Assembly (NCBI RefSeq): GCF_029211225.1
Contig: NZ_JARGEM010000004.1
Coordinates: 1-64,000, forward strand
Direction of reading: 5' to 3'
Origin: Antiquaquibacter metalliresistens
GTDB taxonomy: Bacteria > Actinomycetota > Actinomycetes > Actinomycetales > Microbacteriaceae
Length of the DNA: 64,000 nt
Shown here piece after piece: positions 1 through 64,000 of the stretch. Both the position numbers and the translations under genes were made by a program. Each line of letters begins with the position of its first letter. Position 1 is the first letter of the stretch. Under the pieces are notes generated by a model. The model had not been told where the DNA came from and ran no database searches. It was given only the letters and a program-made list of their open reading frames with translations.

Positions 1-92
1 CGGCGGCTTGACGCCCATCGAGTTCGAAGCCAAGCTAGCCGAGCCGCACACACTGGCGGCCTAAACCGAACCTGTCACCAGTTCGTTCCTCA
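1..92 (+). mobile_element. Right end of an IS3-type insertion sequence (partial)
   Basis: The window opens inside an insertion sequence. Bases 2-64 encode the last residues of a transposase, and the bases that follow (about 70-92) look like a terminal inverted repeat ending in TCA. Read from the other strand this end starts TGAGGAACGAACTGG, and TGA...TCA termini are common in the IS3 family. Position 92 is placed as the boundary because the ltrA reading frame becomes normal immediately beyond it. The left end lies outside the window, so the target duplication cannot be seen. The family assignment is inference from the transposase tail and the termini. Confidence 0.6.
2..64 (+). CDS. IS3-type transposase, C-terminal fragment
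   Basis: An open frame enters from the left edge and ends at a TAA just inside the presumed terminal repeat. The 20 visible residues (GGLTPIEFE... ending in HTLAA) resemble the end of an IS3-family OrfB integrase, where a short Leu-Thr/Ser-Pro-x-Glu-Phe-Glu segment follows the DDE core. The catalytic DDE residues are outside the window. Nothing can be said about whether the element is still active. Confidence 0.55.
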   Translation, partial: GGLTPIEFEAKLAEPHTLAA

Positions 93-353
93 CGCCCACC
101 AGGTGAAGTTGATCCAGGCCCACACCACCGCGAACATCGCGAACCCGAAGCCGAGGAGCGCGGGCGCGTAGTGCCCTTCGGCGAGCAAGTGCGCGGTCTG
201 GTCGGCGGCGAGTCCGAAGGCCACGACGAACGTCAGGTCGAAGAGCAGTTCGAGCGGGGTCGCGGCGCGATGGGCCTGCCCGACATCGCGGCCGACCATA
301 CGGCGCAGTCGGGCCGCGGACGGGGCTGTCGGGGACGATGTCGAGTTCGTCAT
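90..353 (-). pseudogene. ltrA: ltrA-like membrane protein gene cut by an IS
   Basis: The 87 residues that remain match the start of the low-temperature-requirement protein A (LtrA) family: a short polar N-terminus, then RAATPLELLFDLTFVVAF, the family's conserved first membrane segment, then a second segment ending in INFTWWA. LtrA proteins are usually near 400 residues with many membrane helices. Here the frame stops at a TGA that is the first codon of the insertion-sequence end. The ATG at 353 is the natural start, because the upstream extension is low-complexity and overlaps the divergent gene. The rest of the gene should lie beyond the insertion, outside the window. The function of LtrA is poorly known, and the product here is almost certainly non-functional. 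Confidence 0.75.
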
Positions 354-453
354 GCGCCTACTTTGGCATGCGACGCGCGAAGGTTGGCGCGGTGCTGGCG
401 AGAACTCGACGGTGGTGGCGGGAGCGACGGTGGATGATGGCAGGGTGAGTGCC

Positions 454-1728
454 GTGACCGACGTCGATCCCGCCACCGCCCATCGACGGCTCGGCCTTGC
501 GCAGGCCTCGGCGATCTACGTCGCCGCGGTGCTCGGCACCGGCATCCTCGTGCTGCCCGGTCTCGCCGCGGATGCCGCCGGGCCCGCCTCCGTCGTCGCG
601 GTGCTCGTCGTGCTCGCGCTCTCGATCCCACTGGCAGGCACGTTCGCCGCCCTCGCGGCGCGGTACCCCGACGCCGGGGGCGTGGCCACCTTCGTGCGGC
701 TCGCCCTCGGGTCGACCGCCTCGCGCATGGCCGGTTACTGGTTCCTGTTCGGGGTCGGCTTCGGGGCGCCTGTCGTCGCGACGCTCGGCGCCGAGTACCT
801 CCTCGCCGCGATCGGCGCGGGACGGGGCGCCACCGCACCGCTCGCGCTCGCGTTCCTGCTCGTGCCCACGGTGGTCAACCTGTTCGGCCTGCGGGTGAGT
901 GGATCCGCGCAGCTCTTCCTGACGGGATTGCTCATCGCGGTGGTCGTGGCGGTGAGCGTCCCGGCGATCGATCCCGGCAACTTCACGCCGTTCCTGCCCC
1001 ACGGCTGGCGGGGAGTGGGCCTGGCGATCAGCCTCTTCGTGTGGGCCTTCGCGGGGTGGGAGGCTGTCACGCACATCGCGGGGGAGTTCCGCGATCCGCG
1101 GCGCACCATCTCGCTCGCGACGGGGATCGCGATCGTCATCGTGGGGCTCGCCTATCTGGCCCTCCAGCTGGTGACCGTTGGCGTGCTCGGCGCCGGCGAG
1201 CCGCGCGGCGCAGTGCCGCTCATCGATCTCGCCGCCGCGACGGTGCCGGGGATCGGTCCCTCCGTCGTCGCTGTGATCGCTGGCGTCGTCGCAGTGGGCG
1301 TGCTCAATGCCTATATCCCCGCCTTCGCGAATCTCGCCGCCTCGCTCGGCCGCGACGGGCACCTGCCCGGGTTCCTCGCCAAGGGTGCGGCGGCCGGGGA
1401 GGTCCCCAGGCGGGCGATCCTGTCTACGGCGACGATCTCGCTGACGTACTTCGGCGTGATGTGGCTCGCGCTCGACTTCGAGCTCGAGCCGTTCATCCTG
1501 ATCCACACGAGCTCGATGGTCGCGGTCTACGCGCTCGGCATGGTCGCGGCAGTGCGCCTGCTTGAGCGGTTCAGCGCCGGATGGTGGATGGCGGCGGTCT
1601 CCGTCGTGCTCGTCGCCTGCCTGCTCGTGCTCGCGGGAGCGCACCTCATCGTTCCCGCGGTGCTCGCGCTCGCGGCGGTTGTCGTCACGCTCGTGAAACG
1701 GCGGCGCGACCGGGATGCTCTCAGCTGA
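454..1728 (+). CDS. APC-family amino acid permease (YjeH-like)
   Basis: A 424-residue integral membrane protein with about 12 hydrophobic helices. Near the N-terminus it has VLGTGILVLPGLAA, the unwound first helix with the GTGI-type motif of the amino acid-polyamine-organocation superfamily, and later FVWAFAGWEAVTHIAGEFRDP, typical of the sixth helix and following loop. The closest subgroup by eye is YjeH-type exporters or permeases of neutral amino acids; the substrate cannot be read from sequence. I chose the GTG at 454 because an AGGG at 442-445 lies at a good distance; GTG 445 is possible, while the ATG at 352 would overlap the divergent ltrA start. Its 3' end overlaps the convergent ATPase gene by 8 bases. 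Confidence 0.85.
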   Translation: MTDVDPATAHRRLGLAQASAIYVAAVLGTGILVLPGLAADAAGPASVVAVLVVLALSIPLAGTFAALAARYPDAGGVATFVRLALGSTASRMAGYWFLFGVGFGAPVVATLGAEYLLAAIGAGRGATAPLALAFLLVPTVVNLFGLRVSGSAQLFLTGLLIAVVVAVSVPAIDPGNFTPFLPHGWRGVGLAISLFVWAFAGWEAVTHIAGEFRDPRRTISLATGIAIVIVGLAYLALQLVTVGVLGAGEPRGAVPLIDLAAATVPGIGPSVVAVIAGVVAVGVLNAYIPAFANLAASLGRDGHLPGFLAKGAAAGEVPRRAILSTATISLTYFGVMWLALDFELEPFILIHTSSMVAVYALGMVAAVRLLERFSAGWWMAAVSVVLVACLLVLAGAHLIVPAVLALAAVVVTLVKRRRDRDALS

Positions 1729-2491
1729 GGTCCGCGTTACCGCGACGCGGGTTCGAGTAGTCCGTCGCGCCCGTGATCGCCGAGATGATGAGCTCGTTCG
1801 TCGCCTCGTCGGAGCGGAACTCGCCGTTGTTGCGACCGAGGCGCAGCACCACGATCCGGTCGGCGACAGCCTGCACATCCGCGATGTTGTGGCTGATCAG
1901 GATGATGCCGAGCCCGCGCTCGCGCATGCGCTCGATGAGGTTGAGCACCTCGGCCGTCTGTGCGACGCTCAGCGCCGCGGTGGGCTCGTCGAGGATCACG
2001 ATGCCGGGCTCCCCGATGAGGGAGCGCGCGATCGCGACTGTCTGACGCTGGCCGCCGGAGAGCGTCGACACCGGTGCCCGCACCGAGGGGATGCGCGCGT
2101 TGAGCTCGCGCAGCAGCTGCCAGGAGCGCTGCTCCATCTCGATCTTCTGCAGCACGCCGCGTTCGGTGATCTCCCGACCGAGCCACAGGTTCGCTACGAC
2201 GTCGAGGTTGTCGCACAGTGCGAGGTCCTGGAACACGGTCGCGATGCCGAGGTCGTGGGCCTCCATGGTGCTGCCGATCATGACCGGCCGACCGCCGAAG
2301 GTGATCGAGCCGGAGTCGGGACGGTGCACGCCGGCGAGGATCTTGATGAGCGTCGACTTGCCCGCGCCGTTGTCGCCGACGATCGCCACCGCCTCGCCCG
2401 CATGGACTTCGAGGTCGACGGAGGTGAGTGCGCGCACGGCACCGAAGCTCTTGCTGATCCCGCGCATGGCGAGCATCGGCTCGGCGCTCAT
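1721..2491 (-). CDS. Single-domain sugar ABC transporter ATPase (FrcA-like), no cognate permease nearby
   Basis: A 256-residue nucleotide-binding subunit with Walker A GDNGAGKST (residues 39-47), signature LSGGQ (144-148), Walker B IVILDEP (164-170) and switch His201. It matches the single-domain ATPases that power FrcBCA-type monosaccharide importers, unlike the two-domain ATPase encoded just to the right. No permease or binding protein of its own type is adjacent. It follows the ROK repressor gene by about 40 bases on the same strand, so the two are probably co-transcribed. It may serve a permease encoded elsewhere or be a leftover of a larger locus. The family is clear; the partner is unknown. 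Confidence 0.88.
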   Translation of the reverse strand: MSAEPMLAMRGISKSFGAVRALTSVDLEVHAGEAVAIVGDNGAGKSTLIKILAGVHRPDSGSITFGGRPVMIGSTMEAHDLGIATVFQDLALCDNLDVVANLWLGREITERGVLQKIEMEQRSWQLLRELNARIPSVRAPVSTLSGGQRQTVAIARSLIGEPGIVILDEPTAALSVAQTAEVLNLIERMRERGLGIILISHNIADVQAVADRIVVLRLGRNNGEFRSDEATNELIISAITGATDYSNPRRGNADLS

Positions 2492-2530
2492 GCGGACCTC
2501 CTTGTCTGCTGGCCATCGTATCGGGGCATC

Positions 2531-3712
2531 TCAAGCACCGGTCGGCCTCCGTTCGGCGGCGACGTTGTCGATCGCGAGGGCGAGGCATCCGAGCAGTTCC
2601 GCCCGCTCGCCGAGGGCGCCGAGCACGATCTCGGGGGCATCGCTGCCCCCACCGGGTGCCGCGCGTTCGAGGGCATGGCGCATCGGGGCCAGCAGCAGTT
2701 CGCCCGCGTCCGAGAGCTCGCCGCCGATGACGATGACGTCGGGATCGAAGAGGTTGGCGAGGCTCGCCGCGGCGATGCCGATGTGCCGGCCGGCATCCGC
2801 GATCGCCCGCCGTGCACCGGCATTGCCCTCCTCGGCGCGGTGCACGATGTCTCGCAGGCGCTGGAAGCCTGGGTCCTCGCGGAACAGGTCGAGCAAGGCT
2901 GGCCCGCCCGCGAGGGTCTCGAGGCAACCGCGGTTGCCGCACCGGCAGATCGGGCCGTTCTCGTCGATCGTCACGTGACCGATCTGACCGGCTCGGCCGT
3001 TGACGCCGTGGTAGGGGCTGCCGCCGATCAGCAGGGAGCCGCCGATCGTGTAGCCCACGCGGATGTAGGCCGCTCCCTTCGCCCCGCGCGCGGAGCCGAG
3101 CCGCGCTTCGGCGAGGCCGCCCAGGTTGGATTCGGTGTCGACGAACACCGGGAGCCGGATTCGTTCGCGCATCGCGTTGGCGATCGGCACGCCGTCCCAG
3201 CCGCGCATGAGCCCGCGGGTCGCGATGAGGCCGGTCGAACCGTTCACCGGAACCGGCAGCGCCATCCCGACGGCGAGCAACTCGGTCAGGGGGGTGTCGA
3301 GCGAATCCGCCATATCGCTCAGCAGGAGTGTCGCCCGGTCCATCTCGCGGTCGTACTTGTGGTCGTGCGCGAGGGGCGCGTGGTGCTCGGCGACGATCGT
3401 GCGTTCGACGTCGGCGATCGCCACGCGCAGGTGGCGTGCCGAGAAGTGGATGCCGGCGACGAGCCCCGCCCGGCGCACGAGCGTCACTTCCACAGCCCGG
3501 CGGCCGCTGCGCGAGGTCGTCGCGGTGTTGAGCACGCCGACGGCGGAGAGCTCCTTGACGATGTTGGACACGGTCGCCGCCGAGAGCCCCGTTGCCCCGG
3601 CGAGTTCGACCTGGGTCAGGTGCCCGTGCCGCTGCAGCGACTCCACGATGCGCGCCCGGTTGGCTTCGCGCAATGAAGTCTGGGAACCCGGCGTCGGGTT
3701 ACGGCTCGCCAC
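2531..3712 (-). CDS. ROK-family transcriptional repressor (XylR/NagC type)
   Basis: A 393-residue regulator. The N-terminal winged helix reads through LTQVELAGATGLSAATVSN, followed by a sugar-kinase-like ROK domain with a zinc-type motif CRCGNRGCLE. It therefore probably senses a sugar and releases DNA when bound. I placed the start at GTG 3712 because a -10-like TACAGT (3720-3725, read leftward) lies seven bases upstream; longer versions read through intergenic DNA. It is divergent from the sugar importer at 3895, and an inverted repeat over that importer's promoter is the likely operator. It probably shares a transcript with the ATPase gene downstream. The inducer is not known; a xylose- or glucose-like sugar is only a guess from the family. 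Confidence 0.85.
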   Translation of the reverse strand: MASRNPTPGSQTSLREANRARIVESLQRHGHLTQVELAGATGLSAATVSNIVKELSAVGVLNTATTSRSGRRAVEVTLVRRAGLVAGIHFSARHLRVAIADVERTIVAEHHAPLAHDHKYDREMDRATLLLSDMADSLDTPLTELLAVGMALPVPVNGSTGLIATRGLMRGWDGVPIANAMRERIRLPVFVDTESNLGGLAEARLGSARGAKGAAYIRVGYTIGGSLLIGGSPYHGVNGRAGQIGHVTIDENGPICRCGNRGCLETLAGGPALLDLFREDPGFQRLRDIVHRAEEGNAGARRAIADAGRHIGIAAASLANLFDPDVIVIGGELSDAGELLLAPMRHALERAAPGGGSDAPEIVLGALGERAELLGCLALAIDNVAAERRPTGA

Positions 3713-3803
3713 GGTGATCACTGTAATGCTTCGGCGCGTTTCCCGGCGAAACGCCGAAGTCTCGGGCCTCGGCGGTAACGCGAGGGTCACGATCCGGCGG
3801 TTT

Positions 3804-3846
3804 CTTGTCTTCACTATTTGACGACAAGCACTTCGGGGGCTACCGT
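3804..3846 (+). promoter_or_regulatory. Promoter of the sugar importer operon with overlapping inverted-repeat operator
   Basis: A -35 box TTGACG at 3818-3823 and a -10 box TACCGT at 3841-3846 are separated by exactly 17 bases. An inverted repeat, CTTGTCTTCA at 3804-3813 and TGACGACAAG at 3819-3828 (9 of 10 positions pair, spacer 5), covers the -35 box. The position suits repression by the divergent ROK protein. The boxes are seen directly; the identity of the bound repressor is inference. Confidence 0.65.
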
Positions 3847-3894
3847 CGAGGTCGAACGCCCACGCAGAACCCAACCGACGAGGAGGTCCGGACC

Positions 3895-5457
3895 GTGAAT
3901 CCTGCCGCGTCCGAATCCCCCACCATCCTCGAGATGCGCTCCATCACCAAGGAGTTCCCGGGCGTCAAGGCCCTCGAGAACGTCACGCTCACGGTGCACG
4001 CCGGCGAGATCCACGCGATCTGCGGCGAGAACGGCGCGGGCAAGTCCACCCTCATGAAGGTGCTCTCGGGGGTGTACCCCTACGGCAGCTACGAGGGCGA
4101 GATCGTCTACCAGGGCCAGGAGATGCGGTTCCGCGACATCCGTGCGAGCGAGGCCGCCGGCATCGTCATCATCCACCAGGAGCTCGCGCTCATCCCGCTG
4201 CTCTCGATCACCGAGAACATCTTCCTGGGAAACGAGCCGCGCAACCGTTTCGGGGCCATCGACTGGGTCGACGCCAAGCGCAAGGCGATCGAACTGCTCG
4301 CGCGGGTCGGCCTCGACGATGACCCGGACGCCCTCATCAAGGACATTGGCGTCGGCAAGCAGCAACTCGTCGAGATCGCGAAGGCGCTCAACAAGTCGGT
4401 CAAGCTGCTCATCCTCGACGAGCCGACTGCGGCGCTCAACGAGTCGGACTCCCAGCACCTGCTCGACCTGCTGCGCGGCCTCAAGGGCCGTGGCATCACG
4501 TCGATCATGATCAGCCACAAGCTCAACGAGATCGAGGCGATCGCCGACGAGATCACGATCCTGCGCGACGGTCGCACGATCGAGACGCTCGACGTCGGCG
4601 CCGGCGGGGTCGACGAGGATCGCATCATCCGGGGCATGGTCGGCCGCGTGCTCGAGCACCGCTTCCCCGAGCGCAACTCCACGATCGGCGAGGTGTTCTT
4701 CGAGGTGCGCGGCTGGACGGTGCAGCATCCCCTCGCAGCCGAGCGCCTCGTGGCCAAGGGCTCGAGCTTCACGGTGCGTCGCGGCGAGGTCGTCGGCTTC
4801 GCGGGCCTCATGGGCGCCGGTCGCACGGAGCTCGCGATGAGTATCTTCGGCCGCTCCTACGGCACCTACATCTCGGGCGAGATCATCAAGGGCGGCAAGG
4901 TACTGCGCCTGCGCACCGTCGAGGAGGCGATCGATGCGGGCCTGGCCTACGTCAGCGAGGACCGCAAGGCGCTCGGCCTGAACCTGCTCGATGACATCAA
5001 GGCCTCGATCGTCTCCGCGAAGCTCGGCAAGATCTCGCCGTTCGGCGTCGTGGACAAGGTCGCCGAGCACAACGTCTCTGAGGAGTACCGCAAAAGCCTG
5101 CGGATCAAGACGCCCACCGTCGACGAGGGCGTGAACAAGCTCTCCGGCGGCAACCAGCAGAAGGTCGTGCTGGCCAAGTGGATGTTCACCGACCCCGACC
5201 TGCTGATCCTCGACGAGCCGACGCGCGGCATCGACGTCGGCGCGAAGACCGAGATCTACCACATCATCCGCGAGCTCGCCGCCCAGGGCAAAGGGGTCAT
5301 CATGATCTCCTCCGAGCTTCCCGAGCTGCTCGGCGTCTCCGACCGGATCTACACGATCTTCGAGGGCGCCATCACCAACGAGATCCCCGCAGCCGACGCC
5401 GACCCGGAGACTCTGCTCCGCGGCATGACCTCCGAGAAGAAAGTCACCCAGCGATGA
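3895..5457 (+). CDS. mmsA: Monosaccharide ABC transporter ATPase, two domains (MmsA/XylG type)
   Basis: A 520-residue fused double ATPase of the CUT2 sugar importers. The first domain has Walker [10 protein letters not shown] and Walker [12 protein letters not shown] with a weak signature (GVGKQQ). The second has the usual degenerate P-loop [10 protein letters not shown], a good signature LSGGNQQK and [15 protein letters not shown]. This pairing is normal for the family. GTG 3895 is chosen because GAGGAGG sits about eight bases upstream; the longer frame runs through the promoter. It overlaps the permease gene by ATGA. Together with the next two genes it forms a full importer resembling the multiple-monosaccharide (GguA/MmsA) system. 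The substrate is not determined. Confidence 0.93.
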
Positions 5458-6815
5458 GCGACAGCACTCCAGCGCCCAAGAAGTCCGGTGGAATCCGCGA
5501 CCTGGCAAAGATGTTCGGCGGGTCGAACTCGGCGGGTCGCCAGTTCGGCATCCTCGGCGCCCTGATCGTGATCATCGTGCTGTTCCAGGTGCTCACGGGC
5601 GGCAAGACGCTCGACCCGAACAACCTCATCAACATCGTCAACGGCAACGCCTACGTGCTCGTGCTCGCGGTGGGCATGGTCATGGTCATCGTCGCCGGGC
5701 ACATCGACCTCTCGGTCGGGTCCGTCGCCGCCTTCGTCGGCATCGTGGTCGCGCAGTCGATGTACGTCTTCGACGTGCCGTGGCCCGTAGCGATGGTCAT
5801 CGGCCTCGCCCTCGGCGCAATCGTCGGAGCCTGGCAGGGATGGTGGGTCGCCTACATGGGCGTCCCCGCCTTCATCGTCACCCTCGCCGGCATGCTCTTC
5901 TTCCGCGGAGCGAACCAGTTCGTCGGCAACTCGACCTCGATCCCGGTGCCGCGCGACTTCACCTTCATCGGCGGCGGCTTCCTGCCCGACTTCGGGCCGG
6001 ACTTCGGCTTCTCCAACCCGACCCTGATCCTCGGCGCGCTCGTCGCCGTCGCGGTGGTGTGGCAGGAGGTGCGGCTGCGGCGCAACCAGCAGCGCATGGG
6101 TGCGGAGAGCGCACCCCTGTGGGTGAGCATCGTGAAGGTGGGGGTGATGCTCGCCGTGGTGGTGCTCGCCACCATTCTGTTCGCATCCGGGCGCTCGGGC
6201 ACGAGCTTCCCGATCGCCGGCATCATCCTCGGCGTGCTCGTGCTCGGCTACTCCTTCCTCACCAACAACACCACGATCGGCCGGCACATCTACGCGGTCG
6301 GCGGTAACTGGCGCGCCGCCGAGCTCTCGGGCGTCAACATCCGCCGGGTCAACTTCTTCGTCATGGCCAACATGTCGGTCATCGCCGCGATCGCCGGCAT
6401 GCTGTGGATCGCCCGGTCGGTGGCCTCGGGGCCTGGTGACGGCGTCGGCTGGGAGCTCGACGCGATCGCGGCGGTCTTCATCGGCGGCGCCGCGGTCTCG
6501 GGCGGCATCGGCACGGTCGCGGGCTCGATCATCGGCGGTCTCGTGATCGCCGTGCTCAACAACGGCCTGCAGCTGCTCTCGGTCGGGGCCGACCGCGTGC
6601 AGATGATCAAGGGCCTCGTCCTGCTCGTGGCCGTCGGCATTGACGTGTACTCGAAGCGCCAGGGTCGGCCCTCGCTCATCGGGCGATTGACGCGGGGCCG
6701 CAAGTCCGACGAAACGCCCGTACCTGCGGCCCCGCAGGGCACTCAGACTCCCACTCCTTCACAGGGTGGGGCCCAGGAAACCGCTCGGCCGCAGGACCTT
6801 ACTCCCGAGGGCTGA
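5454..6815 (+). CDS. mmsB: Monosaccharide ABC transporter permease (MmsB/GguB type)
   Basis: A 453-residue membrane protein of the branched-chain/ribose-type permease family. It carries [18 protein letters not shown], the most conserved CUT2 permease segment, and near the end [17 protein letters not shown]. It is longer than RbsC- or XylH-type permeases because of a central insert with extra helices (residues about 190-260), a feature of the GguB/MmsB group. The C-terminus has a polar Pro/Gln/Thr-rich tail of about 45 residues that is probably cytoplasmic. Its ATG overlaps the stop of the ATPase gene by ATGA, so translation is likely coupled. It forms the membrane channel for the binding protein encoded next. 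Confidence 0.93.
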
Positions 6816-6861
6816 GCACACGGTTTCCACAAACCGGAATGCACCAGGAAAGAGAATATCA

Positions 6862-7956
6862 ATGAAGAAATTCGTCATCGCCTCGGCGTCGATCGCGGCG
6901 GTCGCCGCGCTCACGCTCGCAGGCTGTGCTCCGCGTGACGGCGGCGACACCGAGGCGGCTGCCGGCTTCGCCGCCGACGCCACGATCGGTGTCGCACTGC
7001 CCGACAAGACCTCCGAGAACTGGGTGCTCGCGGGCGATCTGTTCACCACGGGTCTCGAGGAGGCCGGGTTCAAGCCGGACGTGCAGTACGCGCCCGCCAG
7101 CAACACGGTGGCCGAGCAGCAGAACCAGATCACCTCGATGGTGACCAACGGCGCCAAGGTCATCATCATCGGCGCCAAGGACGGCGCGCAGCTCTCCGCT
7201 CAGGTCGAGGCCGCGCACGACGCCGGCGCCGTGGTGATCGCGTACGACCGCCTCATCCTCAACACCGAGGCCGTCGACTACTACCTCGCGTTCGACAACT
7301 TCAAGGTCGGCCAGCTCCAGGGCCAGGCGCTCCTTGACGGACTCGCCGCGGCGTACCCCGACAAGACGACCTACAACATCGAGTTGTTCTCGGGCTCGCC
7401 CGACGACAACAACGCCGGGGTCTTCTTCGACGGTGCGATGGACGTGCTGCAGCCGAAGATCGACGACGGAACCCTCGTCGTCGTCTCGGGCCAGACCGAG
7501 GTCAGCCAGACGGCGACCCAGGGCTGGCTCGCCGCCAACGCGCAGAGCCGCATGGACACCCTGCTCGCCGCGAACTATCAGGGCACCGACCTCGACGGCG
7601 TGCTGTCGCCGAACGACACCCTGGCCCGCGCCATCCTCGAGTCGGTGCGCAGCGCCGGCAAGCCCCTGCCGGTCGTGACCGGTCAGGACTCCGAGGTCGA
7701 GTCGGTGAAGTCGATCGTCGCCGGTGAGCAGTACATGACCATCTACAAGGACACCCGCGCGCTCGTCGCGGCTGCCATCGACATGGTCAAGGAGCTGCAG
7801 GCGGGCGCGGAGCCCACCGGCATCAACGACACGGAGTCGTACGACAACGGCGTGAAGATCGTCCCGGCCTACCTGCTGGCTCCGGTCGTCGTGACCAAGG
7901 AGAACGCGGCGGAGGCGTACAAGGACAACGAGTCCCTCTTCCCGCTCACCCAGTAG
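6862..7956 (+). CDS. chvE: Sugar-binding lipoprotein of the ABC importer (ChvE-like)
   Basis: A 364-residue periplasmic-binding-type protein. The N-terminus is a lipoprotein signal: MKK, a hydrophobic stretch, then the lipobox LAGC with the cysteine near residue 18, so it should be anchored outside the membrane. The mature part matches ChvE/multiple-sugar-binding proteins, for example AYDRLILNTEAVDYYLAFDN and a late GQDSEVESVKSI. An AGGAAAGAG at about 6846-6854 sets the ATG at 6862. It is the last gene of the importer operon; a strong hairpin follows. Known ChvE proteins bind several aldoses, so the exact ligand is not predictable. Confidence 0.93.
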   Translation: MKKFVIASASIAAVAALTLAGCAPRDGGDTEAAAGFAADATIGVALPDKTSENWVLAGDLFTTGLEEAGFKPDVQYAPASNTVAEQQNQITSMVTNGAKVIIIGAKDGAQLSAQVEAAHDAGAVVIAYDRLILNTEAVDYYLAFDNFKVGQLQGQALLDGLAAAYPDKTTYNIELFSGSPDDNNAGVFFDGAMDVLQPKIDDGTLVVVSGQTEVSQTATQGWLAANAQSRMDTLLAANYQGTDLDGVLSPNDTLARAILESVRSAGKPLPVVTGQDSEVESVKSIVAGEQYMTIYKDTRALVAAAIDMVKELQAGAEPTGINDTESYDNGVKIVPAYLLAPVVVTKENAAEAYKDNESLFPLTQ

Positions 7957-7975
7957 CACCCACTGCGCGAACCGG

Positions 7976-8007
7976 AAGGCCGGTCGGGGTTCGCCCCGGC
8001 CGGCCTT
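7976..8007 (+). terminator. Strong hairpin after the sugar importer operon
   Basis: A 14-bp stem with one G-T wobble closes on a TTCG tetraloop (7990-7993). It starts AAGGCCGG and ends CCGGCCTT. There is no run of T after it and the next start codon follows by 21 bases, so it could be a partial terminator, an RNA-stabilising hairpin for the binding-protein message, or both. Confidence 0.7.
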
Positions 8008-8027
8008 GCGGCATCGAAGGAGTAAGC

Positions 8028-9152
8028 ATGACCCGGCAACTCGGCGTCGCCATGATCGGGCACGGTTTCATGGGCGCGGCGCACTCGCAGGCGTGGCGCA
8101 CCGCGCCCCGGGCCTTCGACCTCGGCGCGGAACCGGCGATGTCCGTCGTCGTCGGCAGGAACGCGGATGCCGCGGCGGCGGCCGCGCGCCGGTGGGGCTG
8201 GGCCGACTCTGGCGCCGACTGGAGGTCCGTGCTCGAGCGGGACGACATCCACATCGTCGACATCGTGACCCCCGGCGACTCGCACGCCGAGATCGCGATC
8301 GCCGCCCTCGCGGCGGGCAAGCACGTGCTGTGCGAGAAGCCGCTCGCCAACTCGGTCGCCGAGGCTGAGGCGATGGCGCAGGCGGCGGCGCGCGCCGGCA
8401 CCGTCGTCATGACGGGGTTCGTCTTCCGCCGGGTTCCCGCGGCGACGCTCGCGCGCGACCTCGTCGCGCAGGGGGCGATCGGCGAGGTCCGGCAGGTGCG
8501 CGCGAGCTACCTGCAGGACTGGCTCGCCGACGAGAGGGCACCGTTCGTCTGGCGCCTCGACCGTGAGCTCGCGGGCTCCGGCGCGCTCGGCGACATCGGC
8601 GCCCATGCCGTCGACCTCTCGCAGTTCATCACGGGCATGTCGATCGAGTCCGTCTCCGGCACCCTCGCGACGCTCGTGCCCGAGCGGCCGCTGCCCGGCG
8701 GCGGGACCGGCACCGTGACGGTCGACGACCTCGCGATCTTCACCGCGCGCTACGACACCGGCGTACTCGGAGTGTTCGAGGCGACCCGGTTCGCCACGGG
8801 GCGCAAGAACTCCCTGCGCATCGAGGTCTCCGGCTCGACCGGCGCGATCGCGTTCGACCTGGAGGACATGAACACCCTGCAGGTGTACGACGCGACGACA
8901 CCGCAGGCGGTGCGCGGCTTCACGCGCGTGAACGTCACCGAGCCCGTGCATCCCTACCTCGAGGGCTGGTGGCCGCCCGGCCACGCGCTCGGCTACGAGC
9001 ACGGATTCTCGCATCAGGTGAAGGACCTCGTGGACGCGATCGTCGCCGGCGGGCAGGCCTCACCGGACTTCGCGAGCGGACTGCAGGTGCAGCGCGTGCT
9101 CGGCGCGATCGAGGCGAGCGCCGCGGCGGGCAGCGCCTGGACGCGCGTCTGA
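8028..9152 (+). CDS. Gfo/Idh/MocA family NAD(P)-dependent oxidoreductase
   Basis: A 374-residue dehydrogenase. Residues 5-15 ([11 protein letters not shown]) form the Rossmann nucleotide-binding turn, and [11 protein letters not shown] carries the conserved Lys of the EKP motif. The C-terminal domain has [21 protein letters not shown], with the Asp and His expected in the substrate site. Family members act on sugars, inositols or sugar acids. Placement directly after the importer, separated only by a hairpin, suggests it oxidises the imported sugar or a derivative, but no substrate is evident. AAGGAG precedes the ATG at 8028 at a good distance. Confidence 0.9.
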
Positions 9153-9174
9153 GCGCAGGCGCGGTGCAGAATGG

Positions 9175-9188
9175 TGCAAGCGTTTCCA
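9175..9188 (+). promoter_or_regulatory. LacI/CcpA-type operator upstream of the beta-glucosidase
   Basis: TGCAAGCGTTTCCA matches the general LacI-family half-palindrome pattern TGnnAnCGnTnnCA centred on CG. Flanking TGG (9172-9174) and CCA (9189-9191 is the region) extend the symmetry. It lies 26 bases before the glucosidase ATG, a typical repressor position. No LacI-type gene is in the window, so its regulator is encoded elsewhere. Confidence 0.6.
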
Positions 9189-9213
9189 CCACGGCGCTGC
9201 GATCGGAGTCAGC

Positions 9214-10635
9214 ATGGTCACGACAGGTACCCCGGACTACCGCGACAGCGGGCTCGAGTTCGCGAGCGACTTCGTGATCGGCTCGGCGACCGCGAGCTAT
9301 CAGATCGAGGGCGCCGCCCACGAGGACGGTCGCGGGCCCTCGATCTGGGACACCTTCAGCCACACCCCGGGCAAGACCACCAACGGCGACACGGGGGATG
9401 TGGCCGACGACCACTACCACCGGCTGGATTCCGACCTCGACCTCATGCAACGACTGGGGCTCGAGGCGTATCGGTTCTCGATCGCATGGCCGCGCGTCCA
9501 GCCGACCGGCGCAGGCAAGCCCAACGCGAAGGGCATCGACTTCTACGCGCGGCTGACCGACGGGCTGCTGGCACGCGGCATCCGCCCGATCGCGACGCTC
9601 TACCACTGGGACCTGCCGCAGCCGCTCGAGGATGCCGGCGGCTGGCCGAACCGGGACACCGCGCTGCGGTTCGCCGAGTACGCCGCGATCACGACGCAGG
9701 CCCTCGGCGATCGCGTGCACACCTGGACGACCCTCAACGAGCCCTGGTGCTCGGCGTACCTTGGCTACGGTTCCGGAGCACATGCCCCGGGACGTATGAA
9801 CGGCGCGGACGCGCTCGCCGCGGTGCACCACCTCAATCTGGCGCACGGCCTGGCAATCCCCGAGATCCGTCGTAACGCCCCCGCGGCGCTCGCCTCGGCC
9901 ACGCTCAACTTCCACGTGATCCGTGGCGACGACGACGAGGCGCGCCGCCGCATCGACGCCCTCGCGAACCGCGCCTTCACGAGTCCGATGCTGCTCGGCC
10001 GTTACGACGCCGACCTGCTCGAGGACACCAAGGAGGTCACCGACTGGGGCTTCGTGCGCGATGGTGACCTCAAGCAGATCAACCAGCCGATCGATGTGCT
10101 CGGCGTCAACTACTACTCGACCGTCACCGTCAAGATGTGGGACGGCCGCTCGCCGCGCACCAACAACGATGGCCACAAGGACATGGGCGGCTCACCGTGG
10201 CCCGGCAGCCGCAACGTCGAGTTCCTTCAGCAGCCCGGCCCCTATACCGACATGGGTTGGAACATCGCCCCCGACGGCCTCGAAGAACTGCTCGTGAGTC
10301 TGCACGAGCAGTTCCCGCAGTTGCCGCTGATGATCACCGAGAACGGCGCCGCCTTCCCAGACGCGGTCGTCGAGACCGAGTCGGGCAAGCGGGTGCCGGA
10401 TGCCGACCGCATCGACTACCTCAACCGGCACTTCACGGCCGCGCACCGCGCGATCGCCCGCGGGGTGGACCTGCGCGGGTACCTCGTGTGGTCGCTCATG
10501 GACAACTTCGAGTGGGGCTACGGCTACACCAAGCGGTTCGGCATCGTGCGCGTCGACTACGAAACCCAGGAGCGCATCGTCAAAGACAGCGGGCGCTGGC
10601 TCGCGCGCCTGATCGAGACCCGTCGTACGCCCTGA
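9214..10635 (+). CDS. GH1 family beta-glucosidase
   Basis: A 473-residue glycoside hydrolase family 1 enzyme of normal length. The acid/base glutamate is Glu176 in TLNEPW and the nucleophile is Glu376 in ITENGAAF, the two family signatures. The N-terminus has [12 protein letters not shown], also diagnostic, and there is no signal peptide, so it acts in the cytoplasm. It would split beta-linked disaccharides or aryl glucosides to release glucose or a related sugar. GGAG at about 9205 precedes the ATG. The LacI-type operator just upstream suggests sugar-dependent repression separate from the ROK-controlled importer. Confidence 0.96.
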
Positions 10636-10777
10636 GCGCGCGCCGCGTACTTCGTGGCCACCGCGACGATCGAGCGCGACTGATCCGACACCCGGGCGCG
10701 GGGCGTCGTAGGCTGGGTCAACCGGCCGACGGCGTCCCGGTCCACCACTCGCACCACAGTCAGGATCCCGTCTTCTC

Positions 10778-12010
10778 GTGACCACCGTCGTCCACCCAGG
10801 TGATTCGCTGAGCGCACGCCAACGACTCGTCTACGTACTCGTGCTCGGCGCGCTCACCGCTCTCGGTCCATTCACGATCGACCTCTACCTGCCGGCGTTC
10901 CCGCTCATCGAGAACGATCTCGGTGTGAGCTCGGCAATGGTGCAGCTCACGCTGACCGCGACGACTCTCGGGTTCGCCGTCGGTCAGCTGTTCGTCGGGC
11001 CGTGGAGCGATCGGGTCGGTCGGCGCCTGCCCCTGATCCTGTCGACCGCCGTGCACATCGGCGCGAGCCTGGGTGTGTTGCTCGCGCCGAGCGTGGAGTG
11101 GCTCTTCGTCTTCCGCCTGTTGCAGGGCGCGGGAGCCGCCGCCGGTGGTGTCGTCTCGATGGCGATCGTGCGCGATCTCTTCGGCGGCCTGCCGCTCGTG
11201 CGGATGCTGTCGCGGTTGTCGCTGGTCAACGGGCTCGCCCCGATCATCGCCCCGCTCATCGGCTCGCAACTGCTGTTGATCATGCCCTGGCGTGGGATGT
11301 TCGGATTCCTCGCCATCTACGGCCTGCTCGTATTGCTCGCCGCCTTGTTCTTCATCGTCGAGACCCTGCCGCCCGCGCGGCGCGTGGGCGACCCGGGTCA
11401 CGCAACGATCGGGCAGCGCTACCGTGCACTGTTCACCGACCGCATCTTCGTCGGCGTCGCGATCATCGCGGGGATGACCTTCTCCGGCCTCTTCGCCTAT
11501 CTGTCCTCCTCGTCCTTTCTGTTCCAAGACGTCTACGGCCTGGATGCCCAGCAGTACGGCCTGCTCTTCGCTGTCAACTCCGTGGGGGTCGTGGTCGGCG
11601 TTCAGCTCAGTTCCTTCCTCGCGCGCTTCATCGGCCCCCAGTGGATACTCACCGGCACGACCGTGCTCTTGTTGCTCTCCGCGAGCGCCATCGTGCTGCT
11701 CGACCTCGCCCAGGTCGGGCTCGTGGGCATCCTCGTGCCGCTGTGGTTCTTCATCTTCGCGTGCGGGCTCTCGTTCCCGTGCAACCAGGTACTCGCGCTC
11801 GCCGGACACGGTGGCGAGGCCGCGACCGCCGCATCCCTGCTGGGTGCCCTCAACTTTGGACTCGCCGGGGCGATCTCGCCGATCGTCGGACTGTTCGGCA
11901 TCGAGAACGCGATCCCGATGGGCGCGATCATGGCAAGCACGGCGCTCGTCTCGATCGTCGTGCTGTGGACCGTCGTGCGACCGTGGACGGTGCCCGCACT
12001 CGTGCGCTGA
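10778..12010 (+). CDS. Bcr/CflA-type MFS multidrug efflux transporter
   Basis: A 410-residue transporter with 12 predicted helices. The N-terminal LTALGPFTIDLYLPAFP is the typical first segment of the Bcr/CflA drug-resistance group, and GPWSDRVGRR is the MFS loop 2-3 motif. Such proteins export drugs or metabolites by proton antiport; the substrate is not predictable. The GTG start at 10778 lacks a clear ribosome binding site, so the exact start is uncertain. It stands alone, with a possible -10 TAGGCT near 10709. Confidence 0.88.
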   Translation: MTTVVHPGDSLSARQRLVYVLVLGALTALGPFTIDLYLPAFPLIENDLGVSSAMVQLTLTATTLGFAVGQLFVGPWSDRVGRRLPLILSTAVHIGASLGVLLAPSVEWLFVFRLLQGAGAAAGGVVSMAIVRDLFGGLPLVRMLSRLSLVNGLAPIIAPLIGSQLLLIMPWRGMFGFLAIYGLLVLLAALFFIVETLPPARRVGDPGHATIGQRYRALFTDRIFVGVAIIAGMTFSGLFAYLSSSSFLFQDVYGLDAQQYGLLFAVNSVGVVVGVQLSSFLARFIGPQWILTGTTVLLLLSASAIVLLDLAQVGLVGILVPLWFFIFACGLSFPCNQVLALAGHGGEAATAASLLGALNFGLAGAISPIVGLFGIENAIPMGAIMASTALVSIVVLWTVVRPWTVPALVR

Positions 12011-12073
12011 CCGTCTCTGCCCGGCGATCGCGTGCGATGCAGCAACGCGCGCTCCGCGCGCTAGCGTGGCTGG

Positions 12074-12754
12074 ATGACGCCGCCCCAGCCCTCGTCGCGT
12101 GCACCCCGGCGCTGGCCGTTGATCACCGGCGCCACGGCATTGGCGCTCGCGGTCGCGCTCGGCACCCTCATCGTGCTTCGCGGTGCTCGGGAGCCGTACC
12201 TCGACCTCGAGTGGATGCACGAGATCATCGAGCATCGCAGCCCGGTATGGGAGGTTCCCGCGCTCGTCATGAGCTTCATCGGCGGCGGTTGGTTCGGCAT
12301 ACTCGTCGTCCCCATCGGTGCCGCCCTCGCTCTCGCGCTGGCGCGCGGCCGATGGTCGGCGACCTATTTCTTGGTGGCGAGCATCGCGAGCGCGACGCTC
12401 GTGCAACTGCTCAAACACCTCTTCGGGCGGGCCAGGCCCGAGCAGATGCTCGTGCCCGCAGACTTCGGTTCGTTCCCTTCCGGCCATGTCGCCAATGCCG
12501 CGACCGTCGCGATCGCCCTCGCGCTCATCGCGCGACGGTGGTGGGTGTGGTTTGCCGGCTCGCTGCTCGTCGTGCTCATGGCGCTCAGCCGCACCTACCT
12601 CGGCGTGCACTGGCTCAGCGACACCGTGGGTGGGTTGCTCGTCGGAGTGGGGGTCGCTGTGATCGCCTGGGCTCCCTTCTCGGCGCATCTTCAACGGGAG
12701 CGACTCGGTCGAGACGCGCCGGCAACCGGTGACGCCGCCGGAGCCACGCACTAG
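12074..12754 (+). CDS. PAP2-family membrane phosphatase
   Basis: A 226-residue protein with about five or six membrane helices. All three phosphatase motifs are visible: KHLFGRARP, PSGH, and SRTYLGVHWLSD with the catalytic His. Family members remove phosphate from lipids such as undecaprenyl pyrophosphate or phosphatidic acid at the outer face of the membrane. A -10 box TAGCGT at 12062-12067 lies six bases before the ATG, so the message is probably leaderless. The stop codon of this gene is itself part of the -10 box of the next gene. Confidence 0.9.
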   Translation: MTPPQPSSRAPRRWPLITGATALALAVALGTLIVLRGAREPYLDLEWMHEIIEHRSPVWEVPALVMSFIGGGWFGILVVPIGAALALALARGRWSATYFLVASIASATLVQLLKHLFGRARPEQMLVPADFGSFPSGHVANAATVAIALALIARRWWVWFAGSLLVVLMALSRTYLGVHWLSDTVGGLLVGVGVAVIAWAPFSAHLQRERLGRDAPATGDAAGATH

Positions 12755-12763
12755 CGTGGTGCC

Positions 12764-14035
12764 ATGAGAATCCTCCTGGTCGGCGCCGGTGGCGTCGGCG
12801 ATGCCATCGCCAAGATCGCAGCACGACGCGACTTCTTCGAGACCATGATCGTGAGCGACTACGACGTCGCTCGCGCCGAGCGCACCATCGCCTGGATCGA
12901 GGCCCGCGGCGAGGGCAAGGGGCGGTTCGTGGCGTCGAAGATCGATGCATCCGACCCGGACAACGTGGCCGCCGTCGCGCGCGAACACGGCGCCACGCAC
13001 GTCATGAACGCCGTCGAGCCCAAGTTCGTGCCGACGATCTTCGCTGGGGCGCTCGCGGCTGGCGCGGACTACCTCGACATGGCGATGAGCCTGAGCGAGC
13101 CGCATCCCACCGATCCCTATGCGCAGACCGGAGTCAAGCTCGGCGACGACCAATTCGCGCAGGCGCCCGACTGGGAGACCGCCGGTCGACTCGCGCTCGT
13201 GGGCATGGGCGTTGAGCCCGGGCTCAGCGACGTGTTCGCGCGATATGCGGCGGACCACCTGTTCAGCGAGATCGACGAGCTCGGCACGCGCGACGGCGCC
13301 AATCTCGTGGTGCGCGACGAGGCGGGCAACGAGATCTTCGCACCGTCGTTCAGCATCTGGACGACGATCGAGGAGTGCCTGAATCCGCCGGTGATCTGGG
13401 AGAAGGATCGCGGCTGGTACACGACGGCGCCGTTCAGCGAGCCAGAGGTCTTCGACTTTCCCGAAGGCATCGGCCCGGTCGAGTGCGTTAACGTCGAGCA
13501 CGAGGAAGTGCTGCTCATGCCCCGCTGGGTGGACGCGAAGCGCGTGACCTTCAAGTACGGCCTCGGCGACGAGTTCATCGGCATTCTGAAGACCCTGCAC
13601 CAACTCGGACTCGACAAGACCGAGCCGCTGCGCGTGCGCTCCGCGGACGGCCCGGTGATGGTCGCGCCACGGGACGTCGTTGCCGCAGGCCTGCCCGACC
13701 CCGCCACGCTCGGACCGCGGATGACCGGCAAGACCTGCGCCGGCCTGTGGGTCACCGGCACCGGCCTCGACGGCGCGCCGCGTGAGGTGTACCTGTACCA
13801 CGTGAGCGACAACGAGTGGACGATGGCGGAGTACGAGAGCCAGTGCGTGGTGTGGCAGACCGCCCTCAACCCGGTGATCGCGCTCGAGCTGCTCGCGAAC
13901 CGAACCTGGTCCGGTGTCGGCGTGCTCGGCCCGGAGGCCTTCGATGCCGCGGCGTTCCTGGAACTCATGGCGCGCCCGATCGCCGACGGCGGCTACGGGC
14001 AGCCCTGGGGCCTGCAAGACCGTGCGGTCGCCTGA
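12764..14035 (+). CDS. Saccharopine dehydrogenase family protein
   Basis: A 423-residue oxidoreductase. The N-terminus ILLVGAGGVGDAIA is a Rossmann nucleotide-binding motif, and the rest fits the LYS9-like saccharopine/carboxynorspermidine dehydrogenase superfamily, with an internal GMGVEPGLSDVFA. Relatives act in lysine or polyamine metabolism, but this branch is usually uncharacterised. Start: ATG 12764, six bases after TAGCGT at 12752-12757. The next gene begins two bases after the stop, so they are probably co-transcribed. No lysine-pathway gene is adjacent. Confidence 0.85.
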   Translation: MRILLVGAGGVGDAIAKIAARRDFFETMIVSDYDVARAERTIAWIEARGEGKGRFVASKIDASDPDNVAAVAREHGATHVMNAVEPKFVPTIFAGALAAGADYLDMAMSLSEPHPTDPYAQTGVKLGDDQFAQAPDWETAGRLALVGMGVEPGLSDVFARYAADHLFSEIDELGTRDGANLVVRDEAGNEIFAPSFSIWTTIEECLNPPVIWEKDRGWYTTAPFSEPEVFDFPEGIGPVECVNVEHEEVLLMPRWVDAKRVTFKYGLGDEFIGILKTLHQLGLDKTEPLRVRSADGPVMVAPRDVVAAGLPDPATLGPRMTGKTCAGLWVTGTGLDGAPREVYLYHVSDNEWTMAEYESQCVVWQTALNPVIALELLANRTWSGVGVLGPEAFDAAAFLELMARPIADGGYGQPWGLQDRAVA

Positions 14036-14037
14036 CG

Positions 14038-15003
14038 ATGACGCGCGTGGTGATCGCCCCCGGGTACGGGGAGCCGGAGATCCTGCAGCTGGTCGAGGTC
14101 GAACGCCCCGAACCGGAGCCCGGTCAGGTGCGCATCGCGGTGCGCGCCGCCGCGATCAACCCCGCCGACCTCAAGCGGCTCCGCGGCCAGTTCGGCGGCA
14201 AGGATCGCATGCCCATGCGATTCGGCAGCGAGGTGTCCGGGGTGGTCACGGCGGTGGGCGCGGATGCGGTCGGTCCGCTCGGCGCGATCGCACTCGGCGA
14301 TGAGGTGATCGGCTATCGCGTCTCGGGCGGATACGCGGACGAGGTGGTGGCCGCCGGTTCATCCGTGCTGCCGAAGCCCTCGACGTTGAGCTGGGCCGAA
14401 GCGGCCGGGTTGATGGTCGCCGGTGTCACCGCGATGCACCTGCTCGAGGCCACCGGTGTGGGTGCTGGGGACCGGATCGTGGTGCACGGCGCCTCCGGCT
14501 CCGTGGGGGCGATGGCCGTGCAGTTGGCGCGAGTGCGCGGCGCCGAGGTCGTCGGCACGGCAGGGGATGCCGCGCAGGAGCGGGTGCGGGCGTTGGGTGC
14601 CACACCGGTGCGCTACGGCCCCGGACTCGCCGACCGCATCCGTGCCGTGTTCCCCGATGGAGTCGATGCCGCGCTGGACACGGTCGGCACCGATGAGGCA
14701 CTCGACGTCTCCGCCGAACTCGTGACCGATCGCACGAGGATCGCCACCATCGCCGGCTTCGCGCGCGCAGCGGAGCTGGGCATCGCCGCCCTCGGCTCGG
14801 GGCCCGGTGCCGACCCGGGCACCGAACTGCGCAACGCCGCCCGCGCGGTGCTCGTCGACCTCGCCGAGCAGGGGCGGCTCACCGTGTCGATCGCCCGCGA
14901 GTTCCCGCTCGAGGAGGTCGCCGCGGCGATGCGTCTGGTCGCGAGCGGACACCCGGGGGGCAAGGTCGTGCTCGTGCCGGATCAGAACCGTTCGAACCAG
15001 TAG
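14038..15003 (+). CDS. Quinone-oxidoreductase-like zinc-independent alcohol dehydrogenase
   Basis: A 321-residue medium-chain dehydrogenase/reductase. The N-terminal GroES-like domain has AAINPADLKRLRG, and the nucleotide-binding domain has VVHGASGSVGAMAVQLA, as in quinone oxidoreductases. Zinc-binding cysteines are absent. It would use NADPH to reduce quinones or enones; the substrate is unknown. The ATG follows the previous stop after two bases. Its 3' end overlaps the convergent gene by 22 bases. Confidence 0.88.
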   Translation: MTRVVIAPGYGEPEILQLVEVERPEPEPGQVRIAVRAAAINPADLKRLRGQFGGKDRMPMRFGSEVSGVVTAVGADAVGPLGAIALGDEVIGYRVSGGYADEVVAAGSSVLPKPSTLSWAEAAGLMVAGVTAMHLLEATGVGAGDRIVVHGASGSVGAMAVQLARVRGAEVVGTAGDAAQERVRALGATPVRYGPGLADRIRAVFPDGVDAALDTVGTDEALDVSAELVTDRTRIATIAGFARAAELGIAALGSGPGADPGTELRNAARAVLVDLAEQGRLTVSIAREFPLEEVAAAMRLVASGHPGGKVVLVPDQNRSNQ

Positions 15004-15533
15004 GCCAGGCGCGGGTGGTCCCGCGCCAGCTCGCGCAGGGTCACCACATCGACGAGCACGGTCACGGGCACGTCGAGCGCCTCGGTGAGGGCATCCATGT
15101 CGCGACTGGACCAGAACTGGCCGCGCATGCGCACCATGCACCGACCCTCGGCATCGCACACGAAGAGCTGATCGACCTCTTCGGATCCGTGCCGGAACAC
15201 GCGGGCGCGCACCACCTGCGCGACCTGGGAGAGCGGGAACACCCGCTTGGGGCTGAAGAATCCGCGCTCGCCGAGGCCCGCCGCGCTCACCCAGATCGCC
15301 ACGGAGAAGAAGCGGGCGCATCCGATGAACACGGCGACGCTCGCCGCGATCTGCACGGCCAGGACCGCCGGCCAGCCACCCGTCGGCCCGTTGATCAGAT
15401 ACAGCGCGACGAAGATCGGGCCCAGGAAGACGATGCAGGCGACCAGTCCCTGCCACAGCAGCGCAGGTCGCGGACGCAGGCGCAGCTGCGGTTCCGCGTC
15501 CGGAAACCGCACGTCATTGCGTTCGCTCGTCAC
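14982..15533 (-). CDS. Membrane protein with two helices and a possible PH-like domain
   Basis: An unrecognised protein of about 183 residues. After a short polar N-terminus there are two hydrophobic helices (about residues 25-45 and 50-75), then a soluble domain with GLGERGFFSPKRVFPLSQVAQ, a pattern seen in bacterial PH-like membrane proteins that read a sequence-like beta sheet. That match is weak. The GTG at 15533 is chosen because the longer frame would run into the tRNA-Ser gene. Function unknown. Confidence 0.6.
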   Translation of the reverse strand: MTSERNDVRFPDAEPQLRLRPRPALLWQGLVACIVFLGPIFVALYLINGPTGGWPAVLAVQIAASVAVFIGCARFFSVAIWVSAAGLGERGFFSPKRVFPLSQVAQVVRARVFRHGSEEVDQLFVCDAEGRCMVRMRGQFWSSRDMDALTEALDVPVTVLVDVVTLRELARDHPRLAYWFERF

Positions 15534-15607
15534 GTCGACCACGGTTCTCCCGGGCGTTCGGCAATTAGGGGTGTGTGCGAAAAGTGAAGATTGCACTGCA
15601 ATGAGTA

Positions 15608-15695
15608 TGGCGGAGAATGGGGGATTCGAACCCCCGAGGGCTTGCACCCAACACGCTTTCCAAGCGTGCGCCATAGGCCACTAGGCGAATTCTCC
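15608..15695 (-). tRNA. tRNA-Ser (GGA)
   Basis: An 88-base serine tRNA with encoded CCA. The acceptor stem pairs GGAGAAT with ATTCTCC. The anticodon stem CACGC/GCGTG closes the loop TTGGAAA with anticodon GGA. A long variable arm, as required for serine, precedes the T arm, which contains GGTTCGAATC. Confidence 0.97.
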
Positions 15696-15751
15696 CGGAG
15701 CTTCGGCGACGTGGCCGAAGACCTCAAGGAATCATAGCGGTACAATCGTGG

Positions 15752-15842
15752 AGGCTCCTCGCGTGGCGCCATCCAGGCCAACTCCCCCAGGGCGGAAACG
15801 CAGCAAGGGTAACCGGGCTCTGGCGGGTGCGCGAGGGGCCGT
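15752..15842 (+). ncRNA. ffs: Small signal recognition particle RNA (4.5S type)
   Basis: The conserved SRP domain is seen: CAGGGCGGAAACGCAGCA followed by AGGGTAACCGGGCTCTGG. The outer helix pairs GGCTCCTCGCG (15753-15763) with CGCGAGGGGCC (15830-15840). A -10 box TACAAT at 15741-15746 fits transcription from about 15752. The RNA forms the core of the signal recognition particle with Ffh. It lies between tRNA-Ser and pta, while dnaX, its frequent neighbour in Gram-positives, is about 4.5 kb further on. Confidence 0.93.
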
Positions 15843-15871
15843 TACCGTTTCAATCGCCGTAGGCTGAGGTT

Positions 15872-17968
15872 GTGGCGAGTTCGGTGTACATCACCTCGGT
15901 CGAAGGTCATTCCGGCAAGTCCGCGATCGCGCTCGGGGTGCTCGACACCCTCGCGCACAGCGTCGAACGGGTGGGCGTGTTCCGCCCCATCGCGCGGTCG
16001 ACGGCCGAGCCCGACTTCGTGCTGGAGCTGCTGCTGGCGCACGACGGGGTCACGCTCGACTACGAGGAGTGCGTCGGGGTCACCTACGAAGAGGTGCACG
16101 AAGACCCGGATGCGGCCCTGTCGCGCATCGTCGAGCGATTCAAGTCCATCGAACGCCAGTGCGACGCCGTCGTCATCGTCGGTTCGGACTACACGGATGT
16201 CGCGACCCCGACCGAACTCGGATACAACGCCCGCATCGCAGCCAACCTCGGCGCCCCGGTGCTCGTCGTGCTCACCGGCCAGGCCACGGACGAGGGCCGG
16301 CCCCGCACGGTGCACGACCTGCAGCAGGTCGCGGAACTGATCCTGCCCGAGCTGACCGGCGCGCACGCCACGGTGCTCGCCGCGGTCGTCAACCGCGCGG
16401 ATCCCGATCACCTCGACGAGATCGTCGCCGCGATGGCCGCGACCTTCGGTACACCGGCATGGGCCGTTCCCGAGAGCGAGATCCTCGTCGCGCCGAGCGT
16501 GGAGTCGATCATGGAGGCCGTCGACGGGCTCCTCGTGCGCGGCGATCCTGCGCTCCTGGCCCGCGAGTCCCTCGGCACCGTCGTCGCCGGCATGGGCATG
16601 GAGAACGTGCTGCTGCGCCTGATCGAGGGCGGCGTGGTGGTCGTCGCCGGCGATCGCAGCGACGTGATCGTCGGCGCCCTCACGGCGAACGCCTCCACGA
16701 CGTTCCCCACCATCGCGGCCCTCGTGCTCAACGGCGGCTTCGAACTCTCTCCCGTGATCGAGCGGCTCGTGGGCGGTCTCGACGACACCTTGCCGATCAT
16801 CTCCACCGAACTCGGCACCTACGCCACCGCGCAGCGCATCGCGCAGGTGCGCGGGCGGCTCACCGCCGCATCGCAGCGCAAGGTCGACACCGCGCTCGCG
16901 CTCTTCGAGCAGCACGTCGATGCCGCGGTGCTCACCGACGCTATCGGTGCCGGCACCACCGCCGTCGTCACCCCGCTCATGTTCGAGTACGGCCTGCTGG
17001 AGCGCGCTCGCTCGGACCGCAAGCACATCGTGCTGCCCGAGGGCGACGACGACCGCATCCTGCAGGCGGCGGGCACACTGCTCAGCCGCAATGTCGTGGA
17101 GCTCACGATCCTCGGCGAGGAAACGGAGGTGCGCGCCCGTGCGGCCGCACTCGGTGTCGACATCGCGGCCGCGCGCATCCTGAGCCCGCTCGACCCCGAG
17201 CTGCACGAGCGGTTCGCCGCCGAGTACGCCAGGCTGCGGGCGCACAAGGGCGTCACGCTCGAGCAGGCCGCCGACATCGTGACGGATGTCTCGTACTTCG
17301 GCACCATGATGGTGCAGCTCGGCCTCGCCGACGGCATGGTCTCGGGCGCCGCGCACACCACCGCCCACACCATCACGCCGGCCCTGCAGTTCGTCAAGAC
17401 GGTGGAGGGGGTGAAGGTCGTCTCGAGCGTGTTCTTCATGGCGCTCGCCGACCGGGTGCTCGTCTACGGCGACTGCGCGATCGTGCCCGACCCGACCGCG
17501 GAGCAGCTGGCCGACATCGCGATCTCATCGGCCGCCACCGCGGCCAAGTTCGGCATCGAGCCGCGCATCGCGATGCTCTCGTACTCGACGGGGGAGTCCG
17601 GCACCGGCGCGGACGTCGACAAGGTGCGCGCCGCCACCGAGCTGGTGCGCTCCCGCCGACCCGACCTGCTCGTCGAGGGACCCATCCAGTACGACGCCGC
17701 GGCCGATGCCGCGGTCGCCGCGAAGAAGATGCCGGAATCCCGGGTGGCGGGGCAGGCCACGGTGTTCATCTTCCCCGACCTCAACACCGGCAACAACACC
17801 TACAAGGCGGTGCAGCGCAGCTCCGGCGCGGTCGCGATCGGTCCGGTGCTGCAGGGCCTGCGCAAGCCGGTGAACGACCTCTCTCGCGGTGCGCTCGTGC
17901 GCGACATCGTCAACACCGTCGCGATCACGGCCATTCAGGCGCAGTCGGCGGGGGAGGCGCTCGCGTGA
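15872..17968 (+). CDS. pta: Phosphate acetyltransferase (long form)
   Basis: A 698-residue enzyme converting acetyl-CoA and phosphate to acetyl phosphate and CoA. Domains in order: an N-terminal P-loop-like domain (SVEGHSGKSAIALGV), a central DRTGG-type regulatory domain, and the catalytic PTA domain from about residue 375, with LPEGDDDRILQAA and late SYSTGESGTG and PDLNTGNNTYKAVQR. The length matches the long class. The GTG start follows -10 TAGGCT (15860-15865) by six bases, a leaderless arrangement. It overlaps ackA, so the two are translated as a pair. Confidence 0.97.
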   Translation: MASSVYITSVEGHSGKSAIALGVLDTLAHSVERVGVFRPIARSTAEPDFVLELLLAHDGVTLDYEECVGVTYEEVHEDPDAALSRIVERFKSIERQCDAVVIVGSDYTDVATPTELGYNARIAANLGAPVLVVLTGQATDEGRPRTVHDLQQVAELILPELTGAHATVLAAVVNRADPDHLDEIVAAMAATFGTPAWAVPESEILVAPSVESIMEAVDGLLVRGDPALLARESLGTVVAGMGMENVLLRLIEGGVVVVAGDRSDVIVGALTANASTTFPTIAALVLNGGFELSPVIERLVGGLDDTLPIISTELGTYATAQRIAQVRGRLTAASQRKVDTALALFEQHVDAAVLTDAIGAGTTAVVTPLMFEYGLLERARSDRKHIVLPEGDDDRILQAAGTLLSRNVVELTILGEETEVRARAAALGVDIAAARILSPLDPELHERFAAEYARLRAHKGVTLEQAADIVTDVSYFGTMMVQLGLADGMVSGAAHTTAHTITPALQFVKTVEGVKVVSSVFFMALADRVLVYGDCAIVPDPTAEQLADIAISSAATAAKFGIEPRIAMLSYSTGESGTGADVDKVRAATELVRSRRPDLLVEGPIQYDAAADAAVAAKKMPESRVAGQATVFIFPDLNTGNNTYKAVQRSSGAVAIGPVLQGLRKPVNDLSRGALVRDIVNTVAITAIQAQSAGEALA

Positions 17969-19083
17969 GTCTCGTCTTCGTCGTCAACTCGGGCTCGTCA
18001 TCCATCAAGTACCAGCTCGTCGGCCCGGGCACCGAGGAGGTCGTGGTCGGCGGCATCATCGAGCGCATCGGCGAGCCGGGGCAGGTTCCCGACCACGCCG
18101 CGGGGATGCGGGAGGTGCTCGAGCGCATCGGCCCAGGTCGCGAGATCGCTGCGGTCGGTCACCGAGTGGTGCACGGCGGCTCCCGGTTCACCGAGGCGAC
18201 CCTCATCACGGACGAGGTGGAGCAGGCGATCGACGAGCTCTCCGCGCTCGCGCCGCTGCACAATCCGGCGAACCTGCTCGGCATCCGCGCCGCGCGGGCG
18301 GCGCTGCCCGGAGTGCCGAACGTGGCCGTCTTCGACACCGCGTTCCACCACACCCTGCCGCCCGAGTCGTACACCTACGCGATCGACGCGGCGCTCGCCG
18401 CGCAGCACCAGGTGCGTCGGTACGGATTCCACGGCACGTCGCACCAGTACGTCGCCCGGCAGACCGCGCTCTACCTCGGGCGACCGCTCGAGTCCCTGCG
18501 GCTCATCATCATGCACCTCGGCAACGGCGCATCGATCACGGCGGTGCGTGGCGGTGATTCGATCGACACCTCGATGGGCCTCACACCCCTCGAGGGACTC
18601 GTCATGGGCACGCGTTCGGGCGACCTCGATGCCGGCGTCATCTTCCACCTCGCCCGTCAAGCCGGCCTCGGCATCGACGAGCTCGACGATCTGCTCAACC
18701 GACGCAGCGGACTGCTGGGACTCACCGGCACCGGTGACATGCGCGATGTGCAGGAGGCGGCATCGAACGGCGACGAGGCGGCGCTGGCCGCGCTCGCGGT
18801 CTGGCGGCACCGCATCCGGCACTACATCGGCGCCTACCTCGCCGAACTCGGCGGGGTGGATGCCCTGGTCTTCACCGCGGGCATCGGCGAGAACAACGCG
18901 CTGCTGCGTCGTCGTGCGCTGGCCGGACTCGAGTTCCTCGGCATCGAGATCGACGACGACCGCAACGAACTCGCCTCGCGCCGGGCGCGCACCATCTCGC
19001 CCGAGGGTGCCGCGGTCGCGGTGCTCGTGGTGCCCACCAACGAAGAACTCGAGATCGCCCGCCAGAGCCTCGCGGTGGTCTGA
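17965..19083 (+). CDS. ackA: Acetate kinase
   Basis: A 372-residue kinase making ATP and acetate from acetyl phosphate and ADP. Signatures: VNSGSSSIKYQL at the N-terminus, GFHGTSHQYV, HLGNGASITAV and GTRSGDLDAG. The GTG start lies inside the stop of pta (GTGA overlap), so expression is coupled. With Pta it gives substrate-level ATP and acetate overflow; acs at 37457 works in the opposite sense. Confidence 0.97.
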   Translation: MSLVFVVNSGSSSIKYQLVGPGTEEVVVGGIIERIGEPGQVPDHAAGMREVLERIGPGREIAAVGHRVVHGGSRFTEATLITDEVEQAIDELSALAPLHNPANLLGIRAARAALPGVPNVAVFDTAFHHTLPPESYTYAIDAALAAQHQVRRYGFHGTSHQYVARQTALYLGRPLESLRLIIMHLGNGASITAVRGGDSIDTSMGLTPLEGLVMGTRSGDLDAGVIFHLARQAGLGIDELDDLLNRRSGLLGLTGTGDMRDVQEAASNGDEAALAALAVWRHRIRHYIGAYLAELGGVDALVFTAGIGENNALLRRRALAGLEFLGIEIDDDRNELASRRARTISPEGAAVAVLVVPTNEELEIARQSLAVV

Positions 19084-19087
19084 GCCG

Positions 19088-19107
19088 CGAGTGCCTGACC
19101 GCACTCG
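19088..19107 (+). terminator. Hairpin after ackA
   Basis: CGAGTGC and GCACTCG form a perfect 7-bp stem around a six-base loop, five bases after the ackA stop. No T run follows, so termination strength is uncertain. Confidence 0.45.
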
Positions 19108-19142
19108 ACCGTGCGCGGCGGCACCCTGCGTCACTGCACCGT

Positions 19143-19220
19143 GTGCGCAACCGCACGGATTCGGGGCGGCACGCCGCGCGCGGCCGGCCGACACGCGGCA
19201 TCCGGCCTGAATCCGTGCAG
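19143..19220 (+). repeat. 78-bp palindromic repeat, copy A (left of the DUF559 gene)
   Basis: The element starts GTGCGCAACCGCACGGAT and ends GAATCCGTGCAG. GCACGGATTC (19153-19162) and GAATCCGTGC (19209-19218) are exact inverted repeats, so the whole can fold as a long hairpin. Copy B at 20172-20249 has the same length, the same two ends (17 of 18 and 12 of 12 bases) and the same orientation; the GC-rich middle differs. Confidence 0.75.
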
Positions 19221-19238
19221 CCCCGTACGCCGCGCGAG

Positions 19239-20060
19239 CTACCGTCGCCGAGCATCCGCAACCATGCGCTCGATCGCGGCGAGGGTGTCGGGCCAACTGT
19301 CGAACACGTGCGGGGAGCCGAGCCGCAGCACCCGGATGCCCCAGCTCTCGATCGTGATGTCCTTGCTGCGGTCCGCGATGAACGTCGCCTCATGGAATTG
19401 CCTGCCGTCGGTCTCGACACCCACGCATTCGTCGACGAGCAGATCGAGCGGTCCGGCACCGGGGACGATCGCCTGCGTGCGAACACGGTGTCCGGCATCC
19501 TGCAGTCTGAGCCTCGCGTGCGTCTCCAGCCCGGACTGGGCACCACGGTCCAACCGGGCGAGGGTCGCCCGCATCCAACGCGGGGCGAGCTCCCGCAACC
19601 GGCGCAGGCCGCGCTCGTCCAATTCGCGAAGGTGCAGGGCCGACTCGATGCAGGCGAGGGCGTCGTCGTGGTCGAGGCAGCGCATCGCCTGCAGCAGGGC
19701 ATCCACGATCGACACCTCGAGTGGATGCTCGCCCGTCTCGTGTCGCCCGGCCCAGTGCACGACGGCTCCGATCGGCACGGCGCCGTGGTGGCGCCCCGCC
19801 TGCGCGCGCAGGTGCAGTCGGGCGTCGCGGATGCCGGACCACACCCCGCGCCGGGCCAGAGCGGTGACGCAATCGAGCCGGAGGCCCGCTCGCGCCGCAG
19901 TGAGTTGCACGGGTTCGAGGTGCGGGCATGCGTACACACCGCGCGCGGGCCGGAGGGCCCGCCCGACGGTAACGGCCCTCGCGAGCTCCCGCCGCGTGAG
20001 TCCGGCGGCGAGCAGGTCGCGCGTCGAGGCGACGTGGCCGAGGGAGCACAGGCGGTGCAT
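19239..20060 (-). CDS. DUF559 (Vsr/restriction-nuclease fold) protein with N-terminal AbiEi-like helix-turn-helix
   Basis: A 273-residue protein. The N-terminus (VASTRDLLAAGLTRRELARAV) resembles the winged-helix domain of AbiEi-type regulators. The C-terminal third is DUF559, a PD-(D/E)XK-like nuclease fold: Asp206 in PLDLLVDE, Glu216 and Asp218 in GVETDGRQFH, and RSKDITIESWGIRVLRLG near the end. No antitoxin or methylase lies beside it. ATG 20060 is preceded six bases away by GAGGCT, close to the -10 boxes used here; the longer GTG form from 20132 is possible. It is bracketed by two palindromic repeats. Whether it cuts DNA is untested; family function is mostly unknown. Confidence 0.75.
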   Translation of the reverse strand: MHRLCSLGHVASTRDLLAAGLTRRELARAVTVGRALRPARGVYACPHLEPVQLTAARAGLRLDCVTALARRGVWSGIRDARLHLRAQAGRHHGAVPIGAVVHWAGRHETGEHPLEVSIVDALLQAMRCLDHDDALACIESALHLRELDERGLRRLRELAPRWMRATLARLDRGAQSGLETHARLRLQDAGHRVRTQAIVPGAGPLDLLVDECVGVETDGRQFHEATFIADRSKDITIESWGIRVLRLGSPHVFDSWPDTLAAIERMVADARRR

Positions 20061-20171
20061 CCGCCCAGCCTCGCGGGACGGATGCCAGCGCGCGTTCCCC
20101 GGCGGCGATCGGTGTCGTTCGCGCGCCTGCACTCGCGGTGGGCGAGAGGCCCCGGCATCGACGTGGTCGCG

Positions 20172-20249
20172 GTGCGCAACTGCACGGATCGCGGCGCGGC
20201 GCGGGCGCGTCGGCGCGCGGGGGCGGCGAGCCGCGCCGAATCCGTGCAG
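20172..20249 (+). repeat. 78-bp palindromic repeat, copy B (right of the DUF559 gene)
   Basis: It starts GTGCGCAACTGCACGGAT and ends GAATCCGTGCAG. CTGCACGGAT (20180-20189) pairs with ATCCGTGCAG (20240-20249), and inside them CGGCGCGG (20192-20199) pairs with CCGCGCCG (20231-20238), giving a long stem with a small bulge. It is a direct repeat of copy A, 951 bases away. Confidence 0.75.
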
Positions 20250-20309
20250 GGGCGCTCACCACGTCCCTCGGCGCCCGCACGTGTCACCCGGCGCGGCTAC
20301 GCTGGTGAC

Positions 20310-22316
20310 GTGGTCGCTGCCCTGTACCGCCGTTACCGGCCGGAGACGTTCGCCGAGCTCATCGGCCAGTCGCAGGTGACCGATCCGCTGCGCACGGCGC
20401 TGCGCACCGACCGGGTCAACCACGCCTACCTGTTCAGCGGTCCGCGCGGCTGCGGCAAGACCACGTCGGCGCGCATCCTCGCCCGCTGCCTCAACTGCGC
20501 CGAGGGGCCGACGGATACGCCGTGCGGGGTGTGCCCCTCCTGCGTGGAGCTCAGTCGGGACGGCAGTGGCTCGCTGGACGTCGTGGAGATCGACGCGGCA
20601 TCCCACAACGGCGTCGACGACGCGCGGGACCTGCGCGAGCGCGCCGTGTTCGCCCCGGCGCGCGACCGGTTCAAGATCTTCATCCTCGACGAGGCGCACA
20701 TGGTCACGCCGCAGGGCTTCAATGCGCTGCTGAAGATCGTGGAAGAGCCGCCGGAGCACGTGAAGTTCATCTTCGCGACCACCGAGCCCGAGAAGGTCAT
20801 CGGCACGATCCGCTCGCGCACGCATCACTACCCGTTCCGGCTCGTGCCGCCCGCGCAGATGCTCGACTACGTGCAGCAGTTGTGCACGTCCGAGGGCATC
20901 GAGGTCGAGCCCGGTGTGCTGCCGCTCGTGGTGCGCGCCGGTGGCGGCTCGGTGCGCGACACGCTCAGCCTGCTCGACCAGCTCATGGCCGGCTCGGAGG
21001 CCCCGTCGGATTCGGGCACCGTGACGATCGAATACGAACGCGCGGTCGCCCTGCTCGGCTACACGCACGGCGCGTTGCTCGACGAGGTGGTCGAGGCCTT
21101 CGCCGCCCGGGATGCCGCGGCCGTCTTCTCCGCGATCGACCGCGTCATCCAGACCGGCCAGGACCCGCGGCGCTTCGTGGAGGACCTGCTCGAGCGACTG
21201 CGGGATCTCATCGTGGTCGCGGCGACCTCCGGCAATGCCGCGGCGGTGCTCCGGGGGGTTCCGCAGGACCAGCTCGACCGCATGACCGCGCAGGCGGCGA
21301 GCTTCGGTGCGGCCGAGCTCTCCAGGGCTGCGGATGCCGTCAACACCGCGCTCACGGAGATGACCGGCGCCACCTCGCCGCGACTGCACCTCGAGCTCAT
21401 GGCGGCGCGCATCCTGGTTCCGGCCAGCGACGACACGGAGCGCGGTGCCCTCGCGCGCGTGGAGCGGCTCGAGCGCCGCATCGGGGTCGCGGATGCACCG
21501 GCGCAGGCGACCCCGACCGCTCGACCCGATGCGGCACCGACGCGAGGCGAGGCGGTGCCCGAGCCAACCGTGGCGACGGAGCCGACGGTCTCGCGGGAGG
21601 CGGCCACGGCGCCTCCCGCGAAGCCGCCGGTCGCGGCGCCGAAACCGGTGGGCCCCGTGACGCTGCAGCACGTGAAGGACTCGTGGCTGGAGATCCTCGA
21701 CGTCGTCAAGGAGACCAAGCTCAACGCCTGGATGGTCGTCTACACGGCTCGCCCGCTCGAACTGCGCGACGGCAAGACCCTCGTGCTCTCGTTCCCGAGC
21801 CAGAAGGATGTCGACGCGCTCAAGCAGCCGGCGGCACCGGGCCAGGGCGTCGGCGAGCTGCTCAAGAAGGCGTTCGTGCAGGTGCTCGGTCTCGAGCCCG
21901 CGTTCATCGCCCGCGTGGATGCCGCGACCGCCCGCACCTCCGATGCCGAGGCCGCGCCCGCCGACCCCGCCCAGCCCCCCGCTGCCGCGCAGGCACCCGC
22001 CGAGACCGCGTCGTCGTCGCCCGCTGCGCAGCCGCCCGCCGCGCCGGCCGACCCCCCGCCCTCGGACGAGCCGCCGATGGACGAGCCGCCGGCCGACGAC
22101 TTCCCGCCCACCGAGAGCGAGGGCTGGGCGGTCGCCGCGATCCCGGACGCCGCGCCGGCCCCGGCCCCGCAGAAGCCCGAGGCGAAGGCCGTGGTGCCCA
22201 CCGCATCGAGCGAGCCGGCCCGCTACGGCGAGTCGGTCGTGCGCGAGCTGCTCGGCGCCAGCTTCATCGAGGAGCAGACCGTCGCGCCGCGCGTCGTACC
22301 GCGGGCGGAGGACTGA
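20310..22316 (+). CDS. dnaX: DNA polymerase III subunits gamma and tau
   Basis: A 668-residue clamp-loader ATPase. N-terminal [17 protein letters not shown] is the family opening. Walker A is GPRGCGKTT (44-52); zinc cysteines lie at about 63, 72, 75 and 78; Walker B is ILDEAHM; the SRC-type arginine region follows. Residues after about 400 are an Ala/Pro-rich linker and a tau-specific tail. GTG 20310 is six bases after -10 TACGCT (20298-20303), supporting this start over a much longer open frame. No frameshift signal for a separate gamma form was noticed. It overlaps recR by one base. Confidence 0.95.
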
Positions 22317-22915
22317 TGTACGACGGCATCGTGCAGGAGCTCATCGACGAACTCGGTCGGCTTCCCGGCATCGGACCGAAGTCAGCGCAGCGCATCGCGT
22401 TCCACATCCTGCAGACCGAGAGCTTCGACGTCACGCGCCTGTCGGAGGTGCTGCGCGACGTGCGCGACAAGGTGCGCTTCTGCGACATCTGCGGCAACGT
22501 GACCGAGGAGAGCACCTGCTCGATCTGCCGCGACCCGCGTCGCTCGGCCGCGACCATCTGCGTCGTCGAGGAGGCGAAGGACGTCGTGGCGATCGAGCGC
22601 ACCCGCGAGTTCAAGGGCCTGTACCACGTGCTCGGCGGTGCGATCAGCCCGATCGATGGCATCGGACCGGACGATCTGCGCATCAAGCAGCTGCTGTCCC
22701 GCCTCGCCGACGGCACGGTCACCGAGGTGATCATCGCGACCGACCCGAACCTCGAGGGCGAGGCGACGGCGACGTACCTCACGCGCCTGTTGCAGTATCC
22801 GAACCTGCGGGTCACGAGGCTGGCATCCGGTCTCCCGGTCGGCGGCGACCTGGAGTACGCGGACGAGGTCACGCTCGGGCGGGCCTTCGAGGGCCGCCGA
22901 CTGGTCGAGAACTGA
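22316..22915 (+). CDS. recR: Recombination mediator protein RecR
   Basis: A 199-residue protein of the normal size. A helix-hairpin-helix ([15 protein letters not shown]) is followed by a C4 zinc motif (CDICGN...CSICRD) and a Toprim domain beginning ICVVEEAKD. RecR works with RecF and RecO to load RecA onto gapped DNA. Its ATG shares one base with the dnaX stop, the classic dnaX-recR pairing. Confidence 0.96.
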
Positions 22916-23010
22916 GCCTGCCCGAACCCCGGCATCCGCCCACGAGGTCAGGCTAGCGCTGTGCACGCCGTAAGATGGTGCGTCGCCGTCGTCCATCATC
23001 CGGAGTTCCA

Positions 23011-25390
<2,380 letters not shown>

Positions 25391-25435
25391 CCGCCCCGCA
25401 CGGGTGCGCTCGCGGGGGCCGGTAGAATCGAGGGC

Positions 25436-26911
25436 GTGAACACCCCCATCGACGTCGCCCTCGTCGGTGGCGGCATCATGAGCGCGACCCTCGGCGCCAT
25501 CCTCAAAGAGCTTCAGCCCGAGTGGGACATCCGCATCTTCGAGCGTCTCGGCGAAGTCGCCGAGGAGAGCTCGAACCCCTGGAACAACGCCGGCACCGGC
25601 CACGCGGCGCTGTGCGAGCTGAACTACACCCCGCAGCGCGCGGACGGCACCATCGACATCGCGAGCGCGGTGAAGGTCAACGAGCAGTTCCAGGTCTCCC
25701 GGCAGTTCTGGGCGCACCTCGTGAAGATCGGCGCCATCCCGGAGCCCTCCGCCTTCATCAACGCGACGCCGCACATGAGCTTCGTATGGGGTCAGTCCAA
25801 CGTCGACTACCTGCGCAAGCGCTTCGAGGCGCTGAAGGATCACCCGCTGTTCGCGGGTATGGAGTACAGCGAGGACGCTCGCGTCATCCGCTCCTGGGCG
25901 CCCCTGATGATCCCGGGCCGGGCGAAGTCCGAGCCGATCGCCGCGACCCGCATCGCCTCGGGCACCGACGTGGACTTCGGCGCCCTGACGCGCCTGCTCA
26001 CCGGTCGCGTCGTCGATGCCGGCGGCACGTTCACACGGGGCACGCTCGTGACGAACGTCACGCGCCAGCGCGACCGCACCTGGAAGCTCAGCCTGCGCCA
26101 CGACGTCGGCGGCACCCCGATGGAGCCGGTCACCGCGCGTTTCGTGTTCGTCGGCGCCGGCGGCTGGGCGCTCAATCTGCTGCAGAAGTCGGGCATCAAG
26201 GAGATCCGCGGGTACGGCGGCTTCCCGGTCAGCGGCGAGTTCCTGCGCACCGACAACCCCGAGGTCGTCGCGCGCCACACCACGAAGGTCTACGGCAAGG
26301 CCGCGGTCGGCTCGCCGCCGATGTCGGTGCCGCACCTCGACAAGCGCGTCGTGGACGGCAGCGGCAGCCTGATGTTCGGACCGTACGCCGGTTTCAGCCC
26401 CAAGTTCCTCAAGTCCGGCTCGGTGCTCGACCTGTTCGCCTCGATCCGCTGGCACAACCTGGTGCCGATGGTCGCCGCGGGCCTGCAGAACCTGTCGCTC
26501 GTGAGCTACCTGATCGGGCAGCTCGTCGCGCGGCCCTCGACGAAGTTCGCGGAGTTGCAGCGCTTCTACCCGGATGCCGACCCCGCCGACTGGTACCGCA
26601 TCACGGCCGGACAGCGCGTGCAGGTGATCAAGAAGGACAAGAAGAAGCTCGGCGTGCTGCAGTTCGGCACCGAGGTCGTCGCGGCCTCCGACGGGTCGAT
26701 CGCCGGCCTGCTCGGTGCCTCTCCGGGTGCGTCGACCGCCGTGCCGATCATGCTGCAGGTGATCGAGAAGTGCTTCCCCGACCGCATCGAGGGGTGGATG
26801 CCGCGGCTGACCGAGATGGTCCCGAGCTACGGCAGGCAGCTCTCCGACGACCCGAAGCTCGCCGCGAGCACGCTGGCGGACACGGCGAAGGCGCTCGGCA
26901 TCCAGGCTTGA
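25436..26911 (+). CDS. mqo: Malate:quinone oxidoreductase
   Basis: A 491-residue FAD enzyme that oxidises malate to oxaloacetate and passes electrons to quinone at the membrane. The N-terminal VALVGGGIMSATLGAIL is the FAD-binding turn typical of Mqo, followed by SNPWNNAGTGHAALCE, a family signature. The length is normal. GTG 25436 is seven bases after TAGAAT (25423-25428), the same leaderless layout as asd. Confidence 0.96.
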   Translation: MNTPIDVALVGGGIMSATLGAILKELQPEWDIRIFERLGEVAEESSNPWNNAGTGHAALCELNYTPQRADGTIDIASAVKVNEQFQVSRQFWAHLVKIGAIPEPSAFINATPHMSFVWGQSNVDYLRKRFEALKDHPLFAGMEYSEDARVIRSWAPLMIPGRAKSEPIAATRIASGTDVDFGALTRLLTGRVVDAGGTFTRGTLVTNVTRQRDRTWKLSLRHDVGGTPMEPVTARFVFVGAGGWALNLLQKSGIKEIRGYGGFPVSGEFLRTDNPEVVARHTTKVYGKAAVGSPPMSVPHLDKRVVDGSGSLMFGPYAGFSPKFLKSGSVLDLFASIRWHNLVPMVAAGLQNLSLVSYLIGQLVARPSTKFAELQRFYPDADPADWYRITAGQRVQVIKKDKKKLGVLQFGTEVVAASDGSIAGLLGASPGASTAVPIMLQVIEKCFPDRIEGWMPRLTEMVPSYGRQLSDDPKLAASTLADTAKALGIQA

Positions 26912-26915
26912 CCTC

Positions 26916-26937
26916 GATTCGAACATATGTTCGAATC
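26916..26937 (+). promoter_or_regulatory. LexA (SOS) box
   Basis: A perfect 22-bp palindrome whose core TCGAACATATGTTCGA (26919-26934) matches the actinobacterial/Gram-positive LexA consensus TCGAAC-N4-GTTCGA exactly. It ends six bases before the GTG of the radical SAM gene and four bases after the mqo stop, so it controls the former. Confidence 0.88.
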
Positions 26938-26942
26938 ATCGG

Positions 26943-27995
26943 GTGCGATGGTCTGATCAGGAACTCGACGCCGAGAGTGCGAGCGCGCTCCCGGGCCTGG
27001 CGCGACTCTCCAACCTCGTGCGGTCGGTCACGACCCCCGAGTTCGCGGGCATGCGTTTTCACGAGGTGCTCGCGAAGTCCGCGCTCAACAGGGTGCCGGG
27101 GCAGAGTGCGATGCCGTTCGGTTGGACCATCAACCCGTATCGGGGGTGCAGTCATGCCTGCGTCTACTGCTACGCCCGCGGCACCCACCGCTACCTCGAC
27201 CTCGACGCCGGGCGGGACTTCGACGGCGAGGTGATCGTCAAGGTCAACGTCGCGGAGGTGCTCGCGAAGGAGCTCGCGCGACCGACGTGGGGGCGGCACC
27301 CGGTCGCGCTCGGCACCAACACCGACCCCTACCAGCGGGCGGAGGGGCGCTACCGGCTGATGCCCGGCATCATCGCGGCGCTGGCCGACAGCGGCACGCC
27401 GTTCAGCATCCTCACGAAGGGCACGCTGCTGCGCCGCGATCTGCCACTGCTGGCCGAGGCCGCGGAGCACGTGAACGTCGATCTCGCGATGTCGATCGCG
27501 ATCTACGACGACGAGCTGCAGCAGTCCCTCGAGCCCGGCACGCCGACGACGAGGGCCCGACTCGACACCGTGCGCGCGGTGCGCGATCACGGGCTCGAGT
27601 GCTCCGTGTTCCTGATGCCGGTGCTGCCGTACCTCACCGACACCGTCGAGCACCTCGACGCCGCCCTCCAGCAGGTGAAGGGCGCGGGGGCCACCTCGGT
27701 GCTGTACACGAGCCTGCATCTGCGTCCGGGCGCCCGCGAGTGGTTTCTCGAGTGGCTGCAGCGCGAGCATCCGCACCTCGTGGCGCGCTATGCCGAGGTC
27801 TACGGCACGAGTTCGTACGCGGCCAAGGGGTACCGCGAGTGGCTGGCGCGGCGCATGCGGCCACTGCTGCGCCGCTACGGGCTCGAGCGCAGCGCGGTGG
27901 ACCCTTCGACCGGCGGCGTGCGCAGCGCGGCTCTGAGGGGCGCACGCGGGCTCATCGTCGCGGAGCTGCCGGCCACCCAGCCGACCCTGTTCTGA
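26943..27995 (+). CDS. Rv2578c-type radical SAM protein under an SOS box
   Basis: A 350-residue radical SAM enzyme. The iron-sulfur cysteines are Cys69, Cys73 and Cys76 in YRGCSHACVYCYARG. It belongs to the spore-photoproduct-lyase-like group that includes mycobacterial Rv2578c, sometimes called splB. Those proteins are presumed to repair or process damaged nucleic acid, but the reaction is unproven. The GTG at 26943 lies just after a perfect LexA box, so expression should rise with DNA damage. As I recall, the M. tuberculosis homologue is also in the LexA regulon. An ATG further in is not close enough to change the protein much. Confidence 0.88.
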   Translation: MRWSDQELDAESASALPGLARLSNLVRSVTTPEFAGMRFHEVLAKSALNRVPGQSAMPFGWTINPYRGCSHACVYCYARGTHRYLDLDAGRDFDGEVIVKVNVAEVLAKELARPTWGRHPVALGTNTDPYQRAEGRYRLMPGIIAALADSGTPFSILTKGTLLRRDLPLLAEAAEHVNVDLAMSIAIYDDELQQSLEPGTPTTRARLDTVRAVRDHGLECSVFLMPVLPYLTDTVEHLDAALQQVKGAGATSVLYTSLHLRPGAREWFLEWLQREHPHLVARYAEVYGTSSYAAKGYREWLARRMRPLLRRYGLERSAVDPSTGGVRSAALRGARGLIVAELPATQPTLF

Positions 27996-27996
27996 C

Positions 27997-28020
27997 CTGT
28001 ACCCCGAGAGCGGGGTACAG
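27997..28020 (+). promoter_or_regulatory. Perfect palindrome between the radical SAM and response-regulator genes
   Basis: CTGTACCCCG and CGGGGTACAG form an exact 10-bp inverted repeat with an AGAG loop, two bases after the radical SAM stop and 48 before the next start. It may be a terminator hairpin (no T run) or an operator for the regulator gene that follows; position fits both. Confidence 0.5.
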
Positions 28021-28067
28021 ATCGTGCTCGTGTGGTGCCATAGTGGACTGCGGGAACAGGGGGAACC

Positions 28068-28745
28068 ATGGCGGTCGACGATGCGGTGACGCACGACGTC
28101 GCTGCGCCGCGCGTGCGCCTGGCCATCCTCGACGATCACGAGGTGCTGCTCGACAGCCTCGCGACGTGGATCTCGAGCAATGCGCCCGACTTCGATCTCG
28201 TGTTGAGCGCGAGCACCTGGCTGCAGCTCGTGCACAGCCCCGCGTTTCCGACGGATCTGGTGTTCCTCGACTTCCAGCTTCGGGAGCCGGTCTCCATCGA
28301 GGCTCGCGTGCGCACCTGCCGCGCGGCCGGAGCGAAGGTGGTCGTACTCACCAGCCTCGACTCGAAGGAGTCGAGGGATCGCGCGTTGGACGCGGGGGCG
28401 GCGGCGTTCCTGTCGAAGTCGATGCCCATGCGCGAGGTCATGGATGCCGCGCGTGCCGTCATGGGCCTGCAGGTCAGCCCCGCCATCGCCCGCGAGGGGC
28501 GTCCCCGCACGAGCGGACTGCCGACGCAGTCGCGCCCGAAGCTCAGCGCGGGCGAGGAGCAGGCGCTCATTCTCTACACCTCGGGGCTCAGCACACCCGA
28601 GGTCGCGGAGCGCATGAACGTGCAGTACGAGACCGCGAAGACGTATCTTCGACGGGTGAGGGAAAAGTACTCGAGGGCCAATCGCCCCGCCAGCAAGAAG
28701 GCGGAACTCATCCGACGCGCGGCCGAAGACGGCTATCTGAACTGA
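28068..28745 (+). CDS. LuxR-type (NarL family) response regulator, orphan
   Basis: A 225-residue two-component regulator. The receiver domain has Asp22/Asp23, the phospho-acceptor Asp68 in VFLDFQL, and LTSLDSKE with a later FLSKSM lysine. The C-terminal LuxR-type helix-turn-helix includes LSTPEVAERMNVQYETAKTY. No histidine kinase lies nearby, so its partner is elsewhere. The ATG at 28068 follows AGGGGGAA, a strong G-rich ribosome site. Its stop overlaps the thymidine kinase start (TGATG), so the two are co-translated, which is an unusual pairing. Confidence 0.9.
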   Translation: MAVDDAVTHDVAAPRVRLAILDDHEVLLDSLATWISSNAPDFDLVLSASTWLQLVHSPAFPTDLVFLDFQLREPVSIEARVRTCRAAGAKVVVLTSLDSKESRDRALDAGAAAFLSKSMPMREVMDAARAVMGLQVSPAIAREGRPRTSGLPTQSRPKLSAGEEQALILYTSGLSTPEVAERMNVQYETAKTYLRRVREKYSRANRPASKKAELIRRAAEDGYLN

Positions 28746-29395
28746 TGAGCAAGCTGTACTTCCGCTACGGAGCGATGAACAGCGGCAAGAGCACGGCGCT
28801 CCTGCAGGCCGCATTCAACTACGAGGAGCGCGGCCAGCGCGTGCTGCTGGCCAAGCCCGCCATCGACACGAAGGGCGAGGCGGCCATCGTCTCGCGGTTG
28901 GGCGTGACCCGTTCGGTCGACTTCACCATCGGCCCGGAGGAAGACCTCTACGAGGCGTTCCAGCGCGAGCGGCGGGGTGAGGTGGCGGTGAGCTGTCTGC
29001 TCATCGACGAGGCGCAGTTCCTCAGCGAGCAGCAGGTGGACGACCTGCTGCGGATCGCGATACTCGACAGCGTGCCGGTGCTCGCGTACGGCATCCGCAC
29101 CGACTTTCAGACGGTGGCGTTCCCCGGCAGCCGGCGCCTGCTCGAGATCGCGCACTCGCTCGAAGAGCTCAAGACGATCTGCCGCTGCGGTCGCAAGGCG
29201 GTGTTCAACGCCCGCCAGGTGGACGGCCGGTTCATCTTCGACGGCGACCAGGTCGCGATCGACGGCGCGGATGTCACGTACGAGAGCCTCTGCGGTGCCT
29301 GCTACCTCGACGAGTCCGGCGGTGTGCTCAACAACGGCTGGCGCCCGAAGGCGGACTTCAGCTACCGCAGCGCACCGGATCCGGACTTCGCCTGA
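28745..29395 (+). CDS. tdk: Thymidine kinase
   Basis: A 216-residue type II thymidine kinase that phosphorylates thymidine in salvage. P-loop GAMNSGKSTAL, Walker B LLIDEAQFL, and the structural zinc cysteines in ICRCGRKA and CGACYL are all present. The length is normal. It begins at the overlapping stop of the response regulator gene. Confidence 0.95.
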   Translation: MSKLYFRYGAMNSGKSTALLQAAFNYEERGQRVLLAKPAIDTKGEAAIVSRLGVTRSVDFTIGPEEDLYEAFQRERRGEVAVSCLLIDEAQFLSEQQVDDLLRIAILDSVPVLAYGIRTDFQTVAFPGSRRLLEIAHSLEELKTICRCGRKAVFNARQVDGRFIFDGDQVAIDGADVTYESLCGACYLDESGGVLNNGWRPKADFSYRSAPDPDFA

Positions 29396-29424
29396 GGCCG
29401 CGTCCGCTCCGCCTCCGCAGAACA

Positions 29425-29501
29425 CACCATTCGGGAGGACGGCGCGCCGTCTCGCCCGGGTGGATGCTTGCAGAAGCGGCGTGTCGTCCTCCGCAATGGT
29501 G
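29425..29501. repeat. 77-bp imperfect palindrome between tdk and tRNA-Pro
   Basis: Two 25-base arms (29425-29449 and 29477-29501) face each other across a 27-base loop. They pair at 21 of 25 positions, and two of the four mismatches become G-U pairs in RNA. The left arm begins CACCATTCGGGAGGACG; the right ends CCGCAATGGTG. It sits in a 215-base gap that holds no gene I can support. Other copies were not seen in this window. Confidence 0.6.
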
Positions 29502-29610
29502 GGCGACGACGGGGATGCGGCGCTCGGTTGCACGGCGCAGCCGACGACGCGGAGGGCCGGCCCCGAATCATCCGTGAAGGACGACTCGGGACGCGACTGC
29601 CAAACAAGTG

Positions 29611-29684
<74 letters not shown>

Positions 29685-29701
29685 ATGACCCGAGGGCCTC
29701 A

Positions 29702-30670
29702 TCAAGAATAGCCGATATCTCCGGCCGTCAGTGTCACGATCACCGCTTCCGGTGGGCAGAAGAAGCGCACGGGCGCGTAGATCGACGTTCCGAGGCCCGC
29801 GCTGACCTCCAGATAGGCCGCGTGGCGGGCGTGGTGCCACACACTCAGCCCCTGCGCCTGCTCGCGTGGGATGTCGCAGTTCGTCACGAGTGCGGGCAGG
29901 CCGGGCAGCCGCACCTGGCCGCCGTGGGTGTGCCCGGCGAAGATCACGTCGGCACCGTAGGTGACGAAGGAGTCCAGCACGCGGCGGTACGGTGCGTGCG
30001 TCACGCCGATCGTCACGACATCGGGGCCCGCGCTGTCGTCCTGCCAGCCGACGTTCTCGCGCATCTCCTCGATCACGGTCGGCAGCCGGTCGAGCCGGTC
30101 CCAGCCGCGGTGCGCGTCGTTGACGCCGAAGAACTCGAGCCGCGAATCGCGGATCTCGATCGCCCTGGCCGCGTTGTTCAACGAGAGCCAGCCCAGATCG
30201 TGCTCGAAGTAGCGCTCGAGCTGCCCGGTGTCGAGGGTCGGCGACTTCTGCACGTGACCCGAGGGCCCGCCGAAGTAGGCGAACGGGTTCTTGGCCTGGG
30301 GGCCGTAGTAGTCGTTGGACCCGTTCACGAACACGCCCGGCACCCCGGCGAAGGCGGCGAACGCCGCCTCGATGCCGTCGATGCCGTCCGGGTGGCCGAG
30401 GTTGTCGCCGGTGTTCACGATGAGATCGGGCTCGTAGACCGCGAGCGATCGCACCCACTCCTGCTTGCGCCGCTGCCACGGCGCCATGTGCAGATCGGAG
30501 AGGTGCAGCACGGTCAGCGAACGCGCACCCGGGTCGAGGATCGGCAGGATGTCGTGACGCACCGTGAACCGGTTGCGTTCGACGAGCGCGCCCCAGGCCA
30601 GGGCGGCCGCACCCGCGGCTGCCACGGCCCCGAGGGCCGTGGCAGCCGGATGCCTGGGTCTGCCGGTCAA
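29702..30670 (-). CDS. Membrane-anchored metallophosphoesterase
   Basis: A 322-residue calcineurin-like phosphoesterase. An N-terminal hydrophobic helix (about 10-30) likely anchors it outward. The metal motifs are complete: HLSDLHM, NTGDN, GSNDYY (where many family members have GNHD), THAPY and GHTHGGQ. Relatives often act on lipid or nucleotide phosphates; its substrate is unknown. It overlaps the upstream PBP gene by four bases, so it is translated with a cell-wall enzyme, as in many Actinobacteria. Confidence 0.92.
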   Translation of the reverse strand: MTGRPRHPAATALGAVAAAGAAALAWGALVERNRFTVRHDILPILDPGARSLTVLHLSDLHMAPWQRRKQEWVRSLAVYEPDLIVNTGDNLGHPDGIDGIEAAFAAFAGVPGVFVNGSNDYYGPQAKNPFAYFGGPSGHVQKSPTLDTGQLERYFEHDLGWLSLNNAARAIEIRDSRLEFFGVNDAHRGWDRLDRLPTVIEEMRENVGWQDDSAGPDVVTIGVTHAPYRRVLDSFVTYGADVIFAGHTHGGQVRLPGLPALVTNCDIPREQAQGLSVWHHARHAAYLEVSAGLGTSIYAPVRFFCPPEAVIVTLTAGDIGYS

Positions 30671-33228
30671 GGGCTGCAGGTGATCTTGCCGATGGACAGC
30701 GTCACCGCGACGCCGGGGATCACCTTGGTGCCCGGTGCGGGGTTGGATGCCTGCACCTTGTCGATGCGCGGATCACCCGGCAGCACCGCGGGGTCGCCGT
30801 TCAGCGGCTCGAGCACCACACAGGTCTGCGAGACGCTCGGATACTGGCTGCCCAGCGTGGATTGCGCCTGGCCGAAGGTGAACTGGGTGCCGTCACCGAC
30901 GACATCCGGGAACGCCTTCATGTTCGCCTTGCTGGTGTAGACGGTCACGAGCGCGCCCTTGGCCGACTGGGTTCCTGCCGCAGGGTCGGTCTGCACGATC
31001 TTGCCGGCGTCGGCATCCGAGTCGACCTGACCGCCGTCGGCGAACGAGAAGCCGAGGCTCTCGAGCAGCGCCTTCGCGGCCTCCGGGGTGAGCCCGACGA
31101 CGTTCGGGATCTCGGCACCGGAACCGGTGAGCAGGTTCGCCGCGGGCGCGGGCCAGTCGCCGCCGCCGTACTTGGCATTGGCGGTGCCGATCACGTTGCG
31201 CGTGATGATGTGCCGCAGCAGCTGTCCTCTGACGCCGTTGTAGCTGGCGTCGAACATGTCGTAGTCCCCGATGCTGTTACCGACCCACACCGCCATCGCG
31301 ATGTTCGTGGTGGCCGAGGCCATCCAGGTCTGGTTGTTGCTGTCGGTGGTGCCGGTCTTGCCGAAGATCGGCACGCCGTCGCGCGGGTTCGCGTTCGCGG
31401 TCGCGCTCACGTTCAGCACCTGCTTGAGCACGTCGACCGCGGTCGCGGCGACCTCGGGCGAGAGCACGTTCTTGCACTCTGGCGTCTGGCCGGTGATCTC
31501 CTCGCCGGTGGGCTTGATCACGGTGTCGACGATGATCGGCTTGCAGTACTTGCCGAGCGCGGCGACCGTCGCGTAGGCCCCCGCCATGCTCAGCGGCGTG
31601 ACGTAGTTCGTGCCGATGATCGAGCTGACGTTGGTCTCGAGTTCGCCGCCGTCGGCGCGCTCGACGCCGAGTCGCACTGCGACATCCCGGATGTCACAGA
31701 GGTCGAGCTGCTGGGCCATGCGGAAGTAGATGCCGTTGATGGACTGCACCGTGCCGTCACGGATCGTGTAGATGCCCTTCTCGTTGCTCGCGTTGCGGAA
31801 GGTGAAAGGCGGTCCTCCGGCGGCGTCGCCGCACACCTTGAACGACGACTGTTCCATGCGGCCCGGATCGGCCACGAGTCGTTCGTTCACGCCCTTGCCG
31901 GCCTCCATCCAGGCGAGGAAGGTGAAGAGCTTGTACGTCGAGCCCGGCTGGATGCCGTTCGAGCCGCCGTAGTTGTAGCTCGTGTTGTAGTTGACGGCCG
32001 AGTACTCGGGCCCGGGGGGCTCGAGGGAGTCGTCGAAGATCTTGTTCTCCGCCATGACGAGCACGCGTCCGGTGCCCGGCTGCACCGCCGAGATCGCGCT
32101 ACCGAGCGCGAAGGTCGTCTCCGACGGGGGTGCATACGTCCAGACCTGGTCTTGCGCCGTGACCTGCACGTCCATGTCGAGCGTGGTGTAGAGCTTGTAG
32201 CCGCCGGCCTTCCAGGCGTCCTTGCGCTCCTGCTCGGTGGCGCCGAGGAAGGCGAAGTCCTTCACGCTCTTGACCACGTAGTCGCAGAACCACTTCGCGT
32301 GGTCGTTGGCGGCGATGCATCCGTTGGTCGGCGCCTGGAGCTTGACGAAGTTCTCGTCGACGGGAATGGCGATGGCCTCGTCGTACTCGGCCTGGGTGAC
32401 GCTGCCGGCGTCCAGCATGGCGCCCAGGATGTAGTCGCGGCGGATCTGGTTCTCGCCGTAGTTCTCCGGGTCGGCCAGGTTGCGCTGGTTCGGGTACTGC
32501 ACGATCGCGATGAGGCTCGCCGCCTGCGCGAGGGTGAGATCCTTCGCATCCACGCTGAAGTAGCGCTGCGCCGCGGCCTGGATGCCGTAGGTCGCGTTGC
32601 CGAAGTTGGAGATGTTCAGGTACGCGACCAGGATCTCCTTCTTCGTGTACTTCTTCTCGAGGCCGATCGCGAGCTTCATCTCCTTGAGCTTGCGGTCGAA
32701 CGAGGTGGCGACGGCCTTCTCGTAGGCGGCCTCGACCTTCTCCGGGGTCTCCTCGTTGAGCGCGTCCTGGATAAAGGTGTTCTTCACGACCTGCATCGAC
32801 AGCGTCGATGCGCCCGACTCGATGCCGCCGGCACCGATGTTGCCGAGCGCCGCGCGGATGAGGCCCGGCATGTCCACACCGCCGTGGTCGAAGAACCGGC
32901 GGTCCTCGCCGTCGACGGCCGCATCGAGGGCGTACTGCGAGATCTGGTCGTACGGCACCTCCTCGCGGTTCTGGTCGTAGACCGTGGCGATCTGCACCGG
33001 ACCCGCGGCGGAGTTCGCGTAGATCTCGTTGCGCTGGGGGAGGTCGCCGATCTCCAGATACTCGGGCAGGCTGTCGAAGACGCCGATGGCGCTCGAGGCC
33101 GTGACCCCGGTCACGGCGATGGCGGGAGCGACCATGACGGTCACGAGCAGGCCGGCGAGGGCGCTGAACCCGAGGAGTCCGAGAATCGCGGAGAAGAATC
33201 CTCGACGCGGGGCTTTTTGGGCAGACAT
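30667..33228 (-). CDS. Class A penicillin-binding protein with two PASTA domains
   Basis: An 853-residue bifunctional peptidoglycan synthase. After one membrane helix (about 15-40) comes the glycosyltransferase GT51 domain with catalytic Glu108 in DGEDRRFFDHGG. The transpeptidase domain has SxxK at Ser430-Lys433 (PGSTYK), SxN at 496-498 (SIN) and KTGT at 624-627. Two PASTA repeats fill the C-terminus from about 703. It polymerises glycan and cross-links stems at the outer membrane face. It resembles the PonA type of Actinobacteria. Divergent from the small DUF4177 gene. Confidence 0.95.
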   Translation of the reverse strand: MSAQKAPRRGFFSAILGLLGFSALAGLLVTVMVAPAIAVTGVTASSAIGVFDSLPEYLEIGDLPQRNEIYANSAAGPVQIATVYDQNREEVPYDQISQYALDAAVDGEDRRFFDHGGVDMPGLIRAALGNIGAGGIESGASTLSMQVVKNTFIQDALNEETPEKVEAAYEKAVATSFDRKLKEMKLAIGLEKKYTKKEILVAYLNISNFGNATYGIQAAAQRYFSVDAKDLTLAQAASLIAIVQYPNQRNLADPENYGENQIRRDYILGAMLDAGSVTQAEYDEAIAIPVDENFVKLQAPTNGCIAANDHAKWFCDYVVKSVKDFAFLGATEQERKDAWKAGGYKLYTTLDMDVQVTAQDQVWTYAPPSETTFALGSAISAVQPGTGRVLVMAENKIFDDSLEPPGPEYSAVNYNTSYNYGGSNGIQPGSTYKLFTFLAWMEAGKGVNERLVADPGRMEQSSFKVCGDAAGGPPFTFRNASNEKGIYTIRDGTVQSINGIYFRMAQQLDLCDIRDVAVRLGVERADGGELETNVSSIIGTNYVTPLSMAGAYATVAALGKYCKPIIVDTVIKPTGEEITGQTPECKNVLSPEVAATAVDVLKQVLNVSATANANPRDGVPIFGKTGTTDSNNQTWMASATTNIAMAVWVGNSIGDYDMFDASYNGVRGQLLRHIITRNVIGTANAKYGGGDWPAPAANLLTGSGAEIPNVVGLTPEAAKALLESLGFSFADGGQVDSDADAGKIVQTDPAAGTQSAKGALVTVYTSKANMKAFPDVVGDGTQFTFGQAQSTLGSQYPSVSQTCVVLEPLNGDPAVLPGDPRIDKVQASNPAPGTKVIPGVAVTLSIGKITCSP

Positions 33229-33280
33229 AAGATCAAGGGTACGGGATCACCCCGTGCGCCAAGCTGAACGGAAGCCGCCA

Positions 33281-33439
33281 ATGCCGCAGTGGGAATACCT
33301 CACCACACCGCTCATGATCCACAACACCGCCGCGATCCTCAACAACTGGGGATCCGAGGGTTGGGAGCTCGTCCAGGTCGTCACGGGCCCCGAGGGCGGT
33401 CTCGTCGCCTACTTCAAGCGCCAGAAGGCGGCCGCCTGA
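33281..33439 (+). CDS. Small DUF4177-like protein
   Basis: A 52-residue protein, MPQWEYLTTPL..., with GWELVQVV, the core of the DUF4177 family of tiny proteins of unknown function. GGAAG about ten bases before supports the ATG at 33281. It overlaps the RidA gene (TGATG). The same trio, class A PBP, small DUF4177 protein and RidA, recurs in related Actinobacteria as far as I recall, which favours a real gene. Confidence 0.8.
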   Translation: MPQWEYLTTPLMIHNTAAILNNWGSEGWELVQVVTGPEGGLVAYFKRQKAAA

Positions 33440-33900
33440 TGGCCGGCGTCGCCGCGCGGCTGACCGAGCTCGGTCTCGCGCTGCCCGCGGTCGCCGCACC
33501 GGTGGCCGCCTACATCCCCGCCGTCGTCAGCGGCAACCTGGTCTACACGTCCGGGCAGCTGCCCTTCGTCGACGGTGCGCTGCCGGCGACGGGCAAGGTC
33601 GGCGCCGGCGTGTCCGCGGAGGACGCCAAGGCCTACGCCGCCACGTGCGTGCTCAACGCCCTCGCCGCCGCGGAGGGCGCGATCGGGTCGCTGGATCGGG
33701 TCACCCGGGTGGTGAAGGTCGTCGGGTTCGTGGCATCCGACCCCGCGTTCACCGGGCAGCCGGGTGTGATCAACGGGGCCTCGGAGCTGCTCGGCGAGAT
33801 CTTCGGCGATGCCGGGCGTCACGCACGCAGCGCCGTCGGCGTCGCGGTGCTGCCGCTGGACTCGCCGGTCGAAGTGGAGCTCGTGCTCGAGTTCGCCTGA
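33439..33900 (+). CDS. RidA family protein
   Basis: A 153-residue YjgF/YER057c/UK114 protein. RidA members hydrolyse reactive enamine/imine intermediates made by PLP enzymes. VYTSGQLPFVDG and the closing VAVLPLDSPVEVELVLEF match the family core; a sub-group variant, because the Arg of the canonical active site is not obvious to me. It overlaps the gene before it by TGATG and ends two bases before the convergent Mur ligase gene. Confidence 0.9.
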   Translation: MAGVAARLTELGLALPAVAAPVAAYIPAVVSGNLVYTSGQLPFVDGALPATGKVGAGVSAEDAKAYAATCVLNALAAAEGAIGSLDRVTRVVKVVGFVASDPAFTGQPGVINGASELLGEIFGDAGRHARSAVGVAVLPLDSPVEVELVLEFA

Positions 33901-33901
33901 G

Positions 33902-35407
33902 TCAGTCGGCGGTCGGCAGGGTCGCGAGGGCGGTTCCGCGCAGGGCGGAGCGCATCGCCTCGCGGTCGTCCCACGGGTACTCCGTGGTGCCGAACGCCAT
34001 CGACTGTTCGTGGCCCTTGCCGCACGCGATCACGAGATCGCCCGCGCTGGCCTGCTCGCAGGCGTAGAGGATGGCGGCGCCGCGGTCCGGGACGACGACG
34101 TGGGTGCGCCCGCGTTCGCTGCCCGCGGCGGTGGCGGCGGCATCCATCTCGGCGAGGATCTCGTCGAGTGACTCGGTGCGCGGGTCCTCTGCGGTCAGCA
34201 CCGTGAGGTCGGCCTGGGCGACCGCGACCTTCGCCATGAGCGCGCGCTTCTCGCGGTCGCGCAGGCCGGCGCTGCCGAAGACGACGATGAGCCGACCGCC
34301 CTCGCCGAGCATCTGCCGGCACACGCCGAGCACGGCGCCGAGCGAATTCGGGGTGTGGGCGAAGTCGACGATCGCCGTGAACGGCTGCCCCTCGTCGATG
34401 CGCTCGAGGCGACCGTCGATCGCCACCACGGCGTCGAGGCCGCGCTGGATCGCGTCGTCGTCGAAGCCGAACGCTCGCCCGAGCGTGATCGCGGCGAGCA
34501 CGTTGGAGACGTTGAACCGCCCCAGCAGCGCCGTGCGGAACGGATGCCCACCCACCGTGAACCGCGTGCCCCGCGGCCCGTACTCCACCGCCTCGGCGCG
34601 CGTCTGTGCCGCGTCATCCATGCCGTACCGCAGCACCGTCGCGCCGGCCGCGAGCTCGGCGAAGTAGCCGGCGTTCTCGTCGTCGGCGTTCACGACGGCG
34701 ATGCCCCCCGCGGCCCGCTCGAACAGGATGCCCTTGGCATCGCGATAGGCCTCGAAGGTGCCGTGGTAGTCGAGGTGCTCGTGGGTGAGATTGGTCATCA
34801 CCGCCGCATCGACCTCCACCCCGTTGAGCCGCCCCTGGGCCAGGCCGTGGCTGGTCATCTCCACCACCACGTGGGTGAGGCCGTTGCGCACCATCTGGGC
34901 GAGCAGGCTCTGCACCTGGGGGGCGCCCGGGGTGGTCACGTGCAGGCCGACGTCGGTGGTGGCATCCCCGGTGTCGGCGTTGAGGGTGGTCATCAGCCCG
35001 ACCCGGCGGCCCAGGCCGGCCTCGAGCACGGCGCGCACGAGGGTCGAGGTGGTGGTCTTGCCGTCCGTGCCCGTGACCCCGACGACGGTGAGGTGCCGGG
35101 AGGGGTTGCCGTGGTACTCGGCGGCGAGGTATCCCACCGCCTGTTGGGCGTCGCGCACGCGGGCGTACGGCACGGCCAGCCCGCTGATCTCGCGCTCGCC
35201 CACGATCGCGACCGCTCCCGCGGCGATGGCGGCCGGGATGAAGTCGTGGCCGTCGCGACCGAGGCCCACGCGAGCGACGAACACCGCACCGGGATGCACC
35301 TCGCCGCTGGCCTCGACGACGGGAGCGGTGACCTCGGCGTCGCCGTTCGAGTCGAGCAGCATGCCGGGAGGAAGGGTGGCGAGCAGGGTGGAGAGACGGG
35401 CCGCCAT
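33902..35407 (-). CDS. murE: Mur ligase, MurE type (UDP-MurNAc-tripeptide synthetase)
   Basis: A 501-residue ATP-dependent amino-acid ligase. The central domain has GVTGTDGKTTTSTLVRA and the ligand domain ends with LVIACGKGHEQSM. In canonical MurE the third-residue site is DNPR for diaminopimelate; here it reads AEDPRTES, keeping Pro and Arg. No other cell-division-wall cluster genes are beside it, so this could be a second, non-cluster MurE-like enzyme. The symbol is therefore tentative. A -10 box TACACT about nine bases before the ATG supports this start. Which amino acid it adds is uncertain. Confidence 0.8.
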   Translation of the reverse strand: MAARLSTLLATLPPGMLLDSNGDAEVTAPVVEASGEVHPGAVFVARVGLGRDGHDFIPAAIAAGAVAIVGEREISGLAVPYARVRDAQQAVGYLAAEYHGNPSRHLTVVGVTGTDGKTTTSTLVRAVLEAGLGRRVGLMTTLNADTGDATTDVGLHVTTPGAPQVQSLLAQMVRNGLTHVVVEMTSHGLAQGRLNGVEVDAAVMTNLTHEHLDYHGTFEAYRDAKGILFERAAGGIAVVNADDENAGYFAELAAGATVLRYGMDDAAQTRAEAVEYGPRGTRFTVGGHPFRTALLGRFNVSNVLAAITLGRAFGFDDDAIQRGLDAVVAIDGRLERIDEGQPFTAIVDFAHTPNSLGAVLGVCRQMLGEGGRLIVVFGSAGLRDREKRALMAKVAVAQADLTVLTAEDPRTESLDEILAEMDAAATAAGSERGRTHVVVPDRGAAILYACEQASAGDLVIACGKGHEQSMAFGTTEYPWDDREAMRSALRGTALATLPTAD

Positions 35408-35492
35408 GATGCAGCCAGTGTACGGCGCCCCGAGTGCCGGCGCCGCTCGACCACCGGGGCCGTCGAGACCCGGTGGTCGAGCGTGCCGCGAC

Positions 35493-37457
<1,965 letters not shown>

Positions 37458-37539
37458 CGTTATCCCTGCGATCTCGCGCGGTGGCCAGGATCCCGCGAAA
37501 CGGTGAACAGTGCTGACTGAACATCCTAGTAACCTCCCA

Positions 37540-37567
37540 TTGACCTCAGGGTCACCGGCGGTAGACT
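37540..37567 (+). promoter_or_regulatory. Promoter of the 6C RNA
   Basis: TTGACC at 37540-37545 and TAGACT at 37562-37567 are separated by 16 bases, both close to consensus, and place the start of the RNA at about 37574. Confidence 0.6.
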
Positions 37568-37573
37568 TGGCGC

Positions 37574-37672
37574 GTCATGCGCAAGTGTGACGAGCGACCC
37601 GAGTGATTCCCCCCAATCCCGGCGTCGCTGTGGCGGCGCCTGTTCCCCCCAATAGGCGCCGCCCCTCTCGTT
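37574..37672 (+). ncRNA. 6C small RNA
   Basis: Two adjacent hairpins each carry exactly six C in the loop, the defining trait of the 6C RNA family of Actinobacteria. Hairpin 1: AGCGAC...GTCGCT outer stem with GATT-CCCCCC-AATC at its tip (C at 37609-37614). Hairpin 2: GGCGGCGCCT (37632-37641) pairs with AGGCGCCGCC (37654-37663) around GTTCCCCCCAAT. It stands right before the Tad genes, the place the mycobacterial homologue (B11) also occupies. It probably acts by pairing its C loops with G-rich mRNA sites. The 3' end is estimated from hairpin 2. Confidence 0.9.
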
Positions 37673-37754
37673 AACGCCGGGTGCCGACGACCGGATGCGC
37701 ACAGCTTTCGCGCGACCGTCGTTGCGGGCGCGACGAGCGGCTTACTGTTCCGAC

Positions 37755-38729
37755 GTGCACGCATCGCCCTTCGTCGCCAGCCCACCGGGAGCCGAGCCGG
37801 CGCCGCCGCGCATCGACCGCGAGCGCTTCGGTGCGCTCGCGCGGTTCGTCGCGGACGCGAAGGTGACGGACGTGTTCGTCAACGGTCCGGGCGAGGTCTG
37901 GGTCGACCGCGGCGCCGGCTTGGTGCGGGAGCACGTGATGCTCACCGAGTCCGAGGCGCGTGATCTCGCCGTCTCGCTCGTGGCCGCCGGCGGGCGGCAC
38001 ATCGACGAGGCGACGCCGTGCGTCGATGTGCGGCTCGGCGAGGGCATCCGGGTGCACGCGGTGCTCCCGCCGCTCGCGCCGCGCACGTTGCTGTCGATCC
38101 GCGTGCCGCATTCGACGCCGCTCGGCCTCGACGAACTCGACGCGCAGGGGTTCTTCGCCGCGGTCGGGGTGCAGCGGGTGCGGGCGCTCGTCGCGCGTCG
38201 CGCGAATCTGCTCATCACCGGTGCCGCCGGCTCAGGCAAGACCACCCTGCTCGCGTCGCTGCTGGGCGAGGCCGCGGAGACGGAGCGCATCGTGGTGATC
38301 GAGGATGTCGCGGAGCTGCGCATCCGGCACCCCCATGTCGTGACGCTCGAGGCCCGCCAGCCCAACCTCGAGGGCGCCGGGGGCATCGGCGTGGCTCGTC
38401 TCGTGCGCGAGGCGCTCCGGATGCGCCCGGACCGACTCGTGCTCGGCGAATGCCGCGGCGAAGAGGTTCGCGACCTGCTCGCCGCACTCAACACCGGCCA
38501 CGACGGCGGGGCCGGCACCCTGCACGCGAACTCGCTCGCCGACGTGCCCGCGCGGCTCGAGGCGCTCGGTGCGCTCGCCGGGCTCGGGCCCTCCGCCATC
38601 GCACGGCAGGCGGTGAGCGCGTTCGGCGCGGTGCTGCATCTCGAACGCGACGGCGGCGGGCGTCAGCTGGCGTCGATGGGTTCGCTCGGGCTCGACGAGC
38701 ACGACAGGCTCACGGTGGTGTCGCTGTGA
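37755..38729 (+). CDS. tadA: Tad/Flp pilus ATPase (TadA/CpaF type)
   Basis: A 324-residue secretion ATPase that should power pilus assembly. Walker A is GAAGSGKTTLL; Walker B region RLVLGECRGEE and GAGTLHANS are typical of CpaF. The N-terminus KVTDVFVNGPGEVWVDRG is the family's first domain; it lacks the longer N-terminal region of some TadA proteins. GTG 37755 is six bases after TACTGT (37743-37748), suggesting a leaderless message. It overlaps the next gene by four bases. Four more pilus genes follow without gaps of note. Confidence 0.9.
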   Translation: MHASPFVASPPGAEPAPPRIDRERFGALARFVADAKVTDVFVNGPGEVWVDRGAGLVREHVMLTESEARDLAVSLVAAGGRHIDEATPCVDVRLGEGIRVHAVLPPLAPRTLLSIRVPHSTPLGLDELDAQGFFAAVGVQRVRALVARRANLLITGAAGSGKTTLLASLLGEAAETERIVVIEDVAELRIRHPHVVTLEARQPNLEGAGGIGVARLVREALRMRPDRLVLGECRGEEVRDLLAALNTGHDGGAGTLHANSLADVPARLEALGALAGLGPSAIARQAVSAFGAVLHLERDGGGRQLASMGSLGLDEHDRLTVVSL

Positions 38730-39625
38730 GCACGGCTCCGTCGCTGACCGAGGTCGCCACCGTCACGCAGCGGCTCGCGGTGCTGCTGGCCGCGGGTGTC
38801 GCACCGGCGTCCGCGTGGCGGTTCGTGGCCGAGTCCTCTGCGTCGTCGGTACCGGCGGCGGTGGTGGAGCAGGGCGATGTCGCGGGGGCGATCGCCGCGG
38901 CATCCGCGGATCTGCCTGGGCTCGAACGGCAGGGCTGGAGCGGGCTGGCCGCCGCCTGGGCCGTGGCGACCGAGGCGGGCGCGCCGCTGGCGGCGACGCT
39001 GCGCGAGTACTCAGCATCGCTGCGCTCGCTCGCCGACGCCCAGCGGGACGCCGCGGTGGCCCTCGCCTCGCCGCGGGCGACCGCGCGGGTGGTGCTCGTG
39101 CTGCCGCTGGTGGGCGTCGTGTTCGGCGCGCTCATGGGCTTCGGCACCCTGGCGGTGCTGTTCGCCTCGCCCGTCGGCTGGGCGTGCCTGGCGGTGGGCG
39201 CGGGCCTGATGCTCGCCGCACGGGCATGGAACCAGCGACTGGTGCGCTCCGCGCAGCCACGGGATGCCGCAGCCGGACTCGACCTCGATCTCATGGCGAT
39301 CGCGGTCAGCGGCGGTGCCGCGCTCGACCGCTCCCGCGCGCTCGTCGCCGCCGTGACCGCGCGTTTCGGCATCGAGGCGCCGTCGGACCGCATCGAAGAC
39401 GTGCTCGATCTCTCGCAACGTGCAGGCGTGCCCGCCGCGGAGCTCCTGCGCGCCGAGGCCGAGGAGATGCGACGCGATGCCAGGGCCCAGGCGCAGCGTG
39501 CGGCGGCAGCACTGTCGGTGCGGCTCATGTTGCCGCTCGGCATCTGCGTGCTGCCGGCGTTCCTCGTGCTGGGCGTGCTTCCGCTGATGATCGCGGTGCT
39601 CTCATCCACAGTCGGCTCGTTCTGA
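38726..39625 (+). CDS. Type II secretion F-domain membrane protein (TadB/TadC-like)
   Basis: A 299-residue protein with a soluble N-terminus, two hydrophobic segments at about 115-160, then DLDLMAIAVSGG and a last helix pair near the C-terminus. This arrangement fits TadB/TadC proteins that form the inner platform of Flp pili. Most loci have two such genes; only one is found here. Its GTG overlaps the stop of tadA. Confidence 0.82.
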   Translation: MSTAPSLTEVATVTQRLAVLLAAGVAPASAWRFVAESSASSVPAAVVEQGDVAGAIAAASADLPGLERQGWSGLAAAWAVATEAGAPLAATLREYSASLRSLADAQRDAAVALASPRATARVVLVLPLVGVVFGALMGFGTLAVLFASPVGWACLAVGAGLMLAARAWNQRLVRSAQPRDAAAGLDLDLMAIAVSGGAALDRSRALVAAVTARFGIEAPSDRIEDVLDLSQRAGVPAAELLRAEAEEMRRDARAQAQRAAAALSVRLMLPLGICVLPAFLVLGVLPLMIAVLSSTVGSF

Positions 39626-39711
39626 ACGGGTGCGCAGTTCGGCTGCCGTCGCCCACCGGTCGGCGCGCAGGCGCGAGCATGGTGGTGCTCGGGCCGGAGA
39701 GAGGAACGATC

Positions 39712-39891
39712 ATGATTCGACCCCTGACCCGCCGCCTCCTGCAGGAGCGCGGCGCCGCCACCGCGGAGTACGCGATCGCGACCATGGCCGCGGTCGGCTT
39801 CGCCGGCCTGCTCGTGGTGATCCTGCGCTCCGAGGAGGTGCGCGGCATGCTCACCGATCTCGTGCGCACGGCGCTGTCGATCCCGGGATGA
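39712..39891 (+). CDS. DUF4244 protein, probable Flp pilin
   Basis: A 59-residue protein with RGAATAEYAIATMAAVGFAG followed by a hydrophobic stretch: the Glu-Tyr after a small-residue run and the helix match Flp-like pilins and the DUF4244 family. GAGAGGAACG before the ATG at 39712 is a good ribosome site. In this position it should be the main pilus subunit. It overlaps the next gene by ATGA. Confidence 0.85.
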   Translation: MIRPLTRRLLQERGAATAEYAIATMAAVGFAGLLVVILRSEEVRGMLTDLVRTALSIPG

Positions 39892-40205
39892 TCGCCGCCG
39901 ACCGCGGCAGTGTCACGGCGGAGTTCGCCATCGCGCTGCCCGCCCTCATGGTGGTGTTGGCATGCTGCCTCGCCGGCATGCAGGTCGCGGGCGCACAACT
40001 GCGTCTGCAGGATGCCGCGGCCGCCGCCGCCCGTTCGCTGGCCCGCGGCGAACCGCCCGCGGTGGCCGCGCAGCTCGTGCCCGGCGCCGCGGTGTCCCGC
40101 AGCGCCGACGGAGACCTGGTGTGTGCCACGCTGTCGGTTCGGGCGTCGGGCATGCTCCCGCTCGGGCTGCAGGCGACCAGCTGCGCACTCGGCGGTGGCC
40201 GGTGA
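39888..40205 (+). CDS. TadE-family pseudopilin
   Basis: A 105-residue protein with RGSVTAEFAIALPALMVVL, the TadE opening, one membrane helix and an external Ala-rich domain with two cysteines. TadE proteins are minor pilins. Overlaps both neighbours (ATGA and GTGA), so the genes are translated together. Confidence 0.85.
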   Translation: MIAADRGSVTAEFAIALPALMVVLACCLAGMQVAGAQLRLQDAAAAAARSLARGEPPAVAAQLVPGAAVSRSADGDLVCATLSVRASGMLPLGLQATSCALGGGR

Positions 40206-40519
40206 GCGGCACCGTGGTCACGGTCGGGCTGGCCGCGGGGCTCGTCGGCCTCGCGGGCATGTACCTGCCGGTGTACGCCGCACTGGCGACCCGGCAGGCC
40301 GTCGCGGGCGCGGCGGATGCCGCAGCGCTCGCCGCAGCGGACGTCGCCGTCGGCATCCACCCGGGCTACCCGTGCGAGGCGGCGGAGCGGGTGGCGACCG
40401 CCAACGGGGCGTCGCTGCTCGAGTGCGAGCTCGACGGACTGGTGGCGAGCGTGACGGTGGGGCGCGGCATCCTCGGCATTCCGGTGACCGCCAGCGCCAC
40501 CGCCGGGCCGCCGCGCTGA
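40202..40519 (+). CDS. Rv3654c-type TadE-like protein
   Basis: A 105-residue protein with a short N-terminus, one hydrophobic helix (about 5-30), the segment RQAVAGAADAAALAAADVA and two cysteines in its outer part. It matches Rv3654c-like proteins that end Tad loci in Actinobacteria. GTG 40202 overlaps the previous stop. Probably a second minor pilin; no prepilin peptidase or TadZ is present in the window. Confidence 0.8.
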   Translation: MSGTVVTVGLAAGLVGLAGMYLPVYAALATRQAVAGAADAAALAAADVAVGIHPGYPCEAAERVATANGASLLECELDGLVASVTVGRGILGIPVTASATAGPPR

Positions 40520-40528
40520 ACCCCCGAT

Positions 40529-40559
40529 TCGACAGGATCACTGTCGAGGTGTGTATGGT
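40529..40559 (+). promoter_or_regulatory. Probable topA promoter with inverted repeat
   Basis: TCGACAG (40529-40535) and CTGTCGA (40541-40547) form a perfect 7-bp inverted repeat, followed by a -10-like TATGGT at 40554-40559. No good -35 was found. The repeat could be an operator or the terminator of the Tad genes. Confidence 0.45.
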
Positions 40560-40615
40560 GTCGCTGGCGACGGCTGCTTGTGTCGCTTCATCCTGTCCGC
40601 ATATAGAGGAGTACC

Positions 40616-43324
40616 GTGCCCGGCACGAAGAAGCTCGTGATCGTCGAGTCGCCGACGAAGGCGAAGACGATTGCGGGATACCTCGGCGAGGGCTACGAGG
40701 TGCAGTCCTCGGTGGGGCACATCCGCGACCTCATCGAGCCGAAGAACCTGCCGCCGGAGCTGAAGAAGGGCTCGCTGGGCAAGTTCTCGGTGGACGTGGA
40801 GAACGACTTCGAGCCCTACTACGTCGTCTCCGACGCGAAGAAGAAGACGGTCGCCGATCTCAAGCGCGCCCTCAAGGACGCCGACGAGCTCTACCTCGCA
40901 ACGGATGAAGACCGCGAGGGCGAGGCCATCGCGTGGCACCTGCTGCAGGTGCTCAAGCCCAAGGTCCCCGTGCACCGCATGGTCTTCCACGAGATCACGA
41001 AGGACGCCATCCAGGCCGCCCGCGACAACACCCGGCAGATCGACACGGCGCTCGTCGATGCCCAGGAGACCCGCCGCATCCTCGACCGGCTCTACGGCTA
41101 CGAAATCTCGCCGGTGCTGTGGCGCAAGGTGGGCCCCGGGCTCTCCGCCGGTCGCGTGCAGTCCGCCGCCACCCGCCTCGTCGTCGACCGCGAGCGCGAA
41201 CGCCTCGCGTTCCGCACCGCGACCTATTGGGATCTGCTCGCCCACCTCGCCCCACTCACCGACGAGCAGCGCTTCGAGTCCCGGCTCGTGCGCCTCGACG
41301 GCAAGCGCATCGCCGCCGGTCGCGATTTCGACGACCGCGGCCAGCTCAAGGGCGATGTCGTGGTGGTGGATGAGGCGGCCGCCGAGGCGCTCGCCGCGGC
41401 CCTGCGCGAACCGGGCGTTCCGATCACGGTCACCTCCGTCGAGTCGAAGCCGTACACCCGCCGCCCCGCCGCACCCTTCACCACCTCGACGCTGCAGCAG
41501 GAGGCCGGCCGCAAGCTGCGCTTCTCCGCCAGGCAGACGATGAGTGTGGCGCAGTCGCTCTACGAGAACGGCTACATCACCTATATGCGCACCGACTCGC
41601 CGACGCTCTCGCAGCAGGCGATCGACGCGGCTCGCTCGCAGGCGAAGGCGCTCTACGGGGCCGAGACGGTGCCGGAGAAGCCCCGCGTCTACAGCGGCAA
41701 GAGCAAGAACGCGCAGGAGGCGCACGAGGCGATCCGCCCGTCGGGCGACGTCTTCCGCACGCCCGCCGAGCTCGCGAACGTGCTGCGGGGCAACGACTTC
41801 AAGCTGTACGACCTGATCTGGAAGCGCACCGTGGCCTCGCAGATGGCGGACGCCAAGGGTTCGACGGCATCCGTCACCATCGAGGCGAAGGCCGGCGCGC
41901 AGACCGCCGAGTTCGTCGCGAGCGGCACCGTGATCACGTTCCGCGGCTTCATGCTCGCCTACGAGGAGTCGCAGGACGAGGAGCGCAACGAGGCCGCCGA
42001 GCCCACCGAGGCCAAGCTCCCGCCACTGGCCCAGGGTCAGCAGCTCGCACTCGTCGAGGTCGAGGCCAAGGGTCACGAGACCTCGCCGCCGCCCCGCTAC
42101 ACCGAGGCGAGCCTGGTCAAGGCGCTCGAGGAGCTGGGCATCGGCCGCCCGTCGACCTACGCGAGCATCATCTCCACCATCATCGACCGCGGCTACGTCA
42201 CGCCGCGCGGGCAGGCGCTGGTTCCGAACTGGATCGCGTTCAGCGTGGTGCGCCTGCTGGAGGAGTTCTTCGGCGACCTCGTCGAGTACGACTTCACCGC
42301 CGAGATGGAGGACGACCTCGACCGCATCGCCGGCGGCACGGAGAACCGGGTGGAATGGCTCAAGGGCTTCTACTTCGGCAACCCGCAGCACAAGGGGCTG
42401 CGCACCGTGATCGACAACCTCGGAGAGATCGACGCGCGCGAGATCAACTCGGTGCGCATCGCCGACGACATCACGCTGCGCATCGGCAAGTACGGTCCGT
42501 ACCTCGAGGCGCCCGCCGCCGAGGGCGAGACGCCGCGCCGCGTCAACATCCCGCAAGACCTGGCTCCGGATGAGCTGACCGCCGAGAAGGCTCGCGAACT
42601 CATCGAGGCGCCCGTCGTCGGTGACCGCGTGATCGGCACCAACCCCGACAACGGCAAGGAGATCGTCGCGAAGGACGGCCGGTTCGGTCCCTACGTGACC
42701 GAGCTCGAGCCCGAGGTGCCGCCGGCCGAGCCCGAGTACGTGGTCGACAAGAAGACCGGCGAGATGAAGGAGAAGAAGCCGAAGAAGGTCGCGGTGGTCA
42801 AGCCGCGCACGGCATCCTTGTTCAAGTCGATGGATCTCGCGACGATCGACCTCGACACGGCACTGGCCCTGCTCAACCTCCCGCGCGTCGTCGGCGTCGA
42901 CCCGGAGTCGGGCACCGAGATCACCGCGCAGAACGGTCGCTACGGCGCGTACCTCAAGAAGGGCACCGACACCCGCTCGCTCACGAGCGAAGAGCAGATC
43001 TTCGACCTCGACCTGGCGGGGGCGCTCGAACTGTTCGCGCAGCCGAAGTACGGCAACCGCGCGGCATCCAGCGCACTGAAGGAGTTCGAGGCCGACCCGG
43101 TCAGCGGCAAGCCGATCAAGGTCAAGGACGGCCGATTCGGCCCGTATGTCACCGACGGCACCACGAACGCCACGATCCCGCGTGGCGAGACCGTGGAGGA
43201 GATCGACTTCGAGCGGGCGGTGCAGTTGCTCGCCGACAAACGCGCGAAGGGACCGGCGCCGAAGAAGAAGACCACGACCACGCGCAAGCCCGCCGCCAAA
43301 AAGCCCGCGGCCAAGAAGGCCTGA
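40616..43324 (+). CDS. topA: DNA topoisomerase I
   Basis: A 902-residue type IA topoisomerase that relaxes negative supercoils. Toprim domain from residue 4 (KLVIVESPTKAKTIAGYL) with YLATDEDREGEAIAWHL; catalytic tyrosine in NGYITYMRTDSPTLS. Zinc fingers of the Gram-negative type are missing and several TopoI C-terminal repeats are present instead, as usual in Actinobacteria. The last 20 or so residues are a Lys/Ala/Thr-rich, histone-like tail that should help DNA binding. A GAGGAG site precedes GTG 40616. Confidence 0.97.
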   Translation: MPGTKKLVIVESPTKAKTIAGYLGEGYEVQSSVGHIRDLIEPKNLPPELKKGSLGKFSVDVENDFEPYYVVSDAKKKTVADLKRALKDADELYLATDEDREGEAIAWHLLQVLKPKVPVHRMVFHEITKDAIQAARDNTRQIDTALVDAQETRRILDRLYGYEISPVLWRKVGPGLSAGRVQSAATRLVVDRERERLAFRTATYWDLLAHLAPLTDEQRFESRLVRLDGKRIAAGRDFDDRGQLKGDVVVVDEAAAEALAAALREPGVPITVTSVESKPYTRRPAAPFTTSTLQQEAGRKLRFSARQTMSVAQSLYENGYITYMRTDSPTLSQQAIDAARSQAKALYGAETVPEKPRVYSGKSKNAQEAHEAIRPSGDVFRTPAELANVLRGNDFKLYDLIWKRTVASQMADAKGSTASVTIEAKAGAQTAEFVASGTVITFRGFMLAYEESQDEERNEAAEPTEAKLPPLAQGQQLALVEVEAKGHETSPPPRYTEASLVKALEELGIGRPSTYASIISTIIDRGYVTPRGQALVPNWIAFSVVRLLEEFFGDLVEYDFTAEMEDDLDRIAGGTENRVEWLKGFYFGNPQHKGLRTVIDNLGEIDAREINSVRIADDITLRIGKYGPYLEAPAAEGETPRRVNIPQDLAPDELTAEKARELIEAPVVGDRVIGTNPDNGKEIVAKDGRFGPYVTELEPEVPPAEPEYVVDKKTGEMKEKKPKKVAVVKPRTASLFKSMDLATIDLDTALALLNLPRVVGVDPESGTEITAQNGRYGAYLKKGTDTRSLTSEEQIFDLDLAGALELFAQPKYGNRAASSALKEFEADPVSGKPIKVKDGRFGPYVTDGTTNATIPRGETVEEIDFERAVQLLADKRAKGPAPKKKTTTTRKPAAKKPAAKKA

Positions 43325-43325
43325 C

Positions 43326-43943
43326 GTGGCGGAGGGGCTGTTCATCACCTTCGAGGGCGGTGACGGCTCGGGCAAGTCGACGCAGTCCAGGCTGCTCGTG
43401 GACTGGCTCGAGGCGCAGGGACGCACCGTCGTGGTCTCCCGCGAACCCGGCGGCACCGAGCTGGGACTCGAGTTGCGGCAGATCGTGCTGCACCGCCGCG
43501 GCGACATCGCCCCCCGCGCCGAGGCCCTGCTGTACGCGGCCGACCGCGCGCACAACGTGGCGACGAAGGTGCGTCCGGCGCTGGAGCGCGGCGACATCGT
43601 GGTGCAGGATCGCTACCTCGACTCCTCCGTGGCCTACCAGGGGGCGGGCCGGGTGCTCGGCGCCCAGGAGGTGCGGGACCTCTCGCTGTGGGCGACCGAA
43701 GGGCTGCTGCCGGATCTGACGATCCTGCTCGACCTGCACGAAGGCGAGGGCCGGGAGCGGATGGCCGAGCGCACCGCCTACGACCGCCTCGAGGCCGAAG
43801 CCGACGACTTCCACTCCCGCGCCCGCGCGGAGTACCTCGCACTGGCCGCCGCCGAGCCCGAGCGCTTCCTCGTGCTCGACGCGCGCGGCAGTATCGACGA
43901 GATCGCGGCGGCCATCCGGGGTCGCGTCGCCGGGTTGCTCTAG
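43326..43943 (+). CDS. tmk: Thymidylate kinase
   Basis: A 205-residue kinase making dTDP from dTMP. P-loop FEGGDGSGKSTQ, then REPGG and the DRYLDSSVAYQG stretch that carries the conserved Arg. The GTG follows the topA stop by one base, so it is co-transcribed with topA. Its TAG stop forms the first half of the holB -10 box. Confidence 0.96.
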   Translation: MAEGLFITFEGGDGSGKSTQSRLLVDWLEAQGRTVVVSREPGGTELGLELRQIVLHRRGDIAPRAEALLYAADRAHNVATKVRPALERGDIVVQDRYLDSSVAYQGAGRVLGAQEVRDLSLWATEGLLPDLTILLDLHEGEGRERMAERTAYDRLEAEADDFHSRARAEYLALAAAEPERFLVLDARGSIDEIAAAIRGRVAGLL

Positions 43944-43952
43944 GCTTCGGGA

Positions 43953-45092
43953 ATGGCGGTCTGGGACGAGCTCACCGGGCAGGGTGAGGCGATCGCCGTC
44001 GTGGAGGCCGCGGCATCCCGCTCGACGACCTCGATGACGCACTCCTGGTTGTTCACCGGGCCACCCGGTTCGGGGCGTTCGAATCTCGCCTATGCCTTCG
44101 CGACCGCGCTGCTGAGCCCCGCACCCGAGCACGACGACGCCACCGCGAAACAGGTGATCGCCCGCACGCACCCCGATCTCGGCGTGCTGTCGACCGAGCG
44201 GGTGATCATCTCCATCGACGAGGTGCGCCAGCTCGTCGCGAGCTCCCAGTTCTCGCCCTCGGTCGGCCGGTACCGGGTGATGATCATCGAGGACGCGGAC
44301 CGCATGACCGAGCGCACGTCCAACGTGCTGCTCAAGGCCCTCGAAGAGCCGCCGCCGCGCACGGTGTGGATCCTGTGCGCACCGAGCGAGGCCGACCTGA
44401 TCCCCACCATCCGGTCGCGGGTGCGCACCGTGCGACTGCGGGTGCCCGCCGTCGACGAAGTCGCCGACCTGCTCGTGCGTCGCGACGGGGTGGATGCCGC
44501 GACCGCGACCCGCGCGGCGCGCGAAGCCCAGTCGCACATCGGCATGGCACATCGTCTCGCAACGAACGCGGAGGCCCGCGCCCGCCGCGAGCGCACCCTC
44601 GAGATCGCCCTCGGCATCCGGTCCGTCGCCGGAGCGGTGCTCGCCGCGGCCGAGCTCATGGACCTCGCGAAGGCCGACGCCGAGGCGATCACGCTCGAGC
44701 GCGACGCCCAGGAGCGCGACGCCGCGCTGCGCTCCCTCGGCGTGGAGCCCGGTGGCACCATCCCCGCTGCGCTGCGTGGACAGCTGAAGAGTCTCGAGGA
44801 GGACCAGAAGCGTCGCGCGACGAGAAGCCTGCGCGACGGCATCGACCGCATCATGGTGGACCTGCTCTCGCTCTATCGCGACGTGCTGCTGCTGCAGCTC
44901 GGCGCGCCCGGCGAACCGATCAACGCGGCGATCGCCGACCGGGTGCACGCCGCCGCCAGTGCCTGCGCCCCCGAGCAGACGCTCGAGACCATGGATGCGA
45001 TCGCCATCGCTCGCGCGCGCATCGAGTCCAACGTGGCGCCTGCCCTCGCGCTGGAGGCCATGCTCGTGACGGCGATCCGGAGTCAGCGGTGA
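43953..45092 (+). CDS. holB: DNA polymerase III subunit delta prime
   Basis: A 379-residue clamp-loader subunit. The P-loop is altered (GPPGSGRSN), as expected in delta prime, which does not hydrolyse ATP; Walker B reads IIEDADRM. It lacks the SRC zinc cysteines of some relatives. A leaderless start is likely: -10 TAGGCT 43941-43946 lies six bases before ATG 43953, and its TAG is also the tmk stop. It overlaps the next gene by four bases. Confidence 0.93.
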   Translation: MAVWDELTGQGEAIAVVEAAASRSTTSMTHSWLFTGPPGSGRSNLAYAFATALLSPAPEHDDATAKQVIARTHPDLGVLSTERVIISIDEVRQLVASSQFSPSVGRYRVMIIEDADRMTERTSNVLLKALEEPPPRTVWILCAPSEADLIPTIRSRVRTVRLRVPAVDEVADLLVRRDGVDAATATRAAREAQSHIGMAHRLATNAEARARRERTLEIALGIRSVAGAVLAAAELMDLAKADAEAITLERDAQERDAALRSLGVEPGGTIPAALRGQLKSLEEDQKRRATRSLRDGIDRIMVDLLSLYRDVLLLQLGAPGEPINAAIADRVHAAASACAPEQTLETMDAIAIARARIESNVAPALALEAMLVTAIRSQR

Positions 45093-46612
45093 GGCGCGCG
45101 GCGATCGCGATCGTGCTCGCGCCCGCGTTGCTGCTGACCGGGTGCGTGCAGTGGTTTCTGCCGCCCCAGACCAGCTCCACCTCGACGCCGACCGACGAGG
45201 CCGTCGCCGCCGAGCTCCAGCCGTACTACCGGCAGTCGCTGTCGTGGGAGACCTGCGGCAACGCCCTGCAGTGCGCCACCGCGATCGCGCCGCTCGACTG
45301 GGCCGACCCGGGCGGGGAGCGCATCGAGCTCTCGCTCGTGCGGCAGCCCGCGACATCCGGTGCCCGCATCGGCTCGCTGCTGGTGAATCCCGGCGGCCCC
45401 GGCGGCTCGGGCACCGACTTCATCCTCGACAGCGTGGACTACGCGACCGACGAGCGGCTGCAGGCGAGTTTCGACATCGTCGGCTTCGATCCCCGCGGCG
45501 TGAACCGGTCGACCGCGGTGAGCTGCTACCGCGATCCCGCCGAGATGGACGCCTACCTCTACGACCTCTACCCCGGTGCGCCGGGCTCGGACGAATGGCT
45601 CGCGGCCGCGCGGGCCGGCGCCACGGCGTTCGGCGAGCGCTGCCTGGAGATCACCGGCCCGCTGCTGGGCACCGTCGACACGATCAGCGCCGCGCGCGAC
45701 CTCGACATGCTGCGCGCCGCGCTCGGTGACGAAAAGCTCAATTACCTGGGCTACTCCTACGGCACCCTGCTCGGGCAGGTCTACGCCGAGCTGTTCCCGA
45801 CGAAGACCGGCCGTCTGGTCTTCGACGGCGCGGTCGACCCGGCCGCGAGCGACTTCGAGGGCACCGTGGCGCAGGCGCGCGGGTTCGAGCGCGCGCTCAC
45901 GGCGTTCCTCGAGGACTGCGCACAGCAGAGCGACTGCCCCTTCGGTGGCGACGTCGAGGAGTCCCTGACCCAGATCCGCACCCTGCTCGACACCCTCGAT
46001 GCGAGCCCGCTGGCCAACGCCGATGGCCGGTTGCTGTCGAGTTCGGCGATGTTCAACGCAATCATCCTGCCGCTCTACAACCAGACCAACTGGCCCTACC
46101 TTCGCGAGCTCTTCACGGGCGTGTTCGCGGGCGACCCCGCCTACGCTTTCCAACTGGCCGACAACTACAACGGTCGCAATCCGGACGGCACCTACCGGGA
46201 CAACCAGACCGAGGCCTTCATCGCCATCAATTGCCTGGATGCCCGCGGCGACGCCGACACGGAGCTGATGCGCGAGCAGGCGGCCGAGCTGCGCCGCCTC
46301 GCGCCCGTGTTCGGGCCGCAGATGTCGTGGGGTGGGATCGGCTGCGCCACGTGGCCGGTGCCGGCCAAGCGCGAACGCGAGCCGATCGTCGCGGCGGGTT
46401 CGGCGGACATCCTGGTGATCGGCACCACCAACGACCCGGCGACCCCCTACGAGTGGGCGCAGACGGTGGCGAAGACCCTCGAGCACGGGCACCTGCTGAC
46501 CTACCGGGGCGAGGGGCACACCGCGTACAACAAGTCCAATGCCTGCGTGAACGACGCCGTGGACGACTTCCTCATCGACGGCACCGTGCCGGACTCGGGT
46601 CTGCGGTGCTGA
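45089..46612 (+). CDS. Secreted lipoprotein alpha/beta-hydrolase (tripeptidyl aminopeptidase-like), first of a pair
   Basis: A 507-residue exported hydrolase. Lipobox LLLTGC, cysteine near residue 19. The alpha/beta-hydrolase domain has VNPGGPGGSG (oxyanion region), nucleophile Ser in LGYSYGTLLG, and late TNDPATPYEW and GEGHTAYN giving Asp and His. The closest families are CaeA/SlpD-type proline or tripeptidyl aminopeptidases. GTG overlaps the holB stop. The following gene is a close paralogue; together they probably process peptides outside the cell. Substrate unproven. Confidence 0.88.
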   Translation: MRRAAIAIVLAPALLLTGCVQWFLPPQTSSTSTPTDEAVAAELQPYYRQSLSWETCGNALQCATAIAPLDWADPGGERIELSLVRQPATSGARIGSLLVNPGGPGGSGTDFILDSVDYATDERLQASFDIVGFDPRGVNRSTAVSCYRDPAEMDAYLYDLYPGAPGSDEWLAAARAGATAFGERCLEITGPLLGTVDTISAARDLDMLRAALGDEKLNYLGYSYGTLLGQVYAELFPTKTGRLVFDGAVDPAASDFEGTVAQARGFERALTAFLEDCAQQSDCPFGGDVEESLTQIRTLLDTLDASPLANADGRLLSSSAMFNAIILPLYNQTNWPYLRELFTGVFAGDPAYAFQLADNYNGRNPDGTYRDNQTEAFIAINCLDARGDADTELMREQAAELRRLAPVFGPQMSWGGIGCATWPVPAKREREPIVAAGSADILVIGTTNDPATPYEWAQTVAKTLEHGHLLTYRGEGHTAYNKSNACVNDAVDDFLIDGTVPDSGLRC

Positions 46613-46632
46613 CCGGCATATAGGCTCGTCGC

Positions 46633-48174
46633 GTGACCACGGCATCCTCACGCTCCCGCGCCCTCGCGGCCGTCGCGACGCTCGCGACCGTCCCGCTGCT
46701 GCTCGCCGGCTGTTTCGCCCCGAGCGGGAACACGACATCGACGCCCACCGGCGAGACGGTCGACCCGGCGCTCGAGCCGTACTACAGCCAGGTGATCTCC
46801 TGGCAGGACTGCGAGGACGGCTTCCAATGCGCCACGGTCATCGCGCCGATGGACTGGGCGAACCCCTCGCCCGAGACCGACATCGAGCTCGCGATCGTGC
46901 GCCAGCCCGCGACCGGCACCGCGATGGGCTCGTTGTTCACCAACCCGGGCGGCCCGGGCGCCTCCGGCTACGACTTCGTGCGCGACAGCGTCGACTTCGC
47001 GGTGAGCGAGGACCTGCAGTCGCACTTCGACATCGTCGGCTGGGACCCCCGCGGGGTCGGCCGCTCGACGCCCGTGACCTGCTACGACGACGCCGAGCTC
47101 GACGAGTTCATCTTCGGGCTGCCGGATGCCGCGATCGGCACGCAGGAGTGGCTCGCGGAGGTGACCAAGGCATCCGTCGACTTCGGCCAGGCGTGTCTTA
47201 CGGGCACCGGCGAGGTGCTGCAGTTCATCGACACCCAGTCGACCGTGCACGACCTCGACATGCTGCGCGCGATCGTCGGCGATGAGAAGCTCAACTACCT
47301 GGGCTATTCCTACGGCAGCGACATCGGCTCGTACTACGTCGAGAACTTCCCGGACAAGGTGGGCCGCATCGTCGTCGATGGTGCGACCGATTCCTCGATC
47401 TCGGTGTTCGAGGTCGGGCTCACCCAGACCGCGGGCTTCCAACGGGCGCTCGAGAACTACCTCACCGCGTGCCCGACGATGTTCGACGACTGCCCGTTCA
47501 CGGGCAACCTCGACACCGACCTCGCGACCATCCGCGCGCTCTACGACCGCTACGACGCCACCCCGATTCCCGGCGCCGACGGTCGACTCATGGATGCCGG
47601 CGTGCTCGACATCGCGATGAGCATGGCGCTGTACTCCCAGGACTCCTGGTCATACCTCAACGACCTGTTCTCGGAGGCGGAGGCCGGCATCACCGACACC
47701 GCGTTCTTCCTCGCGGACTACTACTACAGCCGCGACGTCGACGGCACCTACCTTGACAACTCGCTCGAGGCGTTCCTGGCCATCTACTGCGTCGACTATC
47801 CGGTGGAGACCGACCCCGCGGTGCTCGCCGAGCAGGAGGTGCTGATGCAGCAGGCATCCCCCACGACGTATCGCAACTTCCCGCCCACCGGCGACCTCAC
47901 CTGCATCAACTGGCCGTACCACTACATCGGGCCCGGCATCGAGCCGCTCACCGGCAAGGGGGCTCCGCCGGTGCTCGTCGTCGCCACCACGGGCGACCCG
48001 GCGACGCCCTACGAGTGGGGTGTCGCGCTCGCCGACCAGCTCGAGAGCGCGCAATTGATCACGTTCAACGGCGAGGGGCACACAGCCTACGGGCAGGGCA
48101 ACGCGTGCATCACGAGCACGGTGGACGACTACTTCATCAAGGGCACCGTGCCCGCCGAGGACCCCAACTGCTGA
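46633..48174 (+). CDS. Secreted lipoprotein alpha/beta-hydrolase, second of a tandem pair
   Basis: A 513-residue paralogue of the preceding protein: same lipobox (LLLAGC), same FTNPGGPGASG region, nucleophile in LGYSYGSDIG, and TTGDPATPYEW with GEGHTAYG. Alignment by eye shows similarity along the whole length. The GTG at 46633 follows TAGGCT (46621-46626) by six bases, so it probably has its own leaderless promoter. The pair may differ in substrate or regulation after duplication. Confidence 0.88.
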   Translation: MTTASSRSRALAAVATLATVPLLLAGCFAPSGNTTSTPTGETVDPALEPYYSQVISWQDCEDGFQCATVIAPMDWANPSPETDIELAIVRQPATGTAMGSLFTNPGGPGASGYDFVRDSVDFAVSEDLQSHFDIVGWDPRGVGRSTPVTCYDDAELDEFIFGLPDAAIGTQEWLAEVTKASVDFGQACLTGTGEVLQFIDTQSTVHDLDMLRAIVGDEKLNYLGYSYGSDIGSYYVENFPDKVGRIVVDGATDSSISVFEVGLTQTAGFQRALENYLTACPTMFDDCPFTGNLDTDLATIRALYDRYDATPIPGADGRLMDAGVLDIAMSMALYSQDSWSYLNDLFSEAEAGITDTAFFLADYYYSRDVDGTYLDNSLEAFLAIYCVDYPVETDPAVLAEQEVLMQQASPTTYRNFPPTGDLTCINWPYHYIGPGIEPLTGKGAPPVLVVATTGDPATPYEWGVALADQLESAQLITFNGEGHTAYGQGNACITSTVDDYFIKGTVPAEDPNC

Positions 48175-48191
48175 CCACGTCCCGCGCGAAA

Positions 48192-48208
48192 CTTGCAGGC
48201 TGTGCAAG
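48192..48208 (+). promoter_or_regulatory. Inverted repeat in the tetR promoter
   Basis: CTTGCA and TGCAAG form an exact 6-bp inverted repeat around GGCTG, overlapping a probable -10 AAGAAT at 48206-48211 that lies six bases before the ATG. The placement suits autoregulation by the TetR protein. Confidence 0.5.
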
Positions 48209-48217
48209 AATAGTGGG

Positions 48218-48862
48218 ATGACCGTCGGCATGGCGCCCGAGACCCCCGGGCTGCGCGAACGCAAGCGGCTGGCGACGCGTCGCGCGATCCAGCTGGCCAC
48301 GCTGCGCCTGCTCGCGGAGCAGGGCCCCGATGGCGTCACCGTCGACGAGATCAGTCGGCGCGCCGACATCTCACCGCGCACCTTCTTCAACTACTTCGCC
48401 TCCAAAGAGGATGCGATCCTGGGCGACCAGCCGCAGTTCACCGACGAGGCCGCGGTGCAGGAGTTCGTGAGCGGCACCGGTGCGCTTTTGGACGACCTGT
48501 CGCGCCTGCTCGTCGTCGCCGCCGAGGCGTCCCTCGCCGACGTGGAACAGGTGCGGCTGCGTCATGGTCTGCTCAAGCAGTATCCGCAGCTGTTCGCGCT
48601 GCGCATGGCGAAGATGCGCCACTTCGAAGACGAGGTCAGCGCGGTGGTGTGCCGCCGCATCCTGCACGGCGAACCCGGGCTGGATGCCGCGGTCGCCGAG
48701 GACCGGGCCCGCCTGACCACGCTCGTGGCCTTCGGGGTGATGCGGCACGCCTGGATGCGCTGGGCCCACGCGGATCCGCCGGATCGCCTCGGCGAGCAGC
48801 TCGCGGCGAGCTTTCGCGACCTCGGAACGCTGCTGGCTCCGCCGATTGGTGACATCGGCTAA
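48218..48862 (+). CDS. TetR-family transcriptional regulator
   Basis: A 214-residue regulator. The N-terminal helix-turn-helix is seen in VTVDEISRRADISPRTFFNYF, the usual TetR recognition helix; the rest is a ligand domain with no obvious subgroup. No transporter or enzyme is divergently placed, so its target cannot be named; self-regulation through the 48192 palindrome is likely. The start could be this ATG or the one five codons later. Confidence 0.9.
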   Translation: MTVGMAPETPGLRERKRLATRRAIQLATLRLLAEQGPDGVTVDEISRRADISPRTFFNYFASKEDAILGDQPQFTDEAAVQEFVSGTGALLDDLSRLLVVAAEASLADVEQVRLRHGLLKQYPQLFALRMAKMRHFEDEVSAVVCRRILHGEPGLDAAVAEDRARLTTLVAFGVMRHAWMRWAHADPPDRLGEQLAASFRDLGTLLAPPIGDIG

Positions 48863-48897
48863 GCTACTCAACGGTGTTCCGGGCCCAGCCCGGTTCC

Positions 48898-48973
48898 GCC
48901 GCCCTAGCTCAGTCGGCAGAGCATCTCACTCGTAATGAGAAGGTCAAGGGTTCGATTCCCTTGGGCGGCTCCA
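48898..48973 (+). tRNA. tRNA-Thr (CGT)
   Basis: A 76-base threonine tRNA with encoded CCA. Acceptor GCCGCCC/GGGCGGC; anticodon stem TCTCA/TGAGA around CTCGTAA, anticodon CGT; T arm GGTTCGATTC. No integrase gene or attachment-site repeat is visible nearby. Confidence 0.97.
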
Positions 48974-49067
48974 CGCAGCCATCGAATGTCCCCCATTGTG
49001 CGGACCGACAGGGCCACGACATGCCCCCAATCCGCGGGTATACGCATCGGTTCGGGACGTTCGCCCT

Positions 49068-49096
49068 TGCGTTGTACCCCAGTGCAGTCGTACGGT
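49068..49096 (+). promoter_or_regulatory. Probable promoter of the CAP-like gene
   Basis: TTGCGT (49068-49073) and TACGGT (49091-49096) are 17 bases apart. Transcription would start near 49103, giving a leader of about 40 bases that contains a run of six G (49112-49117) and a run of five G (49134-49138). Confidence 0.55.
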
Positions 49097-49143
49097 CAGA
49101 CCACTGGCACCGGGGGGTGTCACACGTGGTAACGGGGGACACC

Positions 49144-49977
49144 ATGAAGAGACTGGCCATTCTGGCATCGGTTTTCACAGCCGTACTTGTCTTGGTGCTT
49201 CCGTTCGTGGGCGGCGGCGGGCCGGGTCTCGCGACCTCGGCGGTGGCGGATTCGGGTTCCGCCACCCCGCCGCTCGCCTCGGTCATCGCCGCGCCGCCGG
49301 TCGTCGACGCGGTGACGGTGGGCTACACCCAGCGCATCGACGAGACCGCGATGGCGGCGGCACAGGCCGCCACGGCTGCCGCCCTCGCCAAGGACACCGA
49401 GCACCTCGCCCAGAAGATCGTGCCCAAGCCGGTGGTGATCACGGCCAACTCCACCCCGGCCGAGCGTCGAGCGGCCCGCGAGGCCGCCGGGCTCTCGTGC
49501 CCCGGGATGCCCGGGGGTGGCGCCGGCGGTTCCGGCGGCGTCTCCGCGGCGGGAGTGCAGGGCACCACCTCGGACGACATCGCCTCCTTCGCGTACCAGT
49601 ACAACGCGATCCGGGTCGCGAACTGCCTCGACCCGATCCCCTACGGTCGCTTCTACGTCGACACCTGCATGGAGGCTCGCCTGTTCTGGATGGCCGAGTC
49701 GCCCAGCCCCGACCCGATGGACGCCTGGGGCCACATGGGCTCGGTGCGCATCGACGGCGTGCCCAGCGTGGGCTGCGACGGCAACCTCGCGGGCGGCTCG
49801 GGCAACACCGGTGCGACGGTCGCGCAGAAGTGGTGGAACTCCGGCTCGCACCGGGCGTCGCTGTACCGCCCGAGTTCGGGTATCGGCGGGGCGTGCATCG
49901 CGTTCGCGATGACCCACGGCGGCATCGACGAGCCGTACTCCTTCACACGAGCCGCCGCCCGCTGGGTCAGCTGCTGA
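49144..49977 (+). CDS. Secreted CAP-domain-like protein
   Basis: A 277-residue exported protein. The N-terminus (MKR then a hydrophobic core, cut probably after ...AVADSG) is a signal peptide; residues 30-125 are Ala/Val-rich with little structure. The C-terminal part is CAP-like: NAIRVANCLDPIP, WGHMGSVRIDG, VAQKWWNSGSHRASLYRP. Six cysteines are available for disulfides. CAP proteins have varied, often unknown, extracellular roles. GGGGGAC precedes the ATG. A GC hairpin follows. Confidence 0.78.
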   Translation: MKRLAILASVFTAVLVLVLPFVGGGGPGLATSAVADSGSATPPLASVIAAPPVVDAVTVGYTQRIDETAMAAAQAATAAALAKDTEHLAQKIVPKPVVITANSTPAERRAAREAAGLSCPGMPGGGAGGSGGVSAAGVQGTTSDDIASFAYQYNAIRVANCLDPIPYGRFYVDTCMEARLFWMAESPSPDPMDAWGHMGSVRIDGVPSVGCDGNLAGGSGNTGATVAQKWWNSGSHRASLYRPSSGIGGACIAFAMTHGGIDEPYSFTRAAARWVSC

Positions 49978-49981
49978 GGCA

Positions 49982-50004
49982 CCGGGCCCCGGCTCGGGGC
50001 CCGG
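49982..50004 (+). terminator. GC-rich hairpin after the CAP-like gene
   Basis: CCGGGCCCCG and CGGGGCCCGG pair exactly over ten bases around GCT, starting five bases after the stop. There is no T run. Confidence 0.6.
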
Positions 50005-50017
50005 GTATCATGGCCAG

Positions 50018-51496
50018 GTGACGGATTCGCCGGATGTCCCGCCCACCGAGGCGCTCACCCGGCGGGCCGCGCGGGAGGCGGCTTCGGCTCCACGCAGGCC
50101 CGCTTCCGGTGGCCTCGGCGCGCTGATCCGCAAGCACCCGCGGGCCTGGTTGGCCTCCGCGCTCGGGGTGGCGTTCCTGCTCCTGGGCACTGCGGCGGTG
50201 TTCGCCGGCATCGCGAGCGGCTCCGACGGCCCGGCCGTGGCGGCGCCGTCGGCGAGCGCGATCCCGCCTCGACTGCAGCCGACCGAGCTGCTGGCGGCGA
50301 GTCGGCTGCGCACCTGCTCGGTGGCCGGCGCCGCGGCGAATCCGGCCCTCGGGTCCCTGGCCGGCTCGGTGATCAACGCCAACACCGGTGAGGTGCTGCT
50401 CGACCGCGCGGGCACGACCCCGCAGAGCACGGCGAGCGTGCTGAAGGTGCTCACGGCCGCCGCCGCAATCATGGTGCTCGGGCCCGACGCCCAGCTCTCG
50501 ACGCGCGTGATCGACGGATCCACTCCGGGTTCCATCGTGCTCGTCGGCGGCGGCGATCCGACCCTGGCGACGACCCCGAACTCGTACTACACCGACGCAC
50601 CGCTGATCGAGGACCTCGCGGACGCGGCCATGGACGAGTACGACAAACGGCATCCCGGGGTGCCGGTGACCAGCATCGTGCTCGACGCGAGCATGTGGTC
50701 CACGGCCGACGCCTGGGACCCGAATTGGTCGACGTCGGAACGCACGCAGGGCTACCAGTCGTACGTCACCGCGCTCATGGTCGACGGCGACCGCGCCGAC
50801 CCCACCAAGGCGGTGAGCGAGCGCAGCACCGACCCGATCGCCCGCGCCGGGCAGGCCTTCGCCGAGGCGGCCGGGCTCAGCGGGGTGAGCTTCTCCACGG
50901 GTACCGCCGTCGGCAGCACGGTGCTCGCCGAGGTGAAGTCGCAGCCCGTGCGCGTGCTGCTCGACCAGATGCTCAAAGACAGCGACAACACCATCGCGGA
51001 GAACCTCGCGCGCGTGATCTCCCGCACGAGCGGGCTCGACGGTTCGGCGGCATCCCTGCAGCAGGCGATCACCGGTGCGCTCACCCGCACCGAGCTGCCG
51101 GCCATCGCGGGTTCGATCATCAAAGACGGCTCGGGTCTCAGCGCCGCCAACGCGGTCTCGCCGCAATACGTCGCCCAGCTGATGGTGGCGCTTCGCGCCA
51201 ACGCGCTCCAGTTGCGCATCGTCTATGACACGCTGCCGGTCGGCGGCGTCTCGGGCGACCTCGCCGATCGCTTCACCGGGCCGAACGCCGCCGCCGCGAG
51301 CCGCGTGGTCGCCAAGCCCGGCTGGATCGACACCGAGCGCTCCCTCGCTGGGGTCGTGGATGCCGCGGACGGCACCCCACTCGCCTTCGCGTTCTACGCC
51401 ATCAACCCGGGCGGCATCCCCTATGAGGCGCGGGCCGCGCTCGACGACCTCACCACCGCGGCGTTCAACTGCGGCGACAACCTCTCCAACCACTAG
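50018..51496 (+). CDS. dacB: D-alanyl-D-alanine carboxypeptidase/endopeptidase, PBP4 (DacB) type, altered KTG motif
   Basis: A 492-residue penicillin-binding protein of the S13 family. A cytoplasmic Ala/Arg-rich N-terminus and one membrane helix (about 45-66) come first. Active-site motifs: SxxK at Ser140-Lys143 (SVLK), SDN at 322-324, but the third, normally KTG, is Lys433-Pro-Gly (AKPGW). The enzyme should trim or cut peptidoglycan peptides outside; the change from Thr to Pro may alter catalysis. GTG 50018 gives the only form with the membrane helix in full. pncA follows after 19 bases. Confidence 0.9.
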   Translation: MTDSPDVPPTEALTRRAAREAASAPRRPASGGLGALIRKHPRAWLASALGVAFLLLGTAAVFAGIASGSDGPAVAAPSASAIPPRLQPTELLAASRLRTCSVAGAAANPALGSLAGSVINANTGEVLLDRAGTTPQSTASVLKVLTAAAAIMVLGPDAQLSTRVIDGSTPGSIVLVGGGDPTLATTPNSYYTDAPLIEDLADAAMDEYDKRHPGVPVTSIVLDASMWSTADAWDPNWSTSERTQGYQSYVTALMVDGDRADPTKAVSERSTDPIARAGQAFAEAAGLSGVSFSTGTAVGSTVLAEVKSQPVRVLLDQMLKDSDNTIAENLARVISRTSGLDGSAASLQQAITGALTRTELPAIAGSIIKDGSGLSAANAVSPQYVAQLMVALRANALQLRIVYDTLPVGGVSGDLADRFTGPNAAAASRVVAKPGWIDTERSLAGVVDAADGTPLAFAFYAINPGGIPYEARAALDDLTTAAFNCGDNLSNH

Positions 51497-51515
51497 ACCG
51501 ACGCGAGGAGACGCG

Positions 51516-52088
51516 ATGACCAAGGCGCTGTTCATCATCGACGTGCAGAACGACTTCACCGAGGGCGGTGCGCTCGGCGTCGAGGGCGGCGCCGCGGTCG
51601 CGGCGGGGATCACGACACTGCTGGCCGAGCATCCCGATCGCTACGACGTGGTCTTCGCCTCACGCGACTGGCACGACGGCGACAACGACAACGGCGGGCA
51701 CTTCCACCCCGAGCCCGACTACGTCGACTCCTGGCCGGTGCACTGTGTCTCGGGCACGACCGGCGCCGAGTACCACCCGGCGCTCGCGGTCGACGCGATC
51801 GACGTGCACGTGCGCAAGGGTCAGGGCAAGCCTGCGTATTCGATCTTCGAGGGCACGACGGATGACGGGGCCACCGTCGCCGAGAAGCTCGACGAGCTCG
51901 GCGTGACCGACATCGACGTCGTCGGCATCGCGACGGACTACTGCGTGCGCGCCTCGGCGCTCGATGCCCTCGCCGGCGGGCGCCGGGTTCGCGTGCTCAC
52001 GGACCTGGTGGCGGGTGTCGCCCCCGAGTCCAGTGCCGCCGCGCTCGAGGAGGTCGTCGCGGCCGGCGGCCGTCTGGCGGCGGGATGA
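51516..52088 (+). CDS. pncA: Nicotinamidase/isochorismatase family protein
   Basis: A 190-residue hydrolase that should turn nicotinamide into nicotinic acid for NAD salvage. Catalytic triad: Asp10 in FIIDVQNDF, Lys in VRKGQGK, Cys in ATDYCVRASA; a metal site is given by SRDWHDG...GGHFHPE. This pattern is closer to true PncA than to isochorismatases. GAGGAG lies at 51505-51510, a strong ribosome site. Confidence 0.9.
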   Translation: MTKALFIIDVQNDFTEGGALGVEGGAAVAAGITTLLAEHPDRYDVVFASRDWHDGDNDNGGHFHPEPDYVDSWPVHCVSGTTGAEYHPALAVDAIDVHVRKGQGKPAYSIFEGTTDDGATVAEKLDELGVTDIDVVGIATDYCVRASALDALAGGRRVRVLTDLVAGVAPESSAAALEEVVAAGGRLAAG

Positions 52089-52107
52089 TGCAGCCCACGG
52101 TCCGCTG

Positions 52108-52899
52108 ATGCCGGTCATCCCGATCACCGACCTCGACGACCCGCGGCTTGCCGACTACTCGCATCTCACCGATGTCGCGCTCAAGAAGGCGCGGGGCACG
52201 GAGCACGGGCTCTACCTGGCCGAGTCGGCGCTCGTGCTGGAACGCGCACTGCGCGCGGGGCACGCGCCGCGTTCGGTGCTCGCGCTCGGTTCGGCGGTCG
52301 ACGAAGCCGTGGCGCTCGTCGGGGATAACGTGCCGGTGTTCTCCGGTCCGCCCGAGCTGCTCGAGCAGTTGACGGGATACCTTCTGCACCGCGGCCTCAT
52401 CGCCTCGATGCACCGCCCGCCGCTGCCCTCGGTGGAGGCGCTGGTCGCGGATGCCCGCCGCGTCGTCATCCTCGAGAACGTCGTCGATCCCACCAACGTC
52501 GGCGCGATCTTCCGGTCGGTCGCGGGGATCGGCGCCGATGCCGTGCTCGTCACCGAGCGCTGCAGCGACCCGTTCTACCGCCGCGCCATCCGGGTCTCGA
52601 TGGGCACGGTGCTGCAGGTGCCGTGGACGCGCCTCGGCGACTGGATGACCGCCCGCGAGCAGCTCGCCGGCTTCCACCTCGCCGCCCTCGCCCTCGAACC
52701 GGGCGCGGTCTCGTTGCGGGAGTTCGCCGCCACGGCCCCGGAGCGCGTCGCACTCGTGCTCGGCACCGAGGGGGAGGGGCTCACCAGCGAGGCGCTCGCC
52801 GCGGCCGACACGATCGTGCAGATACCGATGGCGCACGGCATCGATTCGCTCAACGTCGCGGCCACCGCCGCGGTCGCGATGTACGCGCTCGCGGGGTAG
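52108..52899 (+). CDS. SpoU/TrmH-type 2'-O-ribose RNA methyltransferase
   Basis: A 263-residue SPOUT enzyme. The N-terminal substrate-binding domain leads to LENVVDPTNVGAIFRSVAG, the family's first motif; later LVLGTEGEGL and IPMAHGIDSLNVAATAAVA form the knotted SAM site. It methylates a ribose in tRNA or rRNA; the position is not predictable. It begins 19 bases after pncA and runs toward the convergent ABC exporter 12 bases away. Confidence 0.92.
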   Translation: MPVIPITDLDDPRLADYSHLTDVALKKARGTEHGLYLAESALVLERALRAGHAPRSVLALGSAVDEAVALVGDNVPVFSGPPELLEQLTGYLLHRGLIASMHRPPLPSVEALVADARRVVILENVVDPTNVGAIFRSVAGIGADAVLVTERCSDPFYRRAIRVSMGTVLQVPWTRLGDWMTAREQLAGFHLAALALEPGAVSLREFAATAPERVALVLGTEGEGLTSEALAAADTIVQIPMAHGIDSLNVAATAAVAMYALAG

Positions 52900-52911
52900 C
52901 CGACGCCGCGC

Positions 52912-54744
52912 TCACACCAGCAGCTGGTGCTTCGCCAGGTCCTTGTAGAGCGGGGTCGACTTCACGAGCTCGGAGTGGGTCCCCACGCCGACCACGCGGC
53001 CGTGGTCGAGCACCACGATCTGGTCGGAATCGACGACGGTCGAGAGCCGGTGCGCGATCACGATGAGCGTGCGATTCTCGGCGACCGCGTCGATCGCCTC
53101 GCGCAGCATCTGCTCGTTGAGTCCGTCGAGGCTCGAGGTCGACTCGTCGAGCAGCAGGATGGGCGGGGCGGCGAGCAGGGTGCGCGCGATCGCGAGACGC
53201 TGGCGTTCGCCCCCGGAGAGCATGACGCCGTCTTCGCCGACCGCGGCATCCAGCCCGGCGGGGTTGCGTTCGAGCACCTCGGTGAGGTTCACGGCGCGCA
53301 GCACCTCCACACACTGTTCGTCGGTCGCGTCGGGGGCGCTCAGCAGCAGGTTCTGGCGGATCGAACCGGCGAGCACGGGGGCGTCCTGCTCGACGTAGCC
53401 GATCTGCGAGCGCAGCTCGACACGGTCGAGACCGCGGATGTCCACACCACCAAGCCGCACGACGCCGGAGGTCGGGTCGTAGAAGCGCTCGATGAGCGCG
53501 AGGATCGTGGACTTGCCCGCGCCGGACGGCCCGACGAGCGCGGTGCGCTTGCCCCGCTCCGCGGCGAAGGAGACCCCCCGCAGCACCGTGAGGTCGTGCG
53601 GTTCGACGTCCTCCGGTGCCGCCTCGTCGTGCACGGCGACGGCCTCGCGGGGGTAGGTGAAGGTGACGTTCTCGAAGCTGATCGCGGCATCCGATTCGAT
53701 GGCGGCGACCGGCACGATCTCGGCGTCGCGGTCGGTCTCGGTCGGCAGCGAGATGATCTCCTGGATGCGGCCGAGGGCGCCGAGCGCCTGGTTCACGGAG
53801 TTGATCGCGCCGAAGGCCTGCCCGAGCGGCATGATCATCATGAACAGGAACAGGATGAACGAGATCAGGCTCGCGATCGTGATCGCACCGCTGGCCACCC
53901 GGAAGCCGCCGACGCCGAGCACGACGAGCAGGGCCACCTGCAGGGCGATGCCGGAGATCGGCACGACGAGCGCCGAGATGCGCGCGACCTGCAGGCCGGC
54001 GCTCCACGCGCCCTCGGCATCCTTCTCGACCGTCGCGATCTCACGGTCGGTGGCGTTGGAGGCGCGCACGGTGCGCACGGCGCTGAGGCTGCGCTCGACC
54101 GCGGCGGCGAGGTCGCCGACCTTCTCCTGCTGCTTGCGGCTGGCGACCCGGATGCGCGAGGACAGCGTGACCACGGTGATCACGGCGACGGCGATCACCG
54201 CGACGGTGAGTGCGAGCAGCAACGGGTCGATGACCAGCATCGCGATGAGGGCGCCGACGAACACGAGCGCGCCGCCGATCGCGTCGACGAGGCCCTGGGT
54301 GATGACCGCGTAGAGCAGCGTGGTGTCGGAGCCGACGCGGGAGACGAGGTCGCCGGTGCGGCGCGTGTCGAACTCGCTGATCGGCAGCCGCAGCATGCGC
54401 CGCACGAGCTGGCGACGCGCCGAGAGCACCACCGAGGTGCCGGTGCGCTGCAGCAGGTAGTGCTGGAAGCCGCTGATGATGGCGGATGCCACGACCAGTC
54501 CCACGAGGGCCCACACGAGCATCCCGAGCGCATCGCCGGCCTGCACGACCGTGATCACCTGGCTGACCAGCAGGGGCTGGGCGAGGGACGCCGCGGCACC
54601 GATGATGCTCAGCGCGATCACGACGCTCAGCACGCCCTTGTGCTCGGCGAGATAGGGCAGCAGTTGGGAGAACCGCGCCCGGGGGCCGGTGTCGTTCTTG
54701 GGTGCGAACATGCCGCGTCGGGGGGAGGTCGTGGTGTCGCTCAT
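52912..54744 (-). CDS. ABC exporter, fused membrane and ATPase domains
   Basis: A 610-residue half-transporter, probably a homodimer. Six membrane helices fill residues about 35-330 (FSQLLPYLAEHKGVLS onward), then the ATPase with VGPSGAGKST, LSGGERQRLAIARTLL and LLLDESTSSLD. Such proteins export lipids, peptides or drugs. CTGAAGGAAC sets the ATG at 54744; the longer open frame upstream is intergenic. No substrate gene is adjacent. Confidence 0.92.
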   Translation of the reverse strand: MSDTTTSPRRGMFAPKNDTGPRARFSQLLPYLAEHKGVLSVVIALSIIGAAASLAQPLLVSQVITVVQAGDALGMLVWALVGLVVASAIISGFQHYLLQRTGTSVVLSARRQLVRRMLRLPISEFDTRRTGDLVSRVGSDTTLLYAVITQGLVDAIGGALVFVGALIAMLVIDPLLLALTVAVIAVAVITVVTLSSRIRVASRKQQEKVGDLAAAVERSLSAVRTVRASNATDREIATVEKDAEGAWSAGLQVARISALVVPISGIALQVALLVVLGVGGFRVASGAITIASLISFILFLFMMIMPLGQAFGAINSVNQALGALGRIQEIISLPTETDRDAEIVPVAAIESDAAISFENVTFTYPREAVAVHDEAAPEDVEPHDLTVLRGVSFAAERGKRTALVGPSGAGKSTILALIERFYDPTSGVVRLGGVDIRGLDRVELRSQIGYVEQDAPVLAGSIRQNLLLSAPDATDEQCVEVLRAVNLTEVLERNPAGLDAAVGEDGVMLSGGERQRLAIARTLLAAPPILLLDESTSSLDGLNEQMLREAIDAVAENRTLIVIAHRLSTVVDSDQIVVLDHGRVVGVGTHSELVKSTPLYKDLAKHQLLV

Positions 54745-54898
54745 GGTTCCTTCAGTCTCGCGCCGGAGTGGGCCGAGCCCGTACTCCGTCGGGCGGTGCC
54801 CCGCGACGCCGACGGTCGTAATTCCGGTCGCGCGCCCACGCACGAGCGTAGCGGTGCCTCGATCGACCCCCTCGCGGCGTTCGCTCTCGGCGTGCGGG

Positions 54899-55681
54899 TC
54901 AGTACCCGGTGCTGCCGCCGACGATGCACGAAGCGGCGAGGAATTCCTCGTGCCATCCGGCACCCGGCGCTCCGAACGACTCGCCGAGCGGGGTGATCTC
55001 GACAGCGCAGTTCGTGAAGCCGATCGTCGGGCTCGCGTCGGGGTCGTTGCTGAAGCCGAAGGTGAGCCTGGACCAGAAGTGCAGCGGGGGGAGGCCGTCG
55101 CGGCCCGCTGCATCCTGTTCGGCGCCCGAGAACACGTCGCCCTCACCGGCGCCCGTGAGCATCGCGGTCTGTTTGCAGTGCGGCACGTAGTCGCCAGGCT
55201 GCGGGAGAGGCGAGGGCACCTGCGCGACGTTGCCGGTCGCCGCGAGGGTCGTGTATTCGGGAGTCGGGTCGAGCAGGATGCGTTCCTCGGCCGGCCAGGT
55301 GAGCTCGCCGAGCTGCTCGGCGTCGACCTCGATGCGGGTGAAGGAGGTCGCCGCGGCGGCGATCACGTCGGCGTCGACCTCGCCCGCGCACCACGCGATC
55401 GTCGCGGCCGCGCCATCTGCACCGGCCGCGGCATCCCACGCGCCCGGCTCGTGCACGATCAGGCGCAGATCCAGCTGCGCGCCGGTCGAGGCGGTGGCGG
55501 TAGCGGTCACGACCATGAGCGCGTCGGCGGGCAGCGGCTCGGCGGAGGGTGCCGGCGTCGCGGTCGCGCTCGCTCCGGGGGAGCCGGAAGCGGGAACGGG
55601 ATCCGATACGCCCGGCCCGCAGGCGGCCAGTGAGAGCAGCGCGGGAATCGCGGCGATCGCGAGGAGGTGACGGGCCTTCAC
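54899..55681 (-). CDS. Secreted lipoprotein of unknown function
   Basis: A 260-residue protein with a clear lipoprotein signal: VKARHLLAIAAIPALLSLAAC, cysteine near residue 21, followed by a Ser/Ala/Pro/Thr-rich linker. The mature part has four cysteines and no family I recognise. GTG 55681 is chosen because it begins right at the signal; a longer frame from 55771 would overlap the divergent promoter. Confidence 0.75.
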   Translation of the reverse strand: MKARHLLAIAAIPALLSLAACGPGVSDPVPASGSPGASATATPAPSAEPLPADALMVVTATATASTGAQLDLRLIVHEPGAWDAAAGADGAAATIAWCAGEVDADVIAAAATSFTRIEVDAEQLGELTWPAEERILLDPTPEYTTLAATGNVAQVPSPLPQPGDYVPHCKQTAMLTGAGEGDVFSGAEQDAAGRDGLPPLHFWSRLTFGFSNDPDASPTIGFTNCAVEITPLGESFGAPGAGWHEEFLAASCIVGGSTGY

Positions 55682-55764
55682 GTGCGCCAGTCTAGGGCTG
55701 CGATCGCCCCGCGCGAGCTGTTCCAACTCGACGTGTGTCGGCCCCGGCACGTAGTCTCGGTCAG

Positions 55765-56691
55765 GTGTCAACGCCCGTCATCACCGCCACTGCCCTGACC
55801 AAGAAGTACAAGGACTTCGCCGCCGTCGACGGCATCGACTTCGAGGTCGCGCCGGGGGAGTCGTTCGGGCTGCTCGGCCCGAACGGTGCGGGCAAGTCGA
55901 CGACCATGCGCATGGTCGGCGCCGTCTCCACGCGCACGAGCGGTGACCTGACGATTCTCGGCCTCGACCCGAACGAGCACGGCCCCGCCATCCGATCCCA
56001 GCTCGGCGTCGTGCCCCAGGCGGACAACCTCGACACCGAGTTGCGAGTGCGCGACAACCTGCTCGTCTACGGCCGCTACTTCGGCCTGCCACGCTCGCAG
56101 GTCGCCTCCCGCGCCGACGCCCTGCTCGAGTTCGCGCAGCTGGCCGACCGTGCGAAGGCGAAGGTCGACGACCTCAGCGGCGGGATGAAGCGGCGCCTGA
56201 CCATCGCGCGCGCGCTGATCAACGACCCCCGCATCCTGCTGCTCGACGAACCGACGACGGGGCTGGACCCGCAGGCGCGGCACATCCTGTGGGATCGCCT
56301 GTTCCGGCTCAAGGAGCAGGGCACGACCCTCGTGCTCACGACGCACTACATGGACGAGGCCGAGCAGCTGTGCGACCGCCTCGTGGTCGTCGACAAGGGC
56401 CGCATCATGGCGGAGGGCTCGCCGGCGGCGCTGATCCGCGAGCACTCCAGCCGGGAGGTGCTGGAGGTTCGGTTCGGCTCGGAGCGCAACGAGACGGCCG
56501 CCGCGGAGCTCGCCGGCATCGGTGAGCGTCTCGAGGTGCTGCCCGATCGCATCCTGGTCTACGCGGCCAGCGGCGAGGAGGCGCTCGTCGAGGTGGTGCG
56601 CCGGGGCCTCGACCCGATCACGAGCCTGGTGCGCCGCTCCAGCCTCGAGGATGTCTTCCTGCGGCTGACCGGACGGAGCCTGGTCGAATGA
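55765..56691 (+). CDS. ABC-2 type exporter ATPase (DrrA/NodI-like)
   Basis: A 308-residue ATPase: LLGPNGAGKSTTMRM, LSGGMKRRLTIARALI, LLLDEPTTGLDP, then H-loop TTHYMDEAEQL, all in order, plus a C-terminal domain typical of DrrA/NodI. GTG 55765 lies seven bases after TAGTCT (55752-55757). It begins an operon of five overlapping genes and pairs with the two permeases that follow. The exported compound is unknown. Confidence 0.94.
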   Translation: MSTPVITATALTKKYKDFAAVDGIDFEVAPGESFGLLGPNGAGKSTTMRMVGAVSTRTSGDLTILGLDPNEHGPAIRSQLGVVPQADNLDTELRVRDNLLVYGRYFGLPRSQVASRADALLEFAQLADRAKAKVDDLSGGMKRRLTIARALINDPRILLLDEPTTGLDPQARHILWDRLFRLKEQGTTLVLTTHYMDEAEQLCDRLVVVDKGRIMAEGSPAALIREHSSREVLEVRFGSERNETAAAELAGIGERLEVLPDRILVYAASGEEALVEVVRRGLDPITSLVRRSSLEDVFLRLTGRSLVE

Positions 56692-57521
56692 GCGGCCTCG
56701 CGACCGGCTCGACCGCCGTGAGCCCCATCGAGTTCAGCGCCAGGTCACGCCGCTACGGCGCCTGGTACGTCACCGAACACAAGGTCCGCCAGATGCGCGG
56801 CTACCTCGGCACGCTGCTGGCGACCGCGCTCGGCACGCCGGTGCTCTATCTCTTCGCCTTCGGGGTCGGGCTGGCCACGCTGATCACCGGCAACGTGGGG
56901 CCGACGCCGGGCGTGACGTACCTCCAGTTCGTGGCGCCCGCCCTGCTCGCCAGCGCGGCCGTGCTCGTCGCGATGGAGGAGTACACCTTCGGCATCCTGC
57001 TCGGCCTGAAGTGGAACGCGACCTACGTCGGCATGAACGCCACCCCGATCACCGGTCGGCAGATCGTTGACGGCATCATGATCTTCGTCGGGCTGCGCAT
57101 GATCGTCACGTGCGGCATCTACTACGTCGTGATGCTCGCCTTCGGCGCGGTGGATTCCGGGTGGTCGGTGCTGACGATCGTCGCTGGGTTGCTCGCCGGA
57201 TTCGCCTTCAGCCCGGTCGCCGCGTACTCGGCGACGATCCAGGAGGATCGCGGCCAGTTCGCGATCCTCCAGCGCACCGTGATCCTGCCGCTCACCCTGT
57301 TCAGCGGCACCGTGTTCCCGCTGACCCAGCTGCCGATCTTCCTGCAGTGGATCGGATGGCTCTCGCCGCTGTGGCACGCGAGCGAGTTGGGGCGGCAGTT
57401 CGTGTACGGGCCGACGGAGCCGATCTGGCTCAGCATCATCCATGTCGTCTACCTGCTGCTGCTCGGCATCGTCGGCTGGCAGTGGTGCGCTCGCAACGTC
57501 ACGCGGAGGTTGAACAAGTGA
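56688..57521 (+). CDS. ABC-2 type exporter permease, first
   Basis: A 277-residue membrane protein with about six helices and the ABC-2 domain, for example TEHKVRQMRGYLGTLLATAL near the start and FSGTVFPLTQLPIFLQW. It resembles NodJ/DrrB permeases. ATGA overlap with the ATPase gene and GTGA overlap with the next gene show tight coupling. Works with the second permease as a heterodimer. Confidence 0.9.
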   Translation: MSGLATGSTAVSPIEFSARSRRYGAWYVTEHKVRQMRGYLGTLLATALGTPVLYLFAFGVGLATLITGNVGPTPGVTYLQFVAPALLASAAVLVAMEEYTFGILLGLKWNATYVGMNATPITGRQIVDGIMIFVGLRMIVTCGIYYVVMLAFGAVDSGWSVLTIVAGLLAGFAFSPVAAYSATIQEDRGQFAILQRTVILPLTLFSGTVFPLTQLPIFLQWIGWLSPLWHASELGRQFVYGPTEPIWLSIIHVVYLLLLGIVGWQWCARNVTRRLNK

Positions 57522-58333
57522 GCGTGCAGAGTCCCGCGAGGGCGACCTCGGGTGGCGTGCGCGCCCTGTACGCGGGCAACGCGCGCGCCGTCGTCGGTCG
57601 CGGCCTGCTTGCCACCCGCAGCACCAACTGGATCATCGTGCTCACCGGGGTGTTCGAGCCCGTCTTCTACCTGCTCGCCCTCGGTATCGGCCTCGGTGGC
57701 TACATCGGCGGCGTGAGCAGCGGCGGAAGCGAGATTCCGTACGCGGCGTACATCGCGCCGGCGCTGCTGGCCGTCTCGGCGATGAACGGCGCGATCTACG
57801 ACTCCACGTGGAACGTGTTCTTCAAGATGCACTTCGGCAAGCTCTACCAGGGCATGCTCGCGACGAGCCTCGGACCGCTGGATGTCGCGCTCGGCGAGAT
57901 CTCGCTGGCCCTGCTGCGCGGCGCCGCCTACGGCACCACCTTCCTGCTCGTCATGCAGGTGCTCGGGCTCAACCTCGCGTGGAGCGCGGTGCTCGCGCTG
58001 CCGGCCATCCTGGTGATCGCCTTCGGCTTCGCGAGCCTCGGCATGGGCATCACGAGCTACCTGAAGTCGTTCCAGCAGATGGAATGGATCCAGTTCGTCA
58101 TGCTGCCGATGTTCCTGTTCTCGGCGACGTTCTACCCCCTGAGCGTCTACCCCGAGCCGATCCAGTGGGTCGTGCAAGCCCTTCCGCTGTGGCACGGCGT
58201 TGAGCTCGTGCGCGGGTTGACCACGGGCGCGCTCGGCGCGGGGATGCTGCTGCACGTGCTCTACTTCGCGGTGATGATCGCGATCGGGCTGGTGTTCACC
58301 ACCAGGCGGCTGCGCGCGCTCTTCCTCGACTAG
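57518..58333 (+). CDS. ABC-2 type exporter permease, second (NodJ-like)
   Basis: A 271-residue permease with about six helices. GKLYQGMLATSLGPLDVALGE is characteristic of NodJ-like proteins of lipo-oligosaccharide exporters. Begins in GTGA with the previous gene. Its stop TAG shares one base with the start of a 67-codon gene that follows. Confidence 0.9.
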   Translation: MSVQSPARATSGGVRALYAGNARAVVGRGLLATRSTNWIIVLTGVFEPVFYLLALGIGLGGYIGGVSSGGSEIPYAAYIAPALLAVSAMNGAIYDSTWNVFFKMHFGKLYQGMLATSLGPLDVALGEISLALLRGAAYGTTFLLVMQVLGLNLAWSAVLALPAILVIAFGFASLGMGITSYLKSFQQMEWIQFVMLPMFLFSATFYPLSVYPEPIQWVVQALPLWHGVELVRGLTTGALGAGMLLHVLYFAVMIAIGLVFTTRRLRALFLD

Positions 58334-58536
58334 TGCCGCTCGAACTGGGGTGGAGCCTGATTCGTGCGCTGGTCGCGGTTCTTGCCTCGTTTGTGCTGGT
58401 GGTGACCTTGTTGACGCCGTTCGGCGCGGCGGTCGCCGATGAGGGGCAGGCGCCTCCCGCTGTGGTACCTCCGTTGGTGTCGGAGCCGCTCGAAACTCCG
58501 ATCTCGACGAAACTTCCCGGTAAGGAGCACTCATGA
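58333..58536 (+). CDS. Small membrane protein, first micro-gene after the ABC operon
   Basis: A 67-residue protein: one hydrophobic helix (residues about 8-33, RALVAVLASFVLVVTLL) then a polar Pro-rich tail PPAVVPPLVSEP. It starts at GTG 58333 inside the stop of the second permease (TAGTG) and overlaps the next micro-gene by ATGA. No family recognised. The gapless position makes an accessory subunit of the exporter likely, but this is inference. Confidence 0.65.
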   Translation: MPLELGWSLIRALVAVLASFVLVVTLLTPFGAAVADEGQAPPAVVPPLVSEPLETPISTKLPGKEHS

Positions 58537-58664
58537 CTGGACTGACCACCTACCACACGGTCGTCATCGCACTTATAGTCCTCGTGCTGGTGGCGGCGGT
58601 CCTGAGCGTCGTCTGGCTCTTCGTTCGCCGAACATCTCGGCGGAAATCGGCGCCGAACGACTAG
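58533..58664 (+). CDS. Very small membrane protein, last gene of the ABC operon
   Basis: A 43-residue protein, MTGLTTYHTVV then a single helix (about 8-30) and a basic end, VRRTSRRKSAP. AAGGAG at 58522-58527, five bases before the ATG, is one of the best ribosome sites in the window, and the ATGA overlap with the gene before it supports translation. A 10-bp hairpin begins at the stop. Function unknown. Confidence 0.6.
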   Translation: MTGLTTYHTVVIALIVLVLVAAVLSVVWLFVRRTSRRKSAPND

Positions 58665-58688
58665 CTCGATTGGTCGGCCCAATCGAGC
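58664..58688 (+). terminator. Hairpin at the end of the ABC operon
   Basis: GCTCGATTGG pairs with CCAATCGAGC over ten bases around a five-base loop. It starts at the stop codon of the last micro-gene. Confidence 0.6.
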
Positions 58689-58722
58689 GGTGGAACCGTG
58701 ACCCGAACATCGGTTTCACCGT

Positions 58723-58960
58723 TCACACCTCCCGCGTAACGACTGTTTCGGTGACCTGGCGCCCAGCGTCCAGCGCTGCCCCGACGAGCTCACGTGAAGG
58801 CCTTCCGCGTCCGGGTTCAACCACGCGGCAAAGAACGCTTTGGGCAGTAGCAGCGGCATCCTGTCGTGGATGGATTTGGGCCTGATCGGAGTGATGAGCC
58901 CAAAGCTCAGTGCGGTCGAGTCACTGGCCGAGTCGGCGAGGACCATACTCAAGCTGGCTG
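58723..58960 (-). pseudogene. Decayed C-terminal fragment of an SRAP (YedK/HMCES) protein
   Basis: The longest frame holds ALSFGLITP...SIHDRMPLLLPKAFFAAWL, which closely resembles the C-terminal part of SOS-response-associated peptidases (usually ...IHDRMPVILPPE..W). After a frameshift near 58792 the neighbouring frame continues ELVGAALDAGRQVTETVVTREV and stops at 58723, again like the family end. The N-terminus, including the catalytic Cys2, is absent. The stretch 58689-58970 contains no intact gene. Confidence 0.55.
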
Positions 58961-58970
58961 ACCAGCGTGA

Positions 58971-59399
58971 CTAGCCCGCGGGGTTCTGCTCCAGGCGCCA
59001 CTGCGTGAACAGGTCGGTGGCCTGGGCGTTGAACTCGTCGTAGGCGGGTTCGCCGCACGTGGCCAGGAACATCTCGGCCGTTCCGCCGTCGACGTAGGCG
59101 AGCTCCACCGTCGTCGACAGGCCGCCGTCGCAGCCGTCTTCGACCGCCGTCACGGTCTGGCCGGGAACCACGTCGTACTCGGTCAGGAGCGCTTGGAAGC
59201 GCGCCACCTGAGCCGGGTCGTCCTGCACGTACTCGGCGTCGTCGAAGTCCAGGATCGCCTGGTACTGGTGGAAGGTCAGCGACGAGATCTCGCGATCCGC
59301 GAGCCGGGCCGTGCCGAACGTGATGACGAAGAGCACCGCGAGTGCTGCCGCCCCGATCGCCGCGATCGCGAGCGCGATCCATCCAACATTGATGCGCAT
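58971..59399 (-). CDS. Small membrane-anchored protein of unknown function
   Basis: A 142-residue protein. One N-terminal helix (MRINVGWIALAIAAIGAAAL, residues about 6-30) anchors an external domain with two cysteines (DGCDGG...ATCGEPAY). It matches no family I know. It sits alone between the SRAP remnant and an MFS gene, on the same strand as the latter. Confidence 0.7.
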   Translation of the reverse strand: MRINVGWIALAIAAIGAAALAVLFVITFGTARLADREISSLTFHQYQAILDFDDAEYVQDDPAQVARFQALLTEYDVVPGQTVTAVEDGCDGGLSTTVELAYVDGGTAEMFLATCGEPAYDEFNAQATDLFTQWRLEQNPAG

Positions 59400-59429
59400 G
59401 GGATCAGGCTAGCGGCACGACCGTGTCCG

Positions 59430-60701
59430 CTACTTGACCTTCTTGATCGGCAGCACGGCGAGTCCGCCGAGCACGGCGAACACCGCGGCGGCGATGAACA
59501 GTCCAGGAAAGCCACCCAACTGCGCCACCACGAACGAGCCCAGCAGTGGGCCGACCGCCTGCGGCACGGCGGTGGCGATGTTCATAATGCCGAGATCCTT
59601 GCCGCGGGTGTGCGAGCTGGGGAGCACCTGGGTGGCGAGCGCCTGGTCGACGGACATGAAGCATCCGTAGCTCACACCGAGCATCGCAGCCCCGAGGAAC
59701 ATGAGCTCGTAGCTGGGCACGAACGCGATGAGCAGCGCCGCGATCGCCTGCAGGTAGGCGGCCGCATAGACGAACGGCTTGCGCTGTCCGAGCTTGTCGC
59801 TGAGCTTGCCGAGCAGCAGCGCGGCGGCGGTGAAGAACGCCAGGTAGATCAGGGTGAGGGTCAGCAGGTCGTCCTCGGCGGACTCGACGCGGCCCAGGCC
59901 GAACATGATGAAATACAGCAGCAGGGTCGTGCTCAGGGCGTTCGCGAGGTTCACCAGGATGCGGCCGAGCAGGGTCCAGCCGAAGTCCGGATACTTGCGA
60001 GGGCTGACCCAGAATCCCTTGATCGCGCCCGAGAGGGTGAACGCCGGGCGCAGCACCTTGGGCAGCACCTCGTCGGGCACGAGCAGCAGGAACGGGATGA
60101 CGAACACGACGAGCAGCACGGCCATGAGCGCGTAGCCGATGAAGATGCTCAGGCCCAGCAGCGTGATGAGCATGATGCCCGCGACGGTGCCGAGCGCCTG
60201 CGGGCCGGCGACCCAGCCGGAGACGAAGCCGCGCTGGCCGACCGGCACCTGGTCGGAGATCGTCGCGGTGAGCGCCGCGGAGAGCATGCAGAAGCCGATC
60301 AGGGCGAGGCACCAGAAGATGCCGATGCCCACGATCGTGGTCTGCAGCCCCAGCAGGAACAGTGAGACCGCAAAGACGATCGTGCCCGCGAAGATCCACG
60401 GGCGGCGACGACCGAAACGCGAGGTCGTGCGATCGGAGAGCATGCCCGTCACCGGATAGGCGATGAGCGCGCACGCCCCGGCGATGCCGGAGATGATGCC
60501 GAAGGCCACGACCGACTCGGTCCAGTCCAGGGGTCGCAGGACCGCGTCGATCTGCAACGGCAGCAGCAACTGGATCGGCGCGAGCTGCGCCATCCAGATG
60601 CCGAACCAGGCGGTAGCGAAGAACGCGATCCAACGCGCGTGGACGTTGCGCTTCGGCTCGGCGAACGGGGTGAATGCGGCGGGGGTCGAGGGCGTCGTCA
60701 C
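59430..60701 (-). CDS. MFS transporter downstream of the riboflavin operon
   Basis: A 423-residue protein with 12 predicted helices: GMLSDRTTSRFGRRRPWI is the MFS loop motif, and the family looks like sugar/cation symporters or related MFS. It follows ribH by ten bases on the same strand, so it may be transcribed with the rib genes. Whether it moves a sugar or a flavin-related compound cannot be told. Known actinobacterial riboflavin carriers are of other families (PnuX, RibM, RfnT). Confidence 0.85.
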   Translation of the reverse strand: MTTPSTPAAFTPFAEPKRNVHARWIAFFATAWFGIWMAQLAPIQLLLPLQIDAVLRPLDWTESVVAFGIISGIAGACALIAYPVTGMLSDRTTSRFGRRRPWIFAGTIVFAVSLFLLGLQTTIVGIGIFWCLALIGFCMLSAALTATISDQVPVGQRGFVSGWVAGPQALGTVAGIMLITLLGLSIFIGYALMAVLLVVFVIPFLLLVPDEVLPKVLRPAFTLSGAIKGFWVSPRKYPDFGWTLLGRILVNLANALSTTLLLYFIMFGLGRVESAEDDLLTLTLIYLAFFTAAALLLGKLSDKLGQRKPFVYAAAYLQAIAALLIAFVPSYELMFLGAAMLGVSYGCFMSVDQALATQVLPSSHTRGKDLGIMNIATAVPQAVGPLLGSFVVAQLGGFPGLFIAAAVFAVLGGLAVLPIKKVK

Positions 60702-60711
60702 GCCCGCCAGA

Positions 60712-61191
60712 CTACTGCCCGGCGGACCGGATTCCGCGCAACACGATCGCGGTCGCCAATGCGGCTTCCGCGGCCTCCGCGCCCTTGTCCTCCTTCGAGC
60801 CGGGTAGACCCGCCCGGTCGAGACCCTGCTGCTCGTCGTCCAGGGTGAGCACGCCGAATCCCACGGGCTTGCCGGTGTCGAGCGCGACGCGGGTCAGGCC
60901 GTCCGTCGCGGCGGCGCTGACGTACTCGAAGTGCGGGGTGCCGCCGCGCACGATCACGCCGAGGGCGACCACGGCATCCGCTCCGGCGTCGAGTGCGACC
61001 TTGCTCGCGACCGGCAGTTCGAAGCTCCCGGGCACCTGCACCTCGGTCACCTCGGCGCCGGATTCCTGGAGCACGCGTCGAGCGCCGGCGAGCAGTCCCT
61101 CGGCGATCCTGTGGTGCCACAGACCCGACACGATGGTGACCTTCAGGCCGGTGCCGTCGGTGTCGAGGGTGGGGTGGCCTTCGCCGCTCAT
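60712..61191 (-). CDS. ribH: 6,7-dimethyl-8-ribityllumazine synthase
   Basis: A 159-residue enzyme that joins the pyrimidine intermediate with dihydroxybutanone phosphate to form lumazine, the second-last step to riboflavin. VPGSFELPVA and LGVIVRGGTPHFEYVS are family signatures. Overlaps ribBA by four bases; part of the leftward rib operon. Confidence 0.97.
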   Translation of the reverse strand: MSGEGHPTLDTDGTGLKVTIVSGLWHHRIAEGLLAGARRVLQESGAEVTEVQVPGSFELPVASKVALDAGADAVVALGVIVRGGTPHFEYVSAAATDGLTRVALDTGKPVGFGVLTLDDEQQGLDRAGLPGSKEDKGAEAAEAALATAIVLRGIRSAGQ

Positions 61192-62471
61192 GCGTTTCCT
61201 TCCGCGGCGCTCTGCAGCGCCTGTTCGAGTAGATCGTGGCTGGGCAGGTTGTGGCCCATCCGGTCGCGCTTGGCCTCGAGGTAGCCCTCGTTGTCGGTGC
61301 CGACGCCGACGACGAGCGGCACGAGCTCGGTGACCTCGATGCCGCGCTCCTGAAGCTGGCGGCGCTTCTCGGGATTGTTGCTCAGCAGCCGCACGCGGGT
61401 GAGCCCGACATCCTTGAGGATCGCGGTGGCTGCGCCGTAGTCGCGGGCGTCAGCGGGCAGGCCGAGGGCGAGGTTCGCGTCGAGGGTGTCGAGTCCGTCC
61501 TCCTGCAGGCGGTAGGCGCGCAGCTTGTTGATCAGGCCGATGCCGCGCCCCTCGTGCCCGCGCAGGTAGACGACCACTCCGCCCTCGCGCTGGATCGTCT
61601 CCAGCGCCGAGTCCAGTTGTGGCCCGCACTCGCACTTGAGCGAGCCGAAGGCCTCGCCGGTGAGGCACTCCGAGTGCACCCGCACGAGGGCGCCCTCGGC
61701 CAGGGGCCCCTTGATGAAGGCCACGTGATCGGCGCCGGTCGAGCGGTCGCGGTACGCGCGCACCGTGAACGGTCCGTGCTCGGTGGGGATCGTCGTCTCC
61801 ACCTCGAAGGTCACCCGCGCGGTCTCGGGGATCGCATCGATCACCGCCGGCACGCTCTCGCACTTGTTCTCGACGATGTAGGCGATGAGCGACTCGATCG
61901 TGATCACCGGCAGGTCGACGGAGGCCCCGAGTTCGATCAGCCCCGGCAGTCGCATCATCTCGCCGTCGTCGGCGACGATCTCGGCGATCGCGGCGACGGG
62001 GTTGAGCCCGGCGAGCTTCATCAGGTCCACGGCCGCCTCGGTGTGACCGTCGCGCTGCTGCACCCCGCCGTCCACGGCACGAAGCGGCAGGATGTGGCCC
62101 GGGCGGATCACGCTCGCCGGCGTCGACTCCGGGTCGGCCAGCACCCGCAGCGTGTGGGCGCGGTCGGAGGCGCTGATGCCGGTGGAGAGCCGGTCCGCAG
62201 CATCCACCGAGATCGTGTAGGCGGTGCCGCGCGGGTCTTCGTTGGTCGAGACCATCGGCGGCAGGTTCAGCCGCTCGGCGATCTCGTTCGTCATGGGCGC
62301 GCAGACGAAGCCGGACGAGACGCGCACCATCCAGGCCAGCCACTCCTGGCTCGCGAGCTCCGCCGAGATGATCACGTCGCCCTCGTTCTCGCGGCCCTCG
62401 TCGTCGGCGACGATCACGGGCTTGCCGAGGCGCAACGCGGCGACGGCTTCGGGGATGGTTGAGAGGGTCAT
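61188..62471 (-). CDS. ribBA: 3,4-dihydroxy-2-butanone-4-phosphate synthase / GTP cyclohydrolase II
   Basis: A 427-residue fused enzyme. The first half (DDEGRENEGDVIISAE, DRAHTLRVL) makes the C4 sugar from ribulose 5-phosphate; the second half (HSECLTGEAFGSLKCECG with zinc cysteines, RGHEGRGIGL) opens GTP. Both active sites appear intact. ATG 62471 overlaps ribE. In the same operon as ribD, ribE and ribH. Confidence 0.97.
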   Translation of the reverse strand: MTLSTIPEAVAALRLGKPVIVADDEGRENEGDVIISAELASQEWLAWMVRVSSGFVCAPMTNEIAERLNLPPMVSTNEDPRGTAYTISVDAADRLSTGISASDRAHTLRVLADPESTPASVIRPGHILPLRAVDGGVQQRDGHTEAAVDLMKLAGLNPVAAIAEIVADDGEMMRLPGLIELGASVDLPVITIESLIAYIVENKCESVPAVIDAIPETARVTFEVETTIPTEHGPFTVRAYRDRSTGADHVAFIKGPLAEGALVRVHSECLTGEAFGSLKCECGPQLDSALETIQREGGVVVYLRGHEGRGIGLINKLRAYRLQEDGLDTLDANLALGLPADARDYGAATAILKDVGLTRVRLLSNNPEKRRQLQERGIEVTELVPLVVGVGTDNEGYLEAKRDRMGHNLPSHDLLEQALQSAAEGNA

Positions 62472-63076
62472 GATCGTCCTTCCATGGGCGCGAACTCGGC
62501 GAGACGGGCCACGTGGCGGGCCAGGATGTCCGTCTCGATGTTGACCGTCGCGCCGGGGGTGAGCAGGCCGAGCGTCGTCGCGGTGAGGGTCTCGGGGATC
62601 AGGGACACCTCGAACCAGTCCCGCCCGACCGCGCTGACGGTGAGCGAGGTGCCGTCGACTGCGATCGAGCCCTTGCGGGCCACGAGGGGGGCGACATCCG
62701 GGGCCAGGGTGAAGCGGATGACGCGCCAGGCGCTGCCGTCCTCGACGGAGAGCACCGTCGCGGTGCCGTCGATGTGGCCCTGCACGATGTGCCCGCCGAG
62801 CCGGTCGTTCACCTGCGCGGCGCGCTCGATGTTCACGCGGCGACCTGGGGCGAACCCTCCGAGCGTCGACATGGCGATCGATTCCGCCATGACGTCGGCG
62901 GCGAACCAGTCCGGCCCCTGCTCGATCACGGTCAGGCACACGCCGCTGACCGAGATGGAGTCGCCGTGCTTCGCGTCGGAGACCGCCAGCGGTGCGCGCA
63001 CGGTGAGGCGACCGGCGTCGGCGCCGTGCTCCCACGCGATAACCTCGCCGAGTTCTTCGATGATGCCGGTGAACAT
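62468..63076 (-). CDS. ribE: Riboflavin synthase, alpha subunit
   Basis: A 202-residue enzyme that converts two lumazines to riboflavin. MFTGIIEELG is the near-invariant start; two duplicated barrels with NIERAAQVNDRLGGHIVQGH and VNIETDILARHV follow. ATG 63076 is chosen from this motif, since upstream codons belong to ribD. It overlaps ribBA by four bases. Confidence 0.97.
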   Translation of the reverse strand: MFTGIIEELGEVIAWEHGADAGRLTVRAPLAVSDAKHGDSISVSGVCLTVIEQGPDWFAADVMAESIAMSTLGGFAPGRRVNIERAAQVNDRLGGHIVQGHIDGTATVLSVEDGSAWRVIRFTLAPDVAPLVARKGSIAVDGTSLTVSAVGRDWFEVSLIPETLTATTLGLLTPGATVNIETDILARHVARLAEFAPMEGRS

Positions 63077-63078
63077 GA

Positions 63079-64000
63079 CTACTCCTTGGGCCGTGCGGTG
63101 ATGAGGATGTCCTCGCCGAGCGACTCGACGGAGACGATGTGCAGTGTGCGGGCCTCGGCGATCGAGCCGATGCCGAGATCGCCGATGGCGACCCGTGGGC
63201 CGCCGATGAGCTTCGGGGCGAGATAGACGAGGTACTCGTCGGCGAGCCCGGCGGCGATGACGGCGCTCGCGAGCGTGGGCCCGCCCTCGACATAGACGCG
63301 ACGGATGCCGCTGCCGAACAACCCCGAGAGCACCGCCTCCACGTCCCGCGTGCCGGTCTCCAGCAGCCCCGCGGGGTGCTGCCGGAGCCTGGCGTCGCCC
63401 GGAACGGCGCGCTCGCCCACCACCACCGGCAGCGGCTGGTGCGGCATGAGCTCGCCGGCATCCCCGCGCGCGGTCAGCGCCGGGTCGTCGGCGAGCACCG
63501 TGCCGGTGCCGACCAGGATCGCGTCGCTCGCGGCGCGCTGCTCGTGCACGCGCTGCCGCGAGGCGGTGCCGGTGATCCACTGGCTGGAGCCGTCGGCCGC
63601 AGCCGCGCGGCCGTCCAGGCTCGCGGCCCACTTCACGGTGACGTAGGGGCGTCGGTGGCGCACGGCGGTCAGCCAGCGGTGCAGGAACTCCTCGGCTTCA
63701 TCGGCGAGTTCGCCGCCGATGACCTCGACGCCGGCCTCGCGCAGGCGCTCGGCGCCGCCCGCCGACTCGATGCCGGGGTCGTCGATCGCGTAGACGACGC
63801 GGGCGACGCCCGCGGCGATGAGTGCCTCGCTGCAGGGTCCGGTGCGGCCGGAGTGGTTGCAGGGTTCGAGGGTGACGACCGCGGTGAGGCCCGTCGCGTC
63901 CGCGACCTTCGAGAGCGCGTCGACCTCGGCGTGCGCGGTGCCCGAACCGCGGTGCCAGCCCTCGGCGACGACGCTGCCGTGCGCGTCCAGCAGCACGCAA
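63079..64000 (-). CDS. ribD: Bifunctional riboflavin deaminase-reductase, N-terminus cut by the window
   Basis: The visible 306 or so residues include the deaminase zinc site (HAEVDAL and TLEPCNHSGRTGPC) and the reductase domain (VKWAASLDGRAAAADGSSQWIT, VEGGPTLASAV). The start, about 30-40 residues upstream, lies beyond position 64000. It is the first rib gene here; an FMN riboswitch, if any, would be outside the window. RibD carries out the deamination and reduction steps between RibA and RibH. Confidence 0.96.
   Translation of the reverse strand, partial: CVLLDAHGSVVAEGWHRGSGTAHAEVDALSKVADATGLTAVVTLEPCNHSGRTGPCSEALIAAGVARVVYAIDDPGIESAGGAERLREAGVEVIGGELADEAEEFLHRWLTAVRHRRPYVTVKWAASLDGRAAAADGSSQWITGTASRQRVHEQRAASDAILVGTGTVLADDPALTARGDAGELMPHQPLPVVVGERAVPGDARLRQHPAGLLETGTRDVEAVLSGLFGSGIRRVYVEGGPTLASAVIAAGLADEYLVYLAPKLIGGPRVAIGDLGIGSIAEARTLHIVSVESLGEDILITARPKE

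Follow-up and report, generated by a model that had tools for sequence, protein, structure and literature searches.

The window, by which we mean the whole stretch of 64,000 nucleotides analysed here, contains a single nuclease gene on the minus strand between ackA and dnaX. The gene is bracketed by two 78-bp repeats, an arrangement that the original prediction had described and that was confirmed by the sequence. The features of the locus are listed below by window position, strand, and content.

17884..19083, plus strand: ackA, acetate kinase, the left neighbour outside the unit (the start is our choice)
19143..19220, plus strand: left palindrome, on the 3' side of the gene, with outer tail GTGCGCAAC and core arms GCACGGATTC / GAATCCGTGC
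19153..19218, no strand assigned: 66-bp palindrome core of the left copy, with inner GACACGC direct repeats (at most one mismatch) 22 bp apart
19239..20132, minus strand: nuclease gene, encoding an AbiEi-like winged-helix module and an EDxHD/Vsr-type nuclease domain
20172..20249, plus strand: right palindrome, on the 5' side of the gene
20182..20247, no strand assigned: 66-bp palindrome core of the right copy, its middle without GACACGC repeats
20310..22316, plus strand: dnaX, the right neighbour outside the unit

The two palindromes share a 66-bp core of the form GCACGGAT..ATCCGTGC, and each of the 78-bp repeats folds as a single strand beyond 200 of 200 shuffles, in agreement with the hairpins that had been predicted. 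The genome of origin contains eight cores of 66 or 67 bp, six of them beyond the window, and two further cores with mismatches. A search of 27 genus genomes for the exact core pattern gave eight matches in this genome and two in G296 (53 and 60 bp). Two direct copies of GACACGC (at most one mismatch), 21–22 bp apart, were present in five of the eight cores; the left window core belongs to these five, and the right one has no copy. The same genome also has a family member with two in-frame stops, apparently a decayed paralogue (L034, G000 C23:413639), beside which the first scan detected no palindrome. A small bacterial SRP RNA lies at window positions 15750-15846 and adjoins a tRNA-Ser gene (15608-15695).

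With the start used, the gene product has 297 amino acids; the true start is likely a later one, and the sequence has an ATG near 20060. In the model of the protein, the AbiEi-like winged-helix module comprises residues 19-195 and the nuclease domain residues 196-297, and the fold matches were to AbiEi and to I-Bth0305I/Vsr. A Pfam scan of 11 proteins of this kind returned AbiEi_4 and/or MTES_1575/DUF559. Residues E203, D230, and E240 are invariant in the first subfamily, to which the window gene belongs, and H247 and D254 are conserved in at least 90% of its members; all five counterparts are invariant in a second, homologous subfamily. The EDxHD/Vsr-fold domain carries conserved E, D, H, and D residues, which we take to be those of the EDxHD motif. 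The gene had been predicted to join an AbiEi-like part to a DUF559-fold nuclease, and the AbiEi and EDxHD/Vsr folds with their conserved residues agree with this description. The first subfamily was found in 80 of 120 Microbacteriaceae genomes and the second in 39 of 60.

Framing of the genes by matching palindromes

The pairing of palindromes around a gene was assessed by a strict test, in which palindromes to the left and right of the gene had to have the same 9-bp arm, with no more than one mismatch in total. By this test, 77 of 116 first-subfamily loci were framed by matching palindromes, as compared with 41 of 462 cross-locus pairs (loci sharing an arm type included), 1 of 116 shuffled flanks, and none in two sets of 55 same-locus control windows (0/55 and 0/55). 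These three comparisons ruled out a chance origin of the pairing. The second subfamily gave 17 of 30 loci against a null of 0/175. The arms match within a locus and often differ from gene to gene. The remaining 39 of the 116 loci failed the test, among them the orthologue in G006, whose right palindrome is good and whose left one is poor. The framing of 77 of 116 members also speaks against the notion that orthologues usually lack such flanks.

Hairpin searches gave a similar picture. In a set of 29 loci, the best hairpin with 16-bp arms had at least 14 matches in 36 of 58 flanks, whereas control windows and shuffles reached this value in 3 of 116 and 1 of 174 cases, respectively; this set includes one misplaced, clipped locus, L047. 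In another 88 loci (the clipped L093 dropped, and L086, which is identical to L053, counted separately), hairpins were found in 118 of 176 flanks and in 7 of 176 controls. Where hairpins were present on both sides (41 loci, counted in this set before L093 was dropped), 38 pairs shared at least 11 of 12 arm bases, versus 51 of 600 cross-locus pairs. In named genomes of Salinibacterium and other Microbacteriaceae, 15 of 17 loci passed, six of the 17 overlapping earlier loci; beyond the family, 4 of 9 loci passed, with wider flanks. The loci drawn from the first-subfamily search of the 120 family genomes were taken in score order among the matches listed, not at random. The 116-locus test covered loci other than the partial matches L034, L035, L065, and L071, the clipped L047, and L072-L086; the last group consists of duplicates and of loci from a search of the phylum, six of the latter being tested among the out-of-family loci. 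When clipped loci were retested, a pair was found in L047, L093, and L236 and none in L228. As a separate observation, a family member in another family of the order (L058, G014) is flanked by near-identical, near-perfect 76-bp hairpins at 1117-1192 and 2371-2446, unlike the other palindromes.

Solitary palindromes and the ackA-dnaX site

Palindromes also occur away from the genes. Exact AATTCAGGA palindromes were found in 15 of 120 family genomes, all of them within the 80 that carry the gene (P = 0.0014), and a backward control of the pattern gave no match in the 120 genomes. In ten of the 15 (G186, G187, G202, G204, G209, G240, G245, G248, G278, and G282), the arm of the gene examined is identical or differs by a single base. 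G193 and G267 hold one and seven such palindromes, respectively, though their sole first-subfamily gene has another arm; G193 also has eight second-subfamily matches. G243 has a single copy, and the two of its three genes that were examined both have other arms. This comparison of genes and arms covered the AATTCAGGA genomes other than G206 and G253. A second type, CATAACTCCTGCA, is present in 20 copies in G243 and 17 in G241, each of which has a gene framed by that arm. In the same count, palindromes with the AACTCCTGCA motif numbered 20 in G243, 17 in G241 (15 on both strands), and one in G270, and in each of these genomes the motif, or most of it, forms all or part of the arm of a gene; one-sided matches in G215 (four), G000 (one), and G173 (one) are probably due to chance. 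Palindromes of the type CTCAGGAGA were found in 9 of the 27 genomes of the genus.

Eight stretches with 29 palindromes were annotated with a crude ORF caller, by which 23 of the palindromes were intergenic, and no gene of either subfamily lay within 1.5 kb at 11 solitary-palindrome loci. At four sites compared by eye between species, the arms of solitary copies were kept near-perfectly, and the spacers and flanks had diverged; in the trio G284, G288, and G009, likewise judged by eye, the spacers barely align and the core is still 79-80 bp. Several of the predicted properties could be judged from these data. Copies are indeed scattered through gene-bearing genomes. Their clustering near the genes was seen for AATTCAGGA in G202, G278, and G186. 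Widespread repeats without a link to the gene were not found, as AATTCAGGA was confined to gene-bearing genomes, with the differing arms in G193, G267, and G243.

Some local arrangements were also recorded. In L213 (G202), palindromes occur three times in pairs, 145-157 bp from start to start (at most one mismatch per arm). At L257 1285-1585 (G001) and its counterpart L271 in G290, two palindromes lie about 120 bp apart with no intervening gene, and the same site in G010 and G009 has a single palindrome adjoining an ORF, which presumably encodes a NAD(P)-binding protein. This site (L257/L258/L270) was considered as a second comparison of solitary and full states and was set aside because the extra DNA holds another ORF, matching neither subfamily.

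The site between ackA and dnaX was compared across the genus with one genome per species. A full dnaX locus was obtained from 24 of the 27 genomes; 12 of these have an adjoining acetate kinase gene, and the other 12 have none within the 1.5 kb examined. Five of the 12 ackA-dnaX gaps are short (81-108 bp; G293, G004, G286, G288, and G011) and were palindrome-free by eye, two contain a palindrome without a gene (G297 and G295), and five bear a gene, namely orthologues of the window gene in G000, G006, and G007 and second-subfamily members in G291 and G285. In the strict pair test, G285 passed, and G291 and G006 failed with the windows used, though the G291 gene has visible palindromes on either side. 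Neither a target-site duplication nor an exact insertion boundary was found, the ackA-dnaX gaps being too diverged for boundaries to be placed. The AATTCAGGAG unit has the same surroundings in nine genomes of the genus, and its inheritance there is therefore mainly vertical. Since the unit compared occupies one conserved place in the genus, its movement must be rare or old. The original prediction had proposed a mobile or REP-like unit; the likeness to REP elements and RAYTs is strongly supported by our data, and neither present mobility, the one unit compared being syntenic, nor a spreading of the palindromes by the protein gained support.

Palindrome geometry and recognition of the arms

Dyad symmetry extends over approximately 20-23 bp per arm and then falls to near background. 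In 148 palindromes, pairing past about 20 bp was mostly 0.3-0.4, against a shifted-register background of 0.25-0.30, and a long continuous hairpin was accordingly rejected as the recognised form. The lengths of 75 AATTCAGGA copies fell into groups: 58 were 82-88 bp, ten 95-96 bp, four 105-106 bp, one 76 bp, and two 92-93 bp, with a best period of 10.4-10.5 bp. This set comprises the 75 listed of the 77 forward matches (the other two are in G240), and some of its members overlap (G282); the rejection of the uniform length null is chiefly due to the large share of copies of 82-88 bp. Of the copies fetched from G241, 11 of 15 were 83-85 bp, three were 73 bp, and one was 94 bp, and all 17 fetched of the 20 in G243 were 84 or 85 bp. 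Among 76 loci, the spans of a gene's two palindromes differed by 0-2 bp in 59, by 10-13 bp in 11, by 19-23 bp in four, and by 34 and 65 bp in one each; no difference of 3-9 or 14-18 bp occurred among the 76. The stepping of the lengths by helical turns, together with the near-background pairing of the spacers, argues for double-stranded recognition of inverted arms, and the arms are probably read on double-stranded DNA. The spacers fold slightly (mean z of -0.86, with 23% of 144 below -1.5), and given this folding, a hairpin may also have a role.

A loose match to CCCCGnAATnACGGGG (up to four mismatches, counted without a null) was present at the dyad in 15 of 17 copies in G243 and 9 of 15 in G241, and in the sole 94-bp copy its distances to the two arms are 42 and about 52 bp. 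A universal central motif was rejected, as good matches numbered only 10 among the 148 palindromes pooled, and half of these were at the dyad. In G282 and G245, arm motifs are repeated within palindromes, about 22 bp apart in G282, as though further binding sites had been gained two helical turns at a time.

The similarity of the arms was then related to that of the protein parts in 74 loci, L149 and L170 (the loci with span differences of 34 and 65 bp) being left out of the covariation and pairing analyses. Arm similarity correlated with identity in the winged-helix module (rho 0.43) and in the rest of the AbiEi part (rho 0.38) and weakly with the nuclease (rho 0.17). All three correlations exceeded 500 of 500 permutations, and in a joint rank regression, the weight of the nuclease was -0.01. 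The AbiEi half likely recognises the arms, a conclusion from sequence covariation that we hold more firmly than any other. The proposal that the DUF559-fold protein would recognise the palindromes is strongly supported by the matching pairs, the solitary copies, and the covariation of arms and winged helix.

A candidate nuclease-palindrome unit and its relatives

By sequence, each palindrome consists of a pair of inverted arms, some 20 bp long, separated by a spacer that keeps its length in phase with the DNA helix. We consider it about 60% probable that gene and palindromes constitute a selfish or domesticated chromosomal unit, that is, a nuclease gene with the predicted double-stranded sites of its protein, working like REPIN-RAYT. 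From covariation, fold, and phasing, the winged-helix modules of two protein copies probably read both arms from one side of the double helix. The probable site of action of the EDxHD/Vsr nuclease domains is inside the palindrome and may be its centre. Breaks there would be repaired by copying another palindrome or a gene-bearing unit; such copying would spread the palindromes and keep their arms alike, and it would sometimes convert a solitary site into a gene-bearing one or the reverse. The likeliest purpose would be nuclease-driven copying and maintenance. On balance, the units probably form a large, hitherto undescribed class in Microbacteriaceae and some other Actinomycetota, in which AbiEi-EDxHD fusions have helically phased, two-armed palindromic sites, as an independent counterpart of REPIN-RAYT. 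It is also rather likely that throughout this class, the palindrome of each fusion frames its gene and is scattered and kept alike along the chromosome, with a homing-type nuclease and double-stranded recognition.

Other explanations were weighed against the same data. The palindromes could be operators only, with the AbiEi-like part autoregulating as in type IV toxin-antitoxin systems and the flanking palindromes controlling the nuclease gene; solitary palindromes would then be a regulon or insulators, dispersed by ordinary duplication. According to the available excerpts of PMC7319586, the promoter of AbiEi contains two 23-bp inverted repeats to which the protein binds, bending the DNA, and this compares well with the dyad of 20-23 bp per arm, and the phasing would suit paired DNA-bound monomers. 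This reading is nevertheless unlikely, as a palindrome also lies downstream of the gene, the copies in G243 and G241 are numerous (20 and 17), 11 solitary loci lack either subfamily's gene within 1.5 kb, and the nuclease residues are conserved although pure repression would not need them. We regard as quite improbable a classical insertion sequence with palindromic ends and the nuclease as transposase, whose solitary copies would be deletion remnants or miniature derivatives. The gene does lie between two end-like repeats, the ackA-dnaX site shows short, solo, and full states, and copies occur near genes in G202, G278, and G186, but the compared unit is syntenic across the genus, target duplications were not seen, and tblastn with the window protein (E 1e-5) matched only three records among 72,556 from plasmids and one among 50,697 from phages.

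The least probable of the alternatives, to which we give very little credence, is an anti-phage or anti-invader role, in which the nuclease would be held at chromosomal palindromes and freed or activated by invaders. AbiEi belongs to abortive-infection systems, and PADLOC gave AbiEi matches for four of four proteins and an Hhe match for one. The window gene, however, lacks a neighbouring AbiEii toxin, and this role would not explain why the arms on either flank are specific to the gene.

Microbacteriaceae are bacteria of soil and sea, and many of these nuclease genes lie between matching palindromes. The selfish or domesticated unit proposed here would give a common protein family of unknown function a concrete target and a testable role. 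If the proposal is true, palindrome populations tended by nucleases arose more than once in bacteria, from unrelated enzymes. The natural pairs of protein and arm would be a ready code for DNA reading by winged helices and would supply new site-specific DNA-binding nucleases.

A search of open-licence PMC papers gave no description of such units, and the available parts of PMC3710099 (MTES_1575), PMC8861277 (DUF559), and PMC3733652 mention no link between a nuclease and palindromes. The MTES_1575 Vsr-type REase domain belongs by Pfam to the same nuclease domain family; it is, in the part of PMC3710099 available, a domain of a HEPN/helicase protein of about 2,000 residues from Microbacterium testaceum, and the terms 'palindrom' and 'AbiEi' are absent from that part. 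The AbiEi antitoxins (Streptococcus agalactiae AbiEi and Rv2827c) have a similar fold, but the protein here is fused to a nuclease, its sites lie on both sides of the gene and are scattered, and the inverted repeats are much farther apart than 3 or 13 bp; no AbiEii nucleotidyltransferase toxin adjoins the window gene, the one gene inspected in this respect, its neighbours being acetate kinase and dnaX. The nuclease fold is shared with I-Bth0305I, an EDxHD homing endonuclease, and with Vsr/DUF559 nucleases. The gene of an EDxHD homing endonuclease interrupts its own recognition site, whereas the chromosomal gene described here lies between two whole sites, with no site interrupted.

The likeness to REPIN-RAYT is broader. 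In the excerpts of PMC3116915 and PMC2817692, a RAYT gene lies between its own palindromes, with which it coevolves, and doublets with a set spacing are scattered; a REPIN has two conserved inverted ends around a spacer that varies but has a fixed length of 71 or 110 bp (PMC3116915), REP palindromes carry a GTAG or CGTC tag at one end (PMC3733652, in part), and RAYTs are related to IS200/IS605 transposases (PMC2817692). The present units share with this system a nuclease gene flanked on both sides by cognate palindromes (at the 77 and 17 loci above), scattered and mostly intergenic copies in gene-bearing genomes, palindromes that covary with the protein, and conserved inverted ends with a spacer. 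They differ in their lower copy numbers, in lengths that vary by helical turns (the word 'helical' being absent from the excerpts of PMC3116915), and in their enzyme, an AbiEi-EDxHD/Vsr nuclease fusion; the Pfam scan of 11 proteins found no IS200/IS605-type transposase domain. With an unrelated enzyme, the putative AbiEi-EDxHD units are not members of REPIN-RAYT, which by analogy of arrangement is their closest analogue.
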